The notes beneath the pieces were generated by a model, which had not been told where the DNA came from, did no database searches, and saw only the letters and a program-made list of their open reading frames with translations. Both the position numbers and the translations under genes were made by a program. A stretch of 64,000 nucleotides of DNA from Janthinobacterium sp. GW456P (lineage in GTDB: Bacteria > Pseudomonadota > Gammaproteobacteria > Burkholderiales > Burkholderiaceae_D), in the NCBI RefSeq assembly GCF_002127655.1, contig NZ_NEHB01000034.1:1-64000 (forward strand), read 5' to 3'. Positions 1-64,000 of this stretch are shown here, piece by piece; the first letter of the stretch is position 1, and the number at the start of each line of letters is the position of its first letter.

Positions 1-132
1 CGCGCGGCGGGAGCGCACAGCCGGCGCGAGATGCACGCGGCCTTGCGCCGCATCGCCGGCCGGGCCCGCGCGGCGGGAGCGCACAGCCGGCGCGAGATGC
101 ACGCGGCCTTGCGCCGCATCGCCGGCCGGGCC
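1..132 (+). repeat. Perfect 66-bp tandem duplication
   Basis: Positions 1-66 and 67-132 are identical. The unit is a multiple of three and keeps the surrounding frame open, adding 22 residues. More copies could lie to the left of the window. Confidence 0.95.
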
Positions 133-192
133 GCGGCCGGGCAAGGCCAGTTGCCCCTGGCGCTGAGCGCCGGCGACGGCGCGGCGCCCTGA
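1..192 (+). CDS. C-terminal fragment of an unidentified protein
   Basis: The frame is open from the first base and stops at TGA 190-192, so only the last 63 codons of a gene beginning outside the window are visible. The fragment is Arg/Ala-rich. It contains a 22-residue unit beginning RAAGAHSRREMHAALRR twice in perfect tandem, then a short tail ending LALSAGDGAAP. The stop abuts the stop of the convergent VanZ-like gene. I do not recognise the family. The high-GC third positions and the length-preserving duplication support coding, but the edge position limits certainty. Confidence 0.55.
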   Translation, partial: RAAGAHSRREMHAALRRIAGRARAAGAHSRREMHAALRRIAGRAAAGQGQLPLALSAGDGAAP

Positions 193-606
193 TCAGCCGC
201 GCGCCTTCTTCAGCGCGGCGGCGGCCATGCCGGGCCAGAGGAAAGACAGCGGCAGTACCACGGCCGTGGCGGCCGTGATATCGACCACCCAGTCGCTGAC
301 GGCGCCATGGCGGTAAGGCAGGAAACTCTGGATGAATTCGTCCAGCGCGCCCATGGCCGCCACCATCAGCACCGACAGCAGCGCCCGGCGGGCCATGCCG
401 CCGGCCGTGCCGCTGAACAAGATCAAGGCCAGCACGCCATAGCCGAAGGAGTGCAGCACGCCGCCCGACGCATATTGGCCCACGTCGGCGCGCACGCCGG
501 GGATGTCGCCGATCAAAATCACCAGCACATACAACAGCAGGGCCGTGCGGTAGCGCAGGCGTTCGTAGCGGTCGGCAAAACCGAGTTGCAGCAGGGGTGC
601 GGGCAT
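193..606 (-). CDS. VanZ-like family membrane protein
   Basis: Small integral membrane protein of about 137 residues with roughly four hydrophobic segments. The VanZ-family hallmark is in the third quarter: a DEFIQ motif followed by LPYRHGAVSDWVVD, matching the family's D/E-E-x-x-Q ... R ... D pattern. Founding members are linked to teicoplanin resistance, but most homologues have no known function. The start MPAPLLQLG at 606 fits the usual family length. An upstream ATG at 645 (MIWLLPF) is an alternative. Neither start has a strong ribosome-binding site. The stop abuts that of the convergent upstream gene. A strong terminator lies about 90 bp upstream of the start, so expression needs a promoter in 607-693 or readthrough. 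Confidence 0.8.
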   Translation of the reverse strand: MPAPLLQLGFADRYERLRYRTALLLYVLVILIGDIPGVRADVGQYASGGVLHSFGYGVLALILFSGTAGGMARRALLSVLMVAAMGALDEFIQSFLPYRHGAVSDWVVDITAATAVVLPLSFLWPGMAAAALKKARG

Positions 607-693
607 GATGCGTGAATATGGATGAAAAGGCAGCAACCATATCATGGCGGCGACGTGGTGCCGTGTTTTTGCGCAAGAGTTTGCCGTGCGGGC

Positions 694-720
694 AAAAAAA
701 GGCCCGCGGGGGCGCGGGCC
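694..720 (-). terminator. Rho-independent terminator (leftward)
   Basis: Reading leftward, the stem GGCCCGCG-CCCC-CGCGGGCC (720-701) is followed by seven T (700-694). It lies about 90 nt before the VanZ-like start and closes the candidate RNA rather than an annotated gene. Confidence 0.8.
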
Positions 721-876
721 AAAAACCCAAATGAAAGGGTCAAGAGTTGAGAGTTGCTCGCTACTTACCCTGTCGCGCGCCTTGCCGGCGCCCGCCACGG
801 TCATGAAAGGGGAGTGGTGTGCCATCGCGGCACACCTGTCTGTAGTCAGGCATATCGGTTGCCTGTACAGCAGATG
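694..876 (-). ncRNA. Candidate structured small RNA or attenuated leader
   Basis: The 542-bp gap between the VanZ-like gene and the SDR gene has no convincing CDS. Its leftward strand has a possible -10 TATACT (887-882), then stacked hairpins: CCTG...CAGG, a perfect GTGTGCC-GCGAT-GGCACAC, and GGGT...ACCC. It ends in a strong terminator (GC stem plus seven T). The implied transcript is about 180 nt. No match to 4.5S, tmRNA, RNase P or a familiar riboswitch was recognised. A 30-codon ORF (853-761) lies within it and could be a leader peptide. The call rests on structure only. Confidence 0.35.
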
Positions 877-1000
877 AAGCAAGTATAGGAGCCGAAAATG
901 ACGGGCTGATGACACGCCGCAACATTTTTTTTACGGCGGACAGAATGAAGGGGTAGATTGTGAGAAATGGCAAGAATGGCCATGTTGCAGCAGCAATAGC

Positions 1001-1030
1001 AAAAAAAAAGCCCGCTGGTGAAAGCGGGCT
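1001..1030 (-). terminator. Rho-independent terminator of the SDR gene
   Basis: Reading leftward, AGCCCGC-TTTCACCA-GCGGGCT is followed by a run of nine T. It lies about 120 bp downstream of the SDR stop. Nothing else is seen between 1031 and 1148. Confidence 0.85.
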
Positions 1031-1148
1031 TAAAACTATTTTCTTGGAGGAGAATAGTGGAGACAGGTGCATTATGCTGCGTCGCACGATATGTGTCTAA
1101 TGATCTTTTTAGATATGCATTATTCTTTTTTGATATAACTCGCTTGCG

Positions 1149-1913
1149 TCACTCTTTCACAGCCACCGTGTAGTTGAGCGCCATGCGTCCGCCATCGACA
1201 TAGATGGTCTGGCCCGTCATGTAGGTGGCGTCGTCGCTGGCCAGGAAGGCGGCGATGCCGGCCACTTCTTCCGGTTCGCCGCAGCGGCCCAGCGGCGTGC
1301 GCGACAAAATCGTGTGGCGCGCCTGCGGGCTCGACAGCACCGCCTGCTTGGCCAGTTCCGTCAGGATGGTGCCGGGCCCGATGCCGTTCACGCGCACGCC
1401 GTGCGGCGCCAGGTTCAAGGCCATGACCTTGGTCAACTGGTTGATGGCGCCTTTCGACACCACATACGGCACCTGGTTCGGGATCGCCAGCTCCGCATTC
1501 ACGCTGGACATGTTGATGATGCAGCCGCTGTTGCGCTTGACCATCTCGCGCGCCACGGCCTGGCCGCACAGGAACATCGATTTCAGGTTGATGCGCATGA
1601 CGCGGTCGAAATCGTCTTCGCAGACGTCGAGGAAATCGGCCGCGTGCGTGACGCCCGCGTTGTTGACGAGGATATCGATGTGCCCGAATTGGGCCAAGGT
1701 TTCCTTCAGCATGGCATCGACGTCCGCCTTCTGGCTGACGTCGGCGCAAAAGAAGCGCGCCTGCGGGCCCAGGGCGGCGGCCGCCTGCGCGCCTTCTTCC
1801 TTGATGTCGACCAGCATCACCTGCGCTCCTTCGGCGATCAGGCGGGTGGCGCAGGCCAGGCCGATGCCTTGCGTGGCGCCCGTGACGATGGCGGTTTTAT
1901 CGATCAGTTTCAT
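1149..1913 (-). CDS. SDR family NAD(P)-dependent oxidoreductase
   Basis: A 254-residue classical short-chain dehydrogenase. The Rossmann motif TGATQGIG is at 11-18, NNAG at 84-87, the catalytic Ser at 136/137 and the YxxxK pair at Tyr150/Lys154. The C-terminal YVDGG-type motif is typical of FabG/glucose-dehydrogenase-like enzymes. Asp36 after the second strand suggests an NAD(H) preference (inference). AAGGAG lies about six bases before the ATG. The gene is monocistronic with its own terminator. The substrate cannot be read from the sequence: sugar or hydroxyacid dehydrogenases and 3-oxoacyl reductases share this architecture. Confidence 0.9.
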   Translation of the reverse strand: MKLIDKTAIVTGATQGIGLACATRLIAEGAQVMLVDIKEEGAQAAAALGPQARFFCADVSQKADVDAMLKETLAQFGHIDILVNNAGVTHAADFLDVCEDDFDRVMRINLKSMFLCGQAVAREMVKRNSGCIINMSSVNAELAIPNQVPYVVSKGAINQLTKVMALNLAPHGVRVNGIGPGTILTELAKQAVLSSPQARHTILSRTPLGRCGEPEEVAGIAAFLASDDATYMTGQTIYVDGGRMALNYTVAVKE

Positions 1914-1985
1914 GTGTGCTCCTTGGCGGGTGGGGGCGCGCCGCCAAGCTGCGGGGCCATGGCGGATTTTAATCCCTGAACGCCG

Positions 1986-2507
1986 TCAGAGGAGAATGGG
2001 TTCGTTCGGCAACTGGTTGCCGCGCGTGCCATTGGCGGGGAAATGGCTTTGCAGCAGGGTATTGAGCTGCGCCAGTGCTGCCAGGGTGCTGTCGTGGAAA
2101 TTGCCATCCTTGAACCCTTTGGTCATGGTGCGGCACACGGCTTGCCATTGCTCCGGCGTCACGCGCCGGCCCACGTTGCGGTCGGCCACGATATCGACCT
2201 GGTGTTCGGCCAGGTTGATATAGATCAGCACGCCAACGTTGTCTTCCGTATCCCACACGCCATACTGGGCGAACAGTTCGCGCGCCCGCTCGCGGTTGCT
2301 CACGCCCTGGTAAGCCATGCCCGGTGTCAAGGCCGCCTCGACGATCAGGCGCACTTCCGCCTGGTGCATGGCTTCGCCGTCGGCAATCGCCGTTTCGATG
2401 GCTTTCAAGGTGCGTTCGGGAAAGGCCTGGCGCGCCGTCGCCGGCGTGCCCCGCAAATGTTTCAGGGCCCGTCCGCAGCGTTGTCCGAATGTCAGTTGTT
2501 TTGTCAT
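1986..2507 (-). CDS. TPM domain-containing protein (second gene of pair)
   Basis: About 173 residues with a TPM (YgcG/Psb32-like) fold, including the conserved stretch DNVGVLIYINLAEHQVDIVAD. It has no signal peptide or obvious membrane anchor, unlike the upstream partner. The ATG overlaps the upstream TAA (TAATG), so translational coupling is likely. A TTG six bases earlier is possible but less likely. It is the last gene of a leftward lemA-TPM-TPM operon. TPM domains have been linked to acid phosphatase activity in plants and to photosystem II repair, but bacterial roles are poorly defined. Confidence 0.8.
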   Translation of the reverse strand: MTKQLTFGQRCGRALKHLRGTPATARQAFPERTLKAIETAIADGEAMHQAEVRLIVEAALTPGMAYQGVSNRERARELFAQYGVWDTEDNVGVLIYINLAEHQVDIVADRNVGRRVTPEQWQAVCRTMTKGFKDGNFHDSTLAALAQLNTLLQSHFPANGTRGNQLPNEPILL

Positions 2508-3340
2508 TACCAATCTCCCGAGGCGCCGCCGCCGTCAAAACCGCCGCCGCCGCCACCGAAACCACCGCCGCCACCGCCACCTCCAAACCCGCCGCCGCCG
2601 CCGAAGCCGCCGCCACCGCGGTTGTTCAGCGCCTGGTTCAAAATGCTGCCCAGCACGACGCCCGTGGCGCCGCTGGACCAGTTGCTGCCGCGCTGCAGCC
2701 GGCTCGGCCCGCCGCGCGAGCGGAACACGGTCACAAGCACAAGAAAGCCGAAGAACAGCAGCGGCAGCCAGAAGGTCAGGCCGCCCGCTTCCACGGTGGC
2801 CGGCGCCTGTTTTTGCGCCGGGGCGGGAAATTGCTCCTGGTTCAGCAAGGTAGCGATGGCGCCTATGCCTGCCACCAGGCCGCCGTAATAGTCGTTTTGC
2901 TTGAAATGGGGCGCGATCACGTCTTGCAGGATGCGTTTCGATTGCGCATCCGTCAGCACGCCCTGCACGCCACGGCCCGCCTCGATGCGCAGGCGGCGCA
3001 AGGACGAGGGGTTGTCCTTTGCCACCATCAGCAGCACGCCGTCATCGACGCCCTTGCGGCCCAGCTTCCAGGCATCCGTCACGCGGATGCTGTATTGCTC
3101 GATGGCTTCCGGTTCCGTGCTCTTGACCAGCAGCACGGCGATCTGGCTGCCCGTCTTGGCTTCGTAGTCGGCCAGCACGCCTTCCAGCGCCGCTTTTTGC
3201 TTGTCATCGAGCATGCCGGCATTGTCCGTCACGCGCGCCGCCAGCGGCGGCACGGGCTGCAAGCCCTGCGCGCTGGCGGGCAAGGCTGTCCACAGCAGCA
3301 GCGCCGTCGCCAGCGCCGCCAGATATGACCAGGCTTTCAT
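2507..3340 (-). CDS. TPM domain protein, YgcG family, with Gly-rich tail
   Basis: A 277-residue envelope protein. It has an N-terminal signal peptide ending near ALPASAQG, then a periplasmic TPM domain (about residues 30-165) with the conserved VTDNAGMLD and GVDDGVLLMVA segments. One transmembrane helix follows (FWLPLLFFGFLVLVTVF), then a cytoplasmic tail made largely of (GGGGF)n repeats ending SGDW. This is the standard YgcG layout. The stop overlaps the next gene's start. The upstream neighbour is lemA (1 bp between stop and start), the usual partnership for this family. Function unknown; a role in envelope homeostasis is inferred. Confidence 0.88.
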   Translation of the reverse strand: MKAWSYLAALATALLLWTALPASAQGLQPVPPLAARVTDNAGMLDDKQKAALEGVLADYEAKTGSQIAVLLVKSTEPEAIEQYSIRVTDAWKLGRKGVDDGVLLMVAKDNPSSLRRLRIEAGRGVQGVLTDAQSKRILQDVIAPHFKQNDYYGGLVAGIGAIATLLNQEQFPAPAQKQAPATVEAGGLTFWLPLLFFGFLVLVTVFRSRGGPSRLQRGSNWSSGATGVVLGSILNQALNNRGGGGFGGGGGFGGGGGGGGFGGGGGGFDGGGASGDW

Positions 3341-3341
3341 C

Positions 3342-3956
3342 TTATTTGCCGAAGTTGACGGTCGGCGCGGTCGAAATGGCTTTTTCGTTTTCCACCGTGA
3401 ACGACGGTTTGACCTTGTAGCCGAAGATCATCGCCGTCAGGTTGTTCGGGAAGCTGCGCGCATGCACGTTGTAATCTTGTACGGCGGCAATGTAACGCTG
3501 GCGCGCCACGGTGATGCGGTTTTCCGTGCCTTCCAGCTGCGACTGCAGATCGCGGAAGCTGGTGTCGGCTTTCAAGTCAGGATATTTCTCGGACACCACC
3601 ATCAGGCGCGACAGGGCCGACGACAGCTGGCCCTGCACTTGCTGGAATTTTTCGAACGCGGCCGGGTCGTTCAGCACTTCGGGCGTGATCTGGAAACTGG
3701 TGGCGGCGGCGCGCGCCTTGGTCACCGCTTCCAGGGTTTCGCGCTCGTGCGTGGCATAGCCCTTGACGGTATTGACCAGGTTGGGGATCAGATCGGCGCG
3801 GCGCTGGTACTGGTTGACCACTTCGCCCCAGGCGGCCTTGGTGGCTTCGTCCTTGCTCTGGAAGTCGTTGTAGCCGCAGCCCGTCAGGATGCCGGCCAGG
3901 ACGGTCACGCTCAGTGCCAGGCGCAGCCATTTGGTGATTTGATTGGTGATTTGCAT
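3342..3956 (-). CDS. lemA: LemA family lipoprotein
   Basis: 204 residues starting at MQITNQITKW. This start places a lipobox (LTGC, Cys27) after a hydrophobic segment. An in-frame start further upstream would break the signal sequence. The mature part is the helical LemA domain, with the conserved YQRRADLIPNLVNTVKGYA and a C-terminal SFPNNLTAMIFGYK segment. LemA proteins have an N-terminal membrane anchor and extracytoplasmic helices, and occur beside YgcG/TPM genes, as here. First gene of a tight three-gene leftward operon. The molecular function is unresolved. Confidence 0.9.
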   Translation of the reverse strand: MQITNQITKWLRLALSVTVLAGILTGCGYNDFQSKDEATKAAWGEVVNQYQRRADLIPNLVNTVKGYATHERETLEAVTKARAAATSFQITPEVLNDPAAFEKFQQVQGQLSSALSRLMVVSEKYPDLKADTSFRDLQSQLEGTENRITVARQRYIAAVQDYNVHARSFPNNLTAMIFGYKVKPSFTVENEKAISTAPTVNFGK

Positions 3957-4052
3957 GATGGGTTCCGTGCAGAGTAAAGGAGGTGGGGCAAATATACCTG
4001 AAACGGCCCGCGATGTCGGTTTAATAAGCGCCGGCCGCCGCCTCAGGCTGCC

Positions 4053-4080
4053 TTGACAGGTCCGCGCCGCGTTACAATAC
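4053..4080 (+). promoter_or_regulatory. Possible pyrF promoter
   Basis: A perfect TTGACA (4053-4058) is followed after 16 bp by CAATAC, or after a short 14 bp by TACAAT. It lies 30-55 bp upstream of the pyrF GTG. Confidence 0.4.
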
Positions 4081-4111
4081 GGGGTTTGCAACTGAATAGA
4101 GAAGGTGTGCC

Positions 4112-4936
4112 GTGAATTTCATCGATAAATTATCCGCCGCGTGGACGGCCAATAATTCCCTGCTGTGCGTGGGCCTGGACCCCGACCTGGCGAAACTGCC
4201 GGCCGAACTGCGCGACTTGCCTGATGGAATCACCACCTTTTGCACGCGCATCATCGACGCCACGGCCGACCTGGCCTGTGCCTTCAAGCCGCAGATCGCC
4301 TATTTTGCCGCGTTGGGCGCGGAAAAGCAGCTGGAAGACATCTGCCGCTACATGCGCGAAAATTACCCGCACATCCCGCTGATTCTCGATGCAAAACGGG
4401 GCGACATCGGCGCGACAGCCACGCAATACGCGCGCGAAGCGTTCGAACGCTACGGCGCCGACGCCGTTACCGTGAACCCCTACATGGGCGAGGATTCGCT
4501 CGACCCCTACCTGGCGTGGAAAGACCGCGGCGTGATCATCCTGTGCCGCACCTCCAACCCGGGCGGCTCGGACCTGCAATTCCTGAATACGGACGGCGAA
4601 CCGCTGTACCAGCGCGTGGCGCGCCTGGTGGCCGAGAAATGGAACAAGAATGGCCAGTGCGCGCTCGTCGTCGGCGCTACTTTCCCTGAAGAACTGGCGC
4701 AAGTGCGCGCCATCGTCGGCGACATGCCGCTGCTGGTGCCCGGCATCGGCGCCCAGGGCGGCGATATCGCCGCCACCGTCGGCGCGGGCCAGACGGCGCA
4801 CGGCATGGGCATGATGATCAGCTCCTCGCGCGCCATCATCTACGCCGCGCCGCAGGACGGCGAAGACTGGGCCGACGCGGCGCGCCGCGTGGCCATTGAA
4901 ACGCGCGATGCGATCAATGCGCATCGTTCGGTTTAA
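4112..4936 (+). CDS. pyrF: Orotidine 5'-phosphate decarboxylase
   Basis: 274 residues, the length of the longer (type 2) OMP decarboxylases found in betaproteobacteria. It catalyses the last step of de novo UMP synthesis, OMP to UMP plus CO2, in the cytosol. The catalytic DAKRGD motif is at 93-98 with Lys95. The substrate-binding CVGLDPD is at 19-25, and a glycine-rich PGIGAQGGD loop lies near the C-terminus. Initiation is at GTG 4112 with AGAAGG about seven bases upstream. It is convergent with sbcB. The gap between them holds one copy of the dispersed element described at 4961. Confidence 0.96.
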
Positions 4937-4960
4937 GACCGGTATTCAGTCAGCCATACA

Positions 4961-5078
4961 GCGCCTGACAAAACCGTAGCGAGCGGAAGGGAGAGGTGGC
5001 CGAGAAGCGCAACCGTACTGAAGTACGGTGAGCATCGCAGGCCACCTATACCGACGCGCAGTAGGTTTGGTTAGGTGC
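4961..5078 (-). repeat. Dispersed stem-ended element, copy A
   Basis: About 118 bp with imperfect terminal inverted repeats: GCGCCTGACAAAACC at the left and GCACCTAACCAAACC reading in from the right. Read leftward, it has the same core as the copies at 19708, 42249 and 45185, including CTACTGCGCGTCGG near the start, GATGCTCACCG in the middle and CCGCTCGCTACGG at the end. On this strand it begins 2 nt after the sbcB stop codon. Confidence 0.85.
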
Positions 5079-5080
5079 AA

Positions 5081-6529
5081 CTAATCGCGCATGGGCGCGA
5101 CCATCTCCGCGTAATCGTACAGCTCGCCCAGAATCTCTTCCCCACGCTCATCGACGGATTCCGACAGCACGTCGATTTCCGTAAACAGCATCTCGATGGT
5201 GCGGGCGCCGCCGTCGCCGTCGAATAGTCGGGCGGCACGGTGCTGTTCCCAGCGCAGGCTTTCCGCTTCGCTCAGGGTTTGCGGGAAATTGCGGGCACGG
5301 TAGCGGAACAGCAATTCCTGCAGGCGTTCGTCGGCAAACGAGGGGCGGGCCGTGGCCAGCTTGGCCGGCGTGTCGCGGCGCAGCGATTCGAGCAGGCGGC
5401 GGTCGTCGTTGCTGACGAAACCGTTGTACAAATCCTCGTCCACGTCCAGGGCGACATTCGCGCCCGGGCGCTGGAAGACTTCGGCCCACAGCGCATCCAT
5501 GTTCGGCGCCGTCGCGGCCAGCTGTGCGTTGACCTTCGCCGCGTCCACGTCGATGCCCCATTGCGCCGCCATGGCCGGCGACAAGGTCTTTAAATTGCCG
5601 ACCAGCATGGGCGACTTGTTCAAATGTACGCTTTTCACGGGCAGGCGCGTCATGCCTTCGGGCATGGCTTCCTTGCGCGTGAACAGCCGCGTGCGGATGG
5701 TGTCGGCGTCCAGTTCGAACAGTTCGCGCGGATCGTAGGCGCAATCCCAGACGAGGATTTCATTTTTATTGCTCGGGTGCGTGGCCAGCGGCCAGACGAC
5801 GCCCAGGCAGCCCCGTTCGGCCGGGAACATGCCCGACACGTGCAGGAAGGGCTGGCGCTCACTGGCGGCCAGGTGCATGCCCATTTCGCTGGCGACCTTG
5901 TCTTTCTTGTGCAGGGCCAGGCAGAATTCGAACAGTTTCGGCTGTTTCTGCTTGATCAGGCGCGCCAGGGCGATGGTGGCGCGCACGTCGGACAGCGCAT
6001 CGTGCGCCGCTTCGTGGATCAGGCCATTGGCCTTGCTCAGGTGTTCCAGTCTGAAACTGGTCTGGCCATCGTCGCGCTTCGGCCATTGAATGCCTTCCGG
6101 GCGCAGCGCGTGCGTCATGCGCACCACGTCGAGGATGTCCCAGCGGCCGCAATGGTTTTTCCATTCGCGCGCGTACGGGTCGATCAGATTGCGCCAGAAC
6201 AGGAAACGCGTGACTTCATCGTCGAAACGGATGGTGTTGTAGCCGACGCCGATGGTGCCCGGTTCCGAAAAGGCCGCTTCGATGGTGGCGGCGAACTGGT
6301 GTTCTGGCACGCCCAGCTGCAGACATTGCTGCGGCGTGATGCCCGTGATCAGGCACGCTTGCGGATCGGGCAGGAAATCATTTGCAGGCTGGCAATACAG
6401 CATGATCGGTTCGCCGATCTCGTTGAGTTCGGCGTCCGTGCGGATGGCGGCGAATTGGGCCGGGCGGTCGCGGCGCGGCTGGGCGCCAAAGGTTTCGTAG
6501 TCGTGCCAAAGAAAGGTCTGGTTAGTCAT
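5081..6529 (-). CDS. sbcB: Exodeoxyribonuclease I
   Basis: 482 residues, the usual ExoI length. It degrades single-stranded DNA 3' to 5' in recombination and mismatch repair. The DEDDh exonuclease signature is complete: DYET near the N-terminus (Asp10, Glu12), a middle Asp in NTIRFDDEV, and HDALSDVRAT with the catalytic His and Asp. The SH3-like and C-terminal helical ExoI domains follow (GCLGVVWPLATHPSNKNE onwards). The ATG is MTNQTFLWHD. The stop lies 2 nt before copy A of the dispersed element. No partner repair gene is adjacent. Confidence 0.95.
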   Translation of the reverse strand: MTNQTFLWHDYETFGAQPRRDRPAQFAAIRTDAELNEIGEPIMLYCQPANDFLPDPQACLITGITPQQCLQLGVPEHQFAATIEAAFSEPGTIGVGYNTIRFDDEVTRFLFWRNLIDPYAREWKNHCGRWDILDVVRMTHALRPEGIQWPKRDDGQTSFRLEHLSKANGLIHEAAHDALSDVRATIALARLIKQKQPKLFEFCLALHKKDKVASEMGMHLAASERQPFLHVSGMFPAERGCLGVVWPLATHPSNKNEILVWDCAYDPRELFELDADTIRTRLFTRKEAMPEGMTRLPVKSVHLNKSPMLVGNLKTLSPAMAAQWGIDVDAAKVNAQLAATAPNMDALWAEVFQRPGANVALDVDEDLYNGFVSNDDRRLLESLRRDTPAKLATARPSFADERLQELLFRYRARNFPQTLSEAESLRWEQHRAARLFDGDGGARTIEMLFTEIDVLSESVDERGEEILGELYDYAEMVAPMRD

Positions 6530-6672
6530 TGATGGTCGTTGCTTGCTTAATTGTTATCTTAATTGTCCGGGCCGCTTCAGTTTTCTGAAAACCTGCCGAT
6601 ACTACACGAGAGGATGGTCATCATCGCGTTTCCCGCATGGTGGCATACATTGTCCGTTCAAGGAGGTCTATC

Positions 6673-7287
6673 GTGTCAATTCCCATCGCCGCAAGCGGCA
6701 ATTCCACCCCTTCCGTGACTTCCGTCAGTACGGGCGTTGCCGGCAAGGACGATAAAGTCCAGCAAAAGGATGGCGTCAACACTGAAATGAGCGTGAATGA
6801 CCGCAGCAAGCTACAATTGAATGCTTCCATCATGCAGGCGTCGCTGAACGTGTCCATCGGTTCCGAGAACGAACCGCTGGCGCTGCTGTACAAGACGGCC
6901 ATTACCAACATCAATGAAGCGCTGAAGGGCCAGTACGGCGACGATGCGATCCAGAACGCGGCGTCGCAGGACAATAGCGCCGAAGCGACGGCGAGCCGCA
7001 TCGTCTCGCTGTCGACGGGTTTTTTCGACGCGTTCAAGAAACAGAATCCTGACATGGATGACGATACGGCCCTGACCAAGTTCATGGACACCATCAGCGG
7101 CGGCATGGAAAAAGGCTTCAAGGAAGCGCGCGACATCCTGGGCGGCTTGAAAGTGCTGAACGGCGATATCGCCGGCAATATCGACAAGACGTATGAGCTG
7201 GTGCAGAAGGGCTATGCGGATTTCATCGCCGCGCACAGCAGCAAGAAGGATGATGCGGCCAAGCCGGCCGACGGCAAGGCTGCCTGA
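6673..7287 (+). CDS. DUF5610 domain-containing protein
   Basis: The start is GTG 6673, six bases after a perfect AGGAGG (6661-6666), giving 204 residues beginning MSIPIAASG. An in-frame ATG 36 bp upstream has no such site. The N-terminal 50 residues are low-complexity Ser/Thr/Val. The rest is helical, with the SENEPLALLYKTAITNINEAL segment and TASRIVSLSTGFFDAFKKQNPD, matching my memory of DUF5610. The tail is Lys/Ala-rich. No signal peptide is seen. Function unknown; some relatives sit near flagellar or surface genes, but nothing here supports that. Confidence 0.75.
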   Translation: MSIPIAASGNSTPSVTSVSTGVAGKDDKVQQKDGVNTEMSVNDRSKLQLNASIMQASLNVSIGSENEPLALLYKTAITNINEALKGQYGDDAIQNAASQDNSAEATASRIVSLSTGFFDAFKKQNPDMDDDTALTKFMDTISGGMEKGFKEARDILGGLKVLNGDIAGNIDKTYELVQKGYADFIAAHSSKKDDAAKPADGKAA

Positions 7288-7317
7288 TCATTATTGTGCC
7301 GGCAGCGCCTGAGAAGA

Positions 7318-8289
7318 TCAGGTGCTTACGCGGTTGCGCCCGCCGGCCTTGGCGCGATAGAGCGCCGCGTCCGCAGTGGCGATCAGCGCTTCGTCGTCCT
7401 GTTCCGCCGCCAGGCTGGCCACGCCGAAGGACCCCGTGATGTGCGGCAGCGCGCTGCGCATGTCGGCGAAGATGACGGCTTGCTGCATGCGTTCGCACAA
7501 GCGTTCGGCGACCCGCAAGGCCACGTGTTCGCTGGTATCGGGCAAGATCACCATCAGTTCCTCGCCACCATAGCGCACGGCAAAATCCGTGGGCCGCAGG
7601 GCCGCGCCCAGCACTTGCGCGGCGATGCGCAGCGCCTGGTCGCCCGCCTGGTGGCCGTGCGTGTCGTTGAAACGCTTGAAATGGTCGAGGTCTATCATCA
7701 CCAGCGACATCGGCGAGCCGCTGGCGTGGGCCGTGACTATCATGGTCGGCAATAAATCGGTGAGCCAGGCGCGGTTGTACAAGCCCGTCAGGCTGTCGAC
7801 CATCGACATCTGGCGGTAGAACTCGCCCAGTTTCTGCCGCCGGCGCAGCAGGGCGTTGGCGGCGCGGATGCGGAAGGACAGCAGCCGCAGCAGGTTGCGC
7901 GCCAGGCCGTTCGATTGTTCGATCAATTCCCAGACGATGGCCGCGTCGATCACCAGCAAGTCGGTTTCTTCCAGGGCGGAAATGGCGGCCAGGTTGCTCG
8001 CTTCGTCGAGCACCGATTGTTCGCCCACGCTTTCGCCGGGCAAGACCTTGCTGACGGTGCCGTCATCCATGCCCGTGTGGATGTCGGCGGCCACGGCCAG
8101 CGAACCGCGCAGGACGATGTACAGGCTGGTGCCCTGCGTGTCGGCAATGGCTTCGCCCGCTTCGAGGCGCATGACGGGGCAGGGCGCCAGCATGGCGGCC
8201 GTCTGGCTACCCGCCCCATCGCGAAATAGCTGTAAATCGCCGATGTTGCAGCCTGAAGTGCCGAAGTTGCCGATCTGTTCCACAATCAC
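7318..8289 (-). CDS. Diguanylate cyclase with cyclic-nucleotide-binding-like sensor domain
   Basis: 323 residues. Residues 20-125 form a CRP-like cNMP-binding fold (LEAGEAIADTQGTSLYIVLRG, then LPGESVGEQSVLDE). A helical linker leads to a GGDEF domain from about 165 to the C-terminus. The active site is GGEEL (241-245) with Asp200/Asp202 in MIDLDHFKRFND. An RxxD inhibitory site (RPTD, 232-235) lies exactly five residues before it, so product inhibition by c-di-GMP is expected. It starts with GTG. The sensor domain implies control by a small ligand, but the ligand is not evident. Monocistronic, convergent with the DUF5610 gene. Confidence 0.9.
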   Translation of the reverse strand: MIVEQIGNFGTSGCNIGDLQLFRDGAGSQTAAMLAPCPVMRLEAGEAIADTQGTSLYIVLRGSLAVAADIHTGMDDGTVSKVLPGESVGEQSVLDEASNLAAISALEETDLLVIDAAIVWELIEQSNGLARNLLRLLSFRIRAANALLRRRQKLGEFYRQMSMVDSLTGLYNRAWLTDLLPTMIVTAHASGSPMSLVMIDLDHFKRFNDTHGHQAGDQALRIAAQVLGAALRPTDFAVRYGGEELMVILPDTSEHVALRVAERLCERMQQAVIFADMRSALPHITGSFGVASLAAEQDDEALIATADAALYRAKAGGRNRVST

Positions 8290-8492
8290 ACTTTCAAAAA
8301 GCCGGCGCGCGCGAGCAGGGGGCCGGTAGCTTCATGATAGCGTAAAGCGGCCTTGGCTGTAACGGCAAAGCCTTGCTTGGTGTCACTTTCTGTGGGAAAT
8401 ACGACAATTATTTCATTGCTGTGTTAATAAGTTGAAATGCTTGCTGTCTACTATGGATGTTGTCGCGCAGAAAGGTGGCTCCAGATGTGCAA

Positions 8493-8514
8493 AGGCAGCC
8501 TTGAACGGCTGCCT
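8493..8514 (-). terminator. Hairpin downstream of the hibernation factor gene
   Basis: AGGCAGCC-TTGAAC-GGCTGCCT forms a perfect stem 30 bp after the hpf stop. Reading leftward it is followed by only TTT, so it is a weak intrinsic terminator. The rest of 8290-8543 shows no gene. Confidence 0.4.
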
Positions 8515-8543
8515 CAGTCTCTGGAAATCCTGCAGGTGGGGAG

Positions 8544-8921
8544 TTACTCGGCGGTTTCTTCCGCTTCGGCCGTATCGATCACGGCATTCTTGCCGGTGGC
8601 ATGGCGCTTGCTGTCTTGCAGGCGGCCCAGCGCGCTATCGATGGCGCGTTTCAGTTTGTCGGTGGCGCCGGCAACGGATTGATGTACGGTGGCGTTCTGT
8701 TCGGTCACGGCAATCGGTTGATAGCCAGCAACGCGTGCTTCCATGACGCAGCGGATATCGTCGGCGCCGCCTTTCGGGCCATTCGTATCGCTGAGGTGGA
8801 CTTCGATGCGGGTCAGGTTGTCGCGGAAGCGGCTCAGTGCGCTTTCAAGTACGGATTGCACATGTTCGTTCAGTCCAGCGGTGTTGGCGATGGTGCTGTC
8901 GGTATGAATATTGATTTGCAT
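8544..8921 (-). CDS. HPF/RaiA family ribosome-associated protein
   Basis: 125 residues with the sigma-54-modulation/HPF fold: MQINIHTDSTI at the N-terminus, the LTRIEVHLSDTNGPKGGADDIRC basic strand, and the HQSVAGATDKLKRAIDSALGRL helix. Family members bind the 30S subunit and silence or dimerise ribosomes in stationary phase. The long HPF C-terminal dimerisation domain is absent, so this is a short-form protein. It has an Ala/Glu-rich tail. The gene stands alone, not beside rpoN as is common for hpf, so it may be a secondary paralogue. An AAAAAA-rich leader precedes it. Confidence 0.85.
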   Translation of the reverse strand: MQINIHTDSTIANTAGLNEHVQSVLESALSRFRDNLTRIEVHLSDTNGPKGGADDIRCVMEARVAGYQPIAVTEQNATVHQSVAGATDKLKRAIDSALGRLQDSKRHATGKNAVIDTAEAEETAE

Positions 8922-9122
8922 ATGCTTACTCCTGTCAATTCAAAAAAAACCCATCTCAGGCGTGCTGCGGCCTGGTTGCTGCCTCATGCACATGACCTCT
9001 GTGCATGGAACTTATCTTACTCCTCTTTCCAGTATTTCAAGAGGGTGCGCACGATTAAGATGAGCTTAACCCTATACCCAGGTCAAGTTTCCTCGCAGAA
9101 TTTTTTTAAGCCGACGTCGGCT

Positions 9123-9788
9123 TTATCCATTGATGAGGCCGGCTGCGATATTGATCGACAGCCCCAGCACAACCAGGTTGAAGAAAAAGCTCAGCACGGA
9201 TTGTCCCAGCACGATCTGCCGCATCAGCCGCGTCTGTACGGAAACGTCCGAGGTTTGTACGGCCACGGCGATGGTGAAGGCGAAATACAGGAAATCCCAG
9301 TAATCGGGATTCTGCTCGTCGTCGGGAAATTTCAGCGGGCGCAGCGCGGGGTCGGCCTGGTAATACAGGTGGGCATAGTGGAAGCAGAACAGGGTGCCGA
9401 CGAGGAACCAGGAACCGACCAGTGTCAGGATCGTCAGGCCGTAATGCAGCGCGCGCTCGTCGGGCGCCATGTCTTTCATCGAGGACAGCTGCGAGACGAT
9501 GGCCACCAGGCTCATCACGGAGGCGACGGACAGGGCCGACAGGACCGTGGTAGCCCGCTCATCCTGGCGCGCCGCCATCACCTTGACCTTGTGATGGTTG
9601 GCGCGCATCATCATCCAGGCCATCGTCGCCAGGTAGAACCAGACGGCGACATTCCACGCCGTCAGCAGCCGCGTCATCTGTTGCCAGGAAGAGGGCAACA
9701 GCAGGCCGACCGCCACGCCGATGGCCGTGGCCATGCTCAGGTGGGGACGGCTGCGGATGAAGCCGTGCAAGGGAAGCGTGATTTTCAT
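9123..9788 (-). CDS. DUF1345 domain-containing membrane protein
   Basis: 221 residues with about five hydrophobic segments. It carries the family's TSDVSVQT-type motif (QTSDVSVQTRLMRQIVLGQSVLSFFFN) and a preceding NPDYWDFLYFAFTIAVAVQ segment that resembles the pore region of two-transmembrane channels. DUF1345 proteins are predicted inner-membrane proteins of unknown function. The start is MKITLPLHGF. It lies just downstream of the MFS exporter on the same strand (38-bp gap) and may be co-transcribed. Confidence 0.85.
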   Translation of the reverse strand: MKITLPLHGFIRSRPHLSMATAIGVAVGLLLPSSWQQMTRLLTAWNVAVWFYLATMAWMMMRANHHKVKVMAARQDERATTVLSALSVASVMSLVAIVSQLSSMKDMAPDERALHYGLTILTLVGSWFLVGTLFCFHYAHLYYQADPALRPLKFPDDEQNPDYWDFLYFAFTIAVAVQTSDVSVQTRLMRQIVLGQSVLSFFFNLVVLGLSINIAAGLING

Positions 9789-9826
9789 GGTGCAAGTTCG
9801 TCAGTGGCAATAGCGCATCTTAGCCT

Positions 9827-11098
9827 TTAGTTTGCGGTCGCGGTGGGCGTCCTGGCAGCCGTTTCCTTTTCGTGGTGGGGGAAGCGGTCCATGCGCGACA
9901 GCACGGGGAACAGCACGGCCCACACGCCTGTCACGGCCAGGGTGGCGGCGCCACCGAAGAGCACGGCGCGTACCAGGCCGAACCAGCCGGCCGTCAAGCC
10001 CGATTCGAATTCGCCCAGCTCGTTCGAGGCGCCGATGAAGACGGCGTTGACGGCGCTGACCCGGCCGCGGATCTCGTCGGGCGTCTCGAACTGCACCAGC
10101 AGGTGGCGGATGTAGACGCTGACCATGTCGCCGGCGCCCATCAGGAACAGCGCCGCCAGGGCCAGCGGGAAATGGCTGGTGCTGCCCAGCACCAGGGTGC
10201 CCAGGCCGAAGACGGCCACGCCGCCGAACATCCAGGCGCCCACCCGGCGCGTGATGGGAAAGAGGGCCAGCGCGATCGAGCATAGGGCGGCGCCGGCGCC
10301 CGGCGCCGTGCGCAGCAGGCCCAGTCCGCTGGGGCCGATATGCAGCACGTCGTGCGCGAGCGCCGGCAGCAGGGCCGTGGCGCCGCCGAACAGCACGGCG
10401 AACAGGTCGAGCGAAATGGCGCCCAGCACGATGGGTTTCGACCAGACGAAGCGCAAGCCTTCGAGCAGGGTATGCCAGCTGACGGGTTCGCGCTTGACCA
10501 CTTGCGGCGCCGGCGTGGTGGCGCGCATCAGCAGCACGGACAGCACCAGCAAGGCCGACGAGATCAAATACACGACCTTGGGGCCGAAGTAATACAGCAG
10601 GCCGCCCAAGGTCGGTCCCAGGATGATGGCCACGTGGGAACTGGACGAGCTGAGCGCGAGGGCGCGGCTGAAGTGTTGCGTGGGCACCATGTTGACGAGC
10701 ACGGCTTGCGTGGCCGGCATCATGAAGGCGCGCGCGCTGCCGAACAGCACCAGCACGGCGAACACGGGCCAGACGACGGAAATATTGCTTAACGTAAACG
10801 CCAGCAGGGCCAGCGCGCAGGCGAGCTGCGCCGTCAGGCACCAGGCGATGATGTTGCGGCGGTTGTAGCGGTCGGCCACGTGGCCGGCCGGCAAAATCAA
10901 GACGAGGAAGGGGGCGAACTGCGCCAGGCCGATCAGGCCCAGGTCGAACAGGCTGCCCGTGATCTGGTACACCTGCCAGCCGATGGCCACGCTTTGCATC
11001 TGCACGGCGACCGTGCCCAGCACACGGGCGGACAAGTAACAGGCGAAGTTGCGGTGACGCAGAATACTGAAGCCGTTGCCGGCGGAAGCGAGAGACAT
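9827..11098 (-). CDS. MFS transporter, EntS-like (MFS_3)
   Basis: 423 residues with about 12 transmembrane helices. It contains the MFS loop motif GHVADRYNRRNII between helices 2 and 3, and a large central cytoplasmic loop (VVKREPVSWHTLLEGLRFV). The order of motifs is that of the MFS_3 group, which includes the enterobactin exporter EntS, and export of a small molecule is inferred. No siderophore biosynthesis genes are visible nearby, so the substrate is open. It lies 78 bp downstream of the ferredoxin reductase gene on the same strand. Confidence 0.85.
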   Translation of the reverse strand: MSLASAGNGFSILRHRNFACYLSARVLGTVAVQMQSVAIGWQVYQITGSLFDLGLIGLAQFAPFLVLILPAGHVADRYNRRNIIAWCLTAQLACALALLAFTLSNISVVWPVFAVLVLFGSARAFMMPATQAVLVNMVPTQHFSRALALSSSSSHVAIILGPTLGGLLYYFGPKVVYLISSALLVLSVLLMRATTPAPQVVKREPVSWHTLLEGLRFVWSKPIVLGAISLDLFAVLFGGATALLPALAHDVLHIGPSGLGLLRTAPGAGAALCSIALALFPITRRVGAWMFGGVAVFGLGTLVLGSTSHFPLALAALFLMGAGDMVSVYIRHLLVQFETPDEIRGRVSAVNAVFIGASNELGEFESGLTAGWFGLVRAVLFGGAATLAVTGVWAVLFPVLSRMDRFPHHEKETAARTPTATAN

Positions 11099-11176
11099 GA
11101 CATTTCCAGGAAACAGCGGGGTGGGGCGGGTGATGGCAGCGGATGCCGCGCCAGCAGCACCCCGCTGTCTGGATGC

Positions 11177-12202
11177 TTACTTGGCCAGGTCGGCTTCCGT
11201 GGTGAAAGCGTCGGCGTAGAACTCGTCGGCTGGCAACTGGCACAATTGCACGAAATCGCGGTTGGCCGATTCGACGACGATGGGCGCGCCGCAGGCATAC
11301 ACCTGATACGCGGACAGGTCGGGCAAGTCGGCCATGACGGCCTGGTGCACGAAGCCCGTGCGGCCGCGCCATTCGTCTTCCGGCAAAGCGTCCGAGACGA
11401 CGGGCACATAGGTGAACTGCGGCAAGTCGGCGGCCCACTGGCGGCACAGTGCATCCATGTACAGATCGTGCGGACGGCGGCCGCCCCAGTACAGCGTGAT
11501 CGGGCGCGGGGATTGCTCGTTGATCATGTGCTCGACGATGGCTTTCAGCGGGGCAAAGCCCGTGCCCGAGGCCAGCAGCACGACGGGCTTGTCGGAATCG
11601 TCGCGCAGGAAGAAGGTGCCCATCGGGCCTTCGAAGCGCAGGATGTCGCGCTCCTTCATCGTACCGAACACCTGGTCGGTGAAGAGGCCGCCCGGCAGGT
11701 GGCGGATGTGCAGGCTCACGGGGCCGCCGTCGGCGGGGGCGCTGGCCATGCTGTAGCTGCGGCGCTTGTTGTCACGCAGCATGATTTCGATATACTGTCC
11801 GGCGCGGTAGTTGAGGCGCTCGCTGGCCGGCAACTGCAGGGTCAGCACGACGACGTCTGGCGCGACTTTTTCAATCGTGGTCACGCGCGACGGCATTTTC
11901 TTGATCGGGTAGTCGCTGCTCCCCGCCACTTCGCGCGCTTCGATGACGAGGTCGGCGCTTGTCGTGGCGCAGCAGAACAGGGAAAAGCCGGCCGCTTCCT
12001 CTTCCGGCGTCAGGGCGCGCTGCTGGTGCGCCTTGTGCTGGACGGTGCCGGAAACCACTTTGCCCTTGCAGGAGCCGCAGGCGCCATTTTTACAGCCATA
12101 CGGCAAGCCCACGCCGGCGCGGATCGCCGCCGCCAGCACGGTTTCGTCCGCTTCGCAGCTGAACTGGTGGCCGCTGGGCTGAACAGTAATTTGAAAAGTC
12201 AT
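11177..12202 (-). CDS. 2Fe-2S/FAD reductase (CDP-6-deoxyglucoseen reductase-like)
   Basis: 341 residues from MTFQITVQPS. An N-terminal plant-type ferredoxin domain carries cluster ligands Cys37, Cys42, Cys45 and Cys77 (CKNGACGSC...C). A ferredoxin-NADP reductase module follows, with RRSYSMAS for FAD and LLASGTGFAPLKAI plus YACGAP for NAD(P)H. It shuttles electrons from NAD(P)H through FAD to the iron-sulfur cluster for an unknown acceptor. This architecture is common in Burkholderiales, where the name derives from AscD, but no deoxysugar cluster is present here. AAGGATTG precedes the ATG, which is only 12 bp from the start of the divergent epimerase gene. Confidence 0.88.
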   Translation of the reverse strand: MTFQITVQPSGHQFSCEADETVLAAAIRAGVGLPYGCKNGACGSCKGKVVSGTVQHKAHQQRALTPEEEAAGFSLFCCATTSADLVIEAREVAGSSDYPIKKMPSRVTTIEKVAPDVVVLTLQLPASERLNYRAGQYIEIMLRDNKRRSYSMASAPADGGPVSLHIRHLPGGLFTDQVFGTMKERDILRFEGPMGTFFLRDDSDKPVVLLASGTGFAPLKAIVEHMINEQSPRPITLYWGGRRPHDLYMDALCRQWAADLPQFTYVPVVSDALPEDEWRGRTGFVHQAVMADLPDLSAYQVYACGAPIVVESANRDFVQLCQLPADEFYADAFTTEADLAK

Positions 12203-12214
12203 ACAATCCTTGAG

Positions 12215-13132
12215 ATGAAAAATATGTTTAAGCACTCTTTGCGCAAGCCCTCAGGCTTGCCGCGCCTGCTGATCCTCGGTTGCGGCGACGTCGGCATGCG
12301 GTTGCTGCCCCTGCTGCGCGCGCGCTTTCGCGTCTTTGCCGTCACCAGCCAGCCGGCGCGCTGCGCGCAGTTGCGGGAAGCCGGCGCCGTGCCCATCGTG
12401 GCCAACCTCGACGACCGCGCCAGCCTGAAACGGCTGGCGGGACTGGCGACGATGATCGTGCACCTGGCGCCGCCCCTGTCGTCGGGTTTGCTGGACCGGC
12501 GCACGCGCAATCTGGCCGCCATTTTACCCGAGCATGCCCGCATGGTGTATGTGAGTACCAGCGGCGTGTATGGCGATTGCGGCGGCGCCTGGGTCGATGA
12601 AACGCGGCCGGTGGCGCCCGCCAATGCGCGGGCGAAGCGGCGGGTGGATGCTGAACAGGTTCTGCGCGGCTGGGGCGCGCGCCGCGGCGCCAGGGTGGCC
12701 ATCCTGCGCGTGCCCGGCATTTATGCCGACGATCGCCTGCCTTTGAAACGCTTGCGCGAAGGCACGCCGGCCCTGGCCGCGGATGACGACGTGTACACCA
12801 ACCATATCCATGCCGATGACCTGGCGCGCATCATCGAACGGGCCTTGTGGCATGGCAAGCCGGGACGCGTGTATCACGCCAGCGATGACAGCGAACTCAA
12901 AATGGCCGACTATTTCGATGCCGTGGCCGATACGTTTGGGCTGCCGCGCCCGCCGCGCCTGCCCCGTGCCGAGCTGCGGCAAGCGGTCACGCCGATGCTG
13001 CTGTCGTTCATGTCCGAATCGCGCCGCCTGCACAATACGCGCATCAAGCGCGAGCTGGGCGTGCGCCTGCGCTACGCGCGCGTGGCCGATGCCTTGCGGC
13101 CGCTGTCCGCCGATGGTGCCGGCATCGGGTAA
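12215..13132 (+). CDS. NAD-dependent epimerase/dehydratase family protein (YeeZ-like)
   Basis: About 305 residues. The N-terminal LLILGCGDVGMRLL is a GxGxxG dinucleotide-binding motif, followed by VYVSTSGVYGDCGG and ILRVPGIYADDRLP, as in extended SDR proteins of the YeeZ type. The usual catalytic YxxxK is not evident: the equivalent region reads NARAKRRVDAEQ. It may therefore bind a nucleotide without typical epimerase chemistry. ATG 12215 and ATG 12224 are both possible. Both lack a good upstream site, and the divergent start is 12 bp away. Substrate unknown. Confidence 0.8.
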   Translation: MKNMFKHSLRKPSGLPRLLILGCGDVGMRLLPLLRARFRVFAVTSQPARCAQLREAGAVPIVANLDDRASLKRLAGLATMIVHLAPPLSSGLLDRRTRNLAAILPEHARMVYVSTSGVYGDCGGAWVDETRPVAPANARAKRRVDAEQVLRGWGARRGARVAILRVPGIYADDRLPLKRLREGTPALAADDDVYTNHIHADDLARIIERALWHGKPGRVYHASDDSELKMADYFDAVADTFGLPRPPRLPRAELRQAVTPMLLSFMSESRRLHNTRIKRELGVRLRYARVADALRPLSADGAGIG

Positions 13133-13215
13133 AATGGCCGGTTATCTGCGCACTTTGCTGGGCCGGCGCGCAGCGCGCCGTTCCCGTGTTGCGCCACTCA
13201 CTTAAGGAAGACAGC

Positions 13216-13476
13216 ATGAGCACTCTCACTTACGAAGCATACCTGGACGAGGTCACCACCGTCCTGACGGAATTGTACGACCTCGACGACGACGCCGCCA
13301 TCAAGCTGGTCGTGGCGGCGCAGGACGCCGAATTTTTCGTCCCGCACGATGCGCATGAAGAAATGCGTACCGTCGAGCAAGCCAAGAAAGATGCGGTCAC
13401 TCTGTTCGAGCGCAAGCAAAACCGCCAGCAAACGCAGGAAAAACAGCAGCAGCGCGTGCGCCAGCAAAAGAAATAA
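13216..13476 (+). CDS. Conserved small protein with Gln/Lys-rich tail, unknown function
   Basis: 86 residues from ATG 13216, with AAGGAAG six bases upstream. Residues 1-65 are acidic and helical (YLDEVTTVLTELYDLDDDAAIKLVVAAQDAEFF). The last 22 residues are basic and Gln-rich. No signal peptide or transmembrane segment is seen. The sequence resembles a helical regulatory or scaffold protein, but I do not recognise the family. It lies 83 bp after the epimerase gene and could be on the same transcript. Confidence 0.7.
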   Translation: MSTLTYEAYLDEVTTVLTELYDLDDDAAIKLVVAAQDAEFFVPHDAHEEMRTVEQAKKDAVTLFERKQNRQQTQEKQQQRVRQQKK

Positions 13477-13677
13477 GACGTGCCATTGGTCGTCCGGCCG
13501 CTGGGTCATGGCAGTACGGGCTCCGGCGCAACACCGGGGCGTGCCATTTGATGCAGCGCAAACGCGTCATGGCGCGCTGGCGATATGGTGAGCGATGTCG
13601 TCACGCGTCCGGGCTCTTGTGACGGGCTCTGCATCTACAACTAGCGTGACGCTGTTTCCCGTCAGCAGGAGCGAGGC

Positions 13678-13947
13678 ATGCGAGCTACGAGTCACCCCAG
13701 CAAGGAACAGGTGCGCGCCTATATGCGCCGGCGCGAACATGCGCTGCAGCCACCACCACCACCCGATGAAATTCGCCGGCAACTTGCCTGGTGCCGCATC
13801 GACGATTGTTCATGCAACTGTCTTTCGGCCACCCCGGCCGGTGTGGCCGCGCAAGGCTGGCATTTATCCGCTGAAATGGCCCGCCTGGGCGCCCTCATGG
13901 CCATAGCCTGGCTCATGCGCAGCGGTGTTGCTCATCGTAAAAATTGA
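13678..13947 (+). CDS. Small Cys-cluster protein, unknown function
   Basis: 89 residues. GCAGGAG lies 7-12 bases before the ATG. The N-terminal part is Arg-rich with PPPPP. A cysteine cluster CRIDDCSCNC (four Cys in ten residues) follows, then a hydrophobic segment MARLGALMAIAWLM that could insert in a membrane. The cluster could bind metal (inference). Codon use matches its neighbours. No family is recognised. Between 13477 and 13677 I see no gene. Confidence 0.5.
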   Translation: MRATSHPSKEQVRAYMRRREHALQPPPPPDEIRRQLAWCRIDDCSCNCLSATPAGVAAQGWHLSAEMARLGALMAIAWLMRSGVAHRKN

Positions 13948-14189
13948 TGACTTGCAGCAAATTTTTCCGATTTGGGTTATCCTCTAGCACATTCCAAGTG
14001 CGTCAATTCTCTTCAATTATCACAATTTTGCTTTAAGTTACGCAAAAATCAACAATAGCGTGTATTATATTGTTTGTGGCGTAAATGCCGCATAAGTGAT
14101 GGCGCTTTTTAGTGTGTTTACCCTGAATTATAGCGAAAGAGGCATTCGGTTTCTTTTTGCTCTAATACAACAAGTACGGATTTTTGATC

Positions 14190-14429
14190 ATGTCTCTCAA
14201 ACAAATTACCTCTTTGCCTACCTACAACCCGAATCGCGTCCTTGATGCGATCATCGACAAGCTGCAACTGAAAAACGATGCCGCCTTGTCGCGAGCTCTG
14301 GAAGTGGCGCCACCTGTTATCAGCAAGATTCGTCACAACACCTTGCCGATCGGCGCCACCATCCTCATCCGCATGCATGAAATCAGCGATTTCAGCATTC
14401 GTGAACTGCGCGAGTTGATGGCTGCCTAA
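14190..14429 (+). CDS. Small helix-turn-helix protein
   Basis: 79 residues from ATG 14190. The segment LQLKNDAALSRALEVAPPVISKIRHNTLPIGATILIRMHEISD is a compact XRE/Cro-like helix-turn-helix: helix 2 is DAALSRAL and the recognition helix is PPVISKIRH. There is nothing else in the protein, so it is probably a DNA-binding modulator. It follows a 240-bp AT-rich stretch (13948-14189), markedly lower in GC than its surroundings. That stretch contains TATTATATT at about 14064, a plausible promoter region. Confidence 0.75.
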   Translation: MSLKQITSLPTYNPNRVLDAIIDKLQLKNDAALSRALEVAPPVISKIRHNTLPIGATILIRMHEISDFSIRELRELMAA

Positions 14430-14516
14430 GAGCGCCTGACGGACGGCAAACTGAGAGGTGCCGTCTGGGTAAGTCAGGCTTGCCGCGTGCGGCAGCCACA
14501 TCTGTTTTCCGCCGTT

Positions 14517-15230
14517 CTATTGCGGGTCGCGGTTCAGTACCGGACGATCGACATAGAAGCGCCCCATTTCCAGGCCAGCCGAAGACGATTGGACCGCCGC
14601 TGCAGCCAGAGAGGCAGGCGCGCTGGAAAATGCGGTGCTGGCAGCGCCCGTCGCGCGGCCCGAATACGCCGTCGCCTGCACGGCCGCACTGGAAAACGCC
14701 GTCTGCACGGCCCGGCCCGAGTAAGCGGTGGCCTGTACCGCGGCACTGGAAAATGCTGTTTGTACCGCGCGTCCCGAATACGCTGCCTGTACCGCCCGTC
14801 CCGAATATGCCGCCTGTACGGCGCGCCCCGAATACGCCGTTTCTGCGCGGATGTAATCTTCCCCGAACGTTTGCTCATACAACTGCTTCATGCGCTCGCC
14901 CACGCGATGGTGCGCCGCTTCGTCGTCTTCGCCGCGCAAGCCGATGTACGGAAAGTGATGCAGGAAGTACCCGAACACCTGCTCGCAGTCGGCCGCATAT
15001 TTCAGGGTGTCGAGGATGTGGTAGTGCCAGAAGGTATCGACATCCATCAGTGGCGCTGTTTCTTCTTCCGGAAACTGTTTCATCAGGATCAGGAAGCGGC
15101 GGTATTCGAATTCCACCGCATTTGCCTTTTCCAGGCTCCATCCTTCGCCTGACTCCCGGTGCATCAGCTTGACCTTGATCGCGTCCAAATTCAAATCGGC
15201 AATTGCCTTGAAACTGTCGTTCGTATCCAT
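14517..15230 (-). CDS. GRDP-like (DUF1399-type) protein with YSGRAVQ repeat tail
   Basis: 237 residues starting at ATG 15230, with AAAGGA upstream. Residues 1-128 form a helical domain with DTFWHYHILDT (65-75) and FGYFLHHFPYIG (86-97), the signature of glycine-rich-domain-like proteins (His/Trp-rich, possibly metal-binding). From about 131 to 210 the protein is a repeat array: five YSGRA units (four as YSGRAVQ, one as YSGRATG) interleaved with three FSS(A/P)A units. It then ends EMGRFYVDRPVLNRDPQ. There is no signal peptide. Function unknown; the repeats resemble a multi-core or surface-display tail, but no modification enzyme is adjacent. Confidence 0.8.
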   Translation of the reverse strand: MDTNDSFKAIADLNLDAIKVKLMHRESGEGWSLEKANAVEFEYRRFLILMKQFPEEETAPLMDVDTFWHYHILDTLKYAADCEQVFGYFLHHFPYIGLRGEDDEAAHHRVGERMKQLYEQTFGEDYIRAETAYSGRAVQAAYSGRAVQAAYSGRAVQTAFSSAAVQATAYSGRAVQTAFSSAAVQATAYSGRATGAASTAFSSAPASLAAAAVQSSSAGLEMGRFYVDRPVLNRDPQ

Positions 15231-15417
15231 GAATGTCCTTTTGTAAAGAGCGTTGTGGGAAATACGGTGAAACAAGGGAAGGCGTCGGGTGTGTACTCCT
15301 GGCAAGTAGTCGGGAATGCCTGACCCATGGCGGGCGGGCGCTGAGTTGTTCAACATCAATATTGCATCTAATTACGAAATATGCAAGCTGAGCTTGCTTC
15401 ATGCGGGCGGGCGCCGA

Positions 15418-17277
15418 TCAGCTGCTGGCCCGGCTTTCTTCCTGGTAGGGAAACGCGGTGGCGTCCGCGCCCAGCGGTACGCTGACGTGTACGCTCATGC
15501 CGGCGCCGGGACTGCTTTCGATGTAGAAAGTGCCGCCCAGCAACTTGATGCGTTCCTCGATGCCCACCAGGCCAAACGAGCCCAGCTTGTTGCGCCCGTC
15601 GATGGCCGCGCCCACGCCGTTGTCGCTGATGCTCATCGACACCGTGTCGCTGCACTTTTCCAGCTTGACTTGCACGCGGCTGGCATTGGCATGCTGGGAA
15701 ATATTGCTGAGCGACTCTTGCAGGATGCGGAACAGGGCCGTGGCGCACTGGTCGCTCAAATAAATATCGTCATGGCTTTCGCTCACTTCGCAGGCGATGC
15801 CCGTGCGCTGGCGAAATTGCGCCACCTGCCATTCGACGGCCGCATTCACGCCCAGGTCCAGCACGGTAGGGCGCAAGTCGTTGATGATCTGCCGCACGCT
15901 CTTGATGGTGGCGTCGATCTGCTCCAAGGTCGAGCGGGCACGGGCGTTCAGGCGCGGGTGGCGGCGCTGCGTGCGCGACGCCAGCATGTCGGCGTCGATG
16001 CGCAGCACCAGCAGGTTCTGGCCCAGGTCGTCGTGGATTTCGCGCGCGATGCGCTTGCGCTCTTCCTCCTTGATCTGGTCGGCATGGGCCGCCAGGCGGC
16101 GCAGTTTCTGATGCGACAGCTGCAGGCGGATCTGGCTGGCGCGCAATTCCTCCGTCATGCCCGTCGCCATCTGGATGGCGCGCCGGCGCGACGAGGCCAG
16201 CGTGTGGAACAGCATGTACAGCAGCATGGTGCTGGCAAAGCCGATCAGCAGCGCCAGCCATGGCAAGAAGGCGTCGAAGCGCGTATACAGGTCGCTCTTG
16301 CGCACGCTGAACAGCGCTTGCCAGACGCGGCCATTGTGTTCGATCAGCATCGTGCTGCTCAGATAGCGGCCCGAGTTGCCGGGCAGCCACCATGGCGCAT
16401 GCATGCCCGCCGTCGTGCTGTCGAAGATGGGACGCATGTCGTGCGGCAAGTCCAGTGCTTCGCGCGCCTGCGGGCCGATATCGAACAGGGTCAGGCGCAC
16501 GTTACGTACCGGCATGTCGGCCAGCGCGCTGCGCATCATCGTCACCAGGTCGTAGCCGATGCCGACGGAACCCTGGTAGGCGGCGCGCCTTTGTTCCACC
16601 GTATCGACCGGCATGCCGAAGCGGTACACGGGCAGGCGCATGGCCATACCCGTCAGCTCCGGCCGGTCTTCCATCGGCACGGGCACGCCGGAATTGCTGA
16701 TCTGGCCGGAATCGCGCGACTGCGCCAGCGCTTCGGCGATCAGGGGGCGCTCGGCGATGTCATAACCATACTTTTCCGGGGCGCTGGCAATCGGCTCGAG
16801 GTACACCAGCACGGAATACTGGGCGCGCGGGGCGGGCGGATGGATGGCGAACGCCGGATAGCCGTCGCGCCCGGGCGGATAGTCGCGCTGCATGGCCGCT
16901 TCGAAGGCGCTGCGCTGCGACTCGTCAAGTTCCTGGCTGTAATTGAGGTTCATCACGCCCGGATAGTTCTGCTGCAAGGCGATGTTTTCCACGTAGCGGT
17001 GGAATTGCTCGCGGCTCACGTGCTCGTTGGCGTGGAACAGGCTGGCCGTGCCGCGCAGCAGGTTGGCATACGACTTGACGCGCGATTCGATGTTTTTCTG
17101 GGTATTGCGCGCCAGATTGTCGAACAGGTCGCTGGCATCGTTCTCGACCGACAGTGCGGCGGCCATGTAGAACAGCAGGCCTACCATCATCGACATCACA
17201 AAGCCGAGCAGCCAGAGCGGTCTTTTTTCAGCGGATAAGGAGTGTTCGCCAGCAGTAGAAGACATCGCCATCCACAT
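15418..17277 (-). CDS. CHASE-domain sensor histidine kinase, NarX/HisKA_3 type (orphan)
   Basis: 619 residues. Transmembrane helix 1 (WLLGFVMSMMVGLLFYMAAAL) is followed by a periplasmic CHASE domain (about 60-330, including PGVMNLNYSQEL and DGYPAFAIHPP), then helix 2 (WLALLIGFASTMLLYMLF). The cytoplasmic HisKA_3 dimerisation domain carries EERKRIAREIHDDLGQNLL with the phospho-accepting His. The HATPase_c domain has ISDNGVGAA and GLVGIEERIKLLGG. Such kinases phosphorylate NarL/LuxR-type regulators. None lies beside it, so its partner is elsewhere. The start could also be at one of two nearby downstream ATGs. Confidence 0.9.
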   Translation of the reverse strand: MWMAMSSTAGEHSLSAEKRPLWLLGFVMSMMVGLLFYMAAALSVENDASDLFDNLARNTQKNIESRVKSYANLLRGTASLFHANEHVSREQFHRYVENIALQQNYPGVMNLNYSQELDESQRSAFEAAMQRDYPPGRDGYPAFAIHPPAPRAQYSVLVYLEPIASAPEKYGYDIAERPLIAEALAQSRDSGQISNSGVPVPMEDRPELTGMAMRLPVYRFGMPVDTVEQRRAAYQGSVGIGYDLVTMMRSALADMPVRNVRLTLFDIGPQAREALDLPHDMRPIFDSTTAGMHAPWWLPGNSGRYLSSTMLIEHNGRVWQALFSVRKSDLYTRFDAFLPWLALLIGFASTMLLYMLFHTLASSRRRAIQMATGMTEELRASQIRLQLSHQKLRRLAAHADQIKEEERKRIAREIHDDLGQNLLVLRIDADMLASRTQRRHPRLNARARSTLEQIDATIKSVRQIINDLRPTVLDLGVNAAVEWQVAQFRQRTGIACEVSESHDDIYLSDQCATALFRILQESLSNISQHANASRVQVKLEKCSDTVSMSISDNGVGAAIDGRNKLGSFGLVGIEERIKLLGGTFYIESSPGAGMSVHVSVPLGADATAFPYQEESRASS

Positions 17278-17431
17278 CAGGTAGAGGAATCGGGTGCCGC
17301 CTCGGTGGCGGTGGCTAGACTGAGTTGTACAAGCACTATCGAAATTGCAAATTGCTCAATAGCTGCCTAATATACAAAATTATCGTGAATATAGTCAACA
17401 GGCAATATTCTCCGGAGATGTATGTTATTGA

Positions 17432-17465
17432 GACGAAAAAAAACCGCCGCAGCGGTTTTTTCGTG
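17432..17465 (-). terminator. Rho-independent terminator of glnS
   Basis: AACCGC-CGCA-GCGGTT with A/T tracts on both sides, 20 bp downstream of the glnS stop. It can act in both directions. The AT-rich remainder of 17278-17431 has no gene and probably holds the promoter of the leftward histidine kinase gene. Confidence 0.85.
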
Positions 17466-17483
17466 GTGGTGGCGGCGGCCGCC

Positions 17484-19250
17484 TTACTTGGCAGGCTGCC
17501 AGCTGTCTTTCAGGGTGACGATGCGGTTGAAGACAGGCTTGCCAGGCTGGCTGTCGACCCGGTCGGCCGCGAAGTAGCCGTGGCGCTCGAACTGGAAGCG
17601 CTGTTCCGGCTGGGCCAACTCGGCGCCCGGTTCCAGCCACGCCTGCACCACTTCCTTGGCCAGCGGATTCAGGGCCAGCTTGAAATCCTTGCCGCCCGCG
17701 TCCGGCTGCGGGTCCGTAAACAGGCGGTCGTACAGGCGTACTTCGGCGGCAATCGCCGTCGGCGCGCTGACCCAGTGCATATTGCCCTTGACCTTGTAGT
17801 TGGCGCTGCCTTCCGTGCCCGACTTGCTGTCCGGGAAATAGTTGCAATGCACGGCGACGACCTTGCCGTTTTCATCCTTGTCAAAGCCCGTGCATTCGAT
17901 CACGTAGCCGTAGCGCAGGCGCACCTTGCTACCCGGCTTGTCGTCGATCGGTGGATACAGGCGGAAATAGCCCTTGTTCGGCACTTCCATGAAGTCGTCT
18001 TCCTCGATCCACAGCTCGCGCGAGATGGGGAAGGTGCGCAAGCCGCGTTCGGGGAAGTGCGGGTGCACGGGCGCCGTGCATTCCACGCTTTCGTTTTCCG
18101 GGAAGTTGTCGATGATCAGTTTTAACGGGCGCAGCACGGCCACGGTGCGCGGCGCCTTCGGATCGAGGTCTTCGCGCAAACAGCCTTCCAGCACGCTGTA
18201 GTCGATCCAGCCGTCCGATTTCGTCACGCCCGTGCGTTCGCACATCAATTGAATCGCTTCCGGCGTGTAGCCGCGGCGGCGCATGCCCACCAGGGTCGGC
18301 ATGCGCGGGTCGTCCCAGCCGTCAACGATGTGCTCTTCCACCAGCTGGCGCAGCTTGCGCTTGCTGGTGACGATGTAGGTCAGGTTCAGGCGCGAGAACT
18401 CGAACTGGTGCGGCACGGGCTGCTTGAAGAAGCCGCCGGCGGACAGAGTTTCCAGCAGCCAGTCGTAGAACGGGCGGTGGTCCTGGAATTCCAGGGTGCA
18501 GATCGAATGCGTGATGTTTTCCAGCGCGTCCGAGATCGGGTGCGTGTAGTCGTACATCGGATAGATGCACCAGGCGTCGCCCGTGCGGTGGTGATGCGCG
18601 TGGCGGATGCGGTAGATGGCCGGGTCGCGCAAGTTCATGTTCGGCGAACTCATGGCATCTTCGCTCATCTTCGCGCGCAGGATGTGCTCGCCATCCTTGA
18701 ATTGGCCCGCCTTCATGGCGCGGAACAGCGCCAGCGATTCGTCGCGCGGACGGTCGCGGAACGGCGAATTCTTGCCGGCCTGGCCGAAATTGCCACGGTT
18801 GGCGGCCATGTCTTCGGCGCTCTGGCTGTCGACGTAAGCGAAGCCGGCCGTGATCAGGTACTCGGCCATCGCATACAGCTGGTCGAAATAGTCGCTCGCG
18901 TAGTGCAGGTGGCTTTGGCCATCGCTGGTCTTCGGTTCCCAGTCAAAGCCCAGCCATTTCACGCTGTCCATGATGGTGTCGACGTATTCCTGCTCTTCCT
19001 TGGCCGGATTGGTGTCGTCGAAGCGCAGGTTGCACTGGCCGGCGTAATCGCGCGCCAGGCCGAAGTTGACGCAGATCGACTTGGCGTGGCCCACGTGCAG
19101 GTAGCCGTTCGGCTCCGGCGGGAAACGCGTGATCACCTGGGGCAGGCCGGGACGCACGTGGGCGCCGGCAGCCAGGTCGGCTTCGATGATGTTACGCAAG
19201 AAATTGGGCGCCAGCGCAGGCGCGGCGGTATTCGATTTATCGTTGCTCAT
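17484..19250 (-). CDS. glnS: Glutaminyl-tRNA synthetase
   Basis: 588 residues, class I synthetase charging tRNA-Gln with glutamine in the cytosol. The HIGH motif is HVGH within PPEPNGYLHVGHAKS (45-59). The KMSKS-equivalent loop is VTSKRKLRQL. The C-terminal half holds the anticodon-binding beta-barrels (VLRPLKLIIDNFPENE onwards). It is slightly longer than the E. coli enzyme, mainly at the N-terminus (SNDKSNTAAPALAPNFL). Presence of GlnS fits a gamma/beta-proteobacterium. Downstream terminator at 17432. Confidence 0.97.
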   Translation of the reverse strand: MSNDKSNTAAPALAPNFLRNIIEADLAAGAHVRPGLPQVITRFPPEPNGYLHVGHAKSICVNFGLARDYAGQCNLRFDDTNPAKEEQEYVDTIMDSVKWLGFDWEPKTSDGQSHLHYASDYFDQLYAMAEYLITAGFAYVDSQSAEDMAANRGNFGQAGKNSPFRDRPRDESLALFRAMKAGQFKDGEHILRAKMSEDAMSSPNMNLRDPAIYRIRHAHHHRTGDAWCIYPMYDYTHPISDALENITHSICTLEFQDHRPFYDWLLETLSAGGFFKQPVPHQFEFSRLNLTYIVTSKRKLRQLVEEHIVDGWDDPRMPTLVGMRRRGYTPEAIQLMCERTGVTKSDGWIDYSVLEGCLREDLDPKAPRTVAVLRPLKLIIDNFPENESVECTAPVHPHFPERGLRTFPISRELWIEEDDFMEVPNKGYFRLYPPIDDKPGSKVRLRYGYVIECTGFDKDENGKVVAVHCNYFPDSKSGTEGSANYKVKGNMHWVSAPTAIAAEVRLYDRLFTDPQPDAGGKDFKLALNPLAKEVVQAWLEPGAELAQPEQRFQFERHGYFAADRVDSQPGKPVFNRIVTLKDSWQPAK

Positions 19251-19411
19251 TGATCAATGCGGAAGAGTGACAGTAAAAGGCATTTTACCGTACCGCAAGC
19301 GCTTTATAGGCACGTATTTGGCCCCATTTCCCAGCATGCAAGCGACGCGGGCGCCGTTCTATAGGATAATTCGCCTTTAATTAGTAGAAATTCGCGCCTC
19401 CGGAGCATCAT

Positions 19412-19705
19412 ATGGAAAATTTATATAACGTCCTCGGTGTCGCGCCCAATGCCAGCGACGATGAAATCAAGAAGGTTTACCGTTCGCTGGCCATGCGCTA
19501 CCACCCCGACCGCAACCAGGCCCCCGGCGCCGAGGCGCGCTTCAAGAGCGTCACCAAGGCCTACGAGATCCTGGCCGACCCGGCCAAGCGCGCCGAATAC
19601 GACCAGAGCGTGAACCACCGCATCATCATCGATCCGGAAGCGGAAGCCTATGCCCTCTGGTGCGGCGTGTTCCGCTTGCATGGTACGGTATTGCCAGCCG
19701 ATTGA
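19412..19705 (+). CDS. Short J-domain (DnaJ-like) protein
   Basis: 97 residues. Residues 3-68 are a complete J-domain with HPD at 31-33 and the [16 protein letters not shown] helix, which should stimulate an Hsp70 ATPase. There is no Gly/Phe or zinc-finger region. The C-terminal 30 residues ([25 protein letters not shown]) are unlike standard DnaJ. CGGAG precedes the ATG. The stop is 2 nt before copy B of the dispersed element, and three unknown genes follow on the same strand. It is probably a specialised co-chaperone; the client is unknown. Confidence 0.85.
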
Positions 19706-19707
19706 GG

Positions 19708-19839
19708 GCGTCTCACATAGGCTACTGCGCGTCGTGACTTGCGGCCTGCGATGCTCACCGGCTCGGCGCCCCCGTACTAAACTACGGTTGCGCTTCTTAG
19801 CCACAATTCACTGCCGCTCGCTACGGTTCTGTGAGACGC
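19708..19839 (+). repeat. Dispersed stem-ended element, copy B
   Basis: 132 bp bounded by perfect terminal inverted repeats GCGTCTCACA / TGTGAGACGC. The core (CTACTGCGCGTCG, GCGGCCTGCGATGCTCACCG, CCGCTCGCTACGG) is shared with copies at 4961, 42249 and 45185. The terminal stem sequence differs from theirs. It begins 2 nt after the J-domain protein stop. Confidence 0.9.
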
Positions 19840-19920
19840 GGTATAGCCCGAATGATTTGAAAAACAACAACAACGGCGCTTTTATGTAAAAACGCCGCGC
19901 ATTACATTGGAAAGCACAGC

Positions 19921-20433
19921 ATGAGAAGAGTACACCCTGAATTCGCGTACCAGTCGCGCGAGCTGGAAGGCCAGATCGACGGCATCCTCGGCGACCCGCC
20001 GAACCGCAAGAACTATAAAAGCATGGTCGACGCGCTGGTGAGCGAGTACGCGAGCGGCGGCGGCATCGAAGACGTGAACATGCTGGCCTTCGCGCTGGTC
20101 GACCACATCAGCTTCAGCGACCCGAAAGGCTTGCTGGCCGAAAGCGAAGACTACGAGTTCGGCGACCCGGCCCGCGTGTTTTCCATGGCGAGCTGCGCCG
20201 ATCCGGAAGCGGCGAAGATGTACGCCGCCATCGAAGAGAGCTTCCCCGACCTGGCGCGCCAGGCCATCATCACGGCCTTTTTGCACAAGAACCCGCGCCT
20301 GTGGGACGACGATGACCAGTCGCTCGACCAGCTGGCCGCCAATGACGACGGCGACGACGAGCACGACGAAGACGCAGCCACAGACGATTTCGCCCAGATG
20401 TTTGACCAGGATGGAGATGACCATGGCCGATAA
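19921..20433 (+). CDS. Unknown acidic protein, first of a three-gene unit
   Basis: 170 residues. The N-terminal 130 residues are mixed helical (ELEGQIDGILGDPPNRKNYKSMVDALVSEY). The C-terminal 40 are very acidic (DDDDQSLDQLAANDDGDDEHDEDAATDDF). No signal peptide or membrane segment is seen. The gene overlaps the next start by 11 bp, which implies translational coupling. No family is recognised. The position after a J-domain gene and before two other unknown proteins suggests a common cytosolic complex (inference). Confidence 0.75.
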   Translation: MRRVHPEFAYQSRELEGQIDGILGDPPNRKNYKSMVDALVSEYASGGGIEDVNMLAFALVDHISFSDPKGLLAESEDYEFGDPARVFSMASCADPEAAKMYAAIEESFPDLARQAIITAFLHKNPRLWDDDDQSLDQLAANDDGDDEHDEDAATDDFAQMFDQDGDDHGR

Positions 20434-21223
20434 CAAGGATCACAATGCGGAACAAAAAAGCAATTTGCCCGCGCTGACGAAGCAGGTCACGGAACTGGTG
20501 CTGTCCGGTTCGCTGGGCCACGCCGAGCAGGCGTTTGCCGACGCGGCCGACCAGTATGGCGACCTGGCCGTGGTGGAAGTGCTGAGCGCCATCCCGCCGC
20601 AGGTGACTGCCCTGCACCTGGCCGGTTTCGACGGCGGCAAGATGTCGCTGGCGACCCTGCTGGTGCCGCCGAAAGCCTGGGCCGACAGCCTGGCCTTCAT
20701 CGCCGCCACCTGGAGCGACGACCAGATCGAAGATGATCCGGAACGCATCGCCGAAGCGCTGTTCGCGCACATCCACGGCGTCGTGTTTTCCACCGACGAC
20801 GCCGAACGCCGCCGCGAGCTGCTGCTCGAAGCGTCCGCCACCGATTGGGGCGCCACGGCGTTCGCCATTTTGTTCTCGATGGCGCCGAAGGAAATTCTCG
20901 AAGTGGCGGGCGAGATCGTCATCAAGGGACCGTACGTGACGGGCGTGACCTCGTCCGACAACGACGTCGTGCCGCTGGCCATCGAACTGGCGCAGGCGAA
21001 TGAAGACGGCTGGGACCGCTCACTGTTCGAGCTGTTCCCCGACTTCCGCCACAGCGCCGACCTGGCCGACGCCGAATATTCGGACGATCCGGACGAAGAG
21101 CCGACCATGTTGCAGCGGAGCACCAAAGAATTGCTGTACCGCCTGCGCAAGCAAGTGCCAAGCACCCGCAGCGCGCCGCGTTCCAGCACGCGCCGCAGCC
21201 TGGGCACGGGCATTTTCTCGTAA
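20423..21223 (+). CDS. Unknown protein, second of a three-gene unit
   Basis: 266 residues from ATG 20423, chosen because GGAG sits about seven bases upstream. In-frame ATGs at 20411 and 20417 are alternatives. The protein is mostly alpha-helical and acidic (PALTKQVTELVLSGSLGHAEQAFADAADQYGD; TDDAERRRELLLEASATDWGATAF), reminiscent of helical-repeat scaffolds. It ends in a basic Ser/Arg-rich tail (RSAPRSSTRRSLGTG). No motif with a known activity is seen. It overlaps the upstream gene and is followed 19 bp later by the third gene. Confidence 0.75.
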   Translation: MADNKDHNAEQKSNLPALTKQVTELVLSGSLGHAEQAFADAADQYGDLAVVEVLSAIPPQVTALHLAGFDGGKMSLATLLVPPKAWADSLAFIAATWSDDQIEDDPERIAEALFAHIHGVVFSTDDAERRRELLLEASATDWGATAFAILFSMAPKEILEVAGEIVIKGPYVTGVTSSDNDVVPLAIELAQANEDGWDRSLFELFPDFRHSADLADAEYSDDPDEEPTMLQRSTKELLYRLRKQVPSTRSAPRSSTRRSLGTGIFS

Positions 21224-21242
21224 TGAAAGCAGGGAACGACTA

Positions 21243-22115
21243 ATGCTGCCAGCAATTGTTGTAGAGAATCTTCCGCGCCTGGTGCGCGCCATCAAGCTGT
21301 TGCCGGGCGACCCGCGCGAGGACGCGGCGCTGAACCTGGCCGACGAATTGACGGGCATCACGGCCATGGTGGCCGAGAAGTTCACGAATGAACGCACGGC
21401 CGACGGCATCCAGAAGGCGCTGTACCTGACGGTGGGCGGCGTGTCCTTGGGCCTGGAGCAGGCCGTCACGCATGAGGGCGACCAGGCCGCGCTCGACTTC
21501 CTCGTCGAGCACGGCGCCGAGCACGCGTTCCAGGTGGGTTTTCGCCTGATCAAGGAACTGTCGCAGCTGCCAGAAGACGCCCTCGTCGGCGAATACGACC
21601 AGGACCCCGTCTACCTGGCGCGGCGCTTGCGCGAGCTGTTCATCGATATTTGCCAGGCCGACCCGAACCAGAACTGGGCCGGCTATGAAAAGTATGCGCT
21701 GCAGTTGCAACAGCGCAAGGAAGTCCAATCCGTCGTGCGCCTGGCCGGGTGGCTGCGCCGCCACCATGACAACGGCCCCGTCAGCGACAGCGACTTGAAT
21801 GCCGAGGGCGTCATCGCCCTGGCCATCATCTTCGCCATCGAAGGCGGCGGACGCGTCATCGCGCGCACGGGGCAGAAGGAGTTTGAACGCTTCGTGCGTT
21901 CCGTGCGCAAGAACAAGCCCGACTTCGAGGAAGGCTGGGCCGCGCTGGTGGCCAAGGTGCCGGTGCAGCACCATCCTGTGCTGCTCGACCGCATCGCATC
22001 CTACCGCCGCAGCTGCACCGTGGTGCAGAAAATCCTCACGCGGGCCAGCATGAAGAGCCTGTTCGAGGACCTGGAGAATTACGCCGGTTCCGAGCTGGAT
22101 GCGGATTATTCGTGA
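21243..22115 (+). CDS. Unknown protein, third of a three-gene unit
   Basis: 290 residues from ATG 21243. Helical throughout (MLPAIVVENLPRLVRAIKLLPGDPREDAALNLADELTGI), with one glycine-rich hydrophobic stretch (GVIALAIIFAIEGGGRVIARTG) and a C-terminal HHPVLLDRIASYRRSCTVVQKIL. No signal peptide or recognised domain. The close spacing to its upstream partner indicates one operon. The following intergenic region carries two REP-like palindromes that may stabilise the 3' end of the transcript. Confidence 0.75.
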   Translation: MLPAIVVENLPRLVRAIKLLPGDPREDAALNLADELTGITAMVAEKFTNERTADGIQKALYLTVGGVSLGLEQAVTHEGDQAALDFLVEHGAEHAFQVGFRLIKELSQLPEDALVGEYDQDPVYLARRLRELFIDICQADPNQNWAGYEKYALQLQQRKEVQSVVRLAGWLRRHHDNGPVSDSDLNAEGVIALAIIFAIEGGGRVIARTGQKEFERFVRSVRKNKPDFEEGWAALVAKVPVQHHPVLLDRIASYRRSCTVVQKILTRASMKSLFEDLENYAGSELDADYS

Positions 22116-22155
22116 CCTATGCCGACATTGCTGGCGTTGCATTGACGCATACGAT

Positions 22156-22270
22156 TGTCGGATTACGCCCTGCGGGCTAATCCGACCTACGCCGGCTGTT
22201 GCCGGATTCGCTTGCACCATCGACCTTATAGGTCGGCTTAGCTGCGGCACCGCCGCAGCGTAAGCCGACA
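22156..22270. repeat. REP-like palindrome pair
   Basis: Two imperfect palindromes: TGTCGGATTACGC...GCTAATCCGACCTACG at 22157-22191, and TAGGTCGGCTTAGC...GCGTAAGCCGACA at 22229-22270. Together they resemble the REP/BIME elements seen after genes in many proteobacteria. The same family recurs at 28633. Confidence 0.8.
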
Positions 22271-22284
22271 CTACCGGCGCCGGC

Positions 22285-23187
22285 CTATTCTTTCCCCTCC
22301 AGCGCCGCTGCCTCGGCCAATTTCACGAATGCCGCCACCAGCGGCGATGTTTCTTCTTCCCGTTGTGCAAGCAATAAACTGGTGGTTGCCTGCGGGTCGG
22401 CGATGGGGCGGTAGCACACGCCATCCATGCGGATGCGGTCGAACGAGGCGGGCAGTACGGAAATGCCGCAGCCGGCCGCCACCAGGCCGATGATGGTCGA
22501 CGCTTCGCCCGCTTCCTGCGCGACCTGAGGCACGAAGCCGGCCGCCTTGCACAGGCGAAAGATCTGCGGATAAATCCCCGTGCCCGCATCCTTGGGATAC
22601 ATGACAAAGCCTTCGCCCACCATGTCGGCAATCGCAATGCTGTCCTTGGCCGCCAGCGCGTGGGCGACAGGCAGCACGAGAAACAGCGGGTCCTGGCGCA
22701 ATTCCGTCAGGCGGATATCGTCCGGGTAAGTCGTTTCAGGCGGGCGCACGAAACCCAGGTCCATTGTCCTGCCCGAGATCGCTTCCAGTTGATGCAATGT
22801 CGCCATCTCGTGCAGGGTCAATGTGACGTGCGGGAATTGCTGGCGGTAGCGGTTGATGACGGTCGCGAAATACGGTGTGAACGGGGTGGAAAAGGTAAAA
22901 CCGATGCGCAATTCGCCCGCTTCGCCCCGCTGGGCCCGGCGCGCCGTGACGGCCGCCTGTTCCGACAGGGCCAGGATGCGCCGTGCATCGTCGAGAAACA
23001 GGGCGCCTGCCTGCGTCAGCCGCACGGAGCGCTTGTTGCGCTCGAACAACTGCGCACCGAGTTCCGCCTCCAGCGCCTGGATCTGCTGGCTCAGCGGCGG
23101 CTGGCCGATGTGCAGGCGCTCGGCCGCGCGCGTGAAGTGCAGTTCTTCGGCGACGGCGACAAAGTAACGCAAGTGGCGCAGTTCCAT
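22285..23187 (-). CDS. LysR family transcriptional regulator (YnfL-like)
   Basis: 300 residues. The N-terminal winged helix-turn-helix is MELRHLRYFVAVAEELHFTRAAERLHIGQPPLSQQIQALE. The rest is a periplasmic-binding-like effector domain (about 90-295). It is divergent from an MFS transporter gene, as are the E. coli YnfL/YnfM pair, and probably controls it. The effector is unknown. The 97-bp intergenic region contains a direct repeat that may be its operator. Confidence 0.92.
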   Translation of the reverse strand: MELRHLRYFVAVAEELHFTRAAERLHIGQPPLSQQIQALEAELGAQLFERNKRSVRLTQAGALFLDDARRILALSEQAAVTARRAQRGEAGELRIGFTFSTPFTPYFATVINRYRQQFPHVTLTLHEMATLHQLEAISGRTMDLGFVRPPETTYPDDIRLTELRQDPLFLVLPVAHALAAKDSIAIADMVGEGFVMYPKDAGTGIYPQIFRLCKAAGFVPQVAQEAGEASTIIGLVAAGCGISVLPASFDRIRMDGVCYRPIADPQATTSLLLAQREEETSPLVAAFVKLAEAAALEGKE

Positions 23188-23206
23188 ATCAGTAATATTT
23201 TAAAAG

Positions 23207-23246
23207 TATGAGTTGGGTCTAGAATATATATTGGACGATATGAGTT
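23207..23246. promoter_or_regulatory. Candidate LysR operator: spaced direct repeat
   Basis: TATGAGTT occurs at 23207-23214 and again at 23239-23246, 32 bp apart (about three helical turns), in the AT-rich gap between the divergent LysR and MFS genes. The segment between them includes AGAATATATATT, a possible promoter core. Confidence 0.4.
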
Positions 23247-23284
23247 AGCAATCCTAAGATGAAGACTCGCTTCTTTCCTGAAAC

Positions 23285-24565
23285 ATGGCCATGTCTGATT
23301 CATCGCTCGCTTTTGCCTCTGCCGCCACCCCGGCGCTTGCTCCTGCCGCTCCCGCTCCCCGCACGGCCATCGCCAAGGGCTCCATCGAATTCAAGCGCAG
23401 CAACCGCGCCCTGTTCTTTGGCGGCTTTTCCACCTTCAGCTTGCTGTACTGCATCCAGCCCCTGTTCCCGCTGCTGTCGCACCAGTTTCATCTGACGCCT
23501 GCGCAAAGCAGCTGGTCGCTGTCCGTGTCGAGCGGCTTGCTGGCCATCTCCTTGGTGCTGCTGAGCGCCGTCTCGGACCGGATCGGCCGCAAGCCGCTGA
23601 TGGTGGCTTCGATGTTTTCCGCCGCCATACTGACGATCTTGTCCGCCTTCGCGCAGGATTATGCGCAGTTGCTGGCCATTCGCGCCGCGCTCGGCATCGC
23701 CCTGGGCGGCATGCCGGCCGTGGCCATGGCCTATCTGGGCGAGGAAATCGAGGGGCCGTCGCTGGGACTGTCGATGGGCTTGTATATTGCGGGCAGCGCG
23801 TTTGGTGGCATGTCGGGACGCTTGATTGCTTCCATGCTCAGCGATTTCCTCTCGTGGCGCTGGGCCTTGGGCGTGCTGGGCGTGGCCGGCGTGCTGGCGG
23901 CGGCGGAATTCTGGCGCAGCCTGCCCGCGTCGAAGAATTTCGTGCCCAGCACCAAAGGCTGGAACGCCTTGCCGCACGCGATCAAGCAGCATTTTTCCGA
24001 CCGGGGCTTGCCGTGGCTGTTCTGCCTGGCGTTCGTGCTGATGGGCTGTTTCGTCAGCCTGTATAACTACATCGGCTACCGCCTGCTGGCCGCGCCGTTC
24101 GGCTTGCGCCAGAGCACGGTCGGCTTGCTGGCCTTTCTGTACCTGATCGGCATCTTCAGCTCCGTCTGGGCGGGACGCCTGGTGGACCGGCTGGGGCGCC
24201 GGGGCGTGCTGTGGATCATGCTGTCGCTGATGCTTTCCGGCATTGTATTGACCCTGTTCGACTCGCTGCCGCTGATCGTCGCCGGCATGGCGCTGGCCAC
24301 GTTCGGCTTCTTTGCCTCGCACTCGATCGCCAGCAGCTGGGTCAGCCGCCGCGCCCGCGCGCCGCAGGCGCTGGCCTCGGCCTTTTATCTGCTGTTCTAT
24401 TACCTCGGTTCCAGCCTGATCGGCTCCGCCTCGGGCATGATGTGGGGCTTCGACGGCTGGACGGGCGTCATCATCATGCTGGGCCTGTGCCTGGGTTGCG
24501 GCCTGCTGATCGCCCTGCGCCTGCGTCATTTGCAGCCGCTGGGCGCGCGCGAAGCGGTGGGCTGA
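23285..24565 (+). CDS. MFS transporter, YnfM-like
   Basis: 426 residues with about 12 transmembrane helices preceded by a 45-residue Ala/Pro-rich cytoplasmic tail. The helix 2-3 motif reads SDRIGRKPLMVAS. A second MFS signature, GRLVDRLGRRGVLW, lies between helices 8 and 9. It resembles the YnfM group of drug:proton antiporters (inference from sequence and from the neighbouring LysR). ATG 23285 or 23291 may be used; neither has a strong site. The substrate is not determinable. Confidence 0.9.
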   Translation: MAMSDSSLAFASAATPALAPAAPAPRTAIAKGSIEFKRSNRALFFGGFSTFSLLYCIQPLFPLLSHQFHLTPAQSSWSLSVSSGLLAISLVLLSAVSDRIGRKPLMVASMFSAAILTILSAFAQDYAQLLAIRAALGIALGGMPAVAMAYLGEEIEGPSLGLSMGLYIAGSAFGGMSGRLIASMLSDFLSWRWALGVLGVAGVLAAAEFWRSLPASKNFVPSTKGWNALPHAIKQHFSDRGLPWLFCLAFVLMGCFVSLYNYIGYRLLAAPFGLRQSTVGLLAFLYLIGIFSSVWAGRLVDRLGRRGVLWIMLSLMLSGIVLTLFDSLPLIVAGMALATFGFFASHSIASSWVSRRARAPQALASAFYLLFYYLGSSLIGSASGMMWGFDGWTGVIIMLGLCLGCGLLIALRLRHLQPLGAREAVG

Positions 24566-24569
24566 TCGT

Positions 24570-25214
24570 TTATTTGGGACAGTTGCCGATCATCGTTTCG
24601 CCATTCCTGCCCGCGCGCGTGGTCACGCACAAGGTGCCCAGCGCGCTGGTGATTTTATAAGTGCGGCTGCCCCTGGCCTCATTGGCGCCCACTTCCTCGA
24701 TTTTCGATGCCTCGTACCATTTCGGCGGCACGGCCGCGTAGGCCTCGGCAAAGCCTTGCTGCATGCGCTTGAAGGCGGTGTCGTCCAGTTTCTGTTCTCC
24801 CCGCTGCGGGAATTCCTTGCGCAAATCTCTGTCGATCTTGCCCACGTCGCGCTTGGCTTGCGCCAGGATATCGGCGGCGCTGGGCGCTGGCGGCGCCGTG
24901 ATCGCTTCCGGCGTTGCCGGTGCTGACGCCGGCTCGGCGGCGGGTGAGGGCAGGGGGCGGCTGACGGGCGCCGAGATGGTTCGGCGCGGCACACGTTCAG
25001 CGGCCGGTTTTGTACTGGGTAATGGTATAGGGACGGGCTTGGGCGGCGCAGGGGGCGTGTAGCGCAGCCAGGCGATGGCCGGGCCCTGCGGCAAGTGCCC
25101 GTCAGCGGCAAGGCGGGGGCGCGACTGCAGCACGACATAAGCCAGCCCCGCGTGCAGCAGGACGATCAGCAGCAGGCCCGGAGCGCGGCGGGGCAGGGAT
25201 GGCAGCGAGTTCAT
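24570..25214 (-). CDS. Membrane-anchored Pro-rich envelope protein, unknown function
   Basis: 214 residues. The N-terminal basic segment and helix (RRAPGLLLIVLLHAGLAYVVLQ) form a signal anchor. A Pro/Ala-rich spacer (about 50-110, with PPAPPKPVPIPLP) resembles TonB periplasmic linkers. A C-terminal globular part follows, with AQAKRDVGKIDRDLRKEFPQ and two Cys (LCVTT ... GNCPK) that could form a disulfide. There is no TonB C-terminal domain. The gene is convergent with the MFS gene (4 bp between stops). Function unknown. Confidence 0.75.
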   Translation of the reverse strand: MNSLPSLPRRAPGLLLIVLLHAGLAYVVLQSRPRLAADGHLPQGPAIAWLRYTPPAPPKPVPIPLPSTKPAAERVPRRTISAPVSRPLPSPAAEPASAPATPEAITAPPAPSAADILAQAKRDVGKIDRDLRKEFPQRGEQKLDDTAFKRMQQGFAEAYAAVPPKWYEASKIEEVGANEARGSRTYKITSALGTLCVTTRAGRNGETMIGNCPK

Positions 25215-25388
25215 GGAGGGCGTGGTGGTTCAGGTACGCCAATGTATCTGAAGGATTTGATAATTATCTAGAATGTCACAAGCGCTTACAAAAAAGTGCC
25301 TCATGGAAATTTCAATGCCCTGGCCGCTGGCGGGGAACCCTGGACAGGCCTGGCGATCCAACTCCAGATAACCATGGGAGGACAGATC

Positions 25389-25715
25389 ATGATGCAGGTA
25401 AAGGAAGTGGCACGGCGCTTCGGCGCCATCGAACACGCGATCGGCCAGGCGGCCCAGCTGTGCGGCAAGCAGCAGGGCATGCCGATGGACTTGAAGGATT
25501 GCATCAACCAGCTGGACCAGCAAAAGAGCGCCGTGCGGCAAGCCATCGACACGCAAGACGATGCGCGCATCCGGCAAGCCGTCGAGCAGATGGAATCACT
25601 GGGCGACCGCGCCAAGCGAGCGTGCGGCACAGCGACCAGCATCACGCCGGAAATGAAGAGCGCCGTGCTCAAGGTGCACGATGAGTTATCGGACCTGAAG
25701 CATCAGCTGCACTAG
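25389..25715 (+). CDS. Small helical protein, unknown function
   Basis: 108 residues from ATG 25389, eight bases after GGGAGG. Entirely helical: EVARRFGAIEHAIGQAAQLCGKQQ, then DCINQLDQQKSAVRQAIDTQDDARIRQAVEQMESLGDRAKRAC, ending VHDELSDLKHQLH. Two or three Cys are present. No signal peptide or transmembrane segment. The coiled-coil character suggests a protein-protein adaptor (inference). It is convergent with the response-regulator gene. Confidence 0.7.
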   Translation: MMQVKEVARRFGAIEHAIGQAAQLCGKQQGMPMDLKDCINQLDQQKSAVRQAIDTQDDARIRQAVEQMESLGDRAKRACGTATSITPEMKSAVLKVHDELSDLKHQLH

Positions 25716-25734
25716 GCCTTGGCGCTTGAACGCG

Positions 25735-26592
25735 CTACATCTGGCGGAACAGATGGGCATACAAGGGGCTGACGCGCAGTTGCGCCGGGTGCTGGCGCAG
25801 GGTCAGCGACAGCTTGCCCGCTTCGTCGCGCACGGCCGTGGCGATGGCGCTGGCGTTGACGATGGTGCCCCGGTGGATTTGCCAGAACTGCTGCGGGTCC
25901 AGCTGGGGCAAGAGTTCCTTCAGACTCGTGCGTATCAGCGCTTCGCTGTCCTGGCACACGACGTTGATGTATTTGTCCAGCGCCTCGAAATACACGACAT
26001 CGGCCAGGGCGATCATGCGCACGCTGTTGCCGACGGCCGCCCGTATCATCTGCAGGCGCGGGGCGGGCGGCACCATAGCCTGCAGCTGGGCCAGCAGGCG
26101 GGCCAGGTTGTCATCGCCGGGGGCCGCTGCGACGGTCGCCGCCGTGGAGGCTGGCGCAGTCGCGGTCGCTGGCGTTGTCGCAGCGTTGCGGCTGTCACTG
26201 TCGCGCAGGCGCTGCCGCAAGCGTTCCACCGTCTTGCCCAGGCGCGCATCGTTGACGGGTTTTAAGACGTAATCGGCGGCCGCCTGCTCGAAGGCGGCCA
26301 GCGCGTATTCGTCGTAGGCCGTGACGAACACGATGTGGGGAAACGGCACGCCGTCCGGCCACTGTTCTGCCAGTTCCTCGGCCGCTTCCAGGCCCGTCTT
26401 GCCCGGCATCTTGATGTCGAGAAACAGAATGTCGGGTTGCAGTGCCAGGCCTTGCTGCAAGGCTTCCACGCCATTGGCGCAGGTGGCAACGATGTCGAGT
26501 TCCGGCCATAGCCGGCGCAGGGCGTGCGCGAGGGCGGCGGCGAGTATGGGTTCGTCTTCGGCGATCAGGGCGCGCGGGGTGGAACTGGTCAT
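25735..26592 (-). CDS. LytTR-family response regulator
   Basis: 285 residues. The receiver domain (about 5-125) has the acidic pair in IAEDEP, the phospho-acceptor Asp in ILFLDIKMPG, and Lys in VLKPVND. An Ala/Thr/Pro-rich linker follows. The LytTR DNA-binding domain (about 180-285) contains VYFEALDKYINVV, SLKELLPQLDPQQFWQIHRGTIVN. It is the AlgR/LytR type. The ATG overlaps the stop of the cognate kinase (ATGA), so the pair is translationally coupled. The target genes are unknown. Confidence 0.92.
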   Translation of the reverse strand: MTSSTPRALIAEDEPILAAALAHALRRLWPELDIVATCANGVEALQQGLALQPDILFLDIKMPGKTGLEAAEELAEQWPDGVPFPHIVFVTAYDEYALAAFEQAAADYVLKPVNDARLGKTVERLRQRLRDSDSRNAATTPATATAPASTAATVAAAPGDDNLARLLAQLQAMVPPAPRLQMIRAAVGNSVRMIALADVVYFEALDKYINVVCQDSEALIRTSLKELLPQLDPQQFWQIHRGTIVNASAIATAVRDEAGKLSLTLRQHPAQLRVSPLYAHLFRQM

Positions 26593-27707
26593 GGCGTGGG
26601 GCTCGTGGTGGTGGAGTGAATCGGTAAGTGAAGGCGGGCGACGACGCCTGCCGGCGTATTGGCGGCCAGCGACAGGCTGGCGGCATCGCCATGCATGCCG
26701 TGCAGGCGTTCGCGGATATTTGCCACGCCCAGTTGCGTGCCCTTGGTCTGGCCCGGATGGTCGAGGCCCAGGCCATCGTCGCTGACGGTCAGCACCAGCG
26801 CGCCGGCGTCCGTGGATGCCTGCACGTGGATGTGCCCGCCTTCGATCTTCGGTTCCAGGCCGTGCTGGATGGCGTTTTCCACCAGCGGCTGCAGCAGCAT
26901 GGGTGGCACCTTGATATCGCGCAAGGCCTCGGGCAAGTCCAGCGCGTAGCCCAGGCGCGCACCCATGCGTATCGACATCAGTCCCAGGTAGGCTTGCATC
27001 AGGGAAAACTCCTGCGCGAGGGTGGTGGACCCTGCACGGGAGGAGCTCAAAGTGGCGCGCAGGTACTGGATCAGCTGGTCGAGCAGCAGCTGGGCACGGT
27101 CCGGATCAAAGCTGATCAGGCCCTGCAGGTTGGCCAGGGTGTTGAACAGCATGTGCGGTTCGATCTGGGCCTGCAGCAGCTGCAGCTGCGCTTGCATGGC
27201 CTGGCGCGCCACGGATTCGGCGCGGGCCTTTTCCTCGGCAGCCACCATTTGCAGGCGGGTAATCTTTTCGCGGCTGGAGAAAAACAGCACGGCACCGCCC
27301 GTGGCCAGCAGGGTAAACACGAGCGTGCCCATCATTTGCGTGGGCAACAGGTTTTCGAAGCCGCCCACTTCCACGCCCGTCAGCCAGCCGAACAGAACCA
27401 GGCCCAGCATTTGCGCCACGGGCACGGACAGCAGGATGATGAGCATGAAGGGCAGGAGTATGGGCCGCTGGTCCGCGCCCCATAAAGTCAGGCGCATGCC
27501 GTCGATCAGCAGAAAGGCGATCGTGCCGATGCACATCGAGGCGATCAGGTTTTGTCCGAAATGGCTGCCCGGATTGAGAATGAACGTGATGACCAGCGCG
27601 CAGATCACGTTCAGCGCCAGCGCATAGCGCGCATCGCGCAACATGCGGTAGTAGGGCGAGCGGCGCTTGGCAGCTGGAGCATCGGCGGAGCGGGCGTCGG
27701 GTTTCAT
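26589..27707 (-). CDS. LytS/AlgZ-type sensor histidine kinase
   Basis: 372 residues. Four hydrophobic segments in the first 165 residues (LNVICALVITFILNPG, CIGTIAFLLIDGM, LIILLSVPVAQMLGLVLFGW, TLVFTLLATGGAVLFF) form a membrane sensor. The His_kinase domain carries LQAQIEPHMLFNTLANLQGLI with the phospho-His. The HATPase_c domain has QPLVENAIQHGLEP and GLGLANIRERL-like motifs (LGVANIRERLHGM). It is partnered with the overlapping LytTR regulator. No external sensing domain is visible, so the signal may be membrane-related. Confidence 0.92.
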   Translation of the reverse strand: MKPDARSADAPAAKRRSPYYRMLRDARYALALNVICALVITFILNPGSHFGQNLIASMCIGTIAFLLIDGMRLTLWGADQRPILLPFMLIILLSVPVAQMLGLVLFGWLTGVEVGGFENLLPTQMMGTLVFTLLATGGAVLFFSSREKITRLQMVAAEEKARAESVARQAMQAQLQLLQAQIEPHMLFNTLANLQGLISFDPDRAQLLLDQLIQYLRATLSSSRAGSTTLAQEFSLMQAYLGLMSIRMGARLGYALDLPEALRDIKVPPMLLQPLVENAIQHGLEPKIEGGHIHVQASTDAGALVLTVSDDGLGLDHPGQTKGTQLGVANIRERLHGMHGDAASLSLAANTPAGVVARLHLPIHSTTTSPTP

Positions 27708-27892
27708 ATAGTTGTCTGCTGGTAATGATGGGGCATTGTGTGCCAGCGCGGGCCAGGGCGCAACAGGACTGCGACGAAACGGCGCTGGCGCGACGCGATT
27801 CGCAGCGGCGCGTCGCCAAACGGCGCCGCTTTACTTTTCAGGATGGGCGCGGGATAGTATGGCAAGACAGTCTTTGCTATAAAGGAATCCCC

Positions 27893-28636
27893 ATGTGGCC
27901 CTATCCACGTACTCTGGCACACCGCGGCGGCGGCACCCTGGCGCCTGAAAACACCCTGGCCGCCCTGCGCTGCGGCCTGGCCTACGGCTATCGCGCCGTG
28001 GAATTCGACGTCATGCTGGCGTCCGACGGCGTCCCCGTCGTCGTGCACGACCCCGAACTGGGCCGCACGGTGGCCGGCAGCGGTCATGTCAACGACTACA
28101 CGGCAGCGCAGCTGGGGGCCATGGAGGCGGGCGCCTGGTTCGGCCCGCAGTTTGCGGGCGAGGGCGTGCCCACGTTCGAGGCCGTGGTGGCGTATTGCAA
28201 GGCGCAGCACATCTGGATGAATATCGAAATCAAGCCGGCACCCGGCTTCGACGTGCCGACGGGCGAGACGGTGGCGCGGGCCACGCGCGATTATTTTGCA
28301 AAGGAACTGACTGCCGGAGAATTGCTGCCGCTGCTATCATCGTTCAGCATCGCGGCATTGGAAGCGGCGCGCGCGGCGGCGCCGGAACTGGCGCGCGGCT
28401 GGCTGGTCGAACAGATACCGGATGACTGGGCGCGCACGGCAAAGGCGCTGGACGTGGTGGCGCTCCATTGCGACCACCAGCAACTGACGCCGGCACTGGC
28501 GCGACAGGTAAAGGAGGCGGGATACGGGCTGTTCTGCTACACCGTCAACACGCCCGAACGGGCCAGCGAACTGCTGGCTTGGGGCGTAGACGGCTTTTGT
28601 ACGGACCGGATCGATATGATTCCCGCCATGGCGTAG
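27893..28636 (+). CDS. ugpQ: Glycerophosphodiester phosphodiesterase
   Basis: 247 residues from ATG 27893, with AAAGGA eight bases upstream. It hydrolyses glycerophosphodiesters to sn-glycerol 3-phosphate and an alcohol in the cytosol. The GDPD signature is complete: AHRGGGTLAPENTLAA at the N-terminus (catalytic His), EFDVMLASDGVPVVVHDPELGRT (Glu/Asp metal ligands and second His), and NIEIKP. It ends in the ACYTVN-like FCYTVNTPERA and WGVDGFCTDR motifs. It stands alone, with no ugpBAEC beside it. REP-like palindromes follow the stop. Confidence 0.93.
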   Translation: MWPYPRTLAHRGGGTLAPENTLAALRCGLAYGYRAVEFDVMLASDGVPVVVHDPELGRTVAGSGHVNDYTAAQLGAMEAGAWFGPQFAGEGVPTFEAVVAYCKAQHIWMNIEIKPAPGFDVPTGETVARATRDYFAKELTAGELLPLLSSFSIAALEAARAAAPELARGWLVEQIPDDWARTAKALDVVALHCDHQQLTPALARQVKEAGYGLFCYTVNTPERASELLAWGVDGFCTDRIDMIPAMA

Positions 28637-28771
28637 GTCGGATTAGCGGGGCTGTCGAGGCGTAGCGTAATCCGACAACATTGTTGGCACGGAGCGTGGT
28701 GTTGTCGGCTTACGCGCTTACGCGCTTACGCGCTTACGCGCTTACGCGCTTGCGCGCTAAGCCGACCTACG
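28633..28771. repeat. REP-like palindrome pair with internal microsatellite
   Basis: GTAGGTCGGATTAGC...GCGTAATCCGACA (28633-28677) and TGTCGGCTTACGC...GCTAAGCCGACCTAC (28703-28771). It is the same family as at 22156, and the outer ends form one long inverted repeat. It overlaps the last bases of ugpQ and ends just before the ZnuD-like gene stop (convergent). Confidence 0.85.
28708..28755 (+). repeat. 8-bp microsatellite (GCTTACGC)n
   Basis: Five perfect copies of GCTTACGC (28708-28747) and one variant, GCTTGCGC (28748-28755), expand the loop side of a REP palindrome. Not coding. Confidence 0.95.
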
Positions 28772-28781
28772 TTCAAACAGC

Positions 28782-30839
28782 TTAGAAAGTCACGCGCATG
28801 CCTACGGTGACATTGCGCCCCATCAAAGGTGCCGCGTTCTTGATGAACGAAGTATGGCTGTACGCCAGTTCGTTCGTCAGGTTGTTCGCCTTGATGTAGA
28901 ACTGGGCCGGCGTCGTGCCGATGCGCGTGTCGTAGTTGGCGGACAGGTTCAGCATGTTGTAGCCCGGGGTTGCCGTTTCAAACGCGGCGACCTTGTCTTG
29001 CTTGCCCACGCGGTAGAACTCGGCCACGCCGCTCCATGCCTGCCAGTTGGCATCGAACTTCACGCCGAAACGCTGGGCCGGGATGCGTGGCAAGTTGCCA
29101 CCATTGCCGGCCAGCTTGGCGCGCACGGTGTCGCCGAACACGCTGGCGCCGAACATGGGGTTCAGCTGCTGGCGGATCTGCCCTTCCAGCCCTGTAAACG
29201 TGGCGTCGCGCTGGGCGTATTGGATCAGCTGGAAGCCTTCGTGGTTGTCCAGCGTGCTGCCGAAGATGTAGTTATCGACCTTGTTGCGGTAGGCGCTGGC
29301 CGAGAAGGTCGTGGCGCCCGCATATTTGCGCAAGGTCAAGTCGATATTGTTCGACGTTTCCTTGCCCAGGTTTTGATTGCCCAGTTCATACGTGGCCGTG
29401 GCCATGTGCACGCCGTGCGCATACAGTTCCTCGGCGCTGGGCAAACGGTGCGTGCGCGAGATGGTCGAGCCCAGCGAATACTGGGGCGCGAATTTCCACA
29501 CGGCGCCCAGCGAGACCGACGTGCCCTTGGCGCTGCGGTCTTGCAAGGTGGCGCTGTCGACCGCGATGTCTTGCCACTCGTGGCGCAAGCCCGCTTCGAA
29601 GCGCCATTGGTCGAGCTTGTATTCTTCCACCAGGAAGGCCGCGTGCTTCTTCGTTACCGTCGGCGCCACGTAGGCTTCCTCGCCCAGGGCGGAGAAATCG
29701 CGCTTCGACGTTTGCAGGCCGATGACGCCGCGCCAGCCGAACACGGGATGGTGTTCCATTTCCAGGCGCGCGTCGTGGCCCTTGTTTTTAAATGTGGTGG
29801 CGATTTCCGTGCCTTCGATTTCATCGTGCTTGTAATCGGTGAACGACGCGCGCAGGCGCAGCTTGGCGAAGCCGGGCACGGGGTCGCGCAATTCGCCGCG
29901 CACATCCCAGCGTTCGCTTTTCAGTTTCACGTAGGGCACGGCGCCATGTTCGTGATCGTGGTCATGTTCCTCTTCGTCACCGTGGTCGTGACCGTCGTGG
30001 CCGCCGCAATGCAAATGCGTGCCGTGCGGGTGGCAGCTTTCGAATTCGTGGTTGTGGCCAGGCAAGCCGTATTCCGCATGCTGGCTGGTGAAGGCCAGGC
30101 CCAGGAAGCCGCGTTGACCCACCCACGACACGCCCACGCTGCCCGTGTCCGTCTTGTTGTAGCTGCCGGCCACTTTGGAGCCGCCTTCCCAGCCGCTGCC
30201 GACCTTGTATTCTTTCGCATCGCGCTTGACGCCTTCCGCGTGGAAGGCGATGTTGCCGGAGCCGCCGGTGACTTCAAAGGCGCCCGCCTTCTCGCGCGCG
30301 TTTGAATTGGCGCGTACTTCCGCGCTGCCTTCAACACCTTTTGCCGGCACGCGCGTGGGGATTTTCTTGTCGATCACATTGACGACGCCGCCGACGGCGC
30401 CGCCGCCGTAGGCCAGCGCGGACGGGCCGCGCAAGACTTCAATCTGTTCCGACAGCATCGGTTCAGCGGCAACGGCATGGTCGGGGCTGATGGTCGACGC
30501 ATCCTGCACTTCGGCGCCATCGGACAGCACCTTGACGCGCGGGCCATCCATGCCGCGGATGATGGGGCGGCTGGCGCCGGCGCCGAAATGGCTGGACGTG
30601 ATACCGGGCTGGCCGGCCAGGGTTTCACCCAGGGTCGCCGCCCTTGCCAGCACCAGTGCCTCGCCTTCCAGCACCGTCACTGGGGTGCTCATGTCGTCGC
30701 TGCCCAGGGCCAGGGCGCTGGCCGAGACGGTGACGGCAGGCAAGGTGGCTGCCTGCTGCGCCAGGGCGCTGGCGGGAGCGGCAAAGGCCAGCATGATGGC
30801 CAGCGCGAGGGGAGTGGGTTGGTGTGAACGGACGGACAT
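28782..30839 (-). CDS. znuD: TonB-dependent receptor, ZnuD-like (zinc uptake)
   Basis: About 685 residues. A signal peptide (ends near ALAQQA), then a plug domain (VTVLEGEALVLARAATLGETLAGQPGI; PIIRGMDGPRVKVLSDG) and a 22-strand barrel ending MGRNVTVGMRVTF. A His/Asp-rich extracellular loop of about 30 residues (HDGHDHGDEEEHDHDHEH) is the hallmark of ZnuD-type zinc receptors and binds the metal. The start ATG 30839 has AAGGAA upstream. It is divergent from a Fur-family regulator with a perfect Fur/Zur-type palindrome between them, which fits zinc repression. Uptake needs TonB-ExbBD and an ABC importer from elsewhere. Confidence 0.88.
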   Translation of the reverse strand: MSVRSHQPTPLALAIMLAFAAPASALAQQAATLPAVTVSASALALGSDDMSTPVTVLEGEALVLARAATLGETLAGQPGITSSHFGAGASRPIIRGMDGPRVKVLSDGAEVQDASTISPDHAVAAEPMLSEQIEVLRGPSALAYGGGAVGGVVNVIDKKIPTRVPAKGVEGSAEVRANSNAREKAGAFEVTGGSGNIAFHAEGVKRDAKEYKVGSGWEGGSKVAGSYNKTDTGSVGVSWVGQRGFLGLAFTSQHAEYGLPGHNHEFESCHPHGTHLHCGGHDGHDHGDEEEHDHDHEHGAVPYVKLKSERWDVRGELRDPVPGFAKLRLRASFTDYKHDEIEGTEIATTFKNKGHDARLEMEHHPVFGWRGVIGLQTSKRDFSALGEEAYVAPTVTKKHAAFLVEEYKLDQWRFEAGLRHEWQDIAVDSATLQDRSAKGTSVSLGAVWKFAPQYSLGSTISRTHRLPSAEELYAHGVHMATATYELGNQNLGKETSNNIDLTLRKYAGATTFSASAYRNKVDNYIFGSTLDNHEGFQLIQYAQRDATFTGLEGQIRQQLNPMFGASVFGDTVRAKLAGNGGNLPRIPAQRFGVKFDANWQAWSGVAEFYRVGKQDKVAAFETATPGYNMLNLSANYDTRIGTTPAQFYIKANNLTNELAYSHTSFIKNAAPLMGRNVTVGMRVTF

Positions 30840-30916
30840 GGGCAAAGTTCCTTATCGGCTAGCAGTGTTGGCAGGGTTGGGGCAGCGCATGAACAGGTGA
30901 GCCTGCCCTAAGATGA

Positions 30917-30938
30917 TAATGATAACCCATTATCATTA
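30917..30938. promoter_or_regulatory. Fur/Zur-type operator
   Basis: Perfect 9-bp inverted repeat TAATGATAA-CCCA-TTATCATTA between the znuD-like and fur-family genes. It matches the NATNATNATN-type symmetry of Fur/Zur sites. It sits where either divergent promoter would be blocked. Confidence 0.85.
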
Positions 30939-30994
30939 ATGTGTGGCAGTTTTTCCGGGCGGTAGATGCAGGCGGATGGTGTATTCTGTTGGCT

Positions 30995-31447
30995 ATGGAA
31001 CGCACAACACGCCAAAAAACCGCTATTCAAGCCGCCATCGAGTCGGCCCAGCGCCCCCTGTCGGCGCAGGAAATCCTCGAACAGGCCAGCTTGCAAGTGA
31101 CGCAGCTGGGCATCGCCACTGTTTACCGCAACTTGAAGTCCTTGGTGCTGGAAGAAAAGGTGCACGTCGTGACCTTGCCGGGAGAAAACCCGCGCTATGA
31201 GTCGAACACGGCCGCCAATCACCACCATCACCATTTCCAGTGCACCACCTGCCAGCGCGTGTTCGACGTGCATGATTGCCCGGGCGACTTGAAGCGCATG
31301 GCGCCGCAAGGTTTTGTCGTCGAGCGCCACGAATTGACCCTGTACGGCCGCTGCGCCGACTGCAATGCCGGCGCCAGCGCGGCTGCCGCGGCGGCCAAGG
31401 CCGCGACTGCACCGCACGCCTGCGCCAGCCACCACGACCCGGCCTGA
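30995..31447 (+). CDS. Fur family regulator, probable Zur
   Basis: 150 residues from ATG 30995. The winged-helix DNA-binding part includes [29 protein letters not shown]. The metal and dimerisation part has [17 protein letters not shown] and CADC, giving two CxxC pairs for structural zinc, and a His-rich hinge. The C-terminal tail is Ala-rich and ends ACASHHDPA. Family members repress metal uptake when metal is bound. The neighbouring ZnuD-like gene and shared operator favour zinc (Zur) over iron, but this is inference. Confidence 0.88.
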
Positions 31448-31521
31448 GCGGGCAGGCTGCGCGTATGGGCAGGCTTGCAACAATGCCCGTGCCAGCCCTG
31501 ATTGCCGCACCCTATATCACG

Positions 31522-31527
31522 TATAAT
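31522..31527 (+). promoter_or_regulatory. Possible alaS promoter -10
   Basis: TATAAT 40 bp before the alaS ATG, in the context CACGTATAATC. No good -35 hexamer is seen at the ideal distance. Confidence 0.35.
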
Positions 31528-31566
31528 CTTCCCTTTAAAGCTGCCGCCACTCTTTGCCAAAAAAAC

Positions 31567-34185
31567 ATGAAATCAACTGAAATCCGCGACAAGTTCCTCA
31601 AATTTTTCGAGTCCAAGGGCCATTCCATCGTCCGTTCCAGCTCCCTGGTGCCAGGCAACGATCCGACCTTGCTGTTGACGAACAGCGGCATGGTGCAATT
31701 CAAGGACGTGTTTACGGGCATGGACAGCCGTCCGTACACGCGCGCCACCTCGGTGCAGCGCTGCGTGCGCGCCGGCGGCAAGCACAACGATCTGGAAAAC
31801 GTCGGCTACACGGCGCGCCACCACACCTTCTTTGAAATGCTGGGCAACTTCAGCTTCGGCGACTATTTCAAGCGCGATGCGATTCACTTCGCCTGGGAAT
31901 TGCTGACCAAGGTGTACGGCTTGCCTGCAGACAAGCTGACCGTCACCGTCTACATCGAAGATGACGAAGCGTATGACATCTGGGCAAAAGAGATCGGCGT
32001 GCCGGTCGAGCGCATCATCCGCATCGGCGACAACAAGGGATCGCGCTACGCGTCCGACAACTTCTGGCAGATGGCCGATACGGGCCCATGCGGTCCATGC
32101 ACGGAAATCTTCTACGACCACGGCGCCGACATTCCAGGCGGCCCGCCAGGCTCGCCTGACGAAGATGGCGACCGCTTCATCGAGATCTGGAACCTGGTGT
32201 TCATGCAGTTCAACCGCGACGAAGCGGGCGTCATGCACAAGCTGCCGAAACCGTGCGTCGACACGGGCATGGGCATGGAGCGCCTGGCCGCCGTGCTGCA
32301 GCACGTGCATTCGAACTATGAAATCGACCTGTTCCAGCACTTGATCCGCGCCGCCGCGCGCGAAACGGGCGCCACCGACCTGGAAAACAAGTCGCTGCGC
32401 GTGATCGCCGACCATATCCGCTCCGCCGCCTTCATGATCGTCGACGGCATCATTCCGGGCAGCGAAGGCCGCGCGTATGTGTTGCGCCGTATCATCCGCC
32501 GCGCCCTGCGCCATGGCCACAAGCTGGGCCAGACGAAACCGTTCTTCTACAAGCTGGTGGCGGACCTCGCCATCGAGATGGGCGGCGCCTATCCGGAACT
32601 GGAAGAAGCGAAGGAAAACGTCGCCAGCATGCTGAAAGCCGAGGAAGAGCGTTTCGGCGAAACCCTGGAAACGGGCATGAAGGTGCTGGAAGCGCAGCTG
32701 GCCAAGGATGGCACGGGCATCGACGGCGCCACCGCTTTCACTTTGTACGAAACCTACGGCTTCCCGCCGGACCTGACGGCCGACATCTGCCGCGAACGTG
32801 ACATCACGTTCGACCAGGCCGGCTACGACGCGGCCCTGAAGGAAAGCCAGGAACTGTCGCGCAAGGGCGGCAAGACGCACAAGGACAGCAAGGTCGAGTA
32901 CACGGGCGAGAAAAACACATTCGTCGGCTATGACCAGTTGACGTTCAGCAGCAAGGTCGTCGCGCTGTACGCAGCCGGCACGCCGGTGCAGGAATTGAAG
33001 GCGGGCCAGGATGGCATCGTCGTGCTCGACACCACGCCGTTCTACGCGGAATCGGGCGGCCAGGTGGGCGACCAGGGCGTGATCGCCTCGGGCGCGGGCA
33101 GCTTCGCCGTCAGCGATACCCTGAAAATCCAGGCCGACGTGTTCGGCCACCACGGCGTGCTGGAATCGGGCGTGCTGAAAGTGGGCGACGCCGTCTCGGC
33201 CGAAGTCGACACGGCCAAGCGTGCGCGCACCATCCGCAACCACTCGGCCACGCACTTGATGCACAAGGCCTTGCGCGAAGTGCTGGGCAGCCACGTGGCG
33301 CAAAAGGGTTCGCTGGTCGATCCGGACAAAACCCGCTTCGACTTCAGCCACAATGCGCCGATGACGGCCGAGCAAATCGCCGCCGTGGAAACCATCGTCA
33401 ACAAAGAGATCCTGGAAAACCGTGCCACGCAAGCCCATTTGATGTCGTTTGACGACGCCGTCAAGCATGGCGCGATGGCCCTGTTCGGCGAGAAATACGG
33501 CGACGAAGTGCGCGTGCTCGACATCGGCAGTTCGAAAGAACTGTGCGGCGGCGTCCACGTGCAGCGCACGGGCGATATCGGCCTGTTCAAGATCATCGGC
33601 GAAAGCGGCGTGGCCACCGGCATCCGCCGCGTGGAAGCGGTGACGGGCGAGGGCGCGCTGGCGCTGGTGCAAACCATCAACCGCCGCCTCGTCGAAGCGG
33701 CCAGCGCCCTGAAGGCGCAGCCGGAAGAACTGACGGCCCGCATCGGCCAGGTGCAGGACCACGTAAAGGCGCTGGAGAAGGAACTGGCCGCGCTGAAATC
33801 GAAACTGGCGTCGGGCCAGGGTGATGAGCTGGTCACGCAAGCCGTCGATGTCAACGGTATCAAGGTGCTGGCGGCCGTGCTGGACGGTGCCGACGTGGCC
33901 CGTCTGCGCGAAACCATGGACAAGCTGAAGGACAAGCTGAAAACGGCCGCCATCGTGCTGGCCAGCGTGGCGGACGGCAAGGTCAGCCTGATCGCCGGCG
34001 TGACGGCGGACGCCACTTCCAAGGTCAAGGCGGGCGAGCTGGTGAACTTCGTTGCACAGCAAGTGGGCGGAAAAGGCGGCGGACGCCCCGATATGGCGCA
34101 GGCCGGCGGCACCGATCCGAGCGGCCTGGCGAACGCTTTGGCCAGCGTACCGGCCTGGGTCGGCGAACGCGCAACACAGGCGTAA
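31567..34185 (+). CDS. alaS: Alanyl-tRNA synthetase
   Basis: 872 residues, class II synthetase charging tRNA-Ala. The catalytic core begins [19 protein letters not shown] and includes [16 protein letters not shown] and the GMGMERL motif 3 region. The editing domain has [11 protein letters not shown] (zinc-binding HxxxH) and CGGVH. The DHHA1 C-domain ends with [15 protein letters not shown]. No strong Shine-Dalgarno precedes the ATG. A terminator follows 40 bp after the stop. Full length. Confidence 0.97.
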
Positions 34186-34224
34186 GCTAGAAGGCATGCG
34201 GGGTTTGCGCCCCACAGTCCCTTG

Positions 34225-34259
34225 AAAACGGCCCGCGGACGGTGTTTGCGGGCCGTTTT
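34225..34259 (+). terminator. Rho-independent terminator of alaS
   Basis: AAAACGGCCCGC and GCGGGCCGTTTT form a 12-bp stem around an 11-nt loop, ending in TTTT, 40 bp after the alaS stop. Confidence 0.85.
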
Positions 34260-34382
34260 GCCGTGTGGCATCTCGTTGTGACACCACAACAGCCGATGAA
34301 CTATTTTGGTGCAGCGCGTCAATGCCCCTGATTTAGAGTAGTATGTCGAAAATCAGTACAACAAAACAATGGTGGGATATTG

Positions 34383-34643
34383 ATGATGAGCGACACACTA
34401 CTTGATACCGAGATTATGGAATTTCACAAAGAACTCGACGCGCGGGGCTTGAATTGTCCGTTGCCGATTCTGAAGGCGAAAAAGGCTTTGTCAGAGCTGC
34501 AGAGCGGGGAAGTGCTGCGCATCATGGCAACCGATCCCGGTTCCGTGCGCGACTTCCAGGCTTTCGCCAAGCAAACGGGCAATGCCCTGCTGTCGCATGT
34601 GCAGACGGGCACCGAATTCGTCTTCCTGATGCAACGCAAATAA
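34383..34643 (+). CDS. TusA family sulfurtransferase
   Basis: 86 residues from ATG 34383 (GGTGGG six bases upstream; ATG 34386 is also possible). The core LDARGLNCPLPILKAKKAL contains the CPxP motif with the active-site Cys25, and the C-terminal half ends TGTEFVFLMQRK. TusA-type proteins carry persulfide sulfur for tRNA thiolation, molybdenum cofactor or sulfur oxidation. No tusBCD, dsr or mnm genes are nearby, so the specific relay is unknown. It sits between alaS and etfBA. Confidence 0.88.
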   Translation: MMSDTLLDTEIMEFHKELDARGLNCPLPILKAKKALSELQSGEVLRIMATDPGSVRDFQAFAKQTGNALLSHVQTGTEFVFLMQRK

Positions 34644-34782
34644 TTCTGCCAGCCGGGGCCGCCGTGGCGCGGCCTGGTTTTCCTTCCCGAACCAGCCCTT
34701 TTGCTGCCCTGCAGCGTAGCGGCCGACCCCCTTGAAATCCCCAAAGCTGGACAGTTTAGATGGATTGCTCTAACAAAAAATC

Positions 34783-34830
34783 GCACGATCGTGCTTAAAT
34801 TCGGTTCAGGATTCAAATTTCTCTTATAAT
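34783..34830 (+). promoter_or_regulatory. etfBA promoter with palindromic operator
   Basis: A perfect palindrome GCACGATCGTGC (34783-34794) lies upstream of a TATAAT (34825-34830), which is 57 bp from the etfB ATG. The ACGATCGT core resembles TetR-type operators of fatty-acid-degradation regulons in betaproteobacteria (inference). Confidence 0.5.
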
Positions 34831-34886
34831 CGAACGCACAATCAGCACTTGATCCGTCATTTTTATAATTTCCCAAAGGCATAGCT

Positions 34887-35636
34887 ATGAAAGTCTTGGT
34901 ACCCGTCAAACGCGTGGTCGACTATAACGTCAAAGTCCGCGTCAAGAGTGACGGCACTGGCGTCGATACCGCCAACGTCAAAATGTCGATGAACCCTTTC
35001 GATGAGATCGCGCTGGAAGAAGCGATGCGCCTGAAGGAAGCCGGCAAGGTCACCGAAGTGGTCGCCATCTCCTGCGGCGTGACGCAGTGCCAGGAAACCC
35101 TGCGCACGGCCATGGCCATCGGCGCCGACCGCGGCATCCTGGTGGAAACGACGACCGAACTGGAGCCGCTGGCCGTGGCCAAGCTGGTGAAATCCCTGGC
35201 CGAGAAAGAACAGCCGCAACTGATCATCCTGGGCAAGCAGGCGATCGATGACGACAGCAACCAGACCGGCCAGATGCTGGCGGCCCTGCTGGGTTGGCCG
35301 CAAGCCACGTTCGCTTCGAAAGTCGTGCTGGAAGACGGCAAAGTGACCGTCACGCGCGAAGTCGACGGCGGCCTGGAAACCCTGGCATTGACCTTGCCAG
35401 CGATTATCACCACCGATTTGCGCCTGAACGAGCCACGCTATGTGACCTTGCCGAACATCATGAAGGCCAAGAAAAAGCCGCTCGAGACCGTCAAGCCGGA
35501 AGACCTGGGCGTCGATGTCGCGCCACGCCTGAAGACCCTGAAAGTCGTCGAGCCAGCCAAGCGCTCGGCCGGCATCAAGGTGCCGGACGTCGCCACCCTG
35601 GTCGCCAAGCTGCGTACCGAAGCCAAAGTCATCTAA
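34887..35636 (+). CDS. etfB: Electron transfer flavoprotein, beta subunit
   Basis: 249 residues. It is the AMP-binding subunit of the heterodimeric ETF that takes electrons from acyl-CoA dehydrogenases and passes them to ETF-quinone oxidoreductase. The N-terminal [31 protein letters not shown] and the [28 protein letters not shown] signature are typical. AAAGG precedes the ATG by eight bases. The partner etfA follows 42 bp downstream. Confidence 0.96.
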
Positions 35637-35678
35637 GCGCGGCCTCGCCGTTTATCCAGAACAATTACAGGACACATC

Positions 35679-36611
35679 ATGGTCGCATTAGTTATTGCTG
35701 AACACGACAACGCTACCTTAAAGGGCAGCACCCACCACACCGTGACCGCGGCCGCCCAGTGCGGCGGCGACGTGCACGTGCTCGTCGCAGGTTCGAACGC
35801 CTCGGCTGCCGCTGCCGCCGCTGCGCAAATCGCCGGCGTGACGAAAGTCATCGTGGCCGACGCGCCATACTTTGCCGACGGCCTGGCCGAAAACGTGGCC
35901 GAGCAGGTGCTGGCCATCGCCGGCAACTACAGCCACATCCTGGCGCCAGCCACCGCCTACGGCAAGAACATCCTGCCGCGCGTGGCCGCCAAGCTGGACG
36001 TGGCGCAAATCTCGGAAATCACCAAGGTCGATACACCCGACACCTTCGAGCGCCCGATCTACGCCGGTAACGCGATTGCCACCGTGCAATCTGGCGACAA
36101 GATCAAGGTCATCACCGTGCGCACCACCGGTTTCGACGCCGCTGCCGCCACCGGTGGTTCGGCTGCCACGGAAACCGTCGCCGCCGTCGCCGACAATGGC
36201 AAGTCCGCCTTCGTGGGCCGCGAACTGGCCAAGTCCGACCGTCCTGAACTGACCGCCGCGAAAATCATCGTGTCGGGCGGCCGTGGCATGGGTTCGGCCG
36301 AGAACTTCCACATCCTCGAGCCGCTGGCCGACAAGCTGGGCGCCGCCATGGGTGCCTCGCGCGCCGCCGTCGACGCCGGCTTCGTGCCGAACGACTGGCA
36401 AGTGGGCCAGACGGGCAAGATCGTCGCGCCATCGCTGTACATCGCCGTCGGTATCTCGGGCGCGATCCAGCATCTGGCCGGCATGAAAGACTCGAAAACC
36501 ATCGTCGCCATCAACAAGGATCCGGAAGCGCCGATCTTTGCCGTGGCCGACTACGGCATCGTGGGCGATCTGTTCGAGATCGTGCCGCAACTGGTCAAAG
36601 AACTGGGCTAA
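35679..36611 (+). CDS. etfA: Electron transfer flavoprotein, alpha subunit
   Basis: 310 residues, the FAD-binding ETF subunit. The N-terminal half is [19 protein letters not shown]. The C-terminal FAD domain has [39 protein letters not shown] and [16 protein letters not shown]. It ends in the [26 protein letters not shown] signature. Part of an operon with etfB. A terminator hairpin 30 bp after the stop separates it from the acyl-CoA dehydrogenase gene. Confidence 0.96.
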
Positions 36612-36640
36612 TTTAAACCCGTCAGGTTTTGTATATCACG

Positions 36641-36687
36641 AAGCCACGCCGGCCCGCCCCACACGGCGAGCCGCGCGTGGCTTTTTT
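36641..36687 (+). terminator. Terminator between etfA and the acyl-CoA dehydrogenase gene
   Basis: AAGCCACGC (36641-36649) pairs with GCGTGGCTT (36675-36683) around a 25-nt GC-rich loop and is followed by TTTTTT. The T-run ends 13 nt before the next ATG, so downstream expression needs readthrough or a promoter inside or before the hairpin. Confidence 0.75.
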
Positions 36688-36700
36688 CTTGGAGAAATAG

Positions 36701-38491
36701 ATGAGCTATCAAGCCCCGCTGAAAGACATGTTGTTCGTGATGAACGAACTGGCCGGCCTGGCCGAAATCCATACTTTGCCTGGCTGCGAAGACGCCACGC
36801 CCGACACGGCCGAAGCCGTGCTGGAAGAAAATGCCAAGTTCTGCGGCGGCGTGGTGGCCCCTCTGAATGGTCCCAGCGACAAGGAACCGAGCTTCTGGCA
36901 CGACGGTCAAGTGACCACCTCGAAAGGCTTCAAGGATGCCTTCAAGGCCTACGGCGAAGCGGGCTGGCAGGGCGTGCAGCATCCGACGCAGTTCGGCGGC
37001 CAGGGCTTGCCCAAGCTGCTGGCCACGCCCTGCATCGAAATGCTCAACTCGGCCAGCATCTCGTTCGCCCTGGTGGCCCTGTTGTCCGACGGCGCCATCG
37101 AGGCGCTGCTGACGGCTGGCAGCGACGCGCAAAAAGCGACCTACCTGGAAAACCTGGTCTCCGGCAAGTGGACGGGCACCATGAATCTGACGGAGCCGCA
37201 AGCGGGATCCGACCTGGCCGCCGTGCGCACGCGCGCCGTGCCGCAGGATGACGGCACCTATAAAGTGTTCGGCACGAAGATTTTCATCACGTACGGCGAA
37301 CACGACATGGCGGAAAACATCGTCCACCTGGTGCTGGCCCGCACGCCGGACGCGCCCGCCGGCGTGAAAGGCATTTCGCTGTTCATCGTACCTAAGTTCC
37401 TCGTCAACGCGGACGGCAGCCTCGGTGCGCGCAATGACGCGCATTGTGTTTCCATCGAGCACAAGCTGGGCATCAAGGCCAGCCCGACTGCGGTATTGCA
37501 GTTCGGCGACCACGGCGGCGCCATCGGCACCCTGGTGGGCGAGGAAAACCGCGGCCTCGAATACATGTTCATCATGATGAACGCGGCCCGCTTCGGCGTG
37601 GGCCTGCAAGGCATCGGCCTGGCCGAGCGCGCCTACCAGCAAGCCGTGGCGTTTGCCAAGGACCGCGTGCAGTCGCGCGACCTGGCCGGTTCCGCCGGTC
37701 CGGTGTCCATCATCCACCACCCCGACGTGCGCCGCATGCTGATGTCCATGCGCTCGCAGACGGAGGCGGCGCGCGCACTGGCCTACGTGGGCGCGGCCAT
37801 CAGCGACGTGGCGCACCACCATCCGGACGCCGAGGTGCGGACGGAAAGCCTGGCGACGTATGAATACCTGGTGCCCGTGATCAAGGGCTGGGCCACGGAA
37901 ATGTCGCAGGACGTCACGCGCGATGGCGTGCAAGTGCATGGCGGCATGGGCTTTATTGAAGAGACGGGCGCCGCCCAGCATTACCGCGACGCCAAGATAC
38001 TGACCATCTACGAAGGCACGACGGCCATCCAGGCGAACGACCTCGTGGGCCGCAAGACGGTGCGCGACGGCGGTGCCGTGGCGAAAGCCATCATCGCCCA
38101 GGTGCGCGCCACGGAAGCCCAGCTGGGCGAGCTCTCCGGCGCCGACTTCCAGGCCATGCAGCGCCACCTGGCCGAAGGCAGCGCCGCGCTGGAGGCCGTG
38201 GTCGAGTATGTGGTGGCGAACATGAAGACAGACATCAAGGCCGTCTTCGCGGGCAGCGTGCCGTATCTGAAACTGGCCGGCATCGTGCTGGGCGGCTGGC
38301 AAATGGCGCGCGCGGCCATCGTGGCGCAGCAAAAGCTGGGAGAAGGCAGCGGCGACGCTTCGTTCTACAAGGCAAAAATCGCCACGGCGCGCTTCTTTGC
38401 CGACCACATCCTGTCGCAGGCACCCGGCTTGCGCGCCACCATCATCGACGGCAGCGCCGGCGTGATGGCCTTGTCGGAAGAGCAGTTTTAA
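36701..38491 (+). CDS. Acyl-CoA dehydrogenase with C-terminal extension domain
   Basis: 596 residues. The core (about 40-440) has the FAD-binding NLTEPQAGSDLAAVRTRA, FITYGEHDMAENIVHLVLART and the catalytic base in ILTIYEGTTAIQAND. A further domain (about 470-590) of the Acyl-CoA_dh_C type follows, as in DmdC-like dehydrogenases and other long-form enzymes. It oxidises an acyl-CoA and gives electrons to ETF, whose genes lie directly upstream. Substrate not fixed: medium/long-chain or methylthiopropionyl-CoA are options. GGAG precedes the ATG. Confidence 0.92.
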   Translation: MSYQAPLKDMLFVMNELAGLAEIHTLPGCEDATPDTAEAVLEENAKFCGGVVAPLNGPSDKEPSFWHDGQVTTSKGFKDAFKAYGEAGWQGVQHPTQFGGQGLPKLLATPCIEMLNSASISFALVALLSDGAIEALLTAGSDAQKATYLENLVSGKWTGTMNLTEPQAGSDLAAVRTRAVPQDDGTYKVFGTKIFITYGEHDMAENIVHLVLARTPDAPAGVKGISLFIVPKFLVNADGSLGARNDAHCVSIEHKLGIKASPTAVLQFGDHGGAIGTLVGEENRGLEYMFIMMNAARFGVGLQGIGLAERAYQQAVAFAKDRVQSRDLAGSAGPVSIIHHPDVRRMLMSMRSQTEAARALAYVGAAISDVAHHHPDAEVRTESLATYEYLVPVIKGWATEMSQDVTRDGVQVHGGMGFIEETGAAQHYRDAKILTIYEGTTAIQANDLVGRKTVRDGGAVAKAIIAQVRATEAQLGELSGADFQAMQRHLAEGSAALEAVVEYVVANMKTDIKAVFAGSVPYLKLAGIVLGGWQMARAAIVAQQKLGEGSGDASFYKAKIATARFFADHILSQAPGLRATIIDGSAGVMALSEEQF

Positions 38492-38524
38492 GTTGAAACG
38501 TGGCCAGCGCAAGCTGGCTGCATG

Positions 38525-38561
38525 AAAAAAAGCGCTGGAGATCGCTCTCCAGAGCTTTTTT
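38525..38561. terminator. Bidirectional terminator
   Basis: CTGGAGA-TCGC-TCTCCAG flanked by GC pairs, with A-run (38525-38530) and T-run (38556-38561) on either side. It lies between the acyl-CoA dehydrogenase gene and the convergent glycine-zipper gene. Confidence 0.85.
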
Positions 38562-38577
38562 ATTGATGGCTGCGTTC

Positions 38578-39204
38578 TTAACGGCGGGCGATGCCGTTGC
38601 CCGAATTGCGCACCAAATCGCCAGCCGCCAGGCCAGGATCCTGGTCAAACGCGAAATCGGCCTTGGCGCCCGTTTCGTATTGCACCGTGACGGTCCAGGT
38701 CTTGGCGTTCTTCATGTGGCCTTCGACTTGCTTGCCGGCATAGGCGCCGCCAGCGGCGCCGGCCAGGGTAGCCAGGTCCTTGCCGCGTCCGCCGCCGACC
38801 TGGCGGCCCAGCAGGGCGCCGGCCACGCCGCCGCCGATCATGCCCAGCGCGCCGCCTTCGCCCGCTTTTTCGCTGACATTGACTGCCAGCACCTTGCCGC
38901 ACTCGGCGCAGATCTGGTGCGGGGCAGGCTTGCTGTTCTGGCCGGCGTACGAGTTGCCGGCTTTTTGCGCGGCCTTGGCGTTGATGATGGCCTGGTCGTA
39001 TTCGCCCTTGGCGTCGCGCAGGCATTGCATGCGGGCTTTCGAGCTGCTTTCTTCTGCGCACAATTTCTTGTCGTCCGCATAGCGCGTGTTGGCTTGCTTC
39101 GTATCGTACGCGTACTGCGCCTTCGGCGACAGGTTTTGCGCGAAGGCGGATGTGCTGAACAGGGCCGTGACGGCGACTGCGAGGATGAGTGGGCGACGAA
39201 TCAT
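38578..39204 (-). CDS. Glycine-zipper 2TM envelope protein (SlyB/17-kDa-like)
   Basis: 208 residues. The signal peptide is MIRRPLILAVAVTALFSTSAFA. A charged helical region with several Cys (DDKKLCAEESSSKARMQCLRD; CAECGK) follows, then a glycine zipper (GGALGMIGGGVAGALLGRQVGGGRGKDLATLAGAAGGAYAGKQ) and a small beta domain (TWTVTVQYETGAKADFAFD). The fold resembles Rickettsia 17-kDa-antigen and SlyB proteins. It is probably periplasmic or outer-membrane associated. No lipobox Cys follows the signal peptide. Function unknown. Confidence 0.85.
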   Translation of the reverse strand: MIRRPLILAVAVTALFSTSAFAQNLSPKAQYAYDTKQANTRYADDKKLCAEESSSKARMQCLRDAKGEYDQAIINAKAAQKAGNSYAGQNSKPAPHQICAECGKVLAVNVSEKAGEGGALGMIGGGVAGALLGRQVGGGRGKDLATLAGAAGGAYAGKQVEGHMKNAKTWTVTVQYETGAKADFAFDQDPGLAAGDLVRNSGNGIARR

Positions 39205-39339
39205 GATCTTCTCCTAGGGGGTGTTAAATGTGCCAGTAATGTCGGCATTGTGAATGCAGTATAGAGGAAAATCATGATTGCTTACCAACACTTACATGTG
39301 CGTGCGGGTGACGGAAATGATGTAATTTCCATGAGGAAA

Positions 39340-39774
39340 TTAACCGTAGGCGCCGCCCGTGTACAGCAAGTCGAACAGGCGCGCCATGGTGGCGATCAGC
39401 ACGCCTGCGCCTAGCATCAAGGTAGCGACCAGCACCACGGCCAGGGGCCAGCCCGTGTCGGACTGGCGGCCGCTGGCGGCGTTGTAGCGCGCATCCCACT
39501 TGTCATCCGGCATCAGGCCCAGGACCAGCGCTTCCAGGAAGCCACCCAGGGCGGACAGGGTCAGCGGCAATATCTGATAAAACCAGTCCGCCTCGGGAAG
39601 CAGCTGATGCAGCAGCGCGCTGGCGGGCAGGGCGGCCAGGTGTAGCCAGCCCCAGCGGTCTTTGGCGCCATGCAGGTAGAAGCGGTGCGCGCCCAGCGTG
39701 CCCAGCAAAAAGGCCAGCAAGGTGGTGAATGCCTTGTTCTTGTGCGACTGTTGCAAAATGGTGGCGGTGGTCAT
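39340..39774 (-). CDS. TM2 domain-containing membrane protein
   Basis: 144 residues. The first helix LLAFLLGTLGAHRFYLHGAKDRWGWLH carries the TM2-domain GAHRFYLG-like motif. Two or three further hydrophobic segments follow, including WPLAVVLVATLMLGAGVLIATMARLFDLLY. TM2 proteins are small inner-membrane proteins of unknown function. It starts MTTATILQQ. No operon partner: the next gene on this strand is 135 bp downstream. Confidence 0.85.
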   Translation of the reverse strand: MTTATILQQSHKNKAFTTLLAFLLGTLGAHRFYLHGAKDRWGWLHLAALPASALLHQLLPEADWFYQILPLTLSALGGFLEALVLGLMPDDKWDARYNAASGRQSDTGWPLAVVLVATLMLGAGVLIATMARLFDLLYTGGAYG

Positions 39775-39981
39775 GGGACTCCAGATTTGCTCATCAGTAA
39801 AGATTGCCAGTATCGGTCATTGCCTCGTACAACGATAGCACTTTCCTGTGGCGTTTATGCAATGATTTCGCGTGAGTTCAAGCCATGGCCGGCACGATAG
39901 ACGCAGACGCCTATTGCGTCTTCGGCCCTGACTGGTCATAATGTTTGATTAGCCCAAATTACACGCCCGTCATCATAACGC

Positions 39982-40011
39982 TTGCTGCCTGGCGGTAAAG
40001 CGCGCTATAAT
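39982..40011 (+). promoter_or_regulatory. Promoter of the rpsP operon
   Basis: TTGCTG (39982-39987) is separated by 18 bp from TATAAT (40006-40011), 40 bp upstream of the rpsP ATG. The remainder of 39775-39981 shows no gene. Confidence 0.6.
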
Positions 40012-40051
40012 TTGCGGCTTTTTCCGCCTCAGCACACTTTTTGGAAATATT

Positions 40052-40303
40052 ATGGTCGTTATTCGTTTAGCTCGTGGAGGCGCCAAGAAGCGCCCGTTCT
40101 TCAACATCGTCGCTACTGATTCGCGCAATCGCCGCGATGGTCGCTTCATTGAGCGTATCGGTTTTTACAACCCGATGGCGCAAGGTGGCGAAGTTCCACT
40201 GCGTATCACCGCAGACCGTCTGGCCTACTGGCAAGGCGTTGGCGCACAATTGTCGCCAACCGTTGCTCGCCTGGTAGCCAGCAACGGCAAAGCAGCAGCT
40301 TAA
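40052..40303 (+). CDS. rpsP: 30S ribosomal protein S16
   Basis: 83 residues beginning [25 protein letters not shown], with [12 protein letters not shown], the bS16 signature. First gene of rpsP-rimM-trmD-rplS, a conserved bacterial order. 13 bp separate it from rimM. Confidence 0.98.
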
Positions 40304-40316
40304 TTAGATCACTGGT

Positions 40317-40874
40317 TTGACGGTCAAGACTGCATCCGGGGTGAAAGTCCCCGATGACCTGGTACAGGTAGGCTATGTCTCCGGTGCCTATGGCATTGCT
40401 GGCGGAGTCAGGATCACTCCTTTCTCCGACGACGCGGATGCATTATTAAACGTCAAAACCTGGTGGTTTGATAAACCGACCTTGCATGATGTTCAAGTCA
40501 GGCAAGCGAAGTTACACGGCGGCGACGTCGTGGCCCAGCTGGTGGGTGTGGTCGGGCGGGATGCCGCAGAAGCGCTGAAAGGCGTCTCTGTGCAAATTCC
40601 GCGTAGCCATTTCCCGACGCTGTCGGCCGATGAATTCTATTGGTCCGATCTGATCGGACTGACAGTCGAGAATTTGCAAGGCGAGTGCCTCGGCACAGTG
40701 CACGACATGATGAGCAATGGTCCGCAGTCGATCTTGCGCGTTACGCCCGTTGCCAGTGCAGATGAGACCGTTGAAAAGGCGCCTGAGCGCCTGATCCCGT
40801 TTGTTGGCCAGTTTGTCATTAACGTTGACAAGGCTGCCAGCAAGATCACGGTCGACTGGGGCCTCGATTATTAA
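40317..40874 (+). CDS. rimM: Ribosome maturation factor RimM
   Basis: 185 residues. The N-terminal RimM domain has [31 protein letters not shown]. The C-terminal PRC-barrel has [25 protein letters not shown] and [14 protein letters not shown]. It assists 30S maturation by binding S19. No ATG is available: TTG 40317 gives MTVKTASG, and GTG 40341 is the alternative. It follows rpsP by 13 bp. Confidence 0.95.
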
Positions 40875-40924
40875 ACCGCCTGCGCATAACTTTGCGCCGG
40901 GCAAACGTTGCAGGATGGTGCGCG

Positions 40925-41671
40925 ATGCAATTTGATGTCGTGACCCTGTTCCCGGAAATGTTTGCCGCGCTGACGCAGTCGGGTGTGACCCGGCGCGCCT
41001 TCGAGCAGGGGAAATGTGGCTTGTCGCTGTGGAATCCCCGTGATTTCACCACTGACAATCACCGTACCGTGGATGACCGCCCGTATGGCGGCGGCCCCGG
41101 CATGGTGATGATGGCACGTCCCCTCGAAGCGACAATTAATGCCGCAAGGCAACGTCAGACCGAATTGGGACTGGCGGCGCCCCGCGTGGTGTTCATGTCG
41201 CCGCAAGGCCGTCCGCTCACGCATGAGCGCGTCACGCAGCTGAAAGCCGAACCTGGTTTGGTGATCCTGTGCGGCCGCTATGAAGCCGTGGACCAGCGTT
41301 TGCTGGACCGTTGCGTCGACGAGGAAATCAGCGTCGGCGATTTCGTTTTGTCGGGCGGTGAATTGCCCGCCATGGCGCTGATGGACGCGGTGATCCGCCT
41401 GTTGCCGGGTGTCTTGAACACCGAGGCATCGGCCATCGAGGACAGCTTCGTCAATGGCTTGCTCGATTCGCCGCACTATACGCGGCCGGAAACATATGAA
41501 GGCATGGCCGTGCCGCCCGTCTTGATGGGTGGCAATCATGCCGAGATCGTCAAGTGGCGCCGCCAGCGCATGCTGGAAGCGACCGCGACAAAGCGGCCTG
41601 ACCTGCTGGTCAGTGCGCGCGCCGCCGGCTTGCTCAGCAAGGCCGACGAACAATTCTTGGCCAGCCTGTAA
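40925..41671 (+). CDS. trmD: tRNA (guanine37-N1)-methyltransferase
   Basis: 248 residues from ATG 40925 ([16 protein letters not shown]). The SPOUT trefoil-knot region has [48 protein letters not shown] and [24 protein letters not shown], covering the AdoMet and tRNA binding sites. It methylates G37 to maintain reading frame. Co-transcribed with rpsP and rimM. Confidence 0.97.
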
Positions 41672-41802
41672 GCCGTCTCCGGATGGCCTGCAGGGTGGCC
41701 AGTAGTGCCGGGCATGTTGCCCATATTGTCTTACCCATCCTCTACCGGGCGGATACTTGCTATCCACAGTGCGCCGGCATGATGGTTTTCGGAGTGTTAA
41801 AA

Positions 41803-42186
41803 ATGGACTTGATTCAACAATTAGAGCAAGAAGAGATCGCCCGTCTGGGTAAATCGATTCCTGACTTCGCACCAGGCGATACCGTTATCGTCAGCGTCAA
41901 CGTCGTCGAAGGCACGCGCAAGCGCGCCCAGGCTTACGAAGGCGTCGTTATCTCCCGTCGTAACCGTGGCCTGAACTCGAACTTTATCGTTCGCAAGATC
42001 TCGTCCGGCGAAGGCGTTGAGCGTACGTTCCAACTGTACTCGCCGCTGATCGCTTCGATCGAAGTGAAACGCCGTGGTGATGTTCGCCGCGCCAAGCTGT
42101 ACTATCTGCGTGAGCGTTCGGGTAAATCGGCGCGTATCAAAGAAAAATTGCCAAACCGCCGCGTTGTGGCGAAAGCAAGCGCGTAA
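41803..42186 (+). CDS. rplS: 50S ribosomal protein L19
   Basis: 127 residues from ATG 41803 (GGAG 11 bases upstream), starting [17 protein letters not shown]. The bL19 signature lies in [36 protein letters not shown] and [21 protein letters not shown]. Last gene of the operon, 131 bp after trmD, with an intrinsic terminator downstream. Confidence 0.98.
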
Positions 42187-42204
42187 TATCAGCGTCTGCG
42201 TTGG

Positions 42205-42238
42205 AAAAAAAGGGCGCCTCAGGGTGCCCTTTTTTTTT
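42205..42238 (+). terminator. Rho-independent terminator of the rpsP-rplS operon
   Basis: AAAGGGCGCC-TCAG-GGTGCCCTTT with a long T-run (42229-42238), 18 bp after the rplS stop. Confidence 0.92.
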
Positions 42239-42248
42239 CCCGGTGACA

Positions 42249-42362
42249 CCGGATCAAACCTGCTGCGCGTCGGTATGGGCGGCCTGCGATGCTCACCGTG
42301 CTAGAGCACGGTTGTGCTTCTCGGCCACCTCTCCCTTCCGCTCGCGACGGTTTTATCCGGCG
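42249..42362 (+). repeat. Dispersed stem-ended element, copy C
   Basis: About 114 bp between the rplS terminator and the Nudix gene. Ends: ACCGGATCAAACC at the left and GCCGGATAAAACC reading in from the right. It shares the core CTGCGCGTCGG, GCGGCCTGCGATGCTCACCG and CTCGGCCACCTCTCCCTTCC with the other copies, but has a different terminal stem. It is the only copy not directly after a stop codon. Confidence 0.85.
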
Positions 42363-42380
42363 TTGTAATGAGAGATAGCA

Positions 42381-43037
42381 ATGGCGACTTTATTTGATCC
42401 AAAACAACTAGCCATCGATTCGATCGCCGGCGAAGCGGCGCTCGATGCCGGGCGCATGACGCCGGACTGGCTGCGCCAGCGCCTGGCCGAACAGCCTGAC
42501 TGGCAGCCCGAGATCACCCAGGATTTCCTTTCCGCCCGCGCCGTGCCCGTGCGCGCCGCCGTACTCATTCCTCTGGTGCAACGGCCGCAGGGCTTGACCA
42601 TCTTGCTCACCATGCGCACGGACCACCTGAGCAGCCATGCGGGCCAGGTCAGCTTTCCCGGCGGGCGCAGCGAACCGTTCGATGGCTCGCCCGTGGCCAC
42701 GGCCCTGCGCGAAACGGAAGAAGAAGTGGGCCTGGCGCGCGAGCACATCGAAGTGCTGGGCTGCCTGCCCGACTATCTGACGGGCACCGGCTACCAAGTC
42801 ACGCCCGTGGTGGGCCTGGTGACGCCGCCGTTCGACCTGCGCGCCGACCCGTCCGAAGTGGCGGAAATCTTTGAAGTGCCGCTGGCTTTCCTCATGGATG
42901 GCATCAACCATCAGCGCCTGTCGGTGGAATTGCCGGGCGGACGGCGCTCGTTCTACGCCATGCCGTACGAGCGCTTTTACATTTGGGGCGCCACGGCCGG
43001 CATGCTGCGCAATCTGTTTCACCTGCTGCGCGCGTAA
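42381..43037 (+). CDS. Nudix hydrolase, CoA pyrophosphatase-like
   Basis: 218 residues. The CoA-type signature LLTMRTDHLSSHAGQVSFPGGR (76-96, NudL/PCD1-like) directly precedes the Nudix box ending RETEEEVGL (110-118). It probably cleaves CoA or CoA derivatives to phosphopantetheine and 3',5'-ADP, with Mg2+ or Mn2+ held by the Glu residues of the box. It starts MATLFDPKQL. It follows copy C of the dispersed element and has no operon partner before the CobD-like gene 98 bp downstream. Confidence 0.9.
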   Translation: MATLFDPKQLAIDSIAGEAALDAGRMTPDWLRQRLAEQPDWQPEITQDFLSARAVPVRAAVLIPLVQRPQGLTILLTMRTDHLSSHAGQVSFPGGRSEPFDGSPVATALRETEEEVGLAREHIEVLGCLPDYLTGTGYQVTPVVGLVTPPFDLRADPSEVAEIFEVPLAFLMDGINHQRLSVELPGGRRSFYAMPYERFYIWGATAGMLRNLFHLLRA

Positions 43038-43134
43038 AATGGCGCCGCGCACGTAATAAGTTTGATTCCAGCACGGCACTGCGCTATCGTAGCGGGCATT
43101 GCGGTATTGCTGAAAAAGACAAAAAGGACGTTTG

Positions 43135-44094
43135 ATGACATTTCTCTCCATACTTTGCGCATTGCTGATCGAGCAGCTCAAACCTTTGCGCGCGGACAAT
43201 CCGATCTACGCCGAAATCAAGAGCCTTGCAATGCGCATGGAGACCTGGTTCAATGCCGGCCACGCCAGCCACGGCCGCATGGGCTGGTTTCTGATGATTG
43301 GCGTGCTGATGGTGCCGACGGCAGGCATTTACTGGCTCTTGCAGCATTATCAGCTGACCCTGCTGGCCTTTGCCTGGAACGTCCTCATCGTCTACCTGAC
43401 CCTGGGCTTCCGTCATTACAGCCATTACTTCACCTCGATCCAGCTGGCCCTGAGCGCCGGCGACGAAGCGACCGCGCGCACCTTGCTGGCCGATTGGACC
43501 AAGCTCGACACGGTGGGCATGGAAGCGAGCGAGATCGCCCGCATCGCCGTGGAAAAAGCCCTGATCACCACGCACCGCAATGTGTTTGGCGTGTTCTTCT
43601 GGTTTCTCATGCCGTTGGGTCCTGCCTGCGCCGTGATGTACCGCGTGGCCGAATACCTGGCGCGCGCCTGGAACGAGCCCGAGCACATGCGCAATGAAGC
43701 GTTCGGCCAGTTCGCCGCGCGTGCCTTTTACTGGATCGACTGGATCCCCGTGCGCCTGACGGCCGTGGCGTTTGCCGTGGTCGGCAATTTCGAGGACGCC
43801 ATCTATGCCTGGCGCAATTTCGCCCAGCGCTGGCAGGACGAGTCCATCGGCATCATCCTGACGGCCGGCGGCGGCGCCATGGGCGTACGCCTGGGCACGC
43901 CGGCGGAAACGGCCGCGCGCGTGCTCGTCACGCCGGACATGGCCGTCGACGACAGCGACAGTGAAAGCGATATCCTGCCCGGCGAAGAGCCGGGCGCGCG
44001 CGCCTTGCAGAGCACGGTGGGCCTCGTCTGGCGCGCCTTGCTGTTGTGGATGCTGTTGCTGCTGTTGATGTCGGGCGCCGTTTTCCTCGGCTGA
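43135..44094 (+). CDS. CobD/CbiB family membrane protein
   Basis: About 319 residues with AAGGACG before the ATG. Hydrophobic segments (MTFLSILCALLIEQL; WFLMIGVLMVPTAGIYWLL; LTLLAFAWNVLIVYLTLGF; ending LLLWMLLLLLMSGAVFLG) alternate with the family's EASEIARIAVEKALITTHRNVFGVFFWFLMPLGP. Classical CobD/CbiB attaches the aminopropanol arm in cobalamin synthesis. No other cobalamin genes are nearby, and the family in betaproteobacteria includes proteins of unproven function. A weak terminator-like hairpin (GGGGCTGGCGCGC / GTGCCGGCCCC) lies about 55 bp after the stop. Confidence 0.82.
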   Translation: MTFLSILCALLIEQLKPLRADNPIYAEIKSLAMRMETWFNAGHASHGRMGWFLMIGVLMVPTAGIYWLLQHYQLTLLAFAWNVLIVYLTLGFRHYSHYFTSIQLALSAGDEATARTLLADWTKLDTVGMEASEIARIAVEKALITTHRNVFGVFFWFLMPLGPACAVMYRVAEYLARAWNEPEHMRNEAFGQFAARAFYWIDWIPVRLTAVAFAVVGNFEDAIYAWRNFAQRWQDESIGIILTAGGGAMGVRLGTPAETAARVLVTPDMAVDDSDSESDILPGEEPGARALQSTVGLVWRALLLWMLLLLLMSGAVFLG

Positions 44095-44226
44095 CGCGGG
44101 CGCACACGCGCCATCCATGCGCCTGGCGCGTGGAACAAGGTTAAAATAGGGGCTGGCGCGCAAGCGTGCCGGCCCCTGTTTGCATCGTCAGGGCAGATCG
44201 AGGTAGAACCCAAGTCTTCTATAAGA

Positions 44227-44232
44227 TATAAT
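44227..44232 (+). promoter_or_regulatory. Possible -10 for the DUF3579 gene
   Basis: TATAAT in TATAAGATATAATACTGG, 85 bp before the start of the DUF3579 gene. The upstream -35 (TAGAAC at 44204) is weak. A long leader is implied. Confidence 0.4.
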
Positions 44233-44317
44233 ACTGGCTTACCGCAGCAAACGTAGTTGACGACCAGCCCGGCCTACCCGCCGGGGCCATTCACGCAATC
44301 CAGTCCCGACAAGCCAC

Positions 44318-44653
44318 ATGGCCGAGTTATCTCAAAAAACAGGGGAACTCTCTGACGAGTTCTTCATCCTTGGTCTCACCAGCAATGGCAAGCAATTCCG
44401 ACCCAGCGATTGGGCCGAGCGCCTCTGCGGAGTGATGTCCTGTTTCAATCCCGAAGGTGGCGGGCGCAATGCGCACCTCCAGTATTCGCCCTACGTGCGC
44501 CCGACCGTCGTCAATGGCGTCAAGTCGGTGGTGGTCAACACCAAGCTGCGCGAGATCGAGCCGATGGCGTTTCACTTCGTGCGCGAATTTGCCAAGGATA
44601 ACGACCTGCAGATCGTCGAAGCCTGCTTCCTGCCGCCCCCCGAAGAAAAGTAA
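44318..44653 (+). CDS. DUF3579 domain-containing protein
   Basis: 111 residues. The conserved block FFILGLTSNGKQFRPSDWAERLCGVMSCF, then LQYSPYVRPTVVNGVKSVVVNTKLREIEPMAFHFVREFAKDNDLQIVEAC, is the betaproteobacterial DUF3579 signature. It is a soluble small protein with no signal peptide. Function unknown. The CBS gene follows 81 bp later on the same strand. Confidence 0.9.
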   Translation: MAELSQKTGELSDEFFILGLTSNGKQFRPSDWAERLCGVMSCFNPEGGGRNAHLQYSPYVRPTVVNGVKSVVVNTKLREIEPMAFHFVREFAKDNDLQIVEACFLPPPEEK

Positions 44654-44734
44654 GACCCGTTTCATTGATTTGCCTCAAACCCGCCACGGCGGGCTGGCGT
44701 AGCGTGGACACTCTGCCTCAAACGGAGCGGCGAC

Positions 44735-45184
44735 ATGCGCATCGGCGATATCTGCACCCTGCACACCATCCATTGCCAGCGTGACACCAGCGTGCAGGAC
44801 GCCGCGCTGCTGATGCGCCAGCACCACGTGGGCGACCTGATCGTGGCCGAACAGCCGAACGGCGAGCGCGTTCCCATAGGCATCCTCACCGACCGCGACA
44901 TCGTCATTTCCGTCATCGCCCTCGGTCTCGATCCCGCCAGCCTGCTGGTGGGCGACATCATGAGCGCGCAGCTGCTCACGGCCAGCGAAGACGAAGACGT
45001 CTACGACATCATCGAACGCATGCGCGTCAACGGCATCCGCCGCTTGCCCGTGGTCAACAGCCTGGGCGCGCTGTCCGGCGTCGTCAGCATCGACGACCTG
45101 CTGGCCTTCCTTGCCCAGGAAATGGCCGAGCTGGCGCGCATCAGCAGCGGTCAGCTGGTGTACGAAAAGCGCACGCGCAAATAG
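44735..45184 (+). CDS. CBS domain-containing protein
   Basis: 149 residues with two tandem CBS motifs (about 5-65 and 75-135): MRIGDICTLHTIHCQRDTSVQDAALLMRQHHVGDLIVAE, GILTDRDIVISVIALGLDP, DIMSAQLLTASEDEDVYDIIERMRVNGIRRLPVV. Such stand-alone pairs bind adenine nucleotides and act as sensors or regulators. No enzyme domain is fused. The stop is directly followed by copy D of the dispersed element. Confidence 0.93.
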   Translation: MRIGDICTLHTIHCQRDTSVQDAALLMRQHHVGDLIVAEQPNGERVPIGILTDRDIVISVIALGLDPASLLVGDIMSAQLLTASEDEDVYDIIERMRVNGIRRLPVVNSLGALSGVVSIDDLLAFLAQEMAELARISSGQLVYEKRTRK

Positions 45185-45319
45185 GAACACCTGTCAAAAC
45201 CTACTGCGCGTCGCGTTTTGCGGTCGGCGATGCTCACCGGCTCGGCGCCCCCGTACACAGTACGTTTGCGCTTCTCAACCACAAATCACTGTCGCTCGCT
45301 ACGGTTTTGTCAGGTGTTC
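45185..45319 (+). repeat. Dispersed stem-ended element, copy D
   Basis: 135 bp with near-perfect 17-bp terminal inverted repeats: GAACACCTGTCAAAACC (45185-45201) and the inverse of GAACACCTGACAAAACC (45303-45319), one mismatch. The core is shared with copies A-C. The first base follows the last base of the CBS gene stop codon directly. Confidence 0.92.
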
Positions 45320-45403
45320 AGCTCTCCCGTTATTGCGCAATTCCGGTCAAGCCACAGCTTGCTGAAAATGCTACAGTCGCTGCTCGTTCAACGGGAAGCG
45401 TCC

Positions 45404-46222
45404 ATGCACTATCTGGCCAAGGCACTCTGGTATATCGAATCGCATTATGCGGACAATCTCTCGCTCGGCGATATCGCCCACGTGGGCGGCGCTTCGCCGT
45501 GCCACCTGACGCGCGCGTTCGGCCTGGCCACGGGCCACTCCGTGATGCGCTATGTGCGGGCGCGCCGGCTCAGCGAGGCGGCCCGCGCGCTGGCCCAGGG
45601 CGCGCAAGACATCCTCGCCGTCGCGCTGCAGGCCGGCTACAGCTCCCATGAAGCCTTTACGCGGGCCTTCCGCGAGCAGTTTCATGTCACGCCGGAAAAG
45701 GTGCGGGCCCAGCGCCACGTCGCCAACCTGGCGCTGGTGGAAGCCATCAAAATGGATGTGGCGCCGGGCGTGCCTTTGGCGCCGCCCCGTTTCGAGCAAG
45801 GGCCCGCCTTGCTGGTGGCGGGTCTCGTGGAACGGTATTGCGCGGAATCGTCTGCCGGCATTCCCGCCCTGTGGCAACGCTTCCTGCCCCATGTGGCGCC
45901 CGGCCAGCTCGTATATGGCGTGTGCTGCAACAATGACGATGCAGGCAATTTCGACTACCTGTGCGCCATGCCGGTGGCCGACTTTTCCCAGGCTCCCGAC
46001 GGCTGGACGCGGCTGCGCATCGCGCCGCGGCGCTATGCGGTGTTTCATCACCGCGGGCATATTTCCACCATCCGCGCCACCTGGCATACGGTGTGGAACG
46101 AGTGGCTGCCCCAGTCGGGGCTGGAAGTGGCCGACGCGCCCGACTTTGAACGCTACGACCGGCAATTCGATCCCGCCAGCGGCATCGGCGGCGTGGAAAT
46201 CTGGCTTCCCTTGAAAGCATGA
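45404..46222 (+). CDS. AraC family regulator with GyrI-like effector domain
   Basis: 272 residues from ATG 45404, with GGGAAG seven bases upstream (ATG 45368 is an in-frame alternative). The double helix-turn-helix (about 5-105) includes YIESHYADNLSLGDIAHVGGASPCHLTRAFGLATGHSVMRYVRARR and AGYSSHEAFTRAFREQFHVTPE. The GyrI/RobA-like ligand-binding domain (about 120-272) includes FDYLCAMPVADF and VFHHRGHISTI. This is the Rob/SbmC architecture for sensing small toxic or sugar-like compounds. Its stop overlaps the start of the Lnt-like gene (ATGA), so the two are coupled. Confidence 0.9.
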   Translation: MHYLAKALWYIESHYADNLSLGDIAHVGGASPCHLTRAFGLATGHSVMRYVRARRLSEAARALAQGAQDILAVALQAGYSSHEAFTRAFREQFHVTPEKVRAQRHVANLALVEAIKMDVAPGVPLAPPRFEQGPALLVAGLVERYCAESSAGIPALWQRFLPHVAPGQLVYGVCCNNDDAGNFDYLCAMPVADFSQAPDGWTRLRIAPRRYAVFHHRGHISTIRATWHTVWNEWLPQSGLEVADAPDFERYDRQFDPASGIGGVEIWLPLKA

Positions 46223-47682
46223 GCATGCGCCATACCTTGTCTGCGCCGGCCCTGTTCGCCGGCACCACCGTGTTGCGCCGGCGCCTGTCGCAAATTGCCG
46301 CCGCCCTGGCGGCGGGCCTGCCCCTGTACTGGGTGCTGGGACCGCAGCCGCTGGCCTGGCTGGCCTGGTGCGCGCCGTTGCCCATGCTGTGGCTGGCTCT
46401 GCGCTCGTCGCGCCGCGATGCGGCCTGGATGACGTTCGTCGCCGCCGTGCTGGGCTTGTCATCCAACGTTGCCTATTTCCGCCTGCTGATGCCCTTGCCA
46501 GCCGTGCTGGCCGTGATTACCGTCAAGGCACTGCTGTGGCTGCTGGTGGTGCTGGCCTCGCGGCGCCTCGTGCTGCGCTACCAGGCGTCGTGGACGGTGC
46601 TGGCGTATCCCGTGCTGTGGGTGGCCATCGATACCCTGATGGCGGCTTTGCTGCCTGATGGTAACTGGGGCAGCCTTGCGTATTCGCAAGCCGATAACCT
46701 TGCCGTGCTGCAGGTGGCGGCCCTGGCGGGCGTGCCTGGCCTGCTGTTCTTGCTGTGCCTGGCGCCGTCCGCGCTGGCCTTGCTGCTGGCGGGCGGCCGT
46801 GCGTATGTGCCAGCGGCGGGTGCGACGTTGCTGCTGCTGGCGGCCGCGTTCGCCGCTGGCGCCTGGCGCGTGCAGGACGCACCAGCACCGGCCGGGCCGC
46901 TGGCCGGGCTGGCGGCCATCGACGACTTTATCGGCCCGGCCACGCCGCCGGCGCGCGCGCAAGCCGTCTGGGACCAGTACGCGCGCCACGTCGAACAGCT
47001 GGCCGGGCAAGGTGCCCGGCTGGTGCTGCTGCCGGAAAAGATCGCCGTGCTGGCGCCCGCGCAGGCGGACGCCGTGCGGCAGCGTTTCCAGGCGCTGGCG
47101 CGCGGCACGGGCACATGGATCGTGCTGGGTATCGGCGTGCAGGACGCCGCTGGCCGGCGCAACCTGGCCTGGCTGTTTTCTCCCGATGGCGCCGCGCCCG
47201 TCAGCTATCAAAAACATCATCTGGCGCCGCCCGAGCGCGATTTTCTTGCCGGCAGCGCGTATGCCGTGCAGCCGGTGGCGGGGCAAGCCATGGGCCTGGC
47301 CATTTGCAAGGACATGCATTTCGCGCCCCTGGGACAGGCGTATGGCGCGGCCGGGGCGCAGGCGATGCTGGTGCCGGCCTGGGATTTCCAGCTGGACGGC
47401 TGGATGGGCGCGCGCATGACGGTGGTGCGGGGCGTGGAAAGCGGCTATGCCGTGCTGCGCGCGGCGCGCGAGGGCGTGCTGACGGTCAGCGACGCGTATG
47501 GACGGGTGCTGGCGGAGCGGGCCAGCAGCGCCATGCCGGGCAGCACCTTGCTGGCGCCGTTGCCGGCGGCGCTGCCGGCGCCGACCTGGGCCGGTTGGCT
47601 GGGGCCGCTGTTCGGCTGGCTCTGCGTGGCGTTGGGTGCGATCCTGCTGTGCCTGGGGCGCCGCGCCGTGCCTTCTGCCTGA
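46219..47682 (+). CDS. Lnt-like apolipoprotein N-acyltransferase/nitrilase-family membrane protein
   Basis: 487 residues. The first 215 hold about six hydrophobic helices (IAAALAAGLPLYWVLG; AVLAVITVKALLWLLVVLA; VPGLLFLLCLAPSALALLLAGG). The carbon-nitrogen hydrolase domain (about 240-445) has the Glu-Lys-Cys triad in VLLPEKIAVL, YQKHHLAPPERDFLAG and AICKDMHF. A C-terminal helix follows. It is shaped like Lnt, which acylates lipoprotein N-termini at the periplasmic face, but it sits beside an AraC regulator rather than corC/ybeY. It may therefore be a paralogue with another acyl acceptor (inference). The ATG overlaps the regulator stop. Confidence 0.8.
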   Translation: MSMRHTLSAPALFAGTTVLRRRLSQIAAALAAGLPLYWVLGPQPLAWLAWCAPLPMLWLALRSSRRDAAWMTFVAAVLGLSSNVAYFRLLMPLPAVLAVITVKALLWLLVVLASRRLVLRYQASWTVLAYPVLWVAIDTLMAALLPDGNWGSLAYSQADNLAVLQVAALAGVPGLLFLLCLAPSALALLLAGGRAYVPAAGATLLLLAAAFAAGAWRVQDAPAPAGPLAGLAAIDDFIGPATPPARAQAVWDQYARHVEQLAGQGARLVLLPEKIAVLAPAQADAVRQRFQALARGTGTWIVLGIGVQDAAGRRNLAWLFSPDGAAPVSYQKHHLAPPERDFLAGSAYAVQPVAGQAMGLAICKDMHFAPLGQAYGAAGAQAMLVPAWDFQLDGWMGARMTVVRGVESGYAVLRAAREGVLTVSDAYGRVLAERASSAMPGSTLLAPLPAALPAPTWAGWLGPLFGWLCVALGAILLCLGRRAVPSA

Positions 47683-47783
47683 TAGGAAATGTCAGATTTT
47701 GCTGCAATGCGCAAAACCGCATTGCGCGGCCCTTTTTATATTCTCCATACGCCCGACACATAATCGCCGCCGATTAATTCGCC

Positions 47784-47822
47784 ATGGCGGTGCATATATA
47801 GGCGCGATGGCGGCATATATAT
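47784..47822. repeat. Spaced direct repeat ATGGCGG(T)GCATATATA
   Basis: ATGGCGGTGCATATATA at 47784-47800 and ATGGCGGCATATATAT from 47807, 23 bp apart, in the AT-rich gap downstream of the Lnt-like gene and beyond the GntR gene stop. No gene is visible in 47683-47874. Confidence 0.6.
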
Positions 47823-47874
47823 TGCACTGCAATAAGTGGTTTTCTCTGGTATTGCAAATATGCTGAAACTGGTA

Positions 47875-48615
47875 TTAATTGGTACTTAATTCGGCCACGA
47901 AGTCATACATATCGCCGCGGAAGTAGGAGCGGCAAAATTCCACGGCGCGGCCATCGCGCAAAAATCCCAGCCTTTCCACCGACAAGCCCGCGTCGCCTTC
48001 CTCGGCCTGCAGCAGGCTGGCCTGCTCCCCCGTCAACAAAAGCGCGCTGAGCCGCTGCAAGGCGCGCACGGGGCGGTTGCCTGCCTGTTCCAGCGCGTCA
48101 TACATCGACACGTCGACGGCGTCGAGCGCCGGCAGGCAGCTGGCGACGATGGTCGCGTATTCCAGGCACATCGGCACCTCGTCCGCATAGCGGATGCGGT
48201 GGAAGCGGTACACGGGCGCGCCCGGCGACAGCCGCAGGCGCAAGGCTTCTTCCGGCGTGACGGTGCCTTCTGCGCGCTTGAGCCACACGCTGCGCGGCGT
48301 GCGTCCGCGCGCCCGCATGTCCTCGGAAAAAGAGGTCAGCTTGGCGAAGTTTTTCTCGATGCGCGTATTGATGAAATTGCCCGAGCCGGGACGGCGCACC
48401 AGCAAGCCTTCGTTGACGAGGCCATCGATGGCCTTGCGCACGGTGATGCGCGAGACGGCCAGGTCGCTGGCCAGCTGGCGCTCTGCCGGCAGGGCTTCAT
48501 CGGGGCCGAGGATGCGCTTGTCGATCGCTTCGCGCAGCGCGCGCTGCAGTTGCTGGTACAGGGGCAGGCTGCTCGTCTGCCCCAGGCCTTGCATGATGTG
48601 AGCCAGGGTTGTCAT
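47875..48615 (-). CDS. GntR family regulator, HutC/NagR-like (UTRA)
   Basis: 246 residues from ATG 48615; the in-frame upstream extension lacks family similarity. The winged helix at 15-80 (LPLYQQLQRALREAIDKRILGPDEALPAERQLASDLAVSRITVRKAIDGLVNEGLLVRRPGSGNFI) is of the GntR type. The UTRA ligand domain (95-245) includes YRFHRIRYADEVPMCLEYATI. NagR/DasR relatives bind phosphorylated amino sugars and repress GlcNAc/chitin uptake genes. It faces away from two large TonB receptor genes, its likely targets, across a 387-bp promoter region. Confidence 0.88.
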   Translation of the reverse strand: MTTLAHIMQGLGQTSSLPLYQQLQRALREAIDKRILGPDEALPAERQLASDLAVSRITVRKAIDGLVNEGLLVRRPGSGNFINTRIEKNFAKLTSFSEDMRARGRTPRSVWLKRAEGTVTPEEALRLRLSPGAPVYRFHRIRYADEVPMCLEYATIVASCLPALDAVDVSMYDALEQAGNRPVRALQRLSALLLTGEQASLLQAEEGDAGLSVERLGFLRDGRAVEFCRSYFRGDMYDFVAELSTN

Positions 48616-48746
48616 ACGCTGAAGGTCTCCGTTACGGCGCGTTGCAGACGCGCTCTGTATCTGTTTTGTGTCGCTGGATAATACCAAAAAAGACCGTTAT
48701 AAAACCAATTTGAATTATCAGGGCGGCAATTTATGCTTGGCCTCGC

Positions 48747-48869
48747 TGGTATTTACCCCGTTGATACGGGCTAAAAATTGATTTCGCTGAAGTGGTCTGT
48801 GTGATTCAAACAACGTTATAAAAAAAAAGTTGCAACTGGTAGTGTTCTGGTATTGGATAGTAGTATATT
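48747..48869 (+). promoter_or_regulatory. Promoter region with TGGTA half-sites for the receptor genes
   Basis: The 387-bp gap between the GntR and first receptor genes contains GGTATTTACC (palindrome, 48748-48757) and two TGGTA direct repeats at 48837 and 48848, 11 bp apart. TATATT at 48864-48869 is a possible -10. The half-site resembles the TGGTAT core of NagR/DasR operators. The rest of the gap is AT-rich and non-coding. Confidence 0.4.
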
Positions 48870-49002
48870 GGCGTTGAATTGGTTTTGTAAGTGGTTGTGC
48901 CGAAGGGTCTGCAGCATGCCGCAAGAGTAGGCGGGCTGGAAAGAAGACCTACGTTAAAAATGAAAAGGTTCCAATCCTGGAGCCTAAATCAAGGGGGAGT
49001 AC

Positions 49003-51684
49003 ATGAAACGCAATTTGACACCTGCAGCTGCCGTCGTGAAATCGGGATCGCGTAGCCGTACGCCGATCGCTGCTGCCGTTGCCGTGATGGTCGCCGGCCT
49101 GGCTTTTTCGGCGCAGGCGCAAGAAGCCGCCGCCGACGACGTGGCAACCGTGACGGTGACCGGCGTGCGCGCTTCGCTGGAAAAATCGCTGAAGCAAAAA
49201 CGTAACGCGGATTCCGTGGTGGAAGTGGTGACGGCCGAAGATATCGGCAAAATGCCGGACCGTAACGTGGCTGACGCGATCCAGCGCCTGCCAGGTGTGA
49301 ATACCCAATCCTCGGCCGGAGGCGAAGGCGGCTTTGGCGAAAACGACCGCGTCAGCCTGCGCGGCACCAGCCCCAGCTTCCAGCAAACCCTGTTCAACGG
49401 CCATGCCATCAGCACGGGCGACTGGTTTGTCTTGAATCAATTTGGCGGCAACGTCGGTCGCAGCAGCAGCTTCTCCCTGCTGCCATCGGAGTTGGTGAGC
49501 TCCGTTGTCGTGCACAAGAGCGCCACGGCAGACCTGCCTGAAGGCGGCGTTTCGGGCGTGATCGACGTGATCACCCGCCGTCCGCTGGAATTCAAGAATC
49601 AGATCACGGCCGAAGGTTCGATCCAGGCTTTCCACAATGACCTGGCCGGCAAGACCGACCCGCAGTTCTCCGGCTTGGTGAACTGGAAGAATGACACCAA
49701 TACCCTGGGCATCATGGTGCAGGGCTTTTCGCAAAAATCGACCGTGCGCCGAGATGGCCAGGAAATCCTCGGCTACACGCCGATCGCTGCGAACAGTGTC
49801 GCGGCCCAGGCCCGGCCTGAGCTGGCCGGTGTGAAAGTGCCGACCTTTATCGGCGCCACCCTGTTCGAGCAAAAGAAAACCCGCGAAGGCGGCGCATTCG
49901 ACATCGAATTCAAGCCCAGCAAGGACTTGACCCTGGACGTGAACGGCTTCTATTCGCAACTGAAGGCGCCGCATCAAAACACCAACTGGCTGGCTGCGCC
50001 CGCGAACTCGATTAACAGCACGGACAATAACGGTGTACCGAACGGCCAGATACCGACCAACTACACCATCAAGAATGGCACCATGACAGGCGCCACCTTT
50101 GCCAGGAACGCGGGCGAAGTCGACAATATCTACCGTCCTGATGCTGGCGGCGAATCGTATTACCTCGATTTTAACTTCAAGTACCGCGCCACCAAGGACC
50201 TGACCCTGAGCGGCAAGCTGGGCAAGACCCATGGCCTGGGCTATGACCGCAACGATGTCTACTACCAAAACAACGTCGATGGCGGCATGGTGTATCAATT
50301 GAACGGCATGAGTCCGGCCAGCGTTTCCTATCCGGGCGGCACGACAACCAAACCAGGCTCGACGGCCTGGATCGGCGGTGGCGAATCACGTTCCATCGAC
50401 CAGGAAAAATATGCCCAGATCGACGCGGAACTGCGCCTGTCGTCCGGCATCTGGGATTTGATCAAGTTCGGCGGCCGCCTGACCGATCACAAGCGTTCTG
50501 CCGAGCATCCGATTGATGCCAAACCGGGTCCTCTGGGTATCTCCAATCCGGGCCCTGTCTGGAATGGTACCCAGTATCCTGGCGATTTCGGCAAGGATCT
50601 GGGTGGCAACCTGTCGAGCAATTACTTCAAGTATGACGGTGCAGCGCTGGCCGCCTGGGCCGCGATCCCTGGTAACCGCAATCTCGACCCAGTGCAACGC
50701 CATAACTGGACAGACGAATTCAAACTGCAGGAAAAAACCTCGGCCATCTATGCCATGGCCAATTTGACGGGCGATAACTGGAGCGGTAACTTCGGCCTGC
50801 GTGCCGTGCAGACCAAGCAGTCGACCCTGGTCAACAAGCTCGGCGGCCCGATCGTCGGTTCCGACTGGAAACCGTACTCGCAGAACTTGTTTGAGCGCAC
50901 ATATAATGACTTCTTGCCTAGCGCCAATATCAAATTCGATGTGCGCAACGATCTGGTCATCCGTGGCGCCGTTGCCCGCACCATCGCCCGTCCGGATTAC
51001 AGCGCACTGGGCGGTTCGGTATCGCTGAACGACGATGCATTGAGCGGTGTCGGCGGGAACGTCAAGCTTGACCCTGTCAAGTCGGACAACGCTGAGATTA
51101 GCGCAGAATGGTACTTTGCGCCAAAATCGGCATTCTCGGTGGGCCTGTTCTACATGGATTTGAAGTCCGTCGTGTCCAATGGAACTGTTAGCGGGACTTA
51201 TTACAATAGCAAGCGCGGTACCGACGCCGTGTACCAGATCACGTCGCCATTCAATACCAGCGGCAAGAACAAGGGCGCGGAGTTCAGCTACCAGCAACCG
51301 CTGTTCGGCGACTTCGGTATTTTGGCCAACTACACCTATGCCGATGGCAAGCTGGATAATGGTGATGAACTGGTCAACGCATCGCGCAGCACGTATAACC
51401 TGACGGCCTTCTACGAAGCCAATGCCCTCAGCGCTCGCCTGGCCTACAACTACCGTTCGTCCTACAAGGCGGGCGTGGATCGTGGCGCCAGCCAGCACGT
51501 CGAAGGCGCTGGCGGCCTGGCCGGTTCGCTCAACTACAAGATCAACGAACACTTCACGGTCACGTTCGATGCGCTTAACCTGACGAACACGACCATCAAG
51601 ATGTACGCTGAAAACCGCGATCAGCCACGCGCGTTCTACAGCAATGGCCGCACCTTCTACCTGGGCCTGCGCGGCAAGCTGTAA
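49003..51684 (+). CDS. TonB-dependent receptor (first of tandem pair)
   Basis: 893 residues, outer-membrane active transporter. The signal peptide ends near LAFSAQAQ. The plug has a TonB box-like VATVTVTGVRASLEKSL and DSVVEVVTAEDIGKMPDRNVADAIQRLPGV. The barrel ends RAFYSNGRTFYLGLRGKL. The layout and motifs are those of the Xanthomonas/Caulobacter TonB receptor family (TIGR01782-like) for carbohydrate uptake. It follows a GntR regulator, is terminated at 51741, and has a close relative directly downstream. GlcNAc or chitin-oligosaccharide is the inferred substrate. Confidence 0.9.
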   Translation: MKRNLTPAAAVVKSGSRSRTPIAAAVAVMVAGLAFSAQAQEAAADDVATVTVTGVRASLEKSLKQKRNADSVVEVVTAEDIGKMPDRNVADAIQRLPGVNTQSSAGGEGGFGENDRVSLRGTSPSFQQTLFNGHAISTGDWFVLNQFGGNVGRSSSFSLLPSELVSSVVVHKSATADLPEGGVSGVIDVITRRPLEFKNQITAEGSIQAFHNDLAGKTDPQFSGLVNWKNDTNTLGIMVQGFSQKSTVRRDGQEILGYTPIAANSVAAQARPELAGVKVPTFIGATLFEQKKTREGGAFDIEFKPSKDLTLDVNGFYSQLKAPHQNTNWLAAPANSINSTDNNGVPNGQIPTNYTIKNGTMTGATFARNAGEVDNIYRPDAGGESYYLDFNFKYRATKDLTLSGKLGKTHGLGYDRNDVYYQNNVDGGMVYQLNGMSPASVSYPGGTTTKPGSTAWIGGGESRSIDQEKYAQIDAELRLSSGIWDLIKFGGRLTDHKRSAEHPIDAKPGPLGISNPGPVWNGTQYPGDFGKDLGGNLSSNYFKYDGAALAAWAAIPGNRNLDPVQRHNWTDEFKLQEKTSAIYAMANLTGDNWSGNFGLRAVQTKQSTLVNKLGGPIVGSDWKPYSQNLFERTYNDFLPSANIKFDVRNDLVIRGAVARTIARPDYSALGGSVSLNDDALSGVGGNVKLDPVKSDNAEISAEWYFAPKSAFSVGLFYMDLKSVVSNGTVSGTYYNSKRGTDAVYQITSPFNTSGKNKGAEFSYQQPLFGDFGILANYTYADGKLDNGDELVNASRSTYNLTAFYEANALSARLAYNYRSSYKAGVDRGASQHVEGAGGLAGSLNYKINEHFTVTFDALNLTNTTIKMYAENRDQPRAFYSNGRTFYLGLRGKL

Positions 51685-51740
51685 GCAGTACGATCAGGCC
51701 TGATGCACGCGCATCAGGCCCGGTCTTCCTCGGTCTTTTC

Positions 51741-51778
51741 AAGGCAAGTCCCCGCTTCAGGTGGCTTGCCTTTTTTTT
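51741..51778 (+). terminator. Rho-independent terminator of the first receptor gene
   Basis: AAGGCAAG...CTTGCCTT with TTTTTTTT (51771-51778). A second hairpin, GCCTGATGC-ACGC-GCATCAGGC, lies just upstream at 51697-51718 without a T-run. Confidence 0.88.
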
Positions 51779-51887
51779 CGGCGCTCCCGCTGGTATCAGT
51801 CCCTTTCCGTTGCACCCCGTCGTTTGCCGTCTGTATTCCTATAAAACCGTCCGCTGTCCAGCGGCCATACCTATAATTGAGGAGTCT

Positions 51888-54602
51888 ATGAACAGTCGTT
51901 TGCATCCCGTATTACACCCCATTGCCGCCGCAGCCGCTTTGTTGTCCATCAATATGGCGGCACAGGCGCAGCAGGCTCAGTCCCTCTCACCGGCGATGCA
52001 GGAAGTCGTCGTTACCGGCATCCGCGCCTCGCTGGAGCAGTCGCTGAGCCAGAAGCGCAACAGCGATTCCGTGATCGACGTCGTCAGCGCGGAAGACATC
52101 GGCAAGCTGCCCGACAAGAACGTGGCCGATGCCGTGCAGCGTGTACCGGGCGTAAATATTTCCTCGTCGGCTGGAGGCGAGGGCGGCTTCTCGGAAAATG
52201 ACCGGGTCAGCATCCGCGGCACCAGTCCCAGCCTGACGCAAACCCTGATCAACGGCCACGCCGTCGGCACGGGCGACTGGTTTGTCACGGACCAGGTGGG
52301 TACCGTGGGGCGCAGCGTCAGCTTTGCCTTGCTGCCGTCGGAAATCGTCAGCAGGGTCACCGTGCAAAAGAGTAGCCAGGCGGACTTGGTGGAGGGCGGC
52401 GTGGCCGGTTCCATCAATATCGAAACGCGCAAGCCGCTCAGTTTCAAGAACCCGTTCACGGCCGAGCTGGCCGTGCAGGCCATCTATGCGGACTTGCCGG
52501 GCAAGACCGATCCGCAAATGAATGCCTTGTTCAACTGGAAGAACGAAGCGAAGACCATGGGCGTGCTGTTCCAGGTGTTTTCTGAAAAGCGCCACGAGCG
52601 CCGCGACGGCCAGGAATTCTTCGGCTATGGCGCCATCGACGCGGCCAGTCCGGCCGCGCAAAAGTATCCGGAGCTGGCCGGCGTGCTGGCGCCGCTGGGC
52701 ATCAACTCGGCCCTGTTCGAACAGGTGCGCAAACGCCAGGGCGGCAGCGTCGACCTGCAATTCAAGCCGACACCGGACTTGATGCTGGACGTCAACGGTT
52801 TCTATTCCAAGCTGGATGCGGCCAATTACAACCGCAGCTTTTATAACCAGCCGGGTGCCAACCTGAATGCCGTCGATAATGACGGCAAGCACGTGGGCGT
52901 GATTCCCGGCACGTTTACGGTCAAGAACAATACCCTGGTGGCGGCCGATTTTCCCGCGTCGCAGTTTCCTGCAGCCAACGCCACCACGCCCTACAACGGG
53001 CAGCTGTATCCGGCCCTGGTCGACCAGATATACCGCCCCGGTTCGAATTCATCGACCGCGTACGTCGACTTCAACGGCAGCTACCGCGCCAGCGAGCGCC
53101 TGCGCATCACGGGCAGCCTCGGCTACACGCGCGGCATCGGCGAGACGCCTGTCGACCTCGGCTATGAAGCGGGCTTGACGGGCGTGGGCGTGTCATATCA
53201 GCTGAACGGCCTGTCGCCGGCGCGGCTGAACTTCCCCGGTCTCGATATTTCCAAATTTTCCAATGTGGTCACGGCATCGGCCTGGGGTTCGCATGTGGAA
53301 ACCCTGGATACGGAAAAATACGGCCAGGCCGATGGCGAGCTGAGCATGGATTACGGCGTGCTCGAATCGCTGAAGTTCGGCGCCCGTTACGCGGAACACC
53401 ACCGCAATGTGGCGTGGCCGGAAAACCGCAGCTGCGCCGTGTGCGACGGCACGACGAATGCGCCCTTGCCGAAGTGGAATGGGGGGACCTACCCGGGCGA
53501 CTATGGCAAGGGCCTGGGCGGCAATGCCCAAGGCCGCTACTGGCAGCTCGATCCGGCCGACCTGGTGGCGTGGGCCAACAAGTACGACAATTCCGGCGGG
53601 CCGAATTCGCGCAACTGGCCGGCCGAACTGGACGTGAAGGAAAAGGATAGCGCGGCTTACATCATGGCCAATCTGGCGGGCAACAAGTGGCGCGGCAACG
53701 TGGGCGTGCGCCTTGTGCGCACGCAGCAGACGACGGTGACGAACGTGCCGGGCGGCGAAAATCCGATCGGCCAGGAGAATATCTTCGGCACCTACACGCC
53801 CACCATCGTCAAGCACAGCTACACCGATGTGTTGCCCAGTGCGAACATCAAGTTTGACCTGAGCAAGGACCTGGTGGCCCGCGCTGCCGTGGCGAAAACC
53901 ATGGCGCGCGCCGACTACAGCGCGCTGGTGGGCGCCGTCAACCTGAACGACCAGTTGCTGACGGGAACGGGCGGTAATCCGGACCTGAAACCGATACGCT
54001 CGACCAACTACGACGCCACCCTGGAATGGTATTTCGCGCCGAAAGCCATGCTCTCCGTGGGGGCGTTCTATATGGACATGAAATCGTACGTGACGTTTGG
54101 TACGGCGCCCGTGAGCTACTACAATAATACCTTCAAGAAATTCAACACCTATGTGATCCAGTCGCCGACGAATATCGGCGCGAAGAACAAGGGTGTGGAA
54201 CTCAGTTACCAGCAGGGCTTGTGGGGCGGCTTCGGCGTGGTGGGCAATTACACCTATACGAATGGCAAGGCCGACGATGGCGCCGCCGTGGTGGGCAGCT
54301 CGCGCGGCACCTACAACCTGGAAGGCTATTACGAGGACGAGCGCCTGAGCGCGCGCCTGGCCTATACCTACCGTTCCAGCTTCCTGGCCGGCCTGTTCAG
54401 CAGCTCGCCCCAGTATGTGCATGGCGTGGGCAACCTGGCCGCGTCGCTCAACTACAAGATCGACGAGCGCTATTCGCTGACCTTCGACGTGCTGAATCTG
54501 AATAATCCGGTGCTCAAGTATTACGGCGCCAACCAGGATCAGCCGACGGCCCTGTATTCGAATGGCCGTCAATTTTATTTTGGCTTGCGCGCCAAGTTGT
54601 AG
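51888..54602 (+). CDS. TonB-dependent receptor (second of tandem pair)
   Basis: 904 residues from ATG 51888, chosen because GAGGAG sits five bases upstream. The signal peptide ends near INMAAQAQ. The plug has MQEVVVTGIRASLEQSLSQKRNSDSVIDVVSAEDIGKLPDKNVADAVQRVPGV. The barrel ends TALYSNGRQFYFGLRAKL. It is the same family and probably a tandem paralogue of the gene upstream. Differences in the barrel (a central cysteine pair, RSCAVCDG) suggest a different ligand. Its own promoter must lie in the short gap after the upstream terminator. Confidence 0.9.
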   Translation: MNSRLHPVLHPIAAAAALLSINMAAQAQQAQSLSPAMQEVVVTGIRASLEQSLSQKRNSDSVIDVVSAEDIGKLPDKNVADAVQRVPGVNISSSAGGEGGFSENDRVSIRGTSPSLTQTLINGHAVGTGDWFVTDQVGTVGRSVSFALLPSEIVSRVTVQKSSQADLVEGGVAGSINIETRKPLSFKNPFTAELAVQAIYADLPGKTDPQMNALFNWKNEAKTMGVLFQVFSEKRHERRDGQEFFGYGAIDAASPAAQKYPELAGVLAPLGINSALFEQVRKRQGGSVDLQFKPTPDLMLDVNGFYSKLDAANYNRSFYNQPGANLNAVDNDGKHVGVIPGTFTVKNNTLVAADFPASQFPAANATTPYNGQLYPALVDQIYRPGSNSSTAYVDFNGSYRASERLRITGSLGYTRGIGETPVDLGYEAGLTGVGVSYQLNGLSPARLNFPGLDISKFSNVVTASAWGSHVETLDTEKYGQADGELSMDYGVLESLKFGARYAEHHRNVAWPENRSCAVCDGTTNAPLPKWNGGTYPGDYGKGLGGNAQGRYWQLDPADLVAWANKYDNSGGPNSRNWPAELDVKEKDSAAYIMANLAGNKWRGNVGVRLVRTQQTTVTNVPGGENPIGQENIFGTYTPTIVKHSYTDVLPSANIKFDLSKDLVARAAVAKTMARADYSALVGAVNLNDQLLTGTGGNPDLKPIRSTNYDATLEWYFAPKAMLSVGAFYMDMKSYVTFGTAPVSYYNNTFKKFNTYVIQSPTNIGAKNKGVELSYQQGLWGGFGVVGNYTYTNGKADDGAAVVGSSRGTYNLEGYYEDERLSARLAYTYRSSFLAGLFSSSPQYVHGVGNLAASLNYKIDERYSLTFDVLNLNNPVLKYYGANQDQPTALYSNGRQFYFGLRAKL

Positions 54603-54611
54603 GTTTTTTTT

Positions 54612-54648
54612 CCCGGCTTTCCGCCACCAGCGGGGAGCCGGCTTTTTT
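54612..54648 (+). terminator. Terminator between the second receptor and nagX-like gene
   Basis: CCCGGCTTTCCGC-CACCA-GCGGGGAGCCGGC stem followed by TTTTTT (54643-54648). The next ATG is 18 nt further on, so downstream translation depends on readthrough or a promoter within the hairpin region. Confidence 0.8.
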
Positions 54649-54666
54649 ATTTGGAACTGTTAGCCC

Positions 54667-55788
54667 ATGACTATTGCTTCTCAACGCTACCTCGCCCTCG
54701 ACGTCCTGCGCGGCCTGACCGTCGCCCTGATGATCGTCGTCAATACCCCTGGCGACTGGGGCAGCGTGTACGCGCCATTCCTGCATGCCGAATGGCATGG
54801 ATTTACCCTCACGGACCTGGTCTTTCCCAGCTTTTTGTTTGTCGTCGGCAATGCGCTGGCCTTTGCGCTGGGCAAGTATGAACACCTGGGACACGGCGCC
54901 GTGCTGGCCAGGCTGTGCAAGCGTAGCGCGCTGATCTTCTTGCTCGGCTTCCTGCTGTACTGGTTTCCCTTCTTCAAGATCGACGGCGCGGGCCAGTTCG
55001 CCTGGTCGCCGCTGTCGCACACGCGCATTCCCGGCGTGCTGCAGCGCATCGCCGTGTGTTATCTGGCCGCCGCCCTGATCCTGCATTACGGGAAGACACG
55101 CGGCGCGCTGGTCTTCAGCGCCTGCGCCTTGCTCGGCTACTGGGCCATCCTGGCATGCTTTGGCGACTACAGCCTGCACGGCAACGCGCCGGCCAGGCTC
55201 GATCTGATCTTGCTGGGCGACAGCCATTTGTACCACGGCGAAGGCATCGCCTTCGACCCGGAAGGCATCCTTGGCACCTTGCCGTCCGTCGTCAATGTGA
55301 TTGCCGGCTACCTGGCGGGCAGCTTCGTGCGTCAGGCAGCGCCGGCACGGTTGCGCTCCAGCCTGGTTCAACTGGCCGTGGCCGGCGTCATCTGCGTGGC
55401 CGTGGCCCTGTGCTGGAATGAAGTGTTTCCGATCAATAAGAAGTTGTGGACCAGTTCTTATGTGATGCTCGGTATCGGCCTGGACTTGTTGCTGCTGGCG
55501 TTGCTGATGTTCATCATCGACGTGCGCAAGAGCACGGGCTGGACGTATTTTTTTGAAGTCTTCGGCAAGAATACCTTGTTCATCTACCTGGTGTCGGAAG
55601 TGCTGGTGATCATCGCGTTTACCGTGCGCATCGGCGGCGGCAACCTGTACCAGTGGCTGTACCAGCACTGGTTTACGGGCTGGGCGCCGGCGCGCGTGGG
55701 CTCCCTGCTGTTTGCCGTCAGCTTCATGCTGCTGTGCTGGCTGATCGCCTACGGCATGGACAAGCGCAAGATCTACATCAAGGTCTAG
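54667..55788 (+). CDS. NagX-like transmembrane acyltransferase family protein (DUF5009)
   Basis: 373 residues with about ten transmembrane helices. The first, ALDVLRGLTVALMIVVNTPGDWG, plus LTDLVFPSFLFVVGNALAFAL, is the DUF5009/heparan-alpha-glucosaminide-N-acetyltransferase-like signature. NagX proteins accompany GlcNAc catabolism genes in Xanthomonas and marine gammaproteobacteria, and an inner-membrane role in amino-sugar handling is inferred. It is convergent with a second DUF5009-like gene, the stop codons overlapping by two bases (TAG shared at 55785-55788). Confidence 0.85.
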   Translation: MTIASQRYLALDVLRGLTVALMIVVNTPGDWGSVYAPFLHAEWHGFTLTDLVFPSFLFVVGNALAFALGKYEHLGHGAVLARLCKRSALIFLLGFLLYWFPFFKIDGAGQFAWSPLSHTRIPGVLQRIAVCYLAAALILHYGKTRGALVFSACALLGYWAILACFGDYSLHGNAPARLDLILLGDSHLYHGEGIAFDPEGILGTLPSVVNVIAGYLAGSFVRQAAPARLRSSLVQLAVAGVICVAVALCWNEVFPINKKLWTSSYVMLGIGLDLLLLALLMFIIDVRKSTGWTYFFEVFGKNTLFIYLVSEVLVIIAFTVRIGGGNLYQWLYQHWFTGWAPARVGSLLFAVSFMLLCWLIAYGMDKRKIYIKV

Positions 55789-56984
55789 AACTTCAGCTTC
55801 AGGCCGTACCGGGTGGCCAGGGCGGTAAAGCCCAGCATCAGGGCGGTGACGGCAGCGGCATTCCACAGGCCGGCCGCGCCGCCCGTTTCCCAGTACGGCC
55901 ACCAGAAGCGCGGCAGGTGCAGTACGGCCGCCAGCTGCTGCCACAGGTCGGGCACGATGTAGGCGAACAGGGCATTGGTGCCAGCCGGCAAGAGCACCAA
56001 GGCCCAGGCGCGCCAGCGCCACACGTCGACGACGATGTAAAACATCAGGAACAGGGCCAGGATGAGAGCGCTGCACACGAGTGTGTAGGATTCCGTCGCC
56101 GCGATCTTGTTGATGTGGTGATACGGCCGCAGCAGCAGGCCGGCGGCCAGCAGGCCCAGCGCGAACCAGGCCATGAAGCGGATGCGCTGCCCATGGCTCA
56201 GGGCGGCGCCGCGCAGGAACAGCTGGCCCACCAGGGTGCCGGCCAGTACATTGGCCGCCGTCGACCCAAGCACTTGCGGCACGTTGACGAAGGCGTTGAT
56301 GCCTGCAGGCAGGAAATCGAGGCTGCCCGCCGTGCCGCCCATGTACAGCACGAGCAGCAGGGCGAACATGCCCATCAGCGCCGTGCCGCTGCCCCGGCAC
56401 GCCAGGTACAGCAGGCTGCACAGCAGGTAGGACCAGCCTATCATGCCGAGGATGCCCCACCACGATGGCTGCAGCCAGGCGCTGGAAAATTCGCTGTTCA
56501 GTTCTCCGCGGAAGGTCGCCAGCAGGAACAGCATCAGCGCGCCGCCCGCCGCCAGCTCCACTTTGCCCGCGCCCTGGCGCCACAGCAGGATCATGGCCAC
56601 GTAAAACAGCAGGAAATACAGGGCGTGCGACAGCGGCGCCGTCTGCGCATCGTAGCGGTAGGCATTGGCCAGCACCACGCCGGCCAGCATCAGGCTGGCG
56701 GAGCGCCACAGCAGGCGTCCCAGCAGGGCGGGCGTGACGCGGCCGCAATGGCGCTGCAAGGCCAGCGGTATGGCCATGCCTACCATGAACAGGAAGCCGG
56801 GAAAGACCAGGTCGGGCAAGGTGATGCCGTCGGCGCGCGGCCCCGCATGTTCGAGCCACCAGGCGATGCCGGGCATGCCGGCCAGATAGTTGACCCAGAT
56901 CATGACGACGATCACGCAGCCGCGGAAGGCATCCAGGCTGGTCAATCGTTCAGGTGCAGGTGCAGGTGCGGTGGCTGGCGGCAT
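55785..56984 (-). CDS. Second NagX/DUF5009-type membrane protein
   Basis: 399 residues from ATG 56984. This start is supported because a terminator for the upstream gene ends only about 18 bp before it; a longer N-terminus would run through that hairpin. About ten transmembrane helices. The first, TSLDAFRGCVIVVMIWVNYLAGMPG, and ITLPDLVFPGFLFMVGMAIPLAL give the family signature. It is a distant relative of the convergent NagX-like protein. No ribosome-binding site is evident. Function unproven. Confidence 0.8.
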   Translation of the reverse strand: MPPATAPAPAPERLTSLDAFRGCVIVVMIWVNYLAGMPGIAWWLEHAGPRADGITLPDLVFPGFLFMVGMAIPLALQRHCGRVTPALLGRLLWRSASLMLAGVVLANAYRYDAQTAPLSHALYFLLFYVAMILLWRQGAGKVELAAGGALMLFLLATFRGELNSEFSSAWLQPSWWGILGMIGWSYLLCSLLYLACRGSGTALMGMFALLLVLYMGGTAGSLDFLPAGINAFVNVPQVLGSTAANVLAGTLVGQLFLRGAALSHGQRIRFMAWFALGLLAAGLLLRPYHHINKIAATESYTLVCSALILALFLMFYIVVDVWRWRAWALVLLPAGTNALFAYIVPDLWQQLAAVLHLPRFWWPYWETGGAAGLWNAAAVTALMLGFTALATRYGLKLKF

Positions 56985-57002
56985 GGAGGAATGAAAAAGG
57001 TC

Positions 57003-57038
57003 GAAAAAAAAGCAGCCCCGGCGTGAGCCGGGAACTGC
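57003..57038 (-). terminator. Terminator of the TPR gene, immediately upstream of the DUF5009 gene
   Basis: Reading leftward, GCAGTTCCCGGC-TCAC-GCCGGGGCTGC is followed by eight T (57011-57004). The next leftward start codon is at 56984. Confidence 0.85.
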
Positions 57039-57064
57039 CTTGCGCATGCTGGCGGGAACGGGAA

Positions 57065-58381
57065 TTACTGTGCCGCTGCTGCCGGTGCCGCCGCTGCCGT
57101 GGCAGGACGGTTCAGCCACAGGATCCAGTAGCGGGCCAGGTCGCCCACGCCGTCGCCGCCCTTGACGGTTTCCAGGACCTTGATGGCGTCATCTTTCTTA
57201 CCGGCCATGGCGTAGGAATAACCGAGGCGCAGCTTGGCGTCTTCAGGACGCTTCAGGCCGCCCTTGGCGATGCCTTTCTGGATCAGGTCGATACCTTTGT
57301 CGAACTGGTCCATCGTCACGAAGGCGTAGCCGAGGTTGATCAAGCCCGTGCCATCCTTGCTCTTCATGGCCGACGCTTCGCCGCTGGCGATGTTTTTCGC
57401 ATCGTCGGCGGCAGCCTTGTTGGCCTGGTCGCGCAGTTTCTTGTGCTTGGCGGCATTTGCGCCCGTGCCCAGCACGCCTTTGGCAAAGCCGGCGTCGAGG
57501 ACTTTTTTCGCTTCCGTCGGGAAGGCATTCTGCAAGGCAATTTCAGCCATGTCGCTATAGTCTTGCGGCGGCATGGTGCCCACGGCCTTGAATTGCAGGC
57601 GCAGCACGTCGAGCGCGAAGCGGTCGGAATAGCCGGCCTTGCCTTGCGTGCGGCTCAGCAAATCGCTCCAGTAGTCATCCGACGGGTAGTAGCGCACCAG
57701 GTTTTCCATGGCGACCAGGTAGGTGGCCGGGTCCTTGCTTTTCGAACCCGTGTTGGCCAGCAATTGCAGTTCTTCGATGGTCGGCGTCTTGCCCGCTTGC
57801 TGCTTGGCCGTCAGGTCGGCCATCAGTTCCTGTTTCGCGCGCGCGAAATCATTGCTGAAGTAGTAGGCGCGGATGATGTACTGGCGCACGCCCGCGACGT
57901 CACCTGTTTCCGTCTGGTAGCGGGTGAACCATTTGATGGCGTTCGGATAATCCTTGGCGTTGTAGTGGTAGTTGGCCAGTGCCTGGATGAAGTCGCCCTG
58001 GGCTTTCTTGTCCAGCTTGCCAGATTCGATGACCGCTTCGAGTGCCGTCATGGCCATCGAGGCATTGTTGGTGGTCGAGGCCAGCGCCACGCGCAGGCGG
58101 TTCAGCACGAACGTTTCATACGGCGTCAGGGCGGGAATGGCGGCGGCCTGGTCGATGCGGCTTTGCACGTCGGCGTAGTTCTTCGCATCCATCGACGCTT
58201 TCACGGCGGTCGGATCGAGCAGCTTGAACACTTCAGGGCGCACCGTGTCGGCAGGGGCGGTGGCGGGCGCACCGGCGGCAGCGGCCGGCTTGGCATCCTG
58301 CGCGTGCGACAGGGCTGGCAGGACATTGAGGCCGATGGCGGCCAGGAGCAAGCTAAGACGGGCAAGACGGAATTGGGACAT
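57065..58381 (-). CDS. TPR-like periplasmic or exported protein
   Basis: 438 residues. The signal peptide is MSQFRLARLSLLLAAIGLNVLPALSHA. The rest is helical repeats of TPR/Sel1 character (DFIQALANYHYNAKDYPNAIKWFTRY; LINLGYAFVTMDQFDKGIDLIQKGI; LRLGYSYAMAGKKDDAIKVLETV). The tail is Ala-rich. It presumably acts as a periplasmic scaffold; partner unknown. The gene has its own terminator and separates the ABC importer operon from the NagX-like genes. Confidence 0.82.
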   Translation of the reverse strand: MSQFRLARLSLLLAAIGLNVLPALSHAQDAKPAAAAGAPATAPADTVRPEVFKLLDPTAVKASMDAKNYADVQSRIDQAAAIPALTPYETFVLNRLRVALASTTNNASMAMTALEAVIESGKLDKKAQGDFIQALANYHYNAKDYPNAIKWFTRYQTETGDVAGVRQYIIRAYYFSNDFARAKQELMADLTAKQQAGKTPTIEELQLLANTGSKSKDPATYLVAMENLVRYYPSDDYWSDLLSRTQGKAGYSDRFALDVLRLQFKAVGTMPPQDYSDMAEIALQNAFPTEAKKVLDAGFAKGVLGTGANAAKHKKLRDQANKAAADDAKNIASGEASAMKSKDGTGLINLGYAFVTMDQFDKGIDLIQKGIAKGGLKRPEDAKLRLGYSYAMAGKKDDAIKVLETVKGGDGVGDLARYWILWLNRPATAAAAPAAAAQ

Positions 58382-58540
58382 GGGTTATCCTTCAATCAAT
58401 AACAAAAATACGCTCCGGTACTGGTTGCCGCAACAGGGTGCGGCGGCATTTGCCGGGGGCAGGGAATCTAAAAAAACACGTATTCTGCCATCCTGACCGC
58501 ACAAGTCAAAGGGCGGCAGCATGGTAAACAACGGCTATTG

Positions 58541-59674
58541 TCACATAAACGGCTGGGCTGGAGCGTCAACCGTGCGCGCCAGGGCTTGCCCTTTTGCATC
58601 GAACAGCAGGCAGCGCTGTGGCGGCAGATGCAGGCGCATGGCGTCGCCCGCCTGGCGCAAGCCTGCCTCGGCTGGCAGCTTAATGGCCAGCATCTCGGTC
58701 ACGCCACGCATGCTGGCGTAAACGATGGCCACGTCGCCTAGATATTCGACATGGCTGACGGTGGCGTCGACGACGTTGTTGTTCGCCGTTGCCCCGTCCT
58801 GCAAGCTGACATGCTCGGCCCGCACACCCAGGGTGAGCTGGTCGCCCGGCGCCACGCTTCCGCCCTGCGCGTCGATGTCGATGACGGCGCCGCCGGGCAG
58901 GCGCACGGCCACCGAGCCGGGGCCCCAGGCGACGGCCTCGCAAGCGATAAAGTTCATCTTTGGCGCGCCCAGGAAGCCGGCCACGAACAGGTTGCCGGGA
59001 TTGTTATACAGTTCGTGCGGACTGCCCACCTGCTCGATGCGCCCGCCGTTGAAGACGACGATGCGCTCGCCCAGGGTCATCGCTTCGACCTGGTCGTGCG
59101 TGACGTAGATCATGGTGGTTTTCAGTTCCTGGTGCAGGCGCGAGATTTCCACGCGCATCTGCACGCGCAGCGAGGCGTCGAGGTTCGACAGCGGTTCATC
59201 GAACAGGAAGACCTTGGGTTTGCGCACGATGGCGCGGCCGATGGCTACGCGCTGGCGCTGGCCGCCCGACAGGTCCTTCGGCTTGCGTTTCAACAGTGGC
59301 GTGATCTGCAGGATGTCGGCCGCGCGCTCGACTGCGGCGCGCACCTCGGCCTTTTTATGTCCGGCCAGGGAGAGGGCGAAGGCCATGTTCTCAAACACCG
59401 TCATGTGCGGATACAGGGCGTAGCTCTGGAAGACCATAGCCAGGCCCCGCTCGGCCGGCGCGATATCGTTGGCCAGCCGGCCGCCGATATGCAGCTCGCC
59501 ATCCGTGATGTCTTCCAGCCCGGCGATCATGCGCAGCAGCGTCGATTTGCCGCAACCGGACGGCCCCACGAAGACGACGAATTCGCCGTCGCCGATATCG
59601 AGGTCGATGCCGTGGATGACCGGGTGTTTGTCGTCGTACCGCTTGACGATATTCTTTAACGCGATATGTGCCAT
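58541..59674 (-). CDS. ugpC: ABC transporter ATP-binding protein, UgpC/MalK type
   Basis: 377 residues. Walker A GPSGCGKST, Q-loop, signature LSGGQRQRVAIGRA, Walker B VFLFDEPLSNLD and switch His (YVTHDQVEAM) are all present. The C-terminal TOBE/regulatory domain (about 240-375) is of the MalK/UgpC type, whose ATPases energise carbohydrate and glycerol-phosphate importers. It serves the permeases encoded upstream on the same strand. The AmpG-like gene sits 14 bp before it in the operon. No terminator is evident after the stop. The name follows family annotation; the true substrate is probably a sugar. Confidence 0.9.
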   Translation of the reverse strand: MAHIALKNIVKRYDDKHPVIHGIDLDIGDGEFVVFVGPSGCGKSTLLRMIAGLEDITDGELHIGGRLANDIAPAERGLAMVFQSYALYPHMTVFENMAFALSLAGHKKAEVRAAVERAADILQITPLLKRKPKDLSGGQRQRVAIGRAIVRKPKVFLFDEPLSNLDASLRVQMRVEISRLHQELKTTMIYVTHDQVEAMTLGERIVVFNGGRIEQVGSPHELYNNPGNLFVAGFLGAPKMNFIACEAVAWGPGSVAVRLPGGAVIDIDAQGGSVAPGDQLTLGVRAEHVSLQDGATANNNVVDATVSHVEYLGDVAIVYASMRGVTEMLAIKLPAEAGLRQAGDAMRLHLPPQRCLLFDAKGQALARTVDAPAQPFM

Positions 59675-59688
59675 GTCGTGCTTCTATC

Positions 59689-61017
59689 CTAGCTTGCGCT
59701 GGCCGGTGCGGACGTGGCGCCGGCATCAGTTGGGTCGGAGGTATCCTTAGGGCCGATGCGCATGAAGCGCGACAGGATCAATACGGGCACGGCCGATACC
59801 AGCACCCACAGGAAAAAGGTCTTGTAGCCGAGCGCCGTCTGGATGTCGCCGCTGATCATCTTGAACAGCACGAAGCCCAGCTGCATCACGCCGGTGGCGA
59901 ACGCATAATGGGCCGTCTGGTATTTGCCGACGGAGACCACCTGCATCATGAACAGGATCAGGCCGACGAAGCCGAAGCCGTAGCCGAACATCTCCACGCT
60001 GAGCGCGGCCGTGATCAGGGTCAGGTCGGTCGGCATGCTGTGGCTCAGGTAGTAGAACACCAGGTTGGGCAAGTTCATGGCCAGGATCAGGAAGAACATG
60101 GCGCGCTTGAGGCCCAGCCACGACGTGAAATAGCCGCCGCCGATGCTGCCCAGCAAAAAGGCCACGGTGCCGGCCGTGCCGTACACGGCGCCCACTTCCG
60201 TCGTCGACAGGCCCAGGCCGCCCAGTTCGCGCGCTTCGCGCAGGAACAGCGGGCCGATGGTCTGCACTTGCGCCTCGCCCGCGCGGAACAGGATGATGAA
60301 GGCGATCATGCCCCAGATGCCCGGTTTTTTCAGGAAGTCCACCAGCACGTCCCACAAGGTGCGGCTGATGCCGGCCACGCTCTTGTCGGCCACGGCCACG
60401 TTGCGCACCTGCGGCAGCGCCCACAGGTGGTAGGCGGCCAGCGACAGCATCATGGCGCCGATGATCAGGAAGATGACCGACCAGGCGGGCTGGATGCCGA
60501 TTTTTTTCTCCAGGTAGCCGGCCAGGATTACCAGGCCGCCCAGCGAGATGAATTTGCCGGCGTTGAAGAAGGCGCCTTGCCAGCCCGCGTAGGCGGCCTG
60601 CTGCTTGTCCGACAGGCTGGCGATGTACAGGCCGTCGCAGACGATGTCGTGCGTGGACGAGGCCAGCGCGGCGACGAACAGCACGGCGATGCAGGCGGCA
60701 AACCACAGCGGCGTCTGCAGTGCCAGCGCGATCAGGCCCAGGCTCAGGCCACCTGCGAACTGGAACAGCACCACCATGGTCTTCTTGCTCGACGCCAGTT
60801 CCAGGAAAGGGCTCCACAGCGACTTGAAGACCCAGGCAAAGCCGATCAGGCCCGTCCAGCGGGCGATCTGGTCGTTCGGCACGCCCATGCTCTTGAACAT
60901 CAGGCCGGCCACCAGGGCGACCGCGTAGAACGGCAGGCCCTGGGCGAAGTACAAGGTGGGCACCCAGGTGATCGGGCTGCGTACTTTCTTGCTGATGCTG
61001 ATGCGCTTGTCGTGCAT
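59689..61017 (-). CDS. AmpG-like MFS transporter within the ABC operon
   Basis: 442 residues from ATG 61017, chosen because AAGGAAG is five bases upstream. ATG 61047, overlapping the permease stop, is an alternative. About 12 transmembrane helices. The N-terminal WVPTLYFAQGLPFYAVALVAGLMFKSMGVPNDQIARWTGL resembles AmpG, the muropeptide (GlcNAc-anhydroMurNAc) permease. The tail is Asp/Ala/Ser-rich. Its location between ABC permeases and the ATPase is unusual and suggests a shared amino-sugar or oligosaccharide pathway (inference). Confidence 0.82.
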   Translation of the reverse strand: MHDKRISISKKVRSPITWVPTLYFAQGLPFYAVALVAGLMFKSMGVPNDQIARWTGLIGFAWVFKSLWSPFLELASSKKTMVVLFQFAGGLSLGLIALALQTPLWFAACIAVLFVAALASSTHDIVCDGLYIASLSDKQQAAYAGWQGAFFNAGKFISLGGLVILAGYLEKKIGIQPAWSVIFLIIGAMMLSLAAYHLWALPQVRNVAVADKSVAGISRTLWDVLVDFLKKPGIWGMIAFIILFRAGEAQVQTIGPLFLREARELGGLGLSTTEVGAVYGTAGTVAFLLGSIGGGYFTSWLGLKRAMFFLILAMNLPNLVFYYLSHSMPTDLTLITAALSVEMFGYGFGFVGLILFMMQVVSVGKYQTAHYAFATGVMQLGFVLFKMISGDIQTALGYKTFFLWVLVSAVPVLILSRFMRIGPKDTSDPTDAGATSAPASAS

Positions 61018-61043
61018 GGAGGCTTCCTTATCGAGAGACGTTT

Positions 61044-61886
61044 TCATTTGACTGCGCCGTCCATGCCGCGCATGAAGAAGCGTTGGGTAAACAGGAAGGC
61101 GAGCAGGGTCGGCACGATGGTGATCAGGGTGCCGGCGGCGATCACGCGCGTGCTGCTGCCGAAGGTGCCGCGCAAATACAGCACGCCCACCGACAGGGGG
61201 AATTCATCGGGTTTACTCATGACGATGGAGGGCCAGATGTATTCATTCCACGATTCGACGGCCGTCAGGATGCCGACGGTGGCCAGCCATGGCGTGATCA
61301 GCGGCAGCATGATGCGGCTGAAGATGACCCACTCGGACGCGCCATCGACGCGCGCCGCGTCGATCAGGTCTTGCGGCACTTCCTCGAACGCCTGCTTGAG
61401 CAGCAAGATCGCCACGGCCGTCACCACGTTGGGCAGGATCACGCCCGTGTAGGTGTCGACCAGGCTCATTTGCGTGATGGTGATGAAGTTGACGAGGAAG
61501 TTGACCTCGGACGGCAGCACCAGGGTGGCCAGGATCAGGCCGAACACGAGTTTGCGGCCACGGAATTTCAGGCGCGCCAGCGGATACGCGGCCAGTGCAC
61601 ACAGCAGCAGTTTCCAGAACACGGTAAACACGGCGATCAGCACGGAGTTCTTGAAGAACGACCAGATCGGAATCGCATCGAACACGGCGATGAAGTTCTC
61701 GAACGACGGCGCCTGCGGCCAGAAGGTGGGCGGGAAGGCGAAGATATTGCCTTCCGTGGAGATCGCCGTCACCAGCGTCCACCAGAACGGGAAGACGCAG
61801 ACGACGGCGATCGCGCACAGCACGGCATAGTGGCCCAGTATGTGCAGGCGGGTTTTCAGGGGGCGGGAACGGGTTGTCATGGTCAT
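61044..61886 (-). CDS. Carbohydrate ABC transporter permease (MalG/UgpE type)
   Basis: 280 residues with about six transmembrane helices. The EAA loop is in APLITPWLATVGILTAVESWNEYIWPSIVMS and the preceding PQDLIDAARVDGASEWVIFSRIMLPLI. The N-terminus is MTMTTRSRPLKTRLHILGHY. It forms the membrane channel with the other permease, 7 bp upstream. The stop overlaps a possible start of the MFS gene. Confidence 0.92.
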   Translation of the reverse strand: MTMTTRSRPLKTRLHILGHYAVLCAIAVVCVFPFWWTLVTAISTEGNIFAFPPTFWPQAPSFENFIAVFDAIPIWSFFKNSVLIAVFTVFWKLLLCALAAYPLARLKFRGRKLVFGLILATLVLPSEVNFLVNFITITQMSLVDTYTGVILPNVVTAVAILLLKQAFEEVPQDLIDAARVDGASEWVIFSRIMLPLITPWLATVGILTAVESWNEYIWPSIVMSKPDEFPLSVGVLYLRGTFGSSTRVIAAGTLITIVPTLLAFLFTQRFFMRGMDGAVK

Positions 61887-61893
61887 TCCCTTT

Positions 61894-62763
61894 TCAGCGG
61901 TGCTTCGGTTTCAGATAGCGCAGGCACAGCAGGGCGATGGCTATGCAGAACAGCGAGACGACGAAGCTGGCCGCCAGCGCGCGCGGCAGTTTCAGGTGCT
62001 TCAAGCCCTGGTCGTAGGCGTAGTACAGCGCCGTGAAGGTCGAATTCATCGGGCCGCCCTGCGTCAGCACGTCGACTTCCTGATACGCCTTCAGGGCGGC
62101 CAGCACGGACAGGATGGAGCACAGCATGATGGTCGGGCGCAGCATCGGCACGGTGATCTTCCAGAAGCGCTGCCAGCGGCTGGCGCCATCGAGCATGGCC
62201 GCTTCCTGCATGTCCGACGGGATAGCCTGCAGCGCCGCCAGGTACATCACCATGTACCAGCCCAGGCCGCGCCACAGGGTGACGAACATCACGGCAAACA
62301 GGGCCAGGCTGTCGTTCGACAGCCAGCCCACGGGCGCGTTCACCAGTTTCAAGGTCATCATCACGTAATTGAGCGCGCCCTGTTCGTGGAACATGAAGCC
62401 CCACATGATGCCGACCACGGACACGGTGGTGACCACGGGCACGTAGAAAGCGGCGCGGAACAAACGGATGCCGGGCAGGCGGTTGTTCACCAATACGGCG
62501 AGGGTGATGGCGCCCACCTGCACGAAGGGCACCATCAGCAAAAACATCAGCGAATTCTTCAGGCCCGAGACGAACATCTCGTTGTTGAAGATGTAGCGGA
62601 AGTTATCGAGGCCGACGAAGCGCGTCTCGCGTATCAGGCTGTAGTCGGTGAAGGCCAGCACGGAGCCATAGCCGACGGGCCAGAAGGAAAAGGCGGCCAG
62701 CAGCAGCAGGGCCGGAGTGAGGAACAGCCAGGCTTGCACGGTATGGCGGTGGGCGAGTTTCAT
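61894..62763 (-). CDS. Sugar ABC transporter permease (MalF/UgpA type)
   Basis: 289 residues, about six transmembrane helices. The EAA motif is in AIPSDMQEAAMLDGASRWQRFWKITVPMLRP. The N-terminus MKLAHRHTVQAWLFLTPALLLLAAFSFWPVGY is typical of this subfamily. It pairs with the MalG-type permease and lies 15 bp after the binding-protein stop. Confidence 0.92.
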   Translation of the reverse strand: MKLAHRHTVQAWLFLTPALLLLAAFSFWPVGYGSVLAFTDYSLIRETRFVGLDNFRYIFNNEMFVSGLKNSLMFLLMVPFVQVGAITLAVLVNNRLPGIRLFRAAFYVPVVTTVSVVGIMWGFMFHEQGALNYVMMTLKLVNAPVGWLSNDSLALFAVMFVTLWRGLGWYMVMYLAALQAIPSDMQEAAMLDGASRWQRFWKITVPMLRPTIMLCSILSVLAALKAYQEVDVLTQGGPMNSTFTALYYAYDQGLKHLKLPRALAASFVVSLFCIAIALLCLRYLKPKHR

Positions 62764-62778
62764 GGTGTCCTTGTTGCC

Positions 62779-64000
62779 TTAATGGCGCGGCAGGGTGGCC
62801 AGCTTGCGGTTCCAGATGGCGACGGCCTGGTCCAGCGCCTGCTTGACGTCCTGTTTGCCCGTCACGCCCGCCTCGACGGCTTTCACCAGCGAGCGGCGCA
62901 GTTCGTCGTAGTCGTCGATGCCGGCCACGTACAGGGTGCGCGAGTGGCCCATCGAGAGGGCGCCGGCGGCAACGGCCTTTTCGGCCGCGCCCGCGTTTGC
63001 CTGCGTGGCGAGGAAAAACGGATCGGCCGCCGCTTTCACGGTGGTGGGAAAGACGCTGGCCTGCCTGGCGAAAGCCAGCTGGTTGTCGTCGTTCGTCAGG
63101 AAGCGCGCGAACTGGCCGACCGATGGCAGCTGGCGCGCCGGCACGCCTTTCGGTATGGCGAAGTGCACCAGCCAGCCGCCGTCGGCGATGCCGGTGGGGC
63201 CCAGCGGCGCGGGCGCCACGTCGGTGATCGCGTAGATGTCTTTCGCGTCGCCGCGGATGCGCTGCATGGCCGTCGGCGGCGCCAGCAGCATGCCCAGGCG
63301 GCCGCCCTTGTAGGCGTCAATGACGGCCGGGAAATTGTCTTCGGCGAACAGGCTTTCCTTCAGCAGGCCGCCCACCTTGTAGGTGTCGGCCAGTTTCTGC
63401 ACCAGCGCCACGTGCTGCGGCGAATTGAAGACGGCGCGCTTGTCCGTGATGACGGCCAGGCCCTGCTGCATGAACAGGCCGTCGATTTTCGAGAGGGCCG
63501 GGGCGATGCCGGCCTTGCCCGTGCGTTGCGCGATCTGGCGCGCGAATGCCAGCTGTTCATCGAGGCTGGCGGGGCCGCGCGACAGGCCCGCCTGTTTGAA
63601 AATGGCGGTATTGAAGGCGATCACCGCGACATTGCTGTACATGGGAAAACCGTAGGTGCGGCCCTTGAAGCGCAGGTCGTCCAGGGCGCTGGGAATGTAG
63701 CTGGCGCGCGCTTGCGCGATCAGGCCGTCGACGGGTGTGAGCAAGCCGTCGCGCGCAAATTCGTCGGCCCAAGGCACGTTCAGGCTGACCAGCGCGGGCG
63801 GCGTGCCGGCCACGATGCGCGTGACCAGCTTGGTCTGGATGACGTCCCACGGGAAGTCGATCCATTCGATCTTGACGCCGGGATTCTGCGCCTCATAGCG
63901 CGCCACCACCGCATTGAAATACGGCGTGAACTTCGGCTTCATGCTGAAGGTCCAGAATTCGATTTTCTCGCCAGCCCATGCCTGCGGCGCGAGCAGGCCC
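62779..64000 (-). CDS. Extracellular sugar-binding protein of the ABC importer (partial)
   Basis: The frame runs off the right edge; at least 407 residues are visible. The visible N-terminus reads LLAPQAWAGEKIEFWTFSMK, the end of a signal peptide followed by the mature start. SBP family-1 motifs include NPGVKIEWIDFPWDVIQTKL, VSLNVPWADEFARDGLL, FKGRTYGFPMYSNVAVIAFNTAIFK. It delivers the sugar to the permeases. First visible gene of the operon. Confidence 0.9.
   Translation of the reverse strand, partial: GLLAPQAWAGEKIEFWTFSMKPKFTPYFNAVVARYEAQNPGVKIEWIDFPWDVIQTKLVTRIVAGTPPALVSLNVPWADEFARDGLLTPVDGLIAQARASYIPSALDDLRFKGRTYGFPMYSNVAVIAFNTAIFKQAGLSRGPASLDEQLAFARQIAQRTGKAGIAPALSKIDGLFMQQGLAVITDKRAVFNSPQHVALVQKLADTYKVGGLLKESLFAEDNFPAVIDAYKGGRLGMLLAPPTAMQRIRGDAKDIYAITDVAPAPLGPTGIADGGWLVHFAIPKGVPARQLPSVGQFARFLTNDDNQLAFARQASVFPTTVKAAADPFFLATQANAGAAEKAVAAGALSMGHSRTLYVAGIDDYDELRRSLVKAVEAGVTGKQDVKQALDQAVAIWNRKLATLPRH

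Follow-up and report, generated by a model that had tools for sequence, protein, structure and literature searches.

The window analysed here, 64,000 nucleotides of Janthinobacterium sp. GW456P (contig C28 of a genome of 6.27 Mb in 78 contigs), holds four members of a family of imperfect palindromes of about 118-135 nt that are mostly seated, in one orientation, right beside the stop codons of genes, and whose paired arms are bound to the site where each copy lies. Hairpin repeats close to stops are a known kind, and the present family is unusual in degree, by its sharp one-sided seating and its site-bound arms. The seating, its polarity, the presence or absence of the element between relatives and the pairing of the arms all emerge from the comparison of sequences. 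The element would be a non-autonomous mobile palindromic repeat (REP/MITE-like) of the Betaproteobacteria, expanded in Janthinobacterium, a reading to which we give, jointly with the mechanism of movement proposed below, about an even chance of being correct. REP-like repeats have long been noted near the 3' ends of genes without a clear cause. With its modal distance of 2 nt, its single orientation, its use of all three stops, a control family and empty sites, this family is a clean case for telling targeting from purging, and it makes the question directly testable.

All four copies listed in a preliminary description of the window were found again. Copy 1 (4961-5078, minus strand) has its left, stop-side end at 5078 and, read on the minus strand, the arms GCACCTAACCAAACC / GGTTTTGTCAGGCGC; it begins 2 nt after the TAG stop (5081-5083, minus strand) of an exonuclease I gene of the sbcB type (5081-6529, minus strand; RNase_T and Exonuc_X-T_C in Pfam), to which an OMP decarboxylase gene of the pyrF type (4112-4936, plus strand) is convergent. 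Copy 2 (19708-19839, plus strand; arms GCGTCTCACATAGGC / GGTTCTGTGAGACGC) begins 2 nt after the TGA stop of a DnaJ-domain gene (19412-19705, plus strand), and copy 4 (45185-45319, plus strand; arms GAACACCTGTCAAAACC / GGTTTTGTCAGGTGTTC) directly follows the TAG stop of a CBS-domain gene (44735-45184, plus strand), both genes being identified by gene calls and Pfam and both copies carrying a loop insert, GGCTCGGCGCCCC. These distances of 2, 2 and 0 nt, reckoned from the element starts of the preliminary description, are seen in open reading frames as well as in gene calls. Copy 3 is better bounded than before at about 42246-42363 (plus strand, ACACCGGATCAAACC...GGTTTTATCCGGCGT). Preceded by a hairpin with a T-run, it is not stop-seated but lies some 59 nt downstream of the ribosomal protein L19 gene (41683-42186, plus strand); the 574 nt reported for it arose because our own simple codon-usage caller, with which genes were called and which missed at least one gene, had missed L19. 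Elsewhere the window begins with two perfect 66-nt tandem copies (1-132), has a match of 53 bits to the Betaproteobacteria toxic small RNA (Rfam RF02278; 1002-1065, minus strand), a tandem array of the 8-mer GCTTACGC (28700-28763), and two GTAG-tagged REP copies (GTAGGTCGGATTA) at 22178-22190 (minus strand) and 28633-28645 (plus strand).

Read in one orientation, column counts describe the element as R-ACRCC-TGACC-AAACC-TRCTGCGCGKCG ... GGCCTGCGATGCTCACCGTAC-loop-GTACGGTTGCGCTTCTCGGCCAC ... CCGCTCGCTACGG-TTTTGTCAGGYGT-Y-GTNA. Most copies agree at nearly all positions over much of the core. The arms, of about 15 nt, vary in sequence and keep their pairing inside each copy. The ends are R-ACRCC...GGYGT-Y-GTNA, the right-end consensus being Y-G-T-N-A, and GTAG occurs on the minus strand internally only. 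The loop insert GGCTCGGCGCCCC was met by pattern in 8 of the 80 copies of the own genome, with its reverse complement inside 4; locus L013 holds both, a possible trace of fold-back copying. Those 80 copies, all with usable flanks, come from a search with a profile of 118 positions and are not an exhaustive count: 272 hits in all fetched loci gave 211 distinct elements, the 80 included, after filtering (score of at least 45, profile start at most 20, profile end at least 100, flanks of no less than 300 nt before and 250 nt after the element, and removal of duplicates). BLAST with copy 4 had pointed to 41 near-full places, 40 of 116 first-look candidates having been scored. The exact core GATGCTCACCG occurs 46 times in the genome, against 0 for a reversed control; at least one of the 46, in L041, is plain coding-like sequence and not a copy, and patterns for half elements exposed further copies beyond the exact-core matches.

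That the element sits after stops in a fixed orientation, proposed at first from three copies, holds throughout the genome. The left end lies between -12 and +9 nt from the stop of the sense gene in 57 of the 80 copies, and at exactly 2 nt in 23; the stops used are TAA (23), TAG (19) and TGA (15). The gene on the left is sense in 63 cases, antisense in 16 and absent in one (binomial p 9e-8), and the gene on the right is unbiased (39 sense, 41 antisense; p 0.91). Placement at random relative to stops does not describe these data: a uniform distribution within the gaps would seat 13.1 (sd 2.75) of the 63 sense-left copies where 57 are seated, and none of the 63 lies 10-50 nt from the stop, two copies of other genera being found at 38 and 45 nt. 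Other genomes have 99 of 131 copies seated, and one copy per site over all genomes gives 108 of 146. At codirectional sites, 61 of 67 are seated for 7.7 expected under uniform placement; the right end meets a convergent stop in only 2 of 41 cases in the own genome, 7 of 63 in other genomes and 6 of 70 taking one per site. There remain 23 of the 80 own copies away from any called stop, and the called stops range from -9 to +9 nt around the boundary, a spread that led us to reject a simple motif at fixed distance.

Could purifying selection alone produce this arrangement? Insertion would then be random, or weakly guided by a motif, and the survivors would be those at the 3' border of genes, since intergenic regions are packed with promoters and terminators. 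No copy out of 211 is wholly spanned by a gene call (a looser earlier pass had flagged 1 of 106, and a simple anchor count, with a narrower definition, labelled 17 of 159 as inside one), as such purging predicts, and other repeats gather at 3' ends too. Among the latter are the GTAG REPs, a separate family in the same genome with 71 pattern hits, for which 30 loci were fetched and 25 kept after removal of duplicates: 22 of their 39 facing-stop distances are 26 nt or less. A facing stop falls within -12 to +9 on either side in only 6 of these 25, however, as compared with 57 of 80 for the element (Fisher p 4e-5), with the reservation that the ends of these REPs are more roughly defined. Closeness to stops is therefore shared, in a looser form, while the tight one-sided seat is not. 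This control replaced a first one, made with other repeats in the same loci, that was biased by orthologous loci; there the counts within -12 to +9 were 6 of 27 for GTAG REPs, 5 of 44 sense-left for GGGGTCRGACCC and 9 of 22 for the terminator motif AATGCCGGGC. Against purging stand also the emptiness of the interval from 10 to 50 nt in the own genome, with the few exceptions elsewhere, and the convergent gaps, which are equally well seated (44 of 48, for 18.4 expected under uniform placement). Well-paired copies, whose arms have one mismatch or none (55 of 73 seated), do not clearly differ in seating from those with at least three mismatches (21 of 31), a further point against purging, though immediate purging would leave no mark there; nor is there a clear difference between sites shared by several genomes (31 of 38) and sites seen once (77 of 108). 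Altogether we regard purifying selection acting alone as possible but rather unlikely.

Comparison with relatives agrees with seating at stops that were already in place. Empty orthologous sites, read by eye among the loci listed, match about 14 of the stop-seated insertions, their flanks being some 72-98% identical, and in about 11 of these comparisons the native stop stands at the same codon position, hence predating the insert. In about three (L148/L193, L016 and L291) it is the element that provides the stop, at most a few codons away from the native position, in its left arm (ACACCTGA / ACGCCTAA). Among readable loci orthologous to that of copy 4, those of G000 and G038 contain the element and many others lack it; the end of the CBS-domain gene reads AAATAAGCC in G004 and AAATAGGAAGCG in G030, both empty, as against AAATAGGAACACC in the window, and CATCTATAAGGAGC in L147. 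At the exonuclease site, several loci that seem empty hold other inserts: behind the exonuclease stop, GTAG REPs, GGGGTCAGACCC repeats or the AATGCCGGGC terminator-like hairpin occur in other species (L267-L295), so that this spot receives several families. In G006 (L291) a copy lies in the same intergenic region as the window copy at the exonuclease stop, at the end of the pyrF-type gene and in the opposite orientation.

A duplication of the target was looked for and not found. The same stop triplet recurs within 12 nt to the right of the element in 21 of 100 cases, for 20.0 in shuffled data, and a scan for direct repeats over 96 combinations of offsets revealed no consistent register, only scattered high cells (best z 3.9, 7 of 146). 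An apparent TAA on both sides, in the comparison of L128 with L147, failed to hold across sites. The idea that the arms were host palindromes existing before insertion was likewise dropped, none being present in the empty sites read.

The copies that are away from stops are instructive as to the target. A TAA, TAG or TGA triplet is found inside the 9-nt window at their left boundary in 26 of 38, compared with 68 of 304 control windows (Fisher p 2e-8); the motif therefore matters in the absence of translation, and a stop-like triplet would be part of the target. Of the 734 stop-like triplets that the window has outside gene calls, 56 are true stops (about 7.6%, a value that missed genes bias low), as against the 71% seen at the element, so that neither the triplet alone nor a motif combined with mild selection fully explains the seating. 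Either non-stop positions are purged very efficiently, or some further mark distinguishes true stops. A stronger version of the latter, in which the machinery of a mobile element recognises translational stops, with strand polarity and beyond the triplet, the arms being rewritten to match at each site and the hairpin sometimes including the host stop, appears to us unlikely.

Let us now turn to the arms. Over 146 sites, with one copy each, Watson-Crick pairs exceed those of shuffles (z 4-14) in each column between position 12 on the inner side of the ACRCC boundary and position 2 on its outer side; outside it, the excess is clear at +1 (z 5.4) and +2 (z 4.0), weak at the third position (z 1.9) and absent further on. 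In the consensus structure of 139 sites, 348 of 4164 cells are Watson-Crick pairs with a double substitution, and such cells extend to the inner stem and to the apical hairpin. Terminal inverted repeats are thus present in the sense that arms pair within copies, without being constant between them: the stems are not identical among copies. The first portrayal of these ends as copy-specific stands as to their pairing, which goes far beyond shuffles, and needs to be tempered as to their being peculiar to one copy, because arms within the genus scatter around a consensus (ACACCTGACCAAACC) with paired changes.

These changes can be compared with those of the core. For this, 167 same-genus copies of set length were taken, at 112 sites of which 33 have several copies. 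Two arms from one site (93 pairs) share 87% identity and two from different sites (6216 pairs) 65%, the values for cores being 92% and 80%, respectively. When cores of different sites are at least 95% identical (514 pairs) the arms are still only 69% identical, while within-site pairs with cores below 85% (14 pairs) keep an arm identity of 86%. Arms are therefore tied to their site, whereas cores can in part be exchanged; the correlation of arm identity with core identity across sites is only r 0.34. The divergence of arm and core, 0.127:0.077 within sites and 0.348:0.197 between sites, has a similar ratio in both settings, a result more in keeping with gradual, compensated drift than with arms rebuilt whenever the element inserts.

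Outside Janthinobacterium, at 26 loci (Massilia, Pseudoduganella, Undibacterium, Herbaspirillum, Ralstonia, Zoogloea and others), left arms share 36% identity between sites, and pairing with the own partner reaches a mean of 17.5 of 31 positions (10-24), as against 12.0 (maximum 22) for partners from other sites. At some sites of this group the palindrome extends into the host stop, as in TAAG...CTTA (L165), TGA...TCA (L159) and TTTAATT...AATTAAA (L162). Such extension, together with the pairing at the two positions outside the arm and the loop insert found also as its reverse complement inside some copies, would be expected if matched arms came from fold-back copying (quasipalindrome template switching), or from rebuilding at insertion, and not from selection for the stem. 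A common C.T mismatch persists at arm position 9 nonetheless (left C in 68 of 146 sites, right T in 121, Watson-Crick in only 75), and the constant ratio of arm to core divergence is what drift in place predicts. We hold this origin of the arms to be somewhat doubtful. The choice offered at the outset between selection for the stem and a copying process that rebuilds both ends is not fully separated by these figures, which lean to compensated drift in place.

The folding of the element was computed for 139 of the 146 sites, retained by length and score. On the plus strand the predicted RNA fold is stable, with a mean MFE of -55.4 kcal/mol, and this, with the sharp proximity to stops, the fixed orientation and the precedent of E. 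coli REPs near stops (PMC12306157), would suit a cis-acting RNA element of the 3' end, a hairpin selected after stops because it stalls ribosomes at termination, or because it shields the end of the mRNA or takes part in its processing. Several features are at variance with that function. Mismatches in the arms of the plus strand are more often A.C (83) than G.T (37), or 45 and 33 without the two consensus mismatch positions, so that the transcribed strand does not look shaped by RNA wobble; even with RNA parameters it is the opposite strand that folds better, in 132 of 139 sites; the 23 own copies away from called stops and the sites empty in relatives sit badly with it. No run of five T within 15 nt follows the element on the plus strand in any of the 139 sites (1 of 139 on the other strand), and a terminator function was rejected on this account. 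At the gathering threshold Rfam has nothing over the element in the window, and in six loci, with E up to 5, its six hits all fall elsewhere. An RNA role as the reason for the seating seems to us improbable.

With DNA parameters it is the bottom strand that has the more stable fold, in 138 of the 139 sites. This preference, and the missing target-site duplication, might suggest a recombinase of another kind than the HUH enzymes, acting for example on the folded bottom strand as the integron integrase does on attC. About 5.3 of the 6.8 kcal/mol of advantage come from the shared core, however, and the bias is equal in all gene contexts; it is one shared property, close to a single observation, and not 139 independent ones. 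We accordingly ceased to count it as strong evidence for a single-strand DNA substrate, and such a recombinase is the least probable of the explanations considered, very unlikely in our view.

The core pattern, a strict one that misses divergent copies, was recovered from 32 of the 40 genomes of the genus and, in a sample of the order, from 4 of 300, the own genome being included in both; named records with the core belong to several genera, mostly Janthinobacterium among the matches listed. At the exonuclease gene, the eight genomes that lack the pattern diverge more than all the others (69-76% identity, as against at least 80%), and three of them are less than 90% complete. In distant Betaproteobacteria (L175:6541-6915, L151:4571-4948, L162:3178-3741, L088:1549-2112) the element follows a gene which, from its C-terminal sequence, we take to be L7/L12-like, ahead of a long gene of rpoB size, and in two Herbaspirillum records a gene presumed on the same grounds to be AhpC-like.

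A transposase of the RAYT/TnpA-REP type, suggested as the possible mover, was searched for and no link emerged: none of the three Y1_Tnp loci of the own genome has a copy of the element in its flanks of about 1.5 kb by profile search, and Y1_Tnp genes exist in each of the 40 genomes of the genus, also in those eight, divergent and in part incomplete, that lack the core pattern, so that their presence does not appear to track the element. We set RAYT aside as the mover on this account. One Y1 transposase (L033), next to a gene that is presumably gltB-like, is flanked by GGGTCAGAGTCG / CGACTCCGACCC repeats, and matches of similar size exist in many same-genus genomes. A long autonomous version was sought in the own genome with half elements: of the 121 left halves, the 100 listed gave 53 left-right pairs within 160 nt, and four pairs 161-6000 nt apart, all of which came from complete copies.

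As for the enzyme, the strand that moves and the reason why true stops are favoured, the account that follows is inferred. The element would move as a folded single strand, cut by an enzyme of the HUH/Y1 type supplied in trans, which would recognise the hairpin together with a triplet resembling a stop: T-R-R on the host side at the left, T-N-A at the right end of the element. By analogy, insertion could resemble the placement of IS200/IS605 elements 3' of a short motif. Insertions at genuine stops would survive best, because they spare the coding sequence and the downstream signals; thereafter the cores would stay similar, exchange between copies being one possible cause, and the arms would drift, a change in one compensated by a change in the other. 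This mechanism has to reckon with the lack of a cognate transposase and of a long autonomous version among the sequences searched, with a distance to the stop that is not fixed, with the like seating of well-paired and degraded copies, and with a target logic that suggests the top strand while the bottom strand folds better. At the majority of sites the element probably does nothing essential, but a hairpin placed directly behind a stop could influence termination or the ends of mRNAs. More than 100 site-bound hairpins with compensatory arms are a resource for finding the mobilising enzyme.

How does the element compare with known systems? It shares with the REPs associated with RAYTs or tagged by GTAG, and with REPINs, the dispersed intergenic palindromes near 3' gene ends, the absence of a gene inside and the termini that supply stops. 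It differs in size (118-135 nt, as against 20-40 nt) and in having neither a terminal GTAG or CGTC tag nor, as far as was found, a linked RAYT, and the conserved core with variable arms is a feature of its own. Some E. coli REP/BIME repeats also lie close to the upstream stop; for the present element the distance peaks at 2 nt, and none of the sense-left copies of its own genome is found at 10-50 nt. Their structure and length are unlike those of the element. For E. coli, PMC12306157 cites an earlier study that, judging by how near they lie to a stop, proposed an effect on translation for 260 of 496 REPs, and counts in its own larger set 446 of 4,072 within 15 nt of a stop. A MITE of a DDE transposase would share the terminal inverted repeats, but no target-site duplication was found for the element, and no autonomous parent in its own genome. 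ERIC inserts at TA with duplication, which was not found here. By description, the likeness to ERIC (RU-1), a 127-bp enterobacterial palindrome, lies in size and in being a mobile intergenic repeat, one that can fuse to the 3' ends of genes (PMC2759123). Closer in its manner of insertion would be a derivative of IS200/IS605. These elements insert with strand polarity 3' of a short motif, without duplication, and have two subterminal hairpins. The present element is alike in polarity, motif, lack of duplication and hairpins, and differs in that one hairpin spans both ends and in that a cognate Y1 gene was not found. MIRU elements are located at overlaps of stop and start codons. Our literature search found no paper on palindromic repeat elements of Janthinobacterium, a statement limited to that search. 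REP dimers within palindromes, of which PMC3733652 gives H. neapolitanus CGTC-1 and A. variabilis GTAG-15, with one consensus per species, similarly frame a repeat by longer paired arms; those of the element are site-bound and absent from the empty sites read. Seating after stops with paired ends had been called other than a standard description, which is too strong as regards proximity to stops and termini that supply them, both known for REPs (PMC12306157; PMC3733652, which states that GTAG-REP termini 'often provide' the TAG stop; and PMC2817692, where REPs can sit immediately downstream of the rayt stop), and it is apt as regards the sharp one-sided seating and the site-bound arms, by which the element goes further than these systems in degree.
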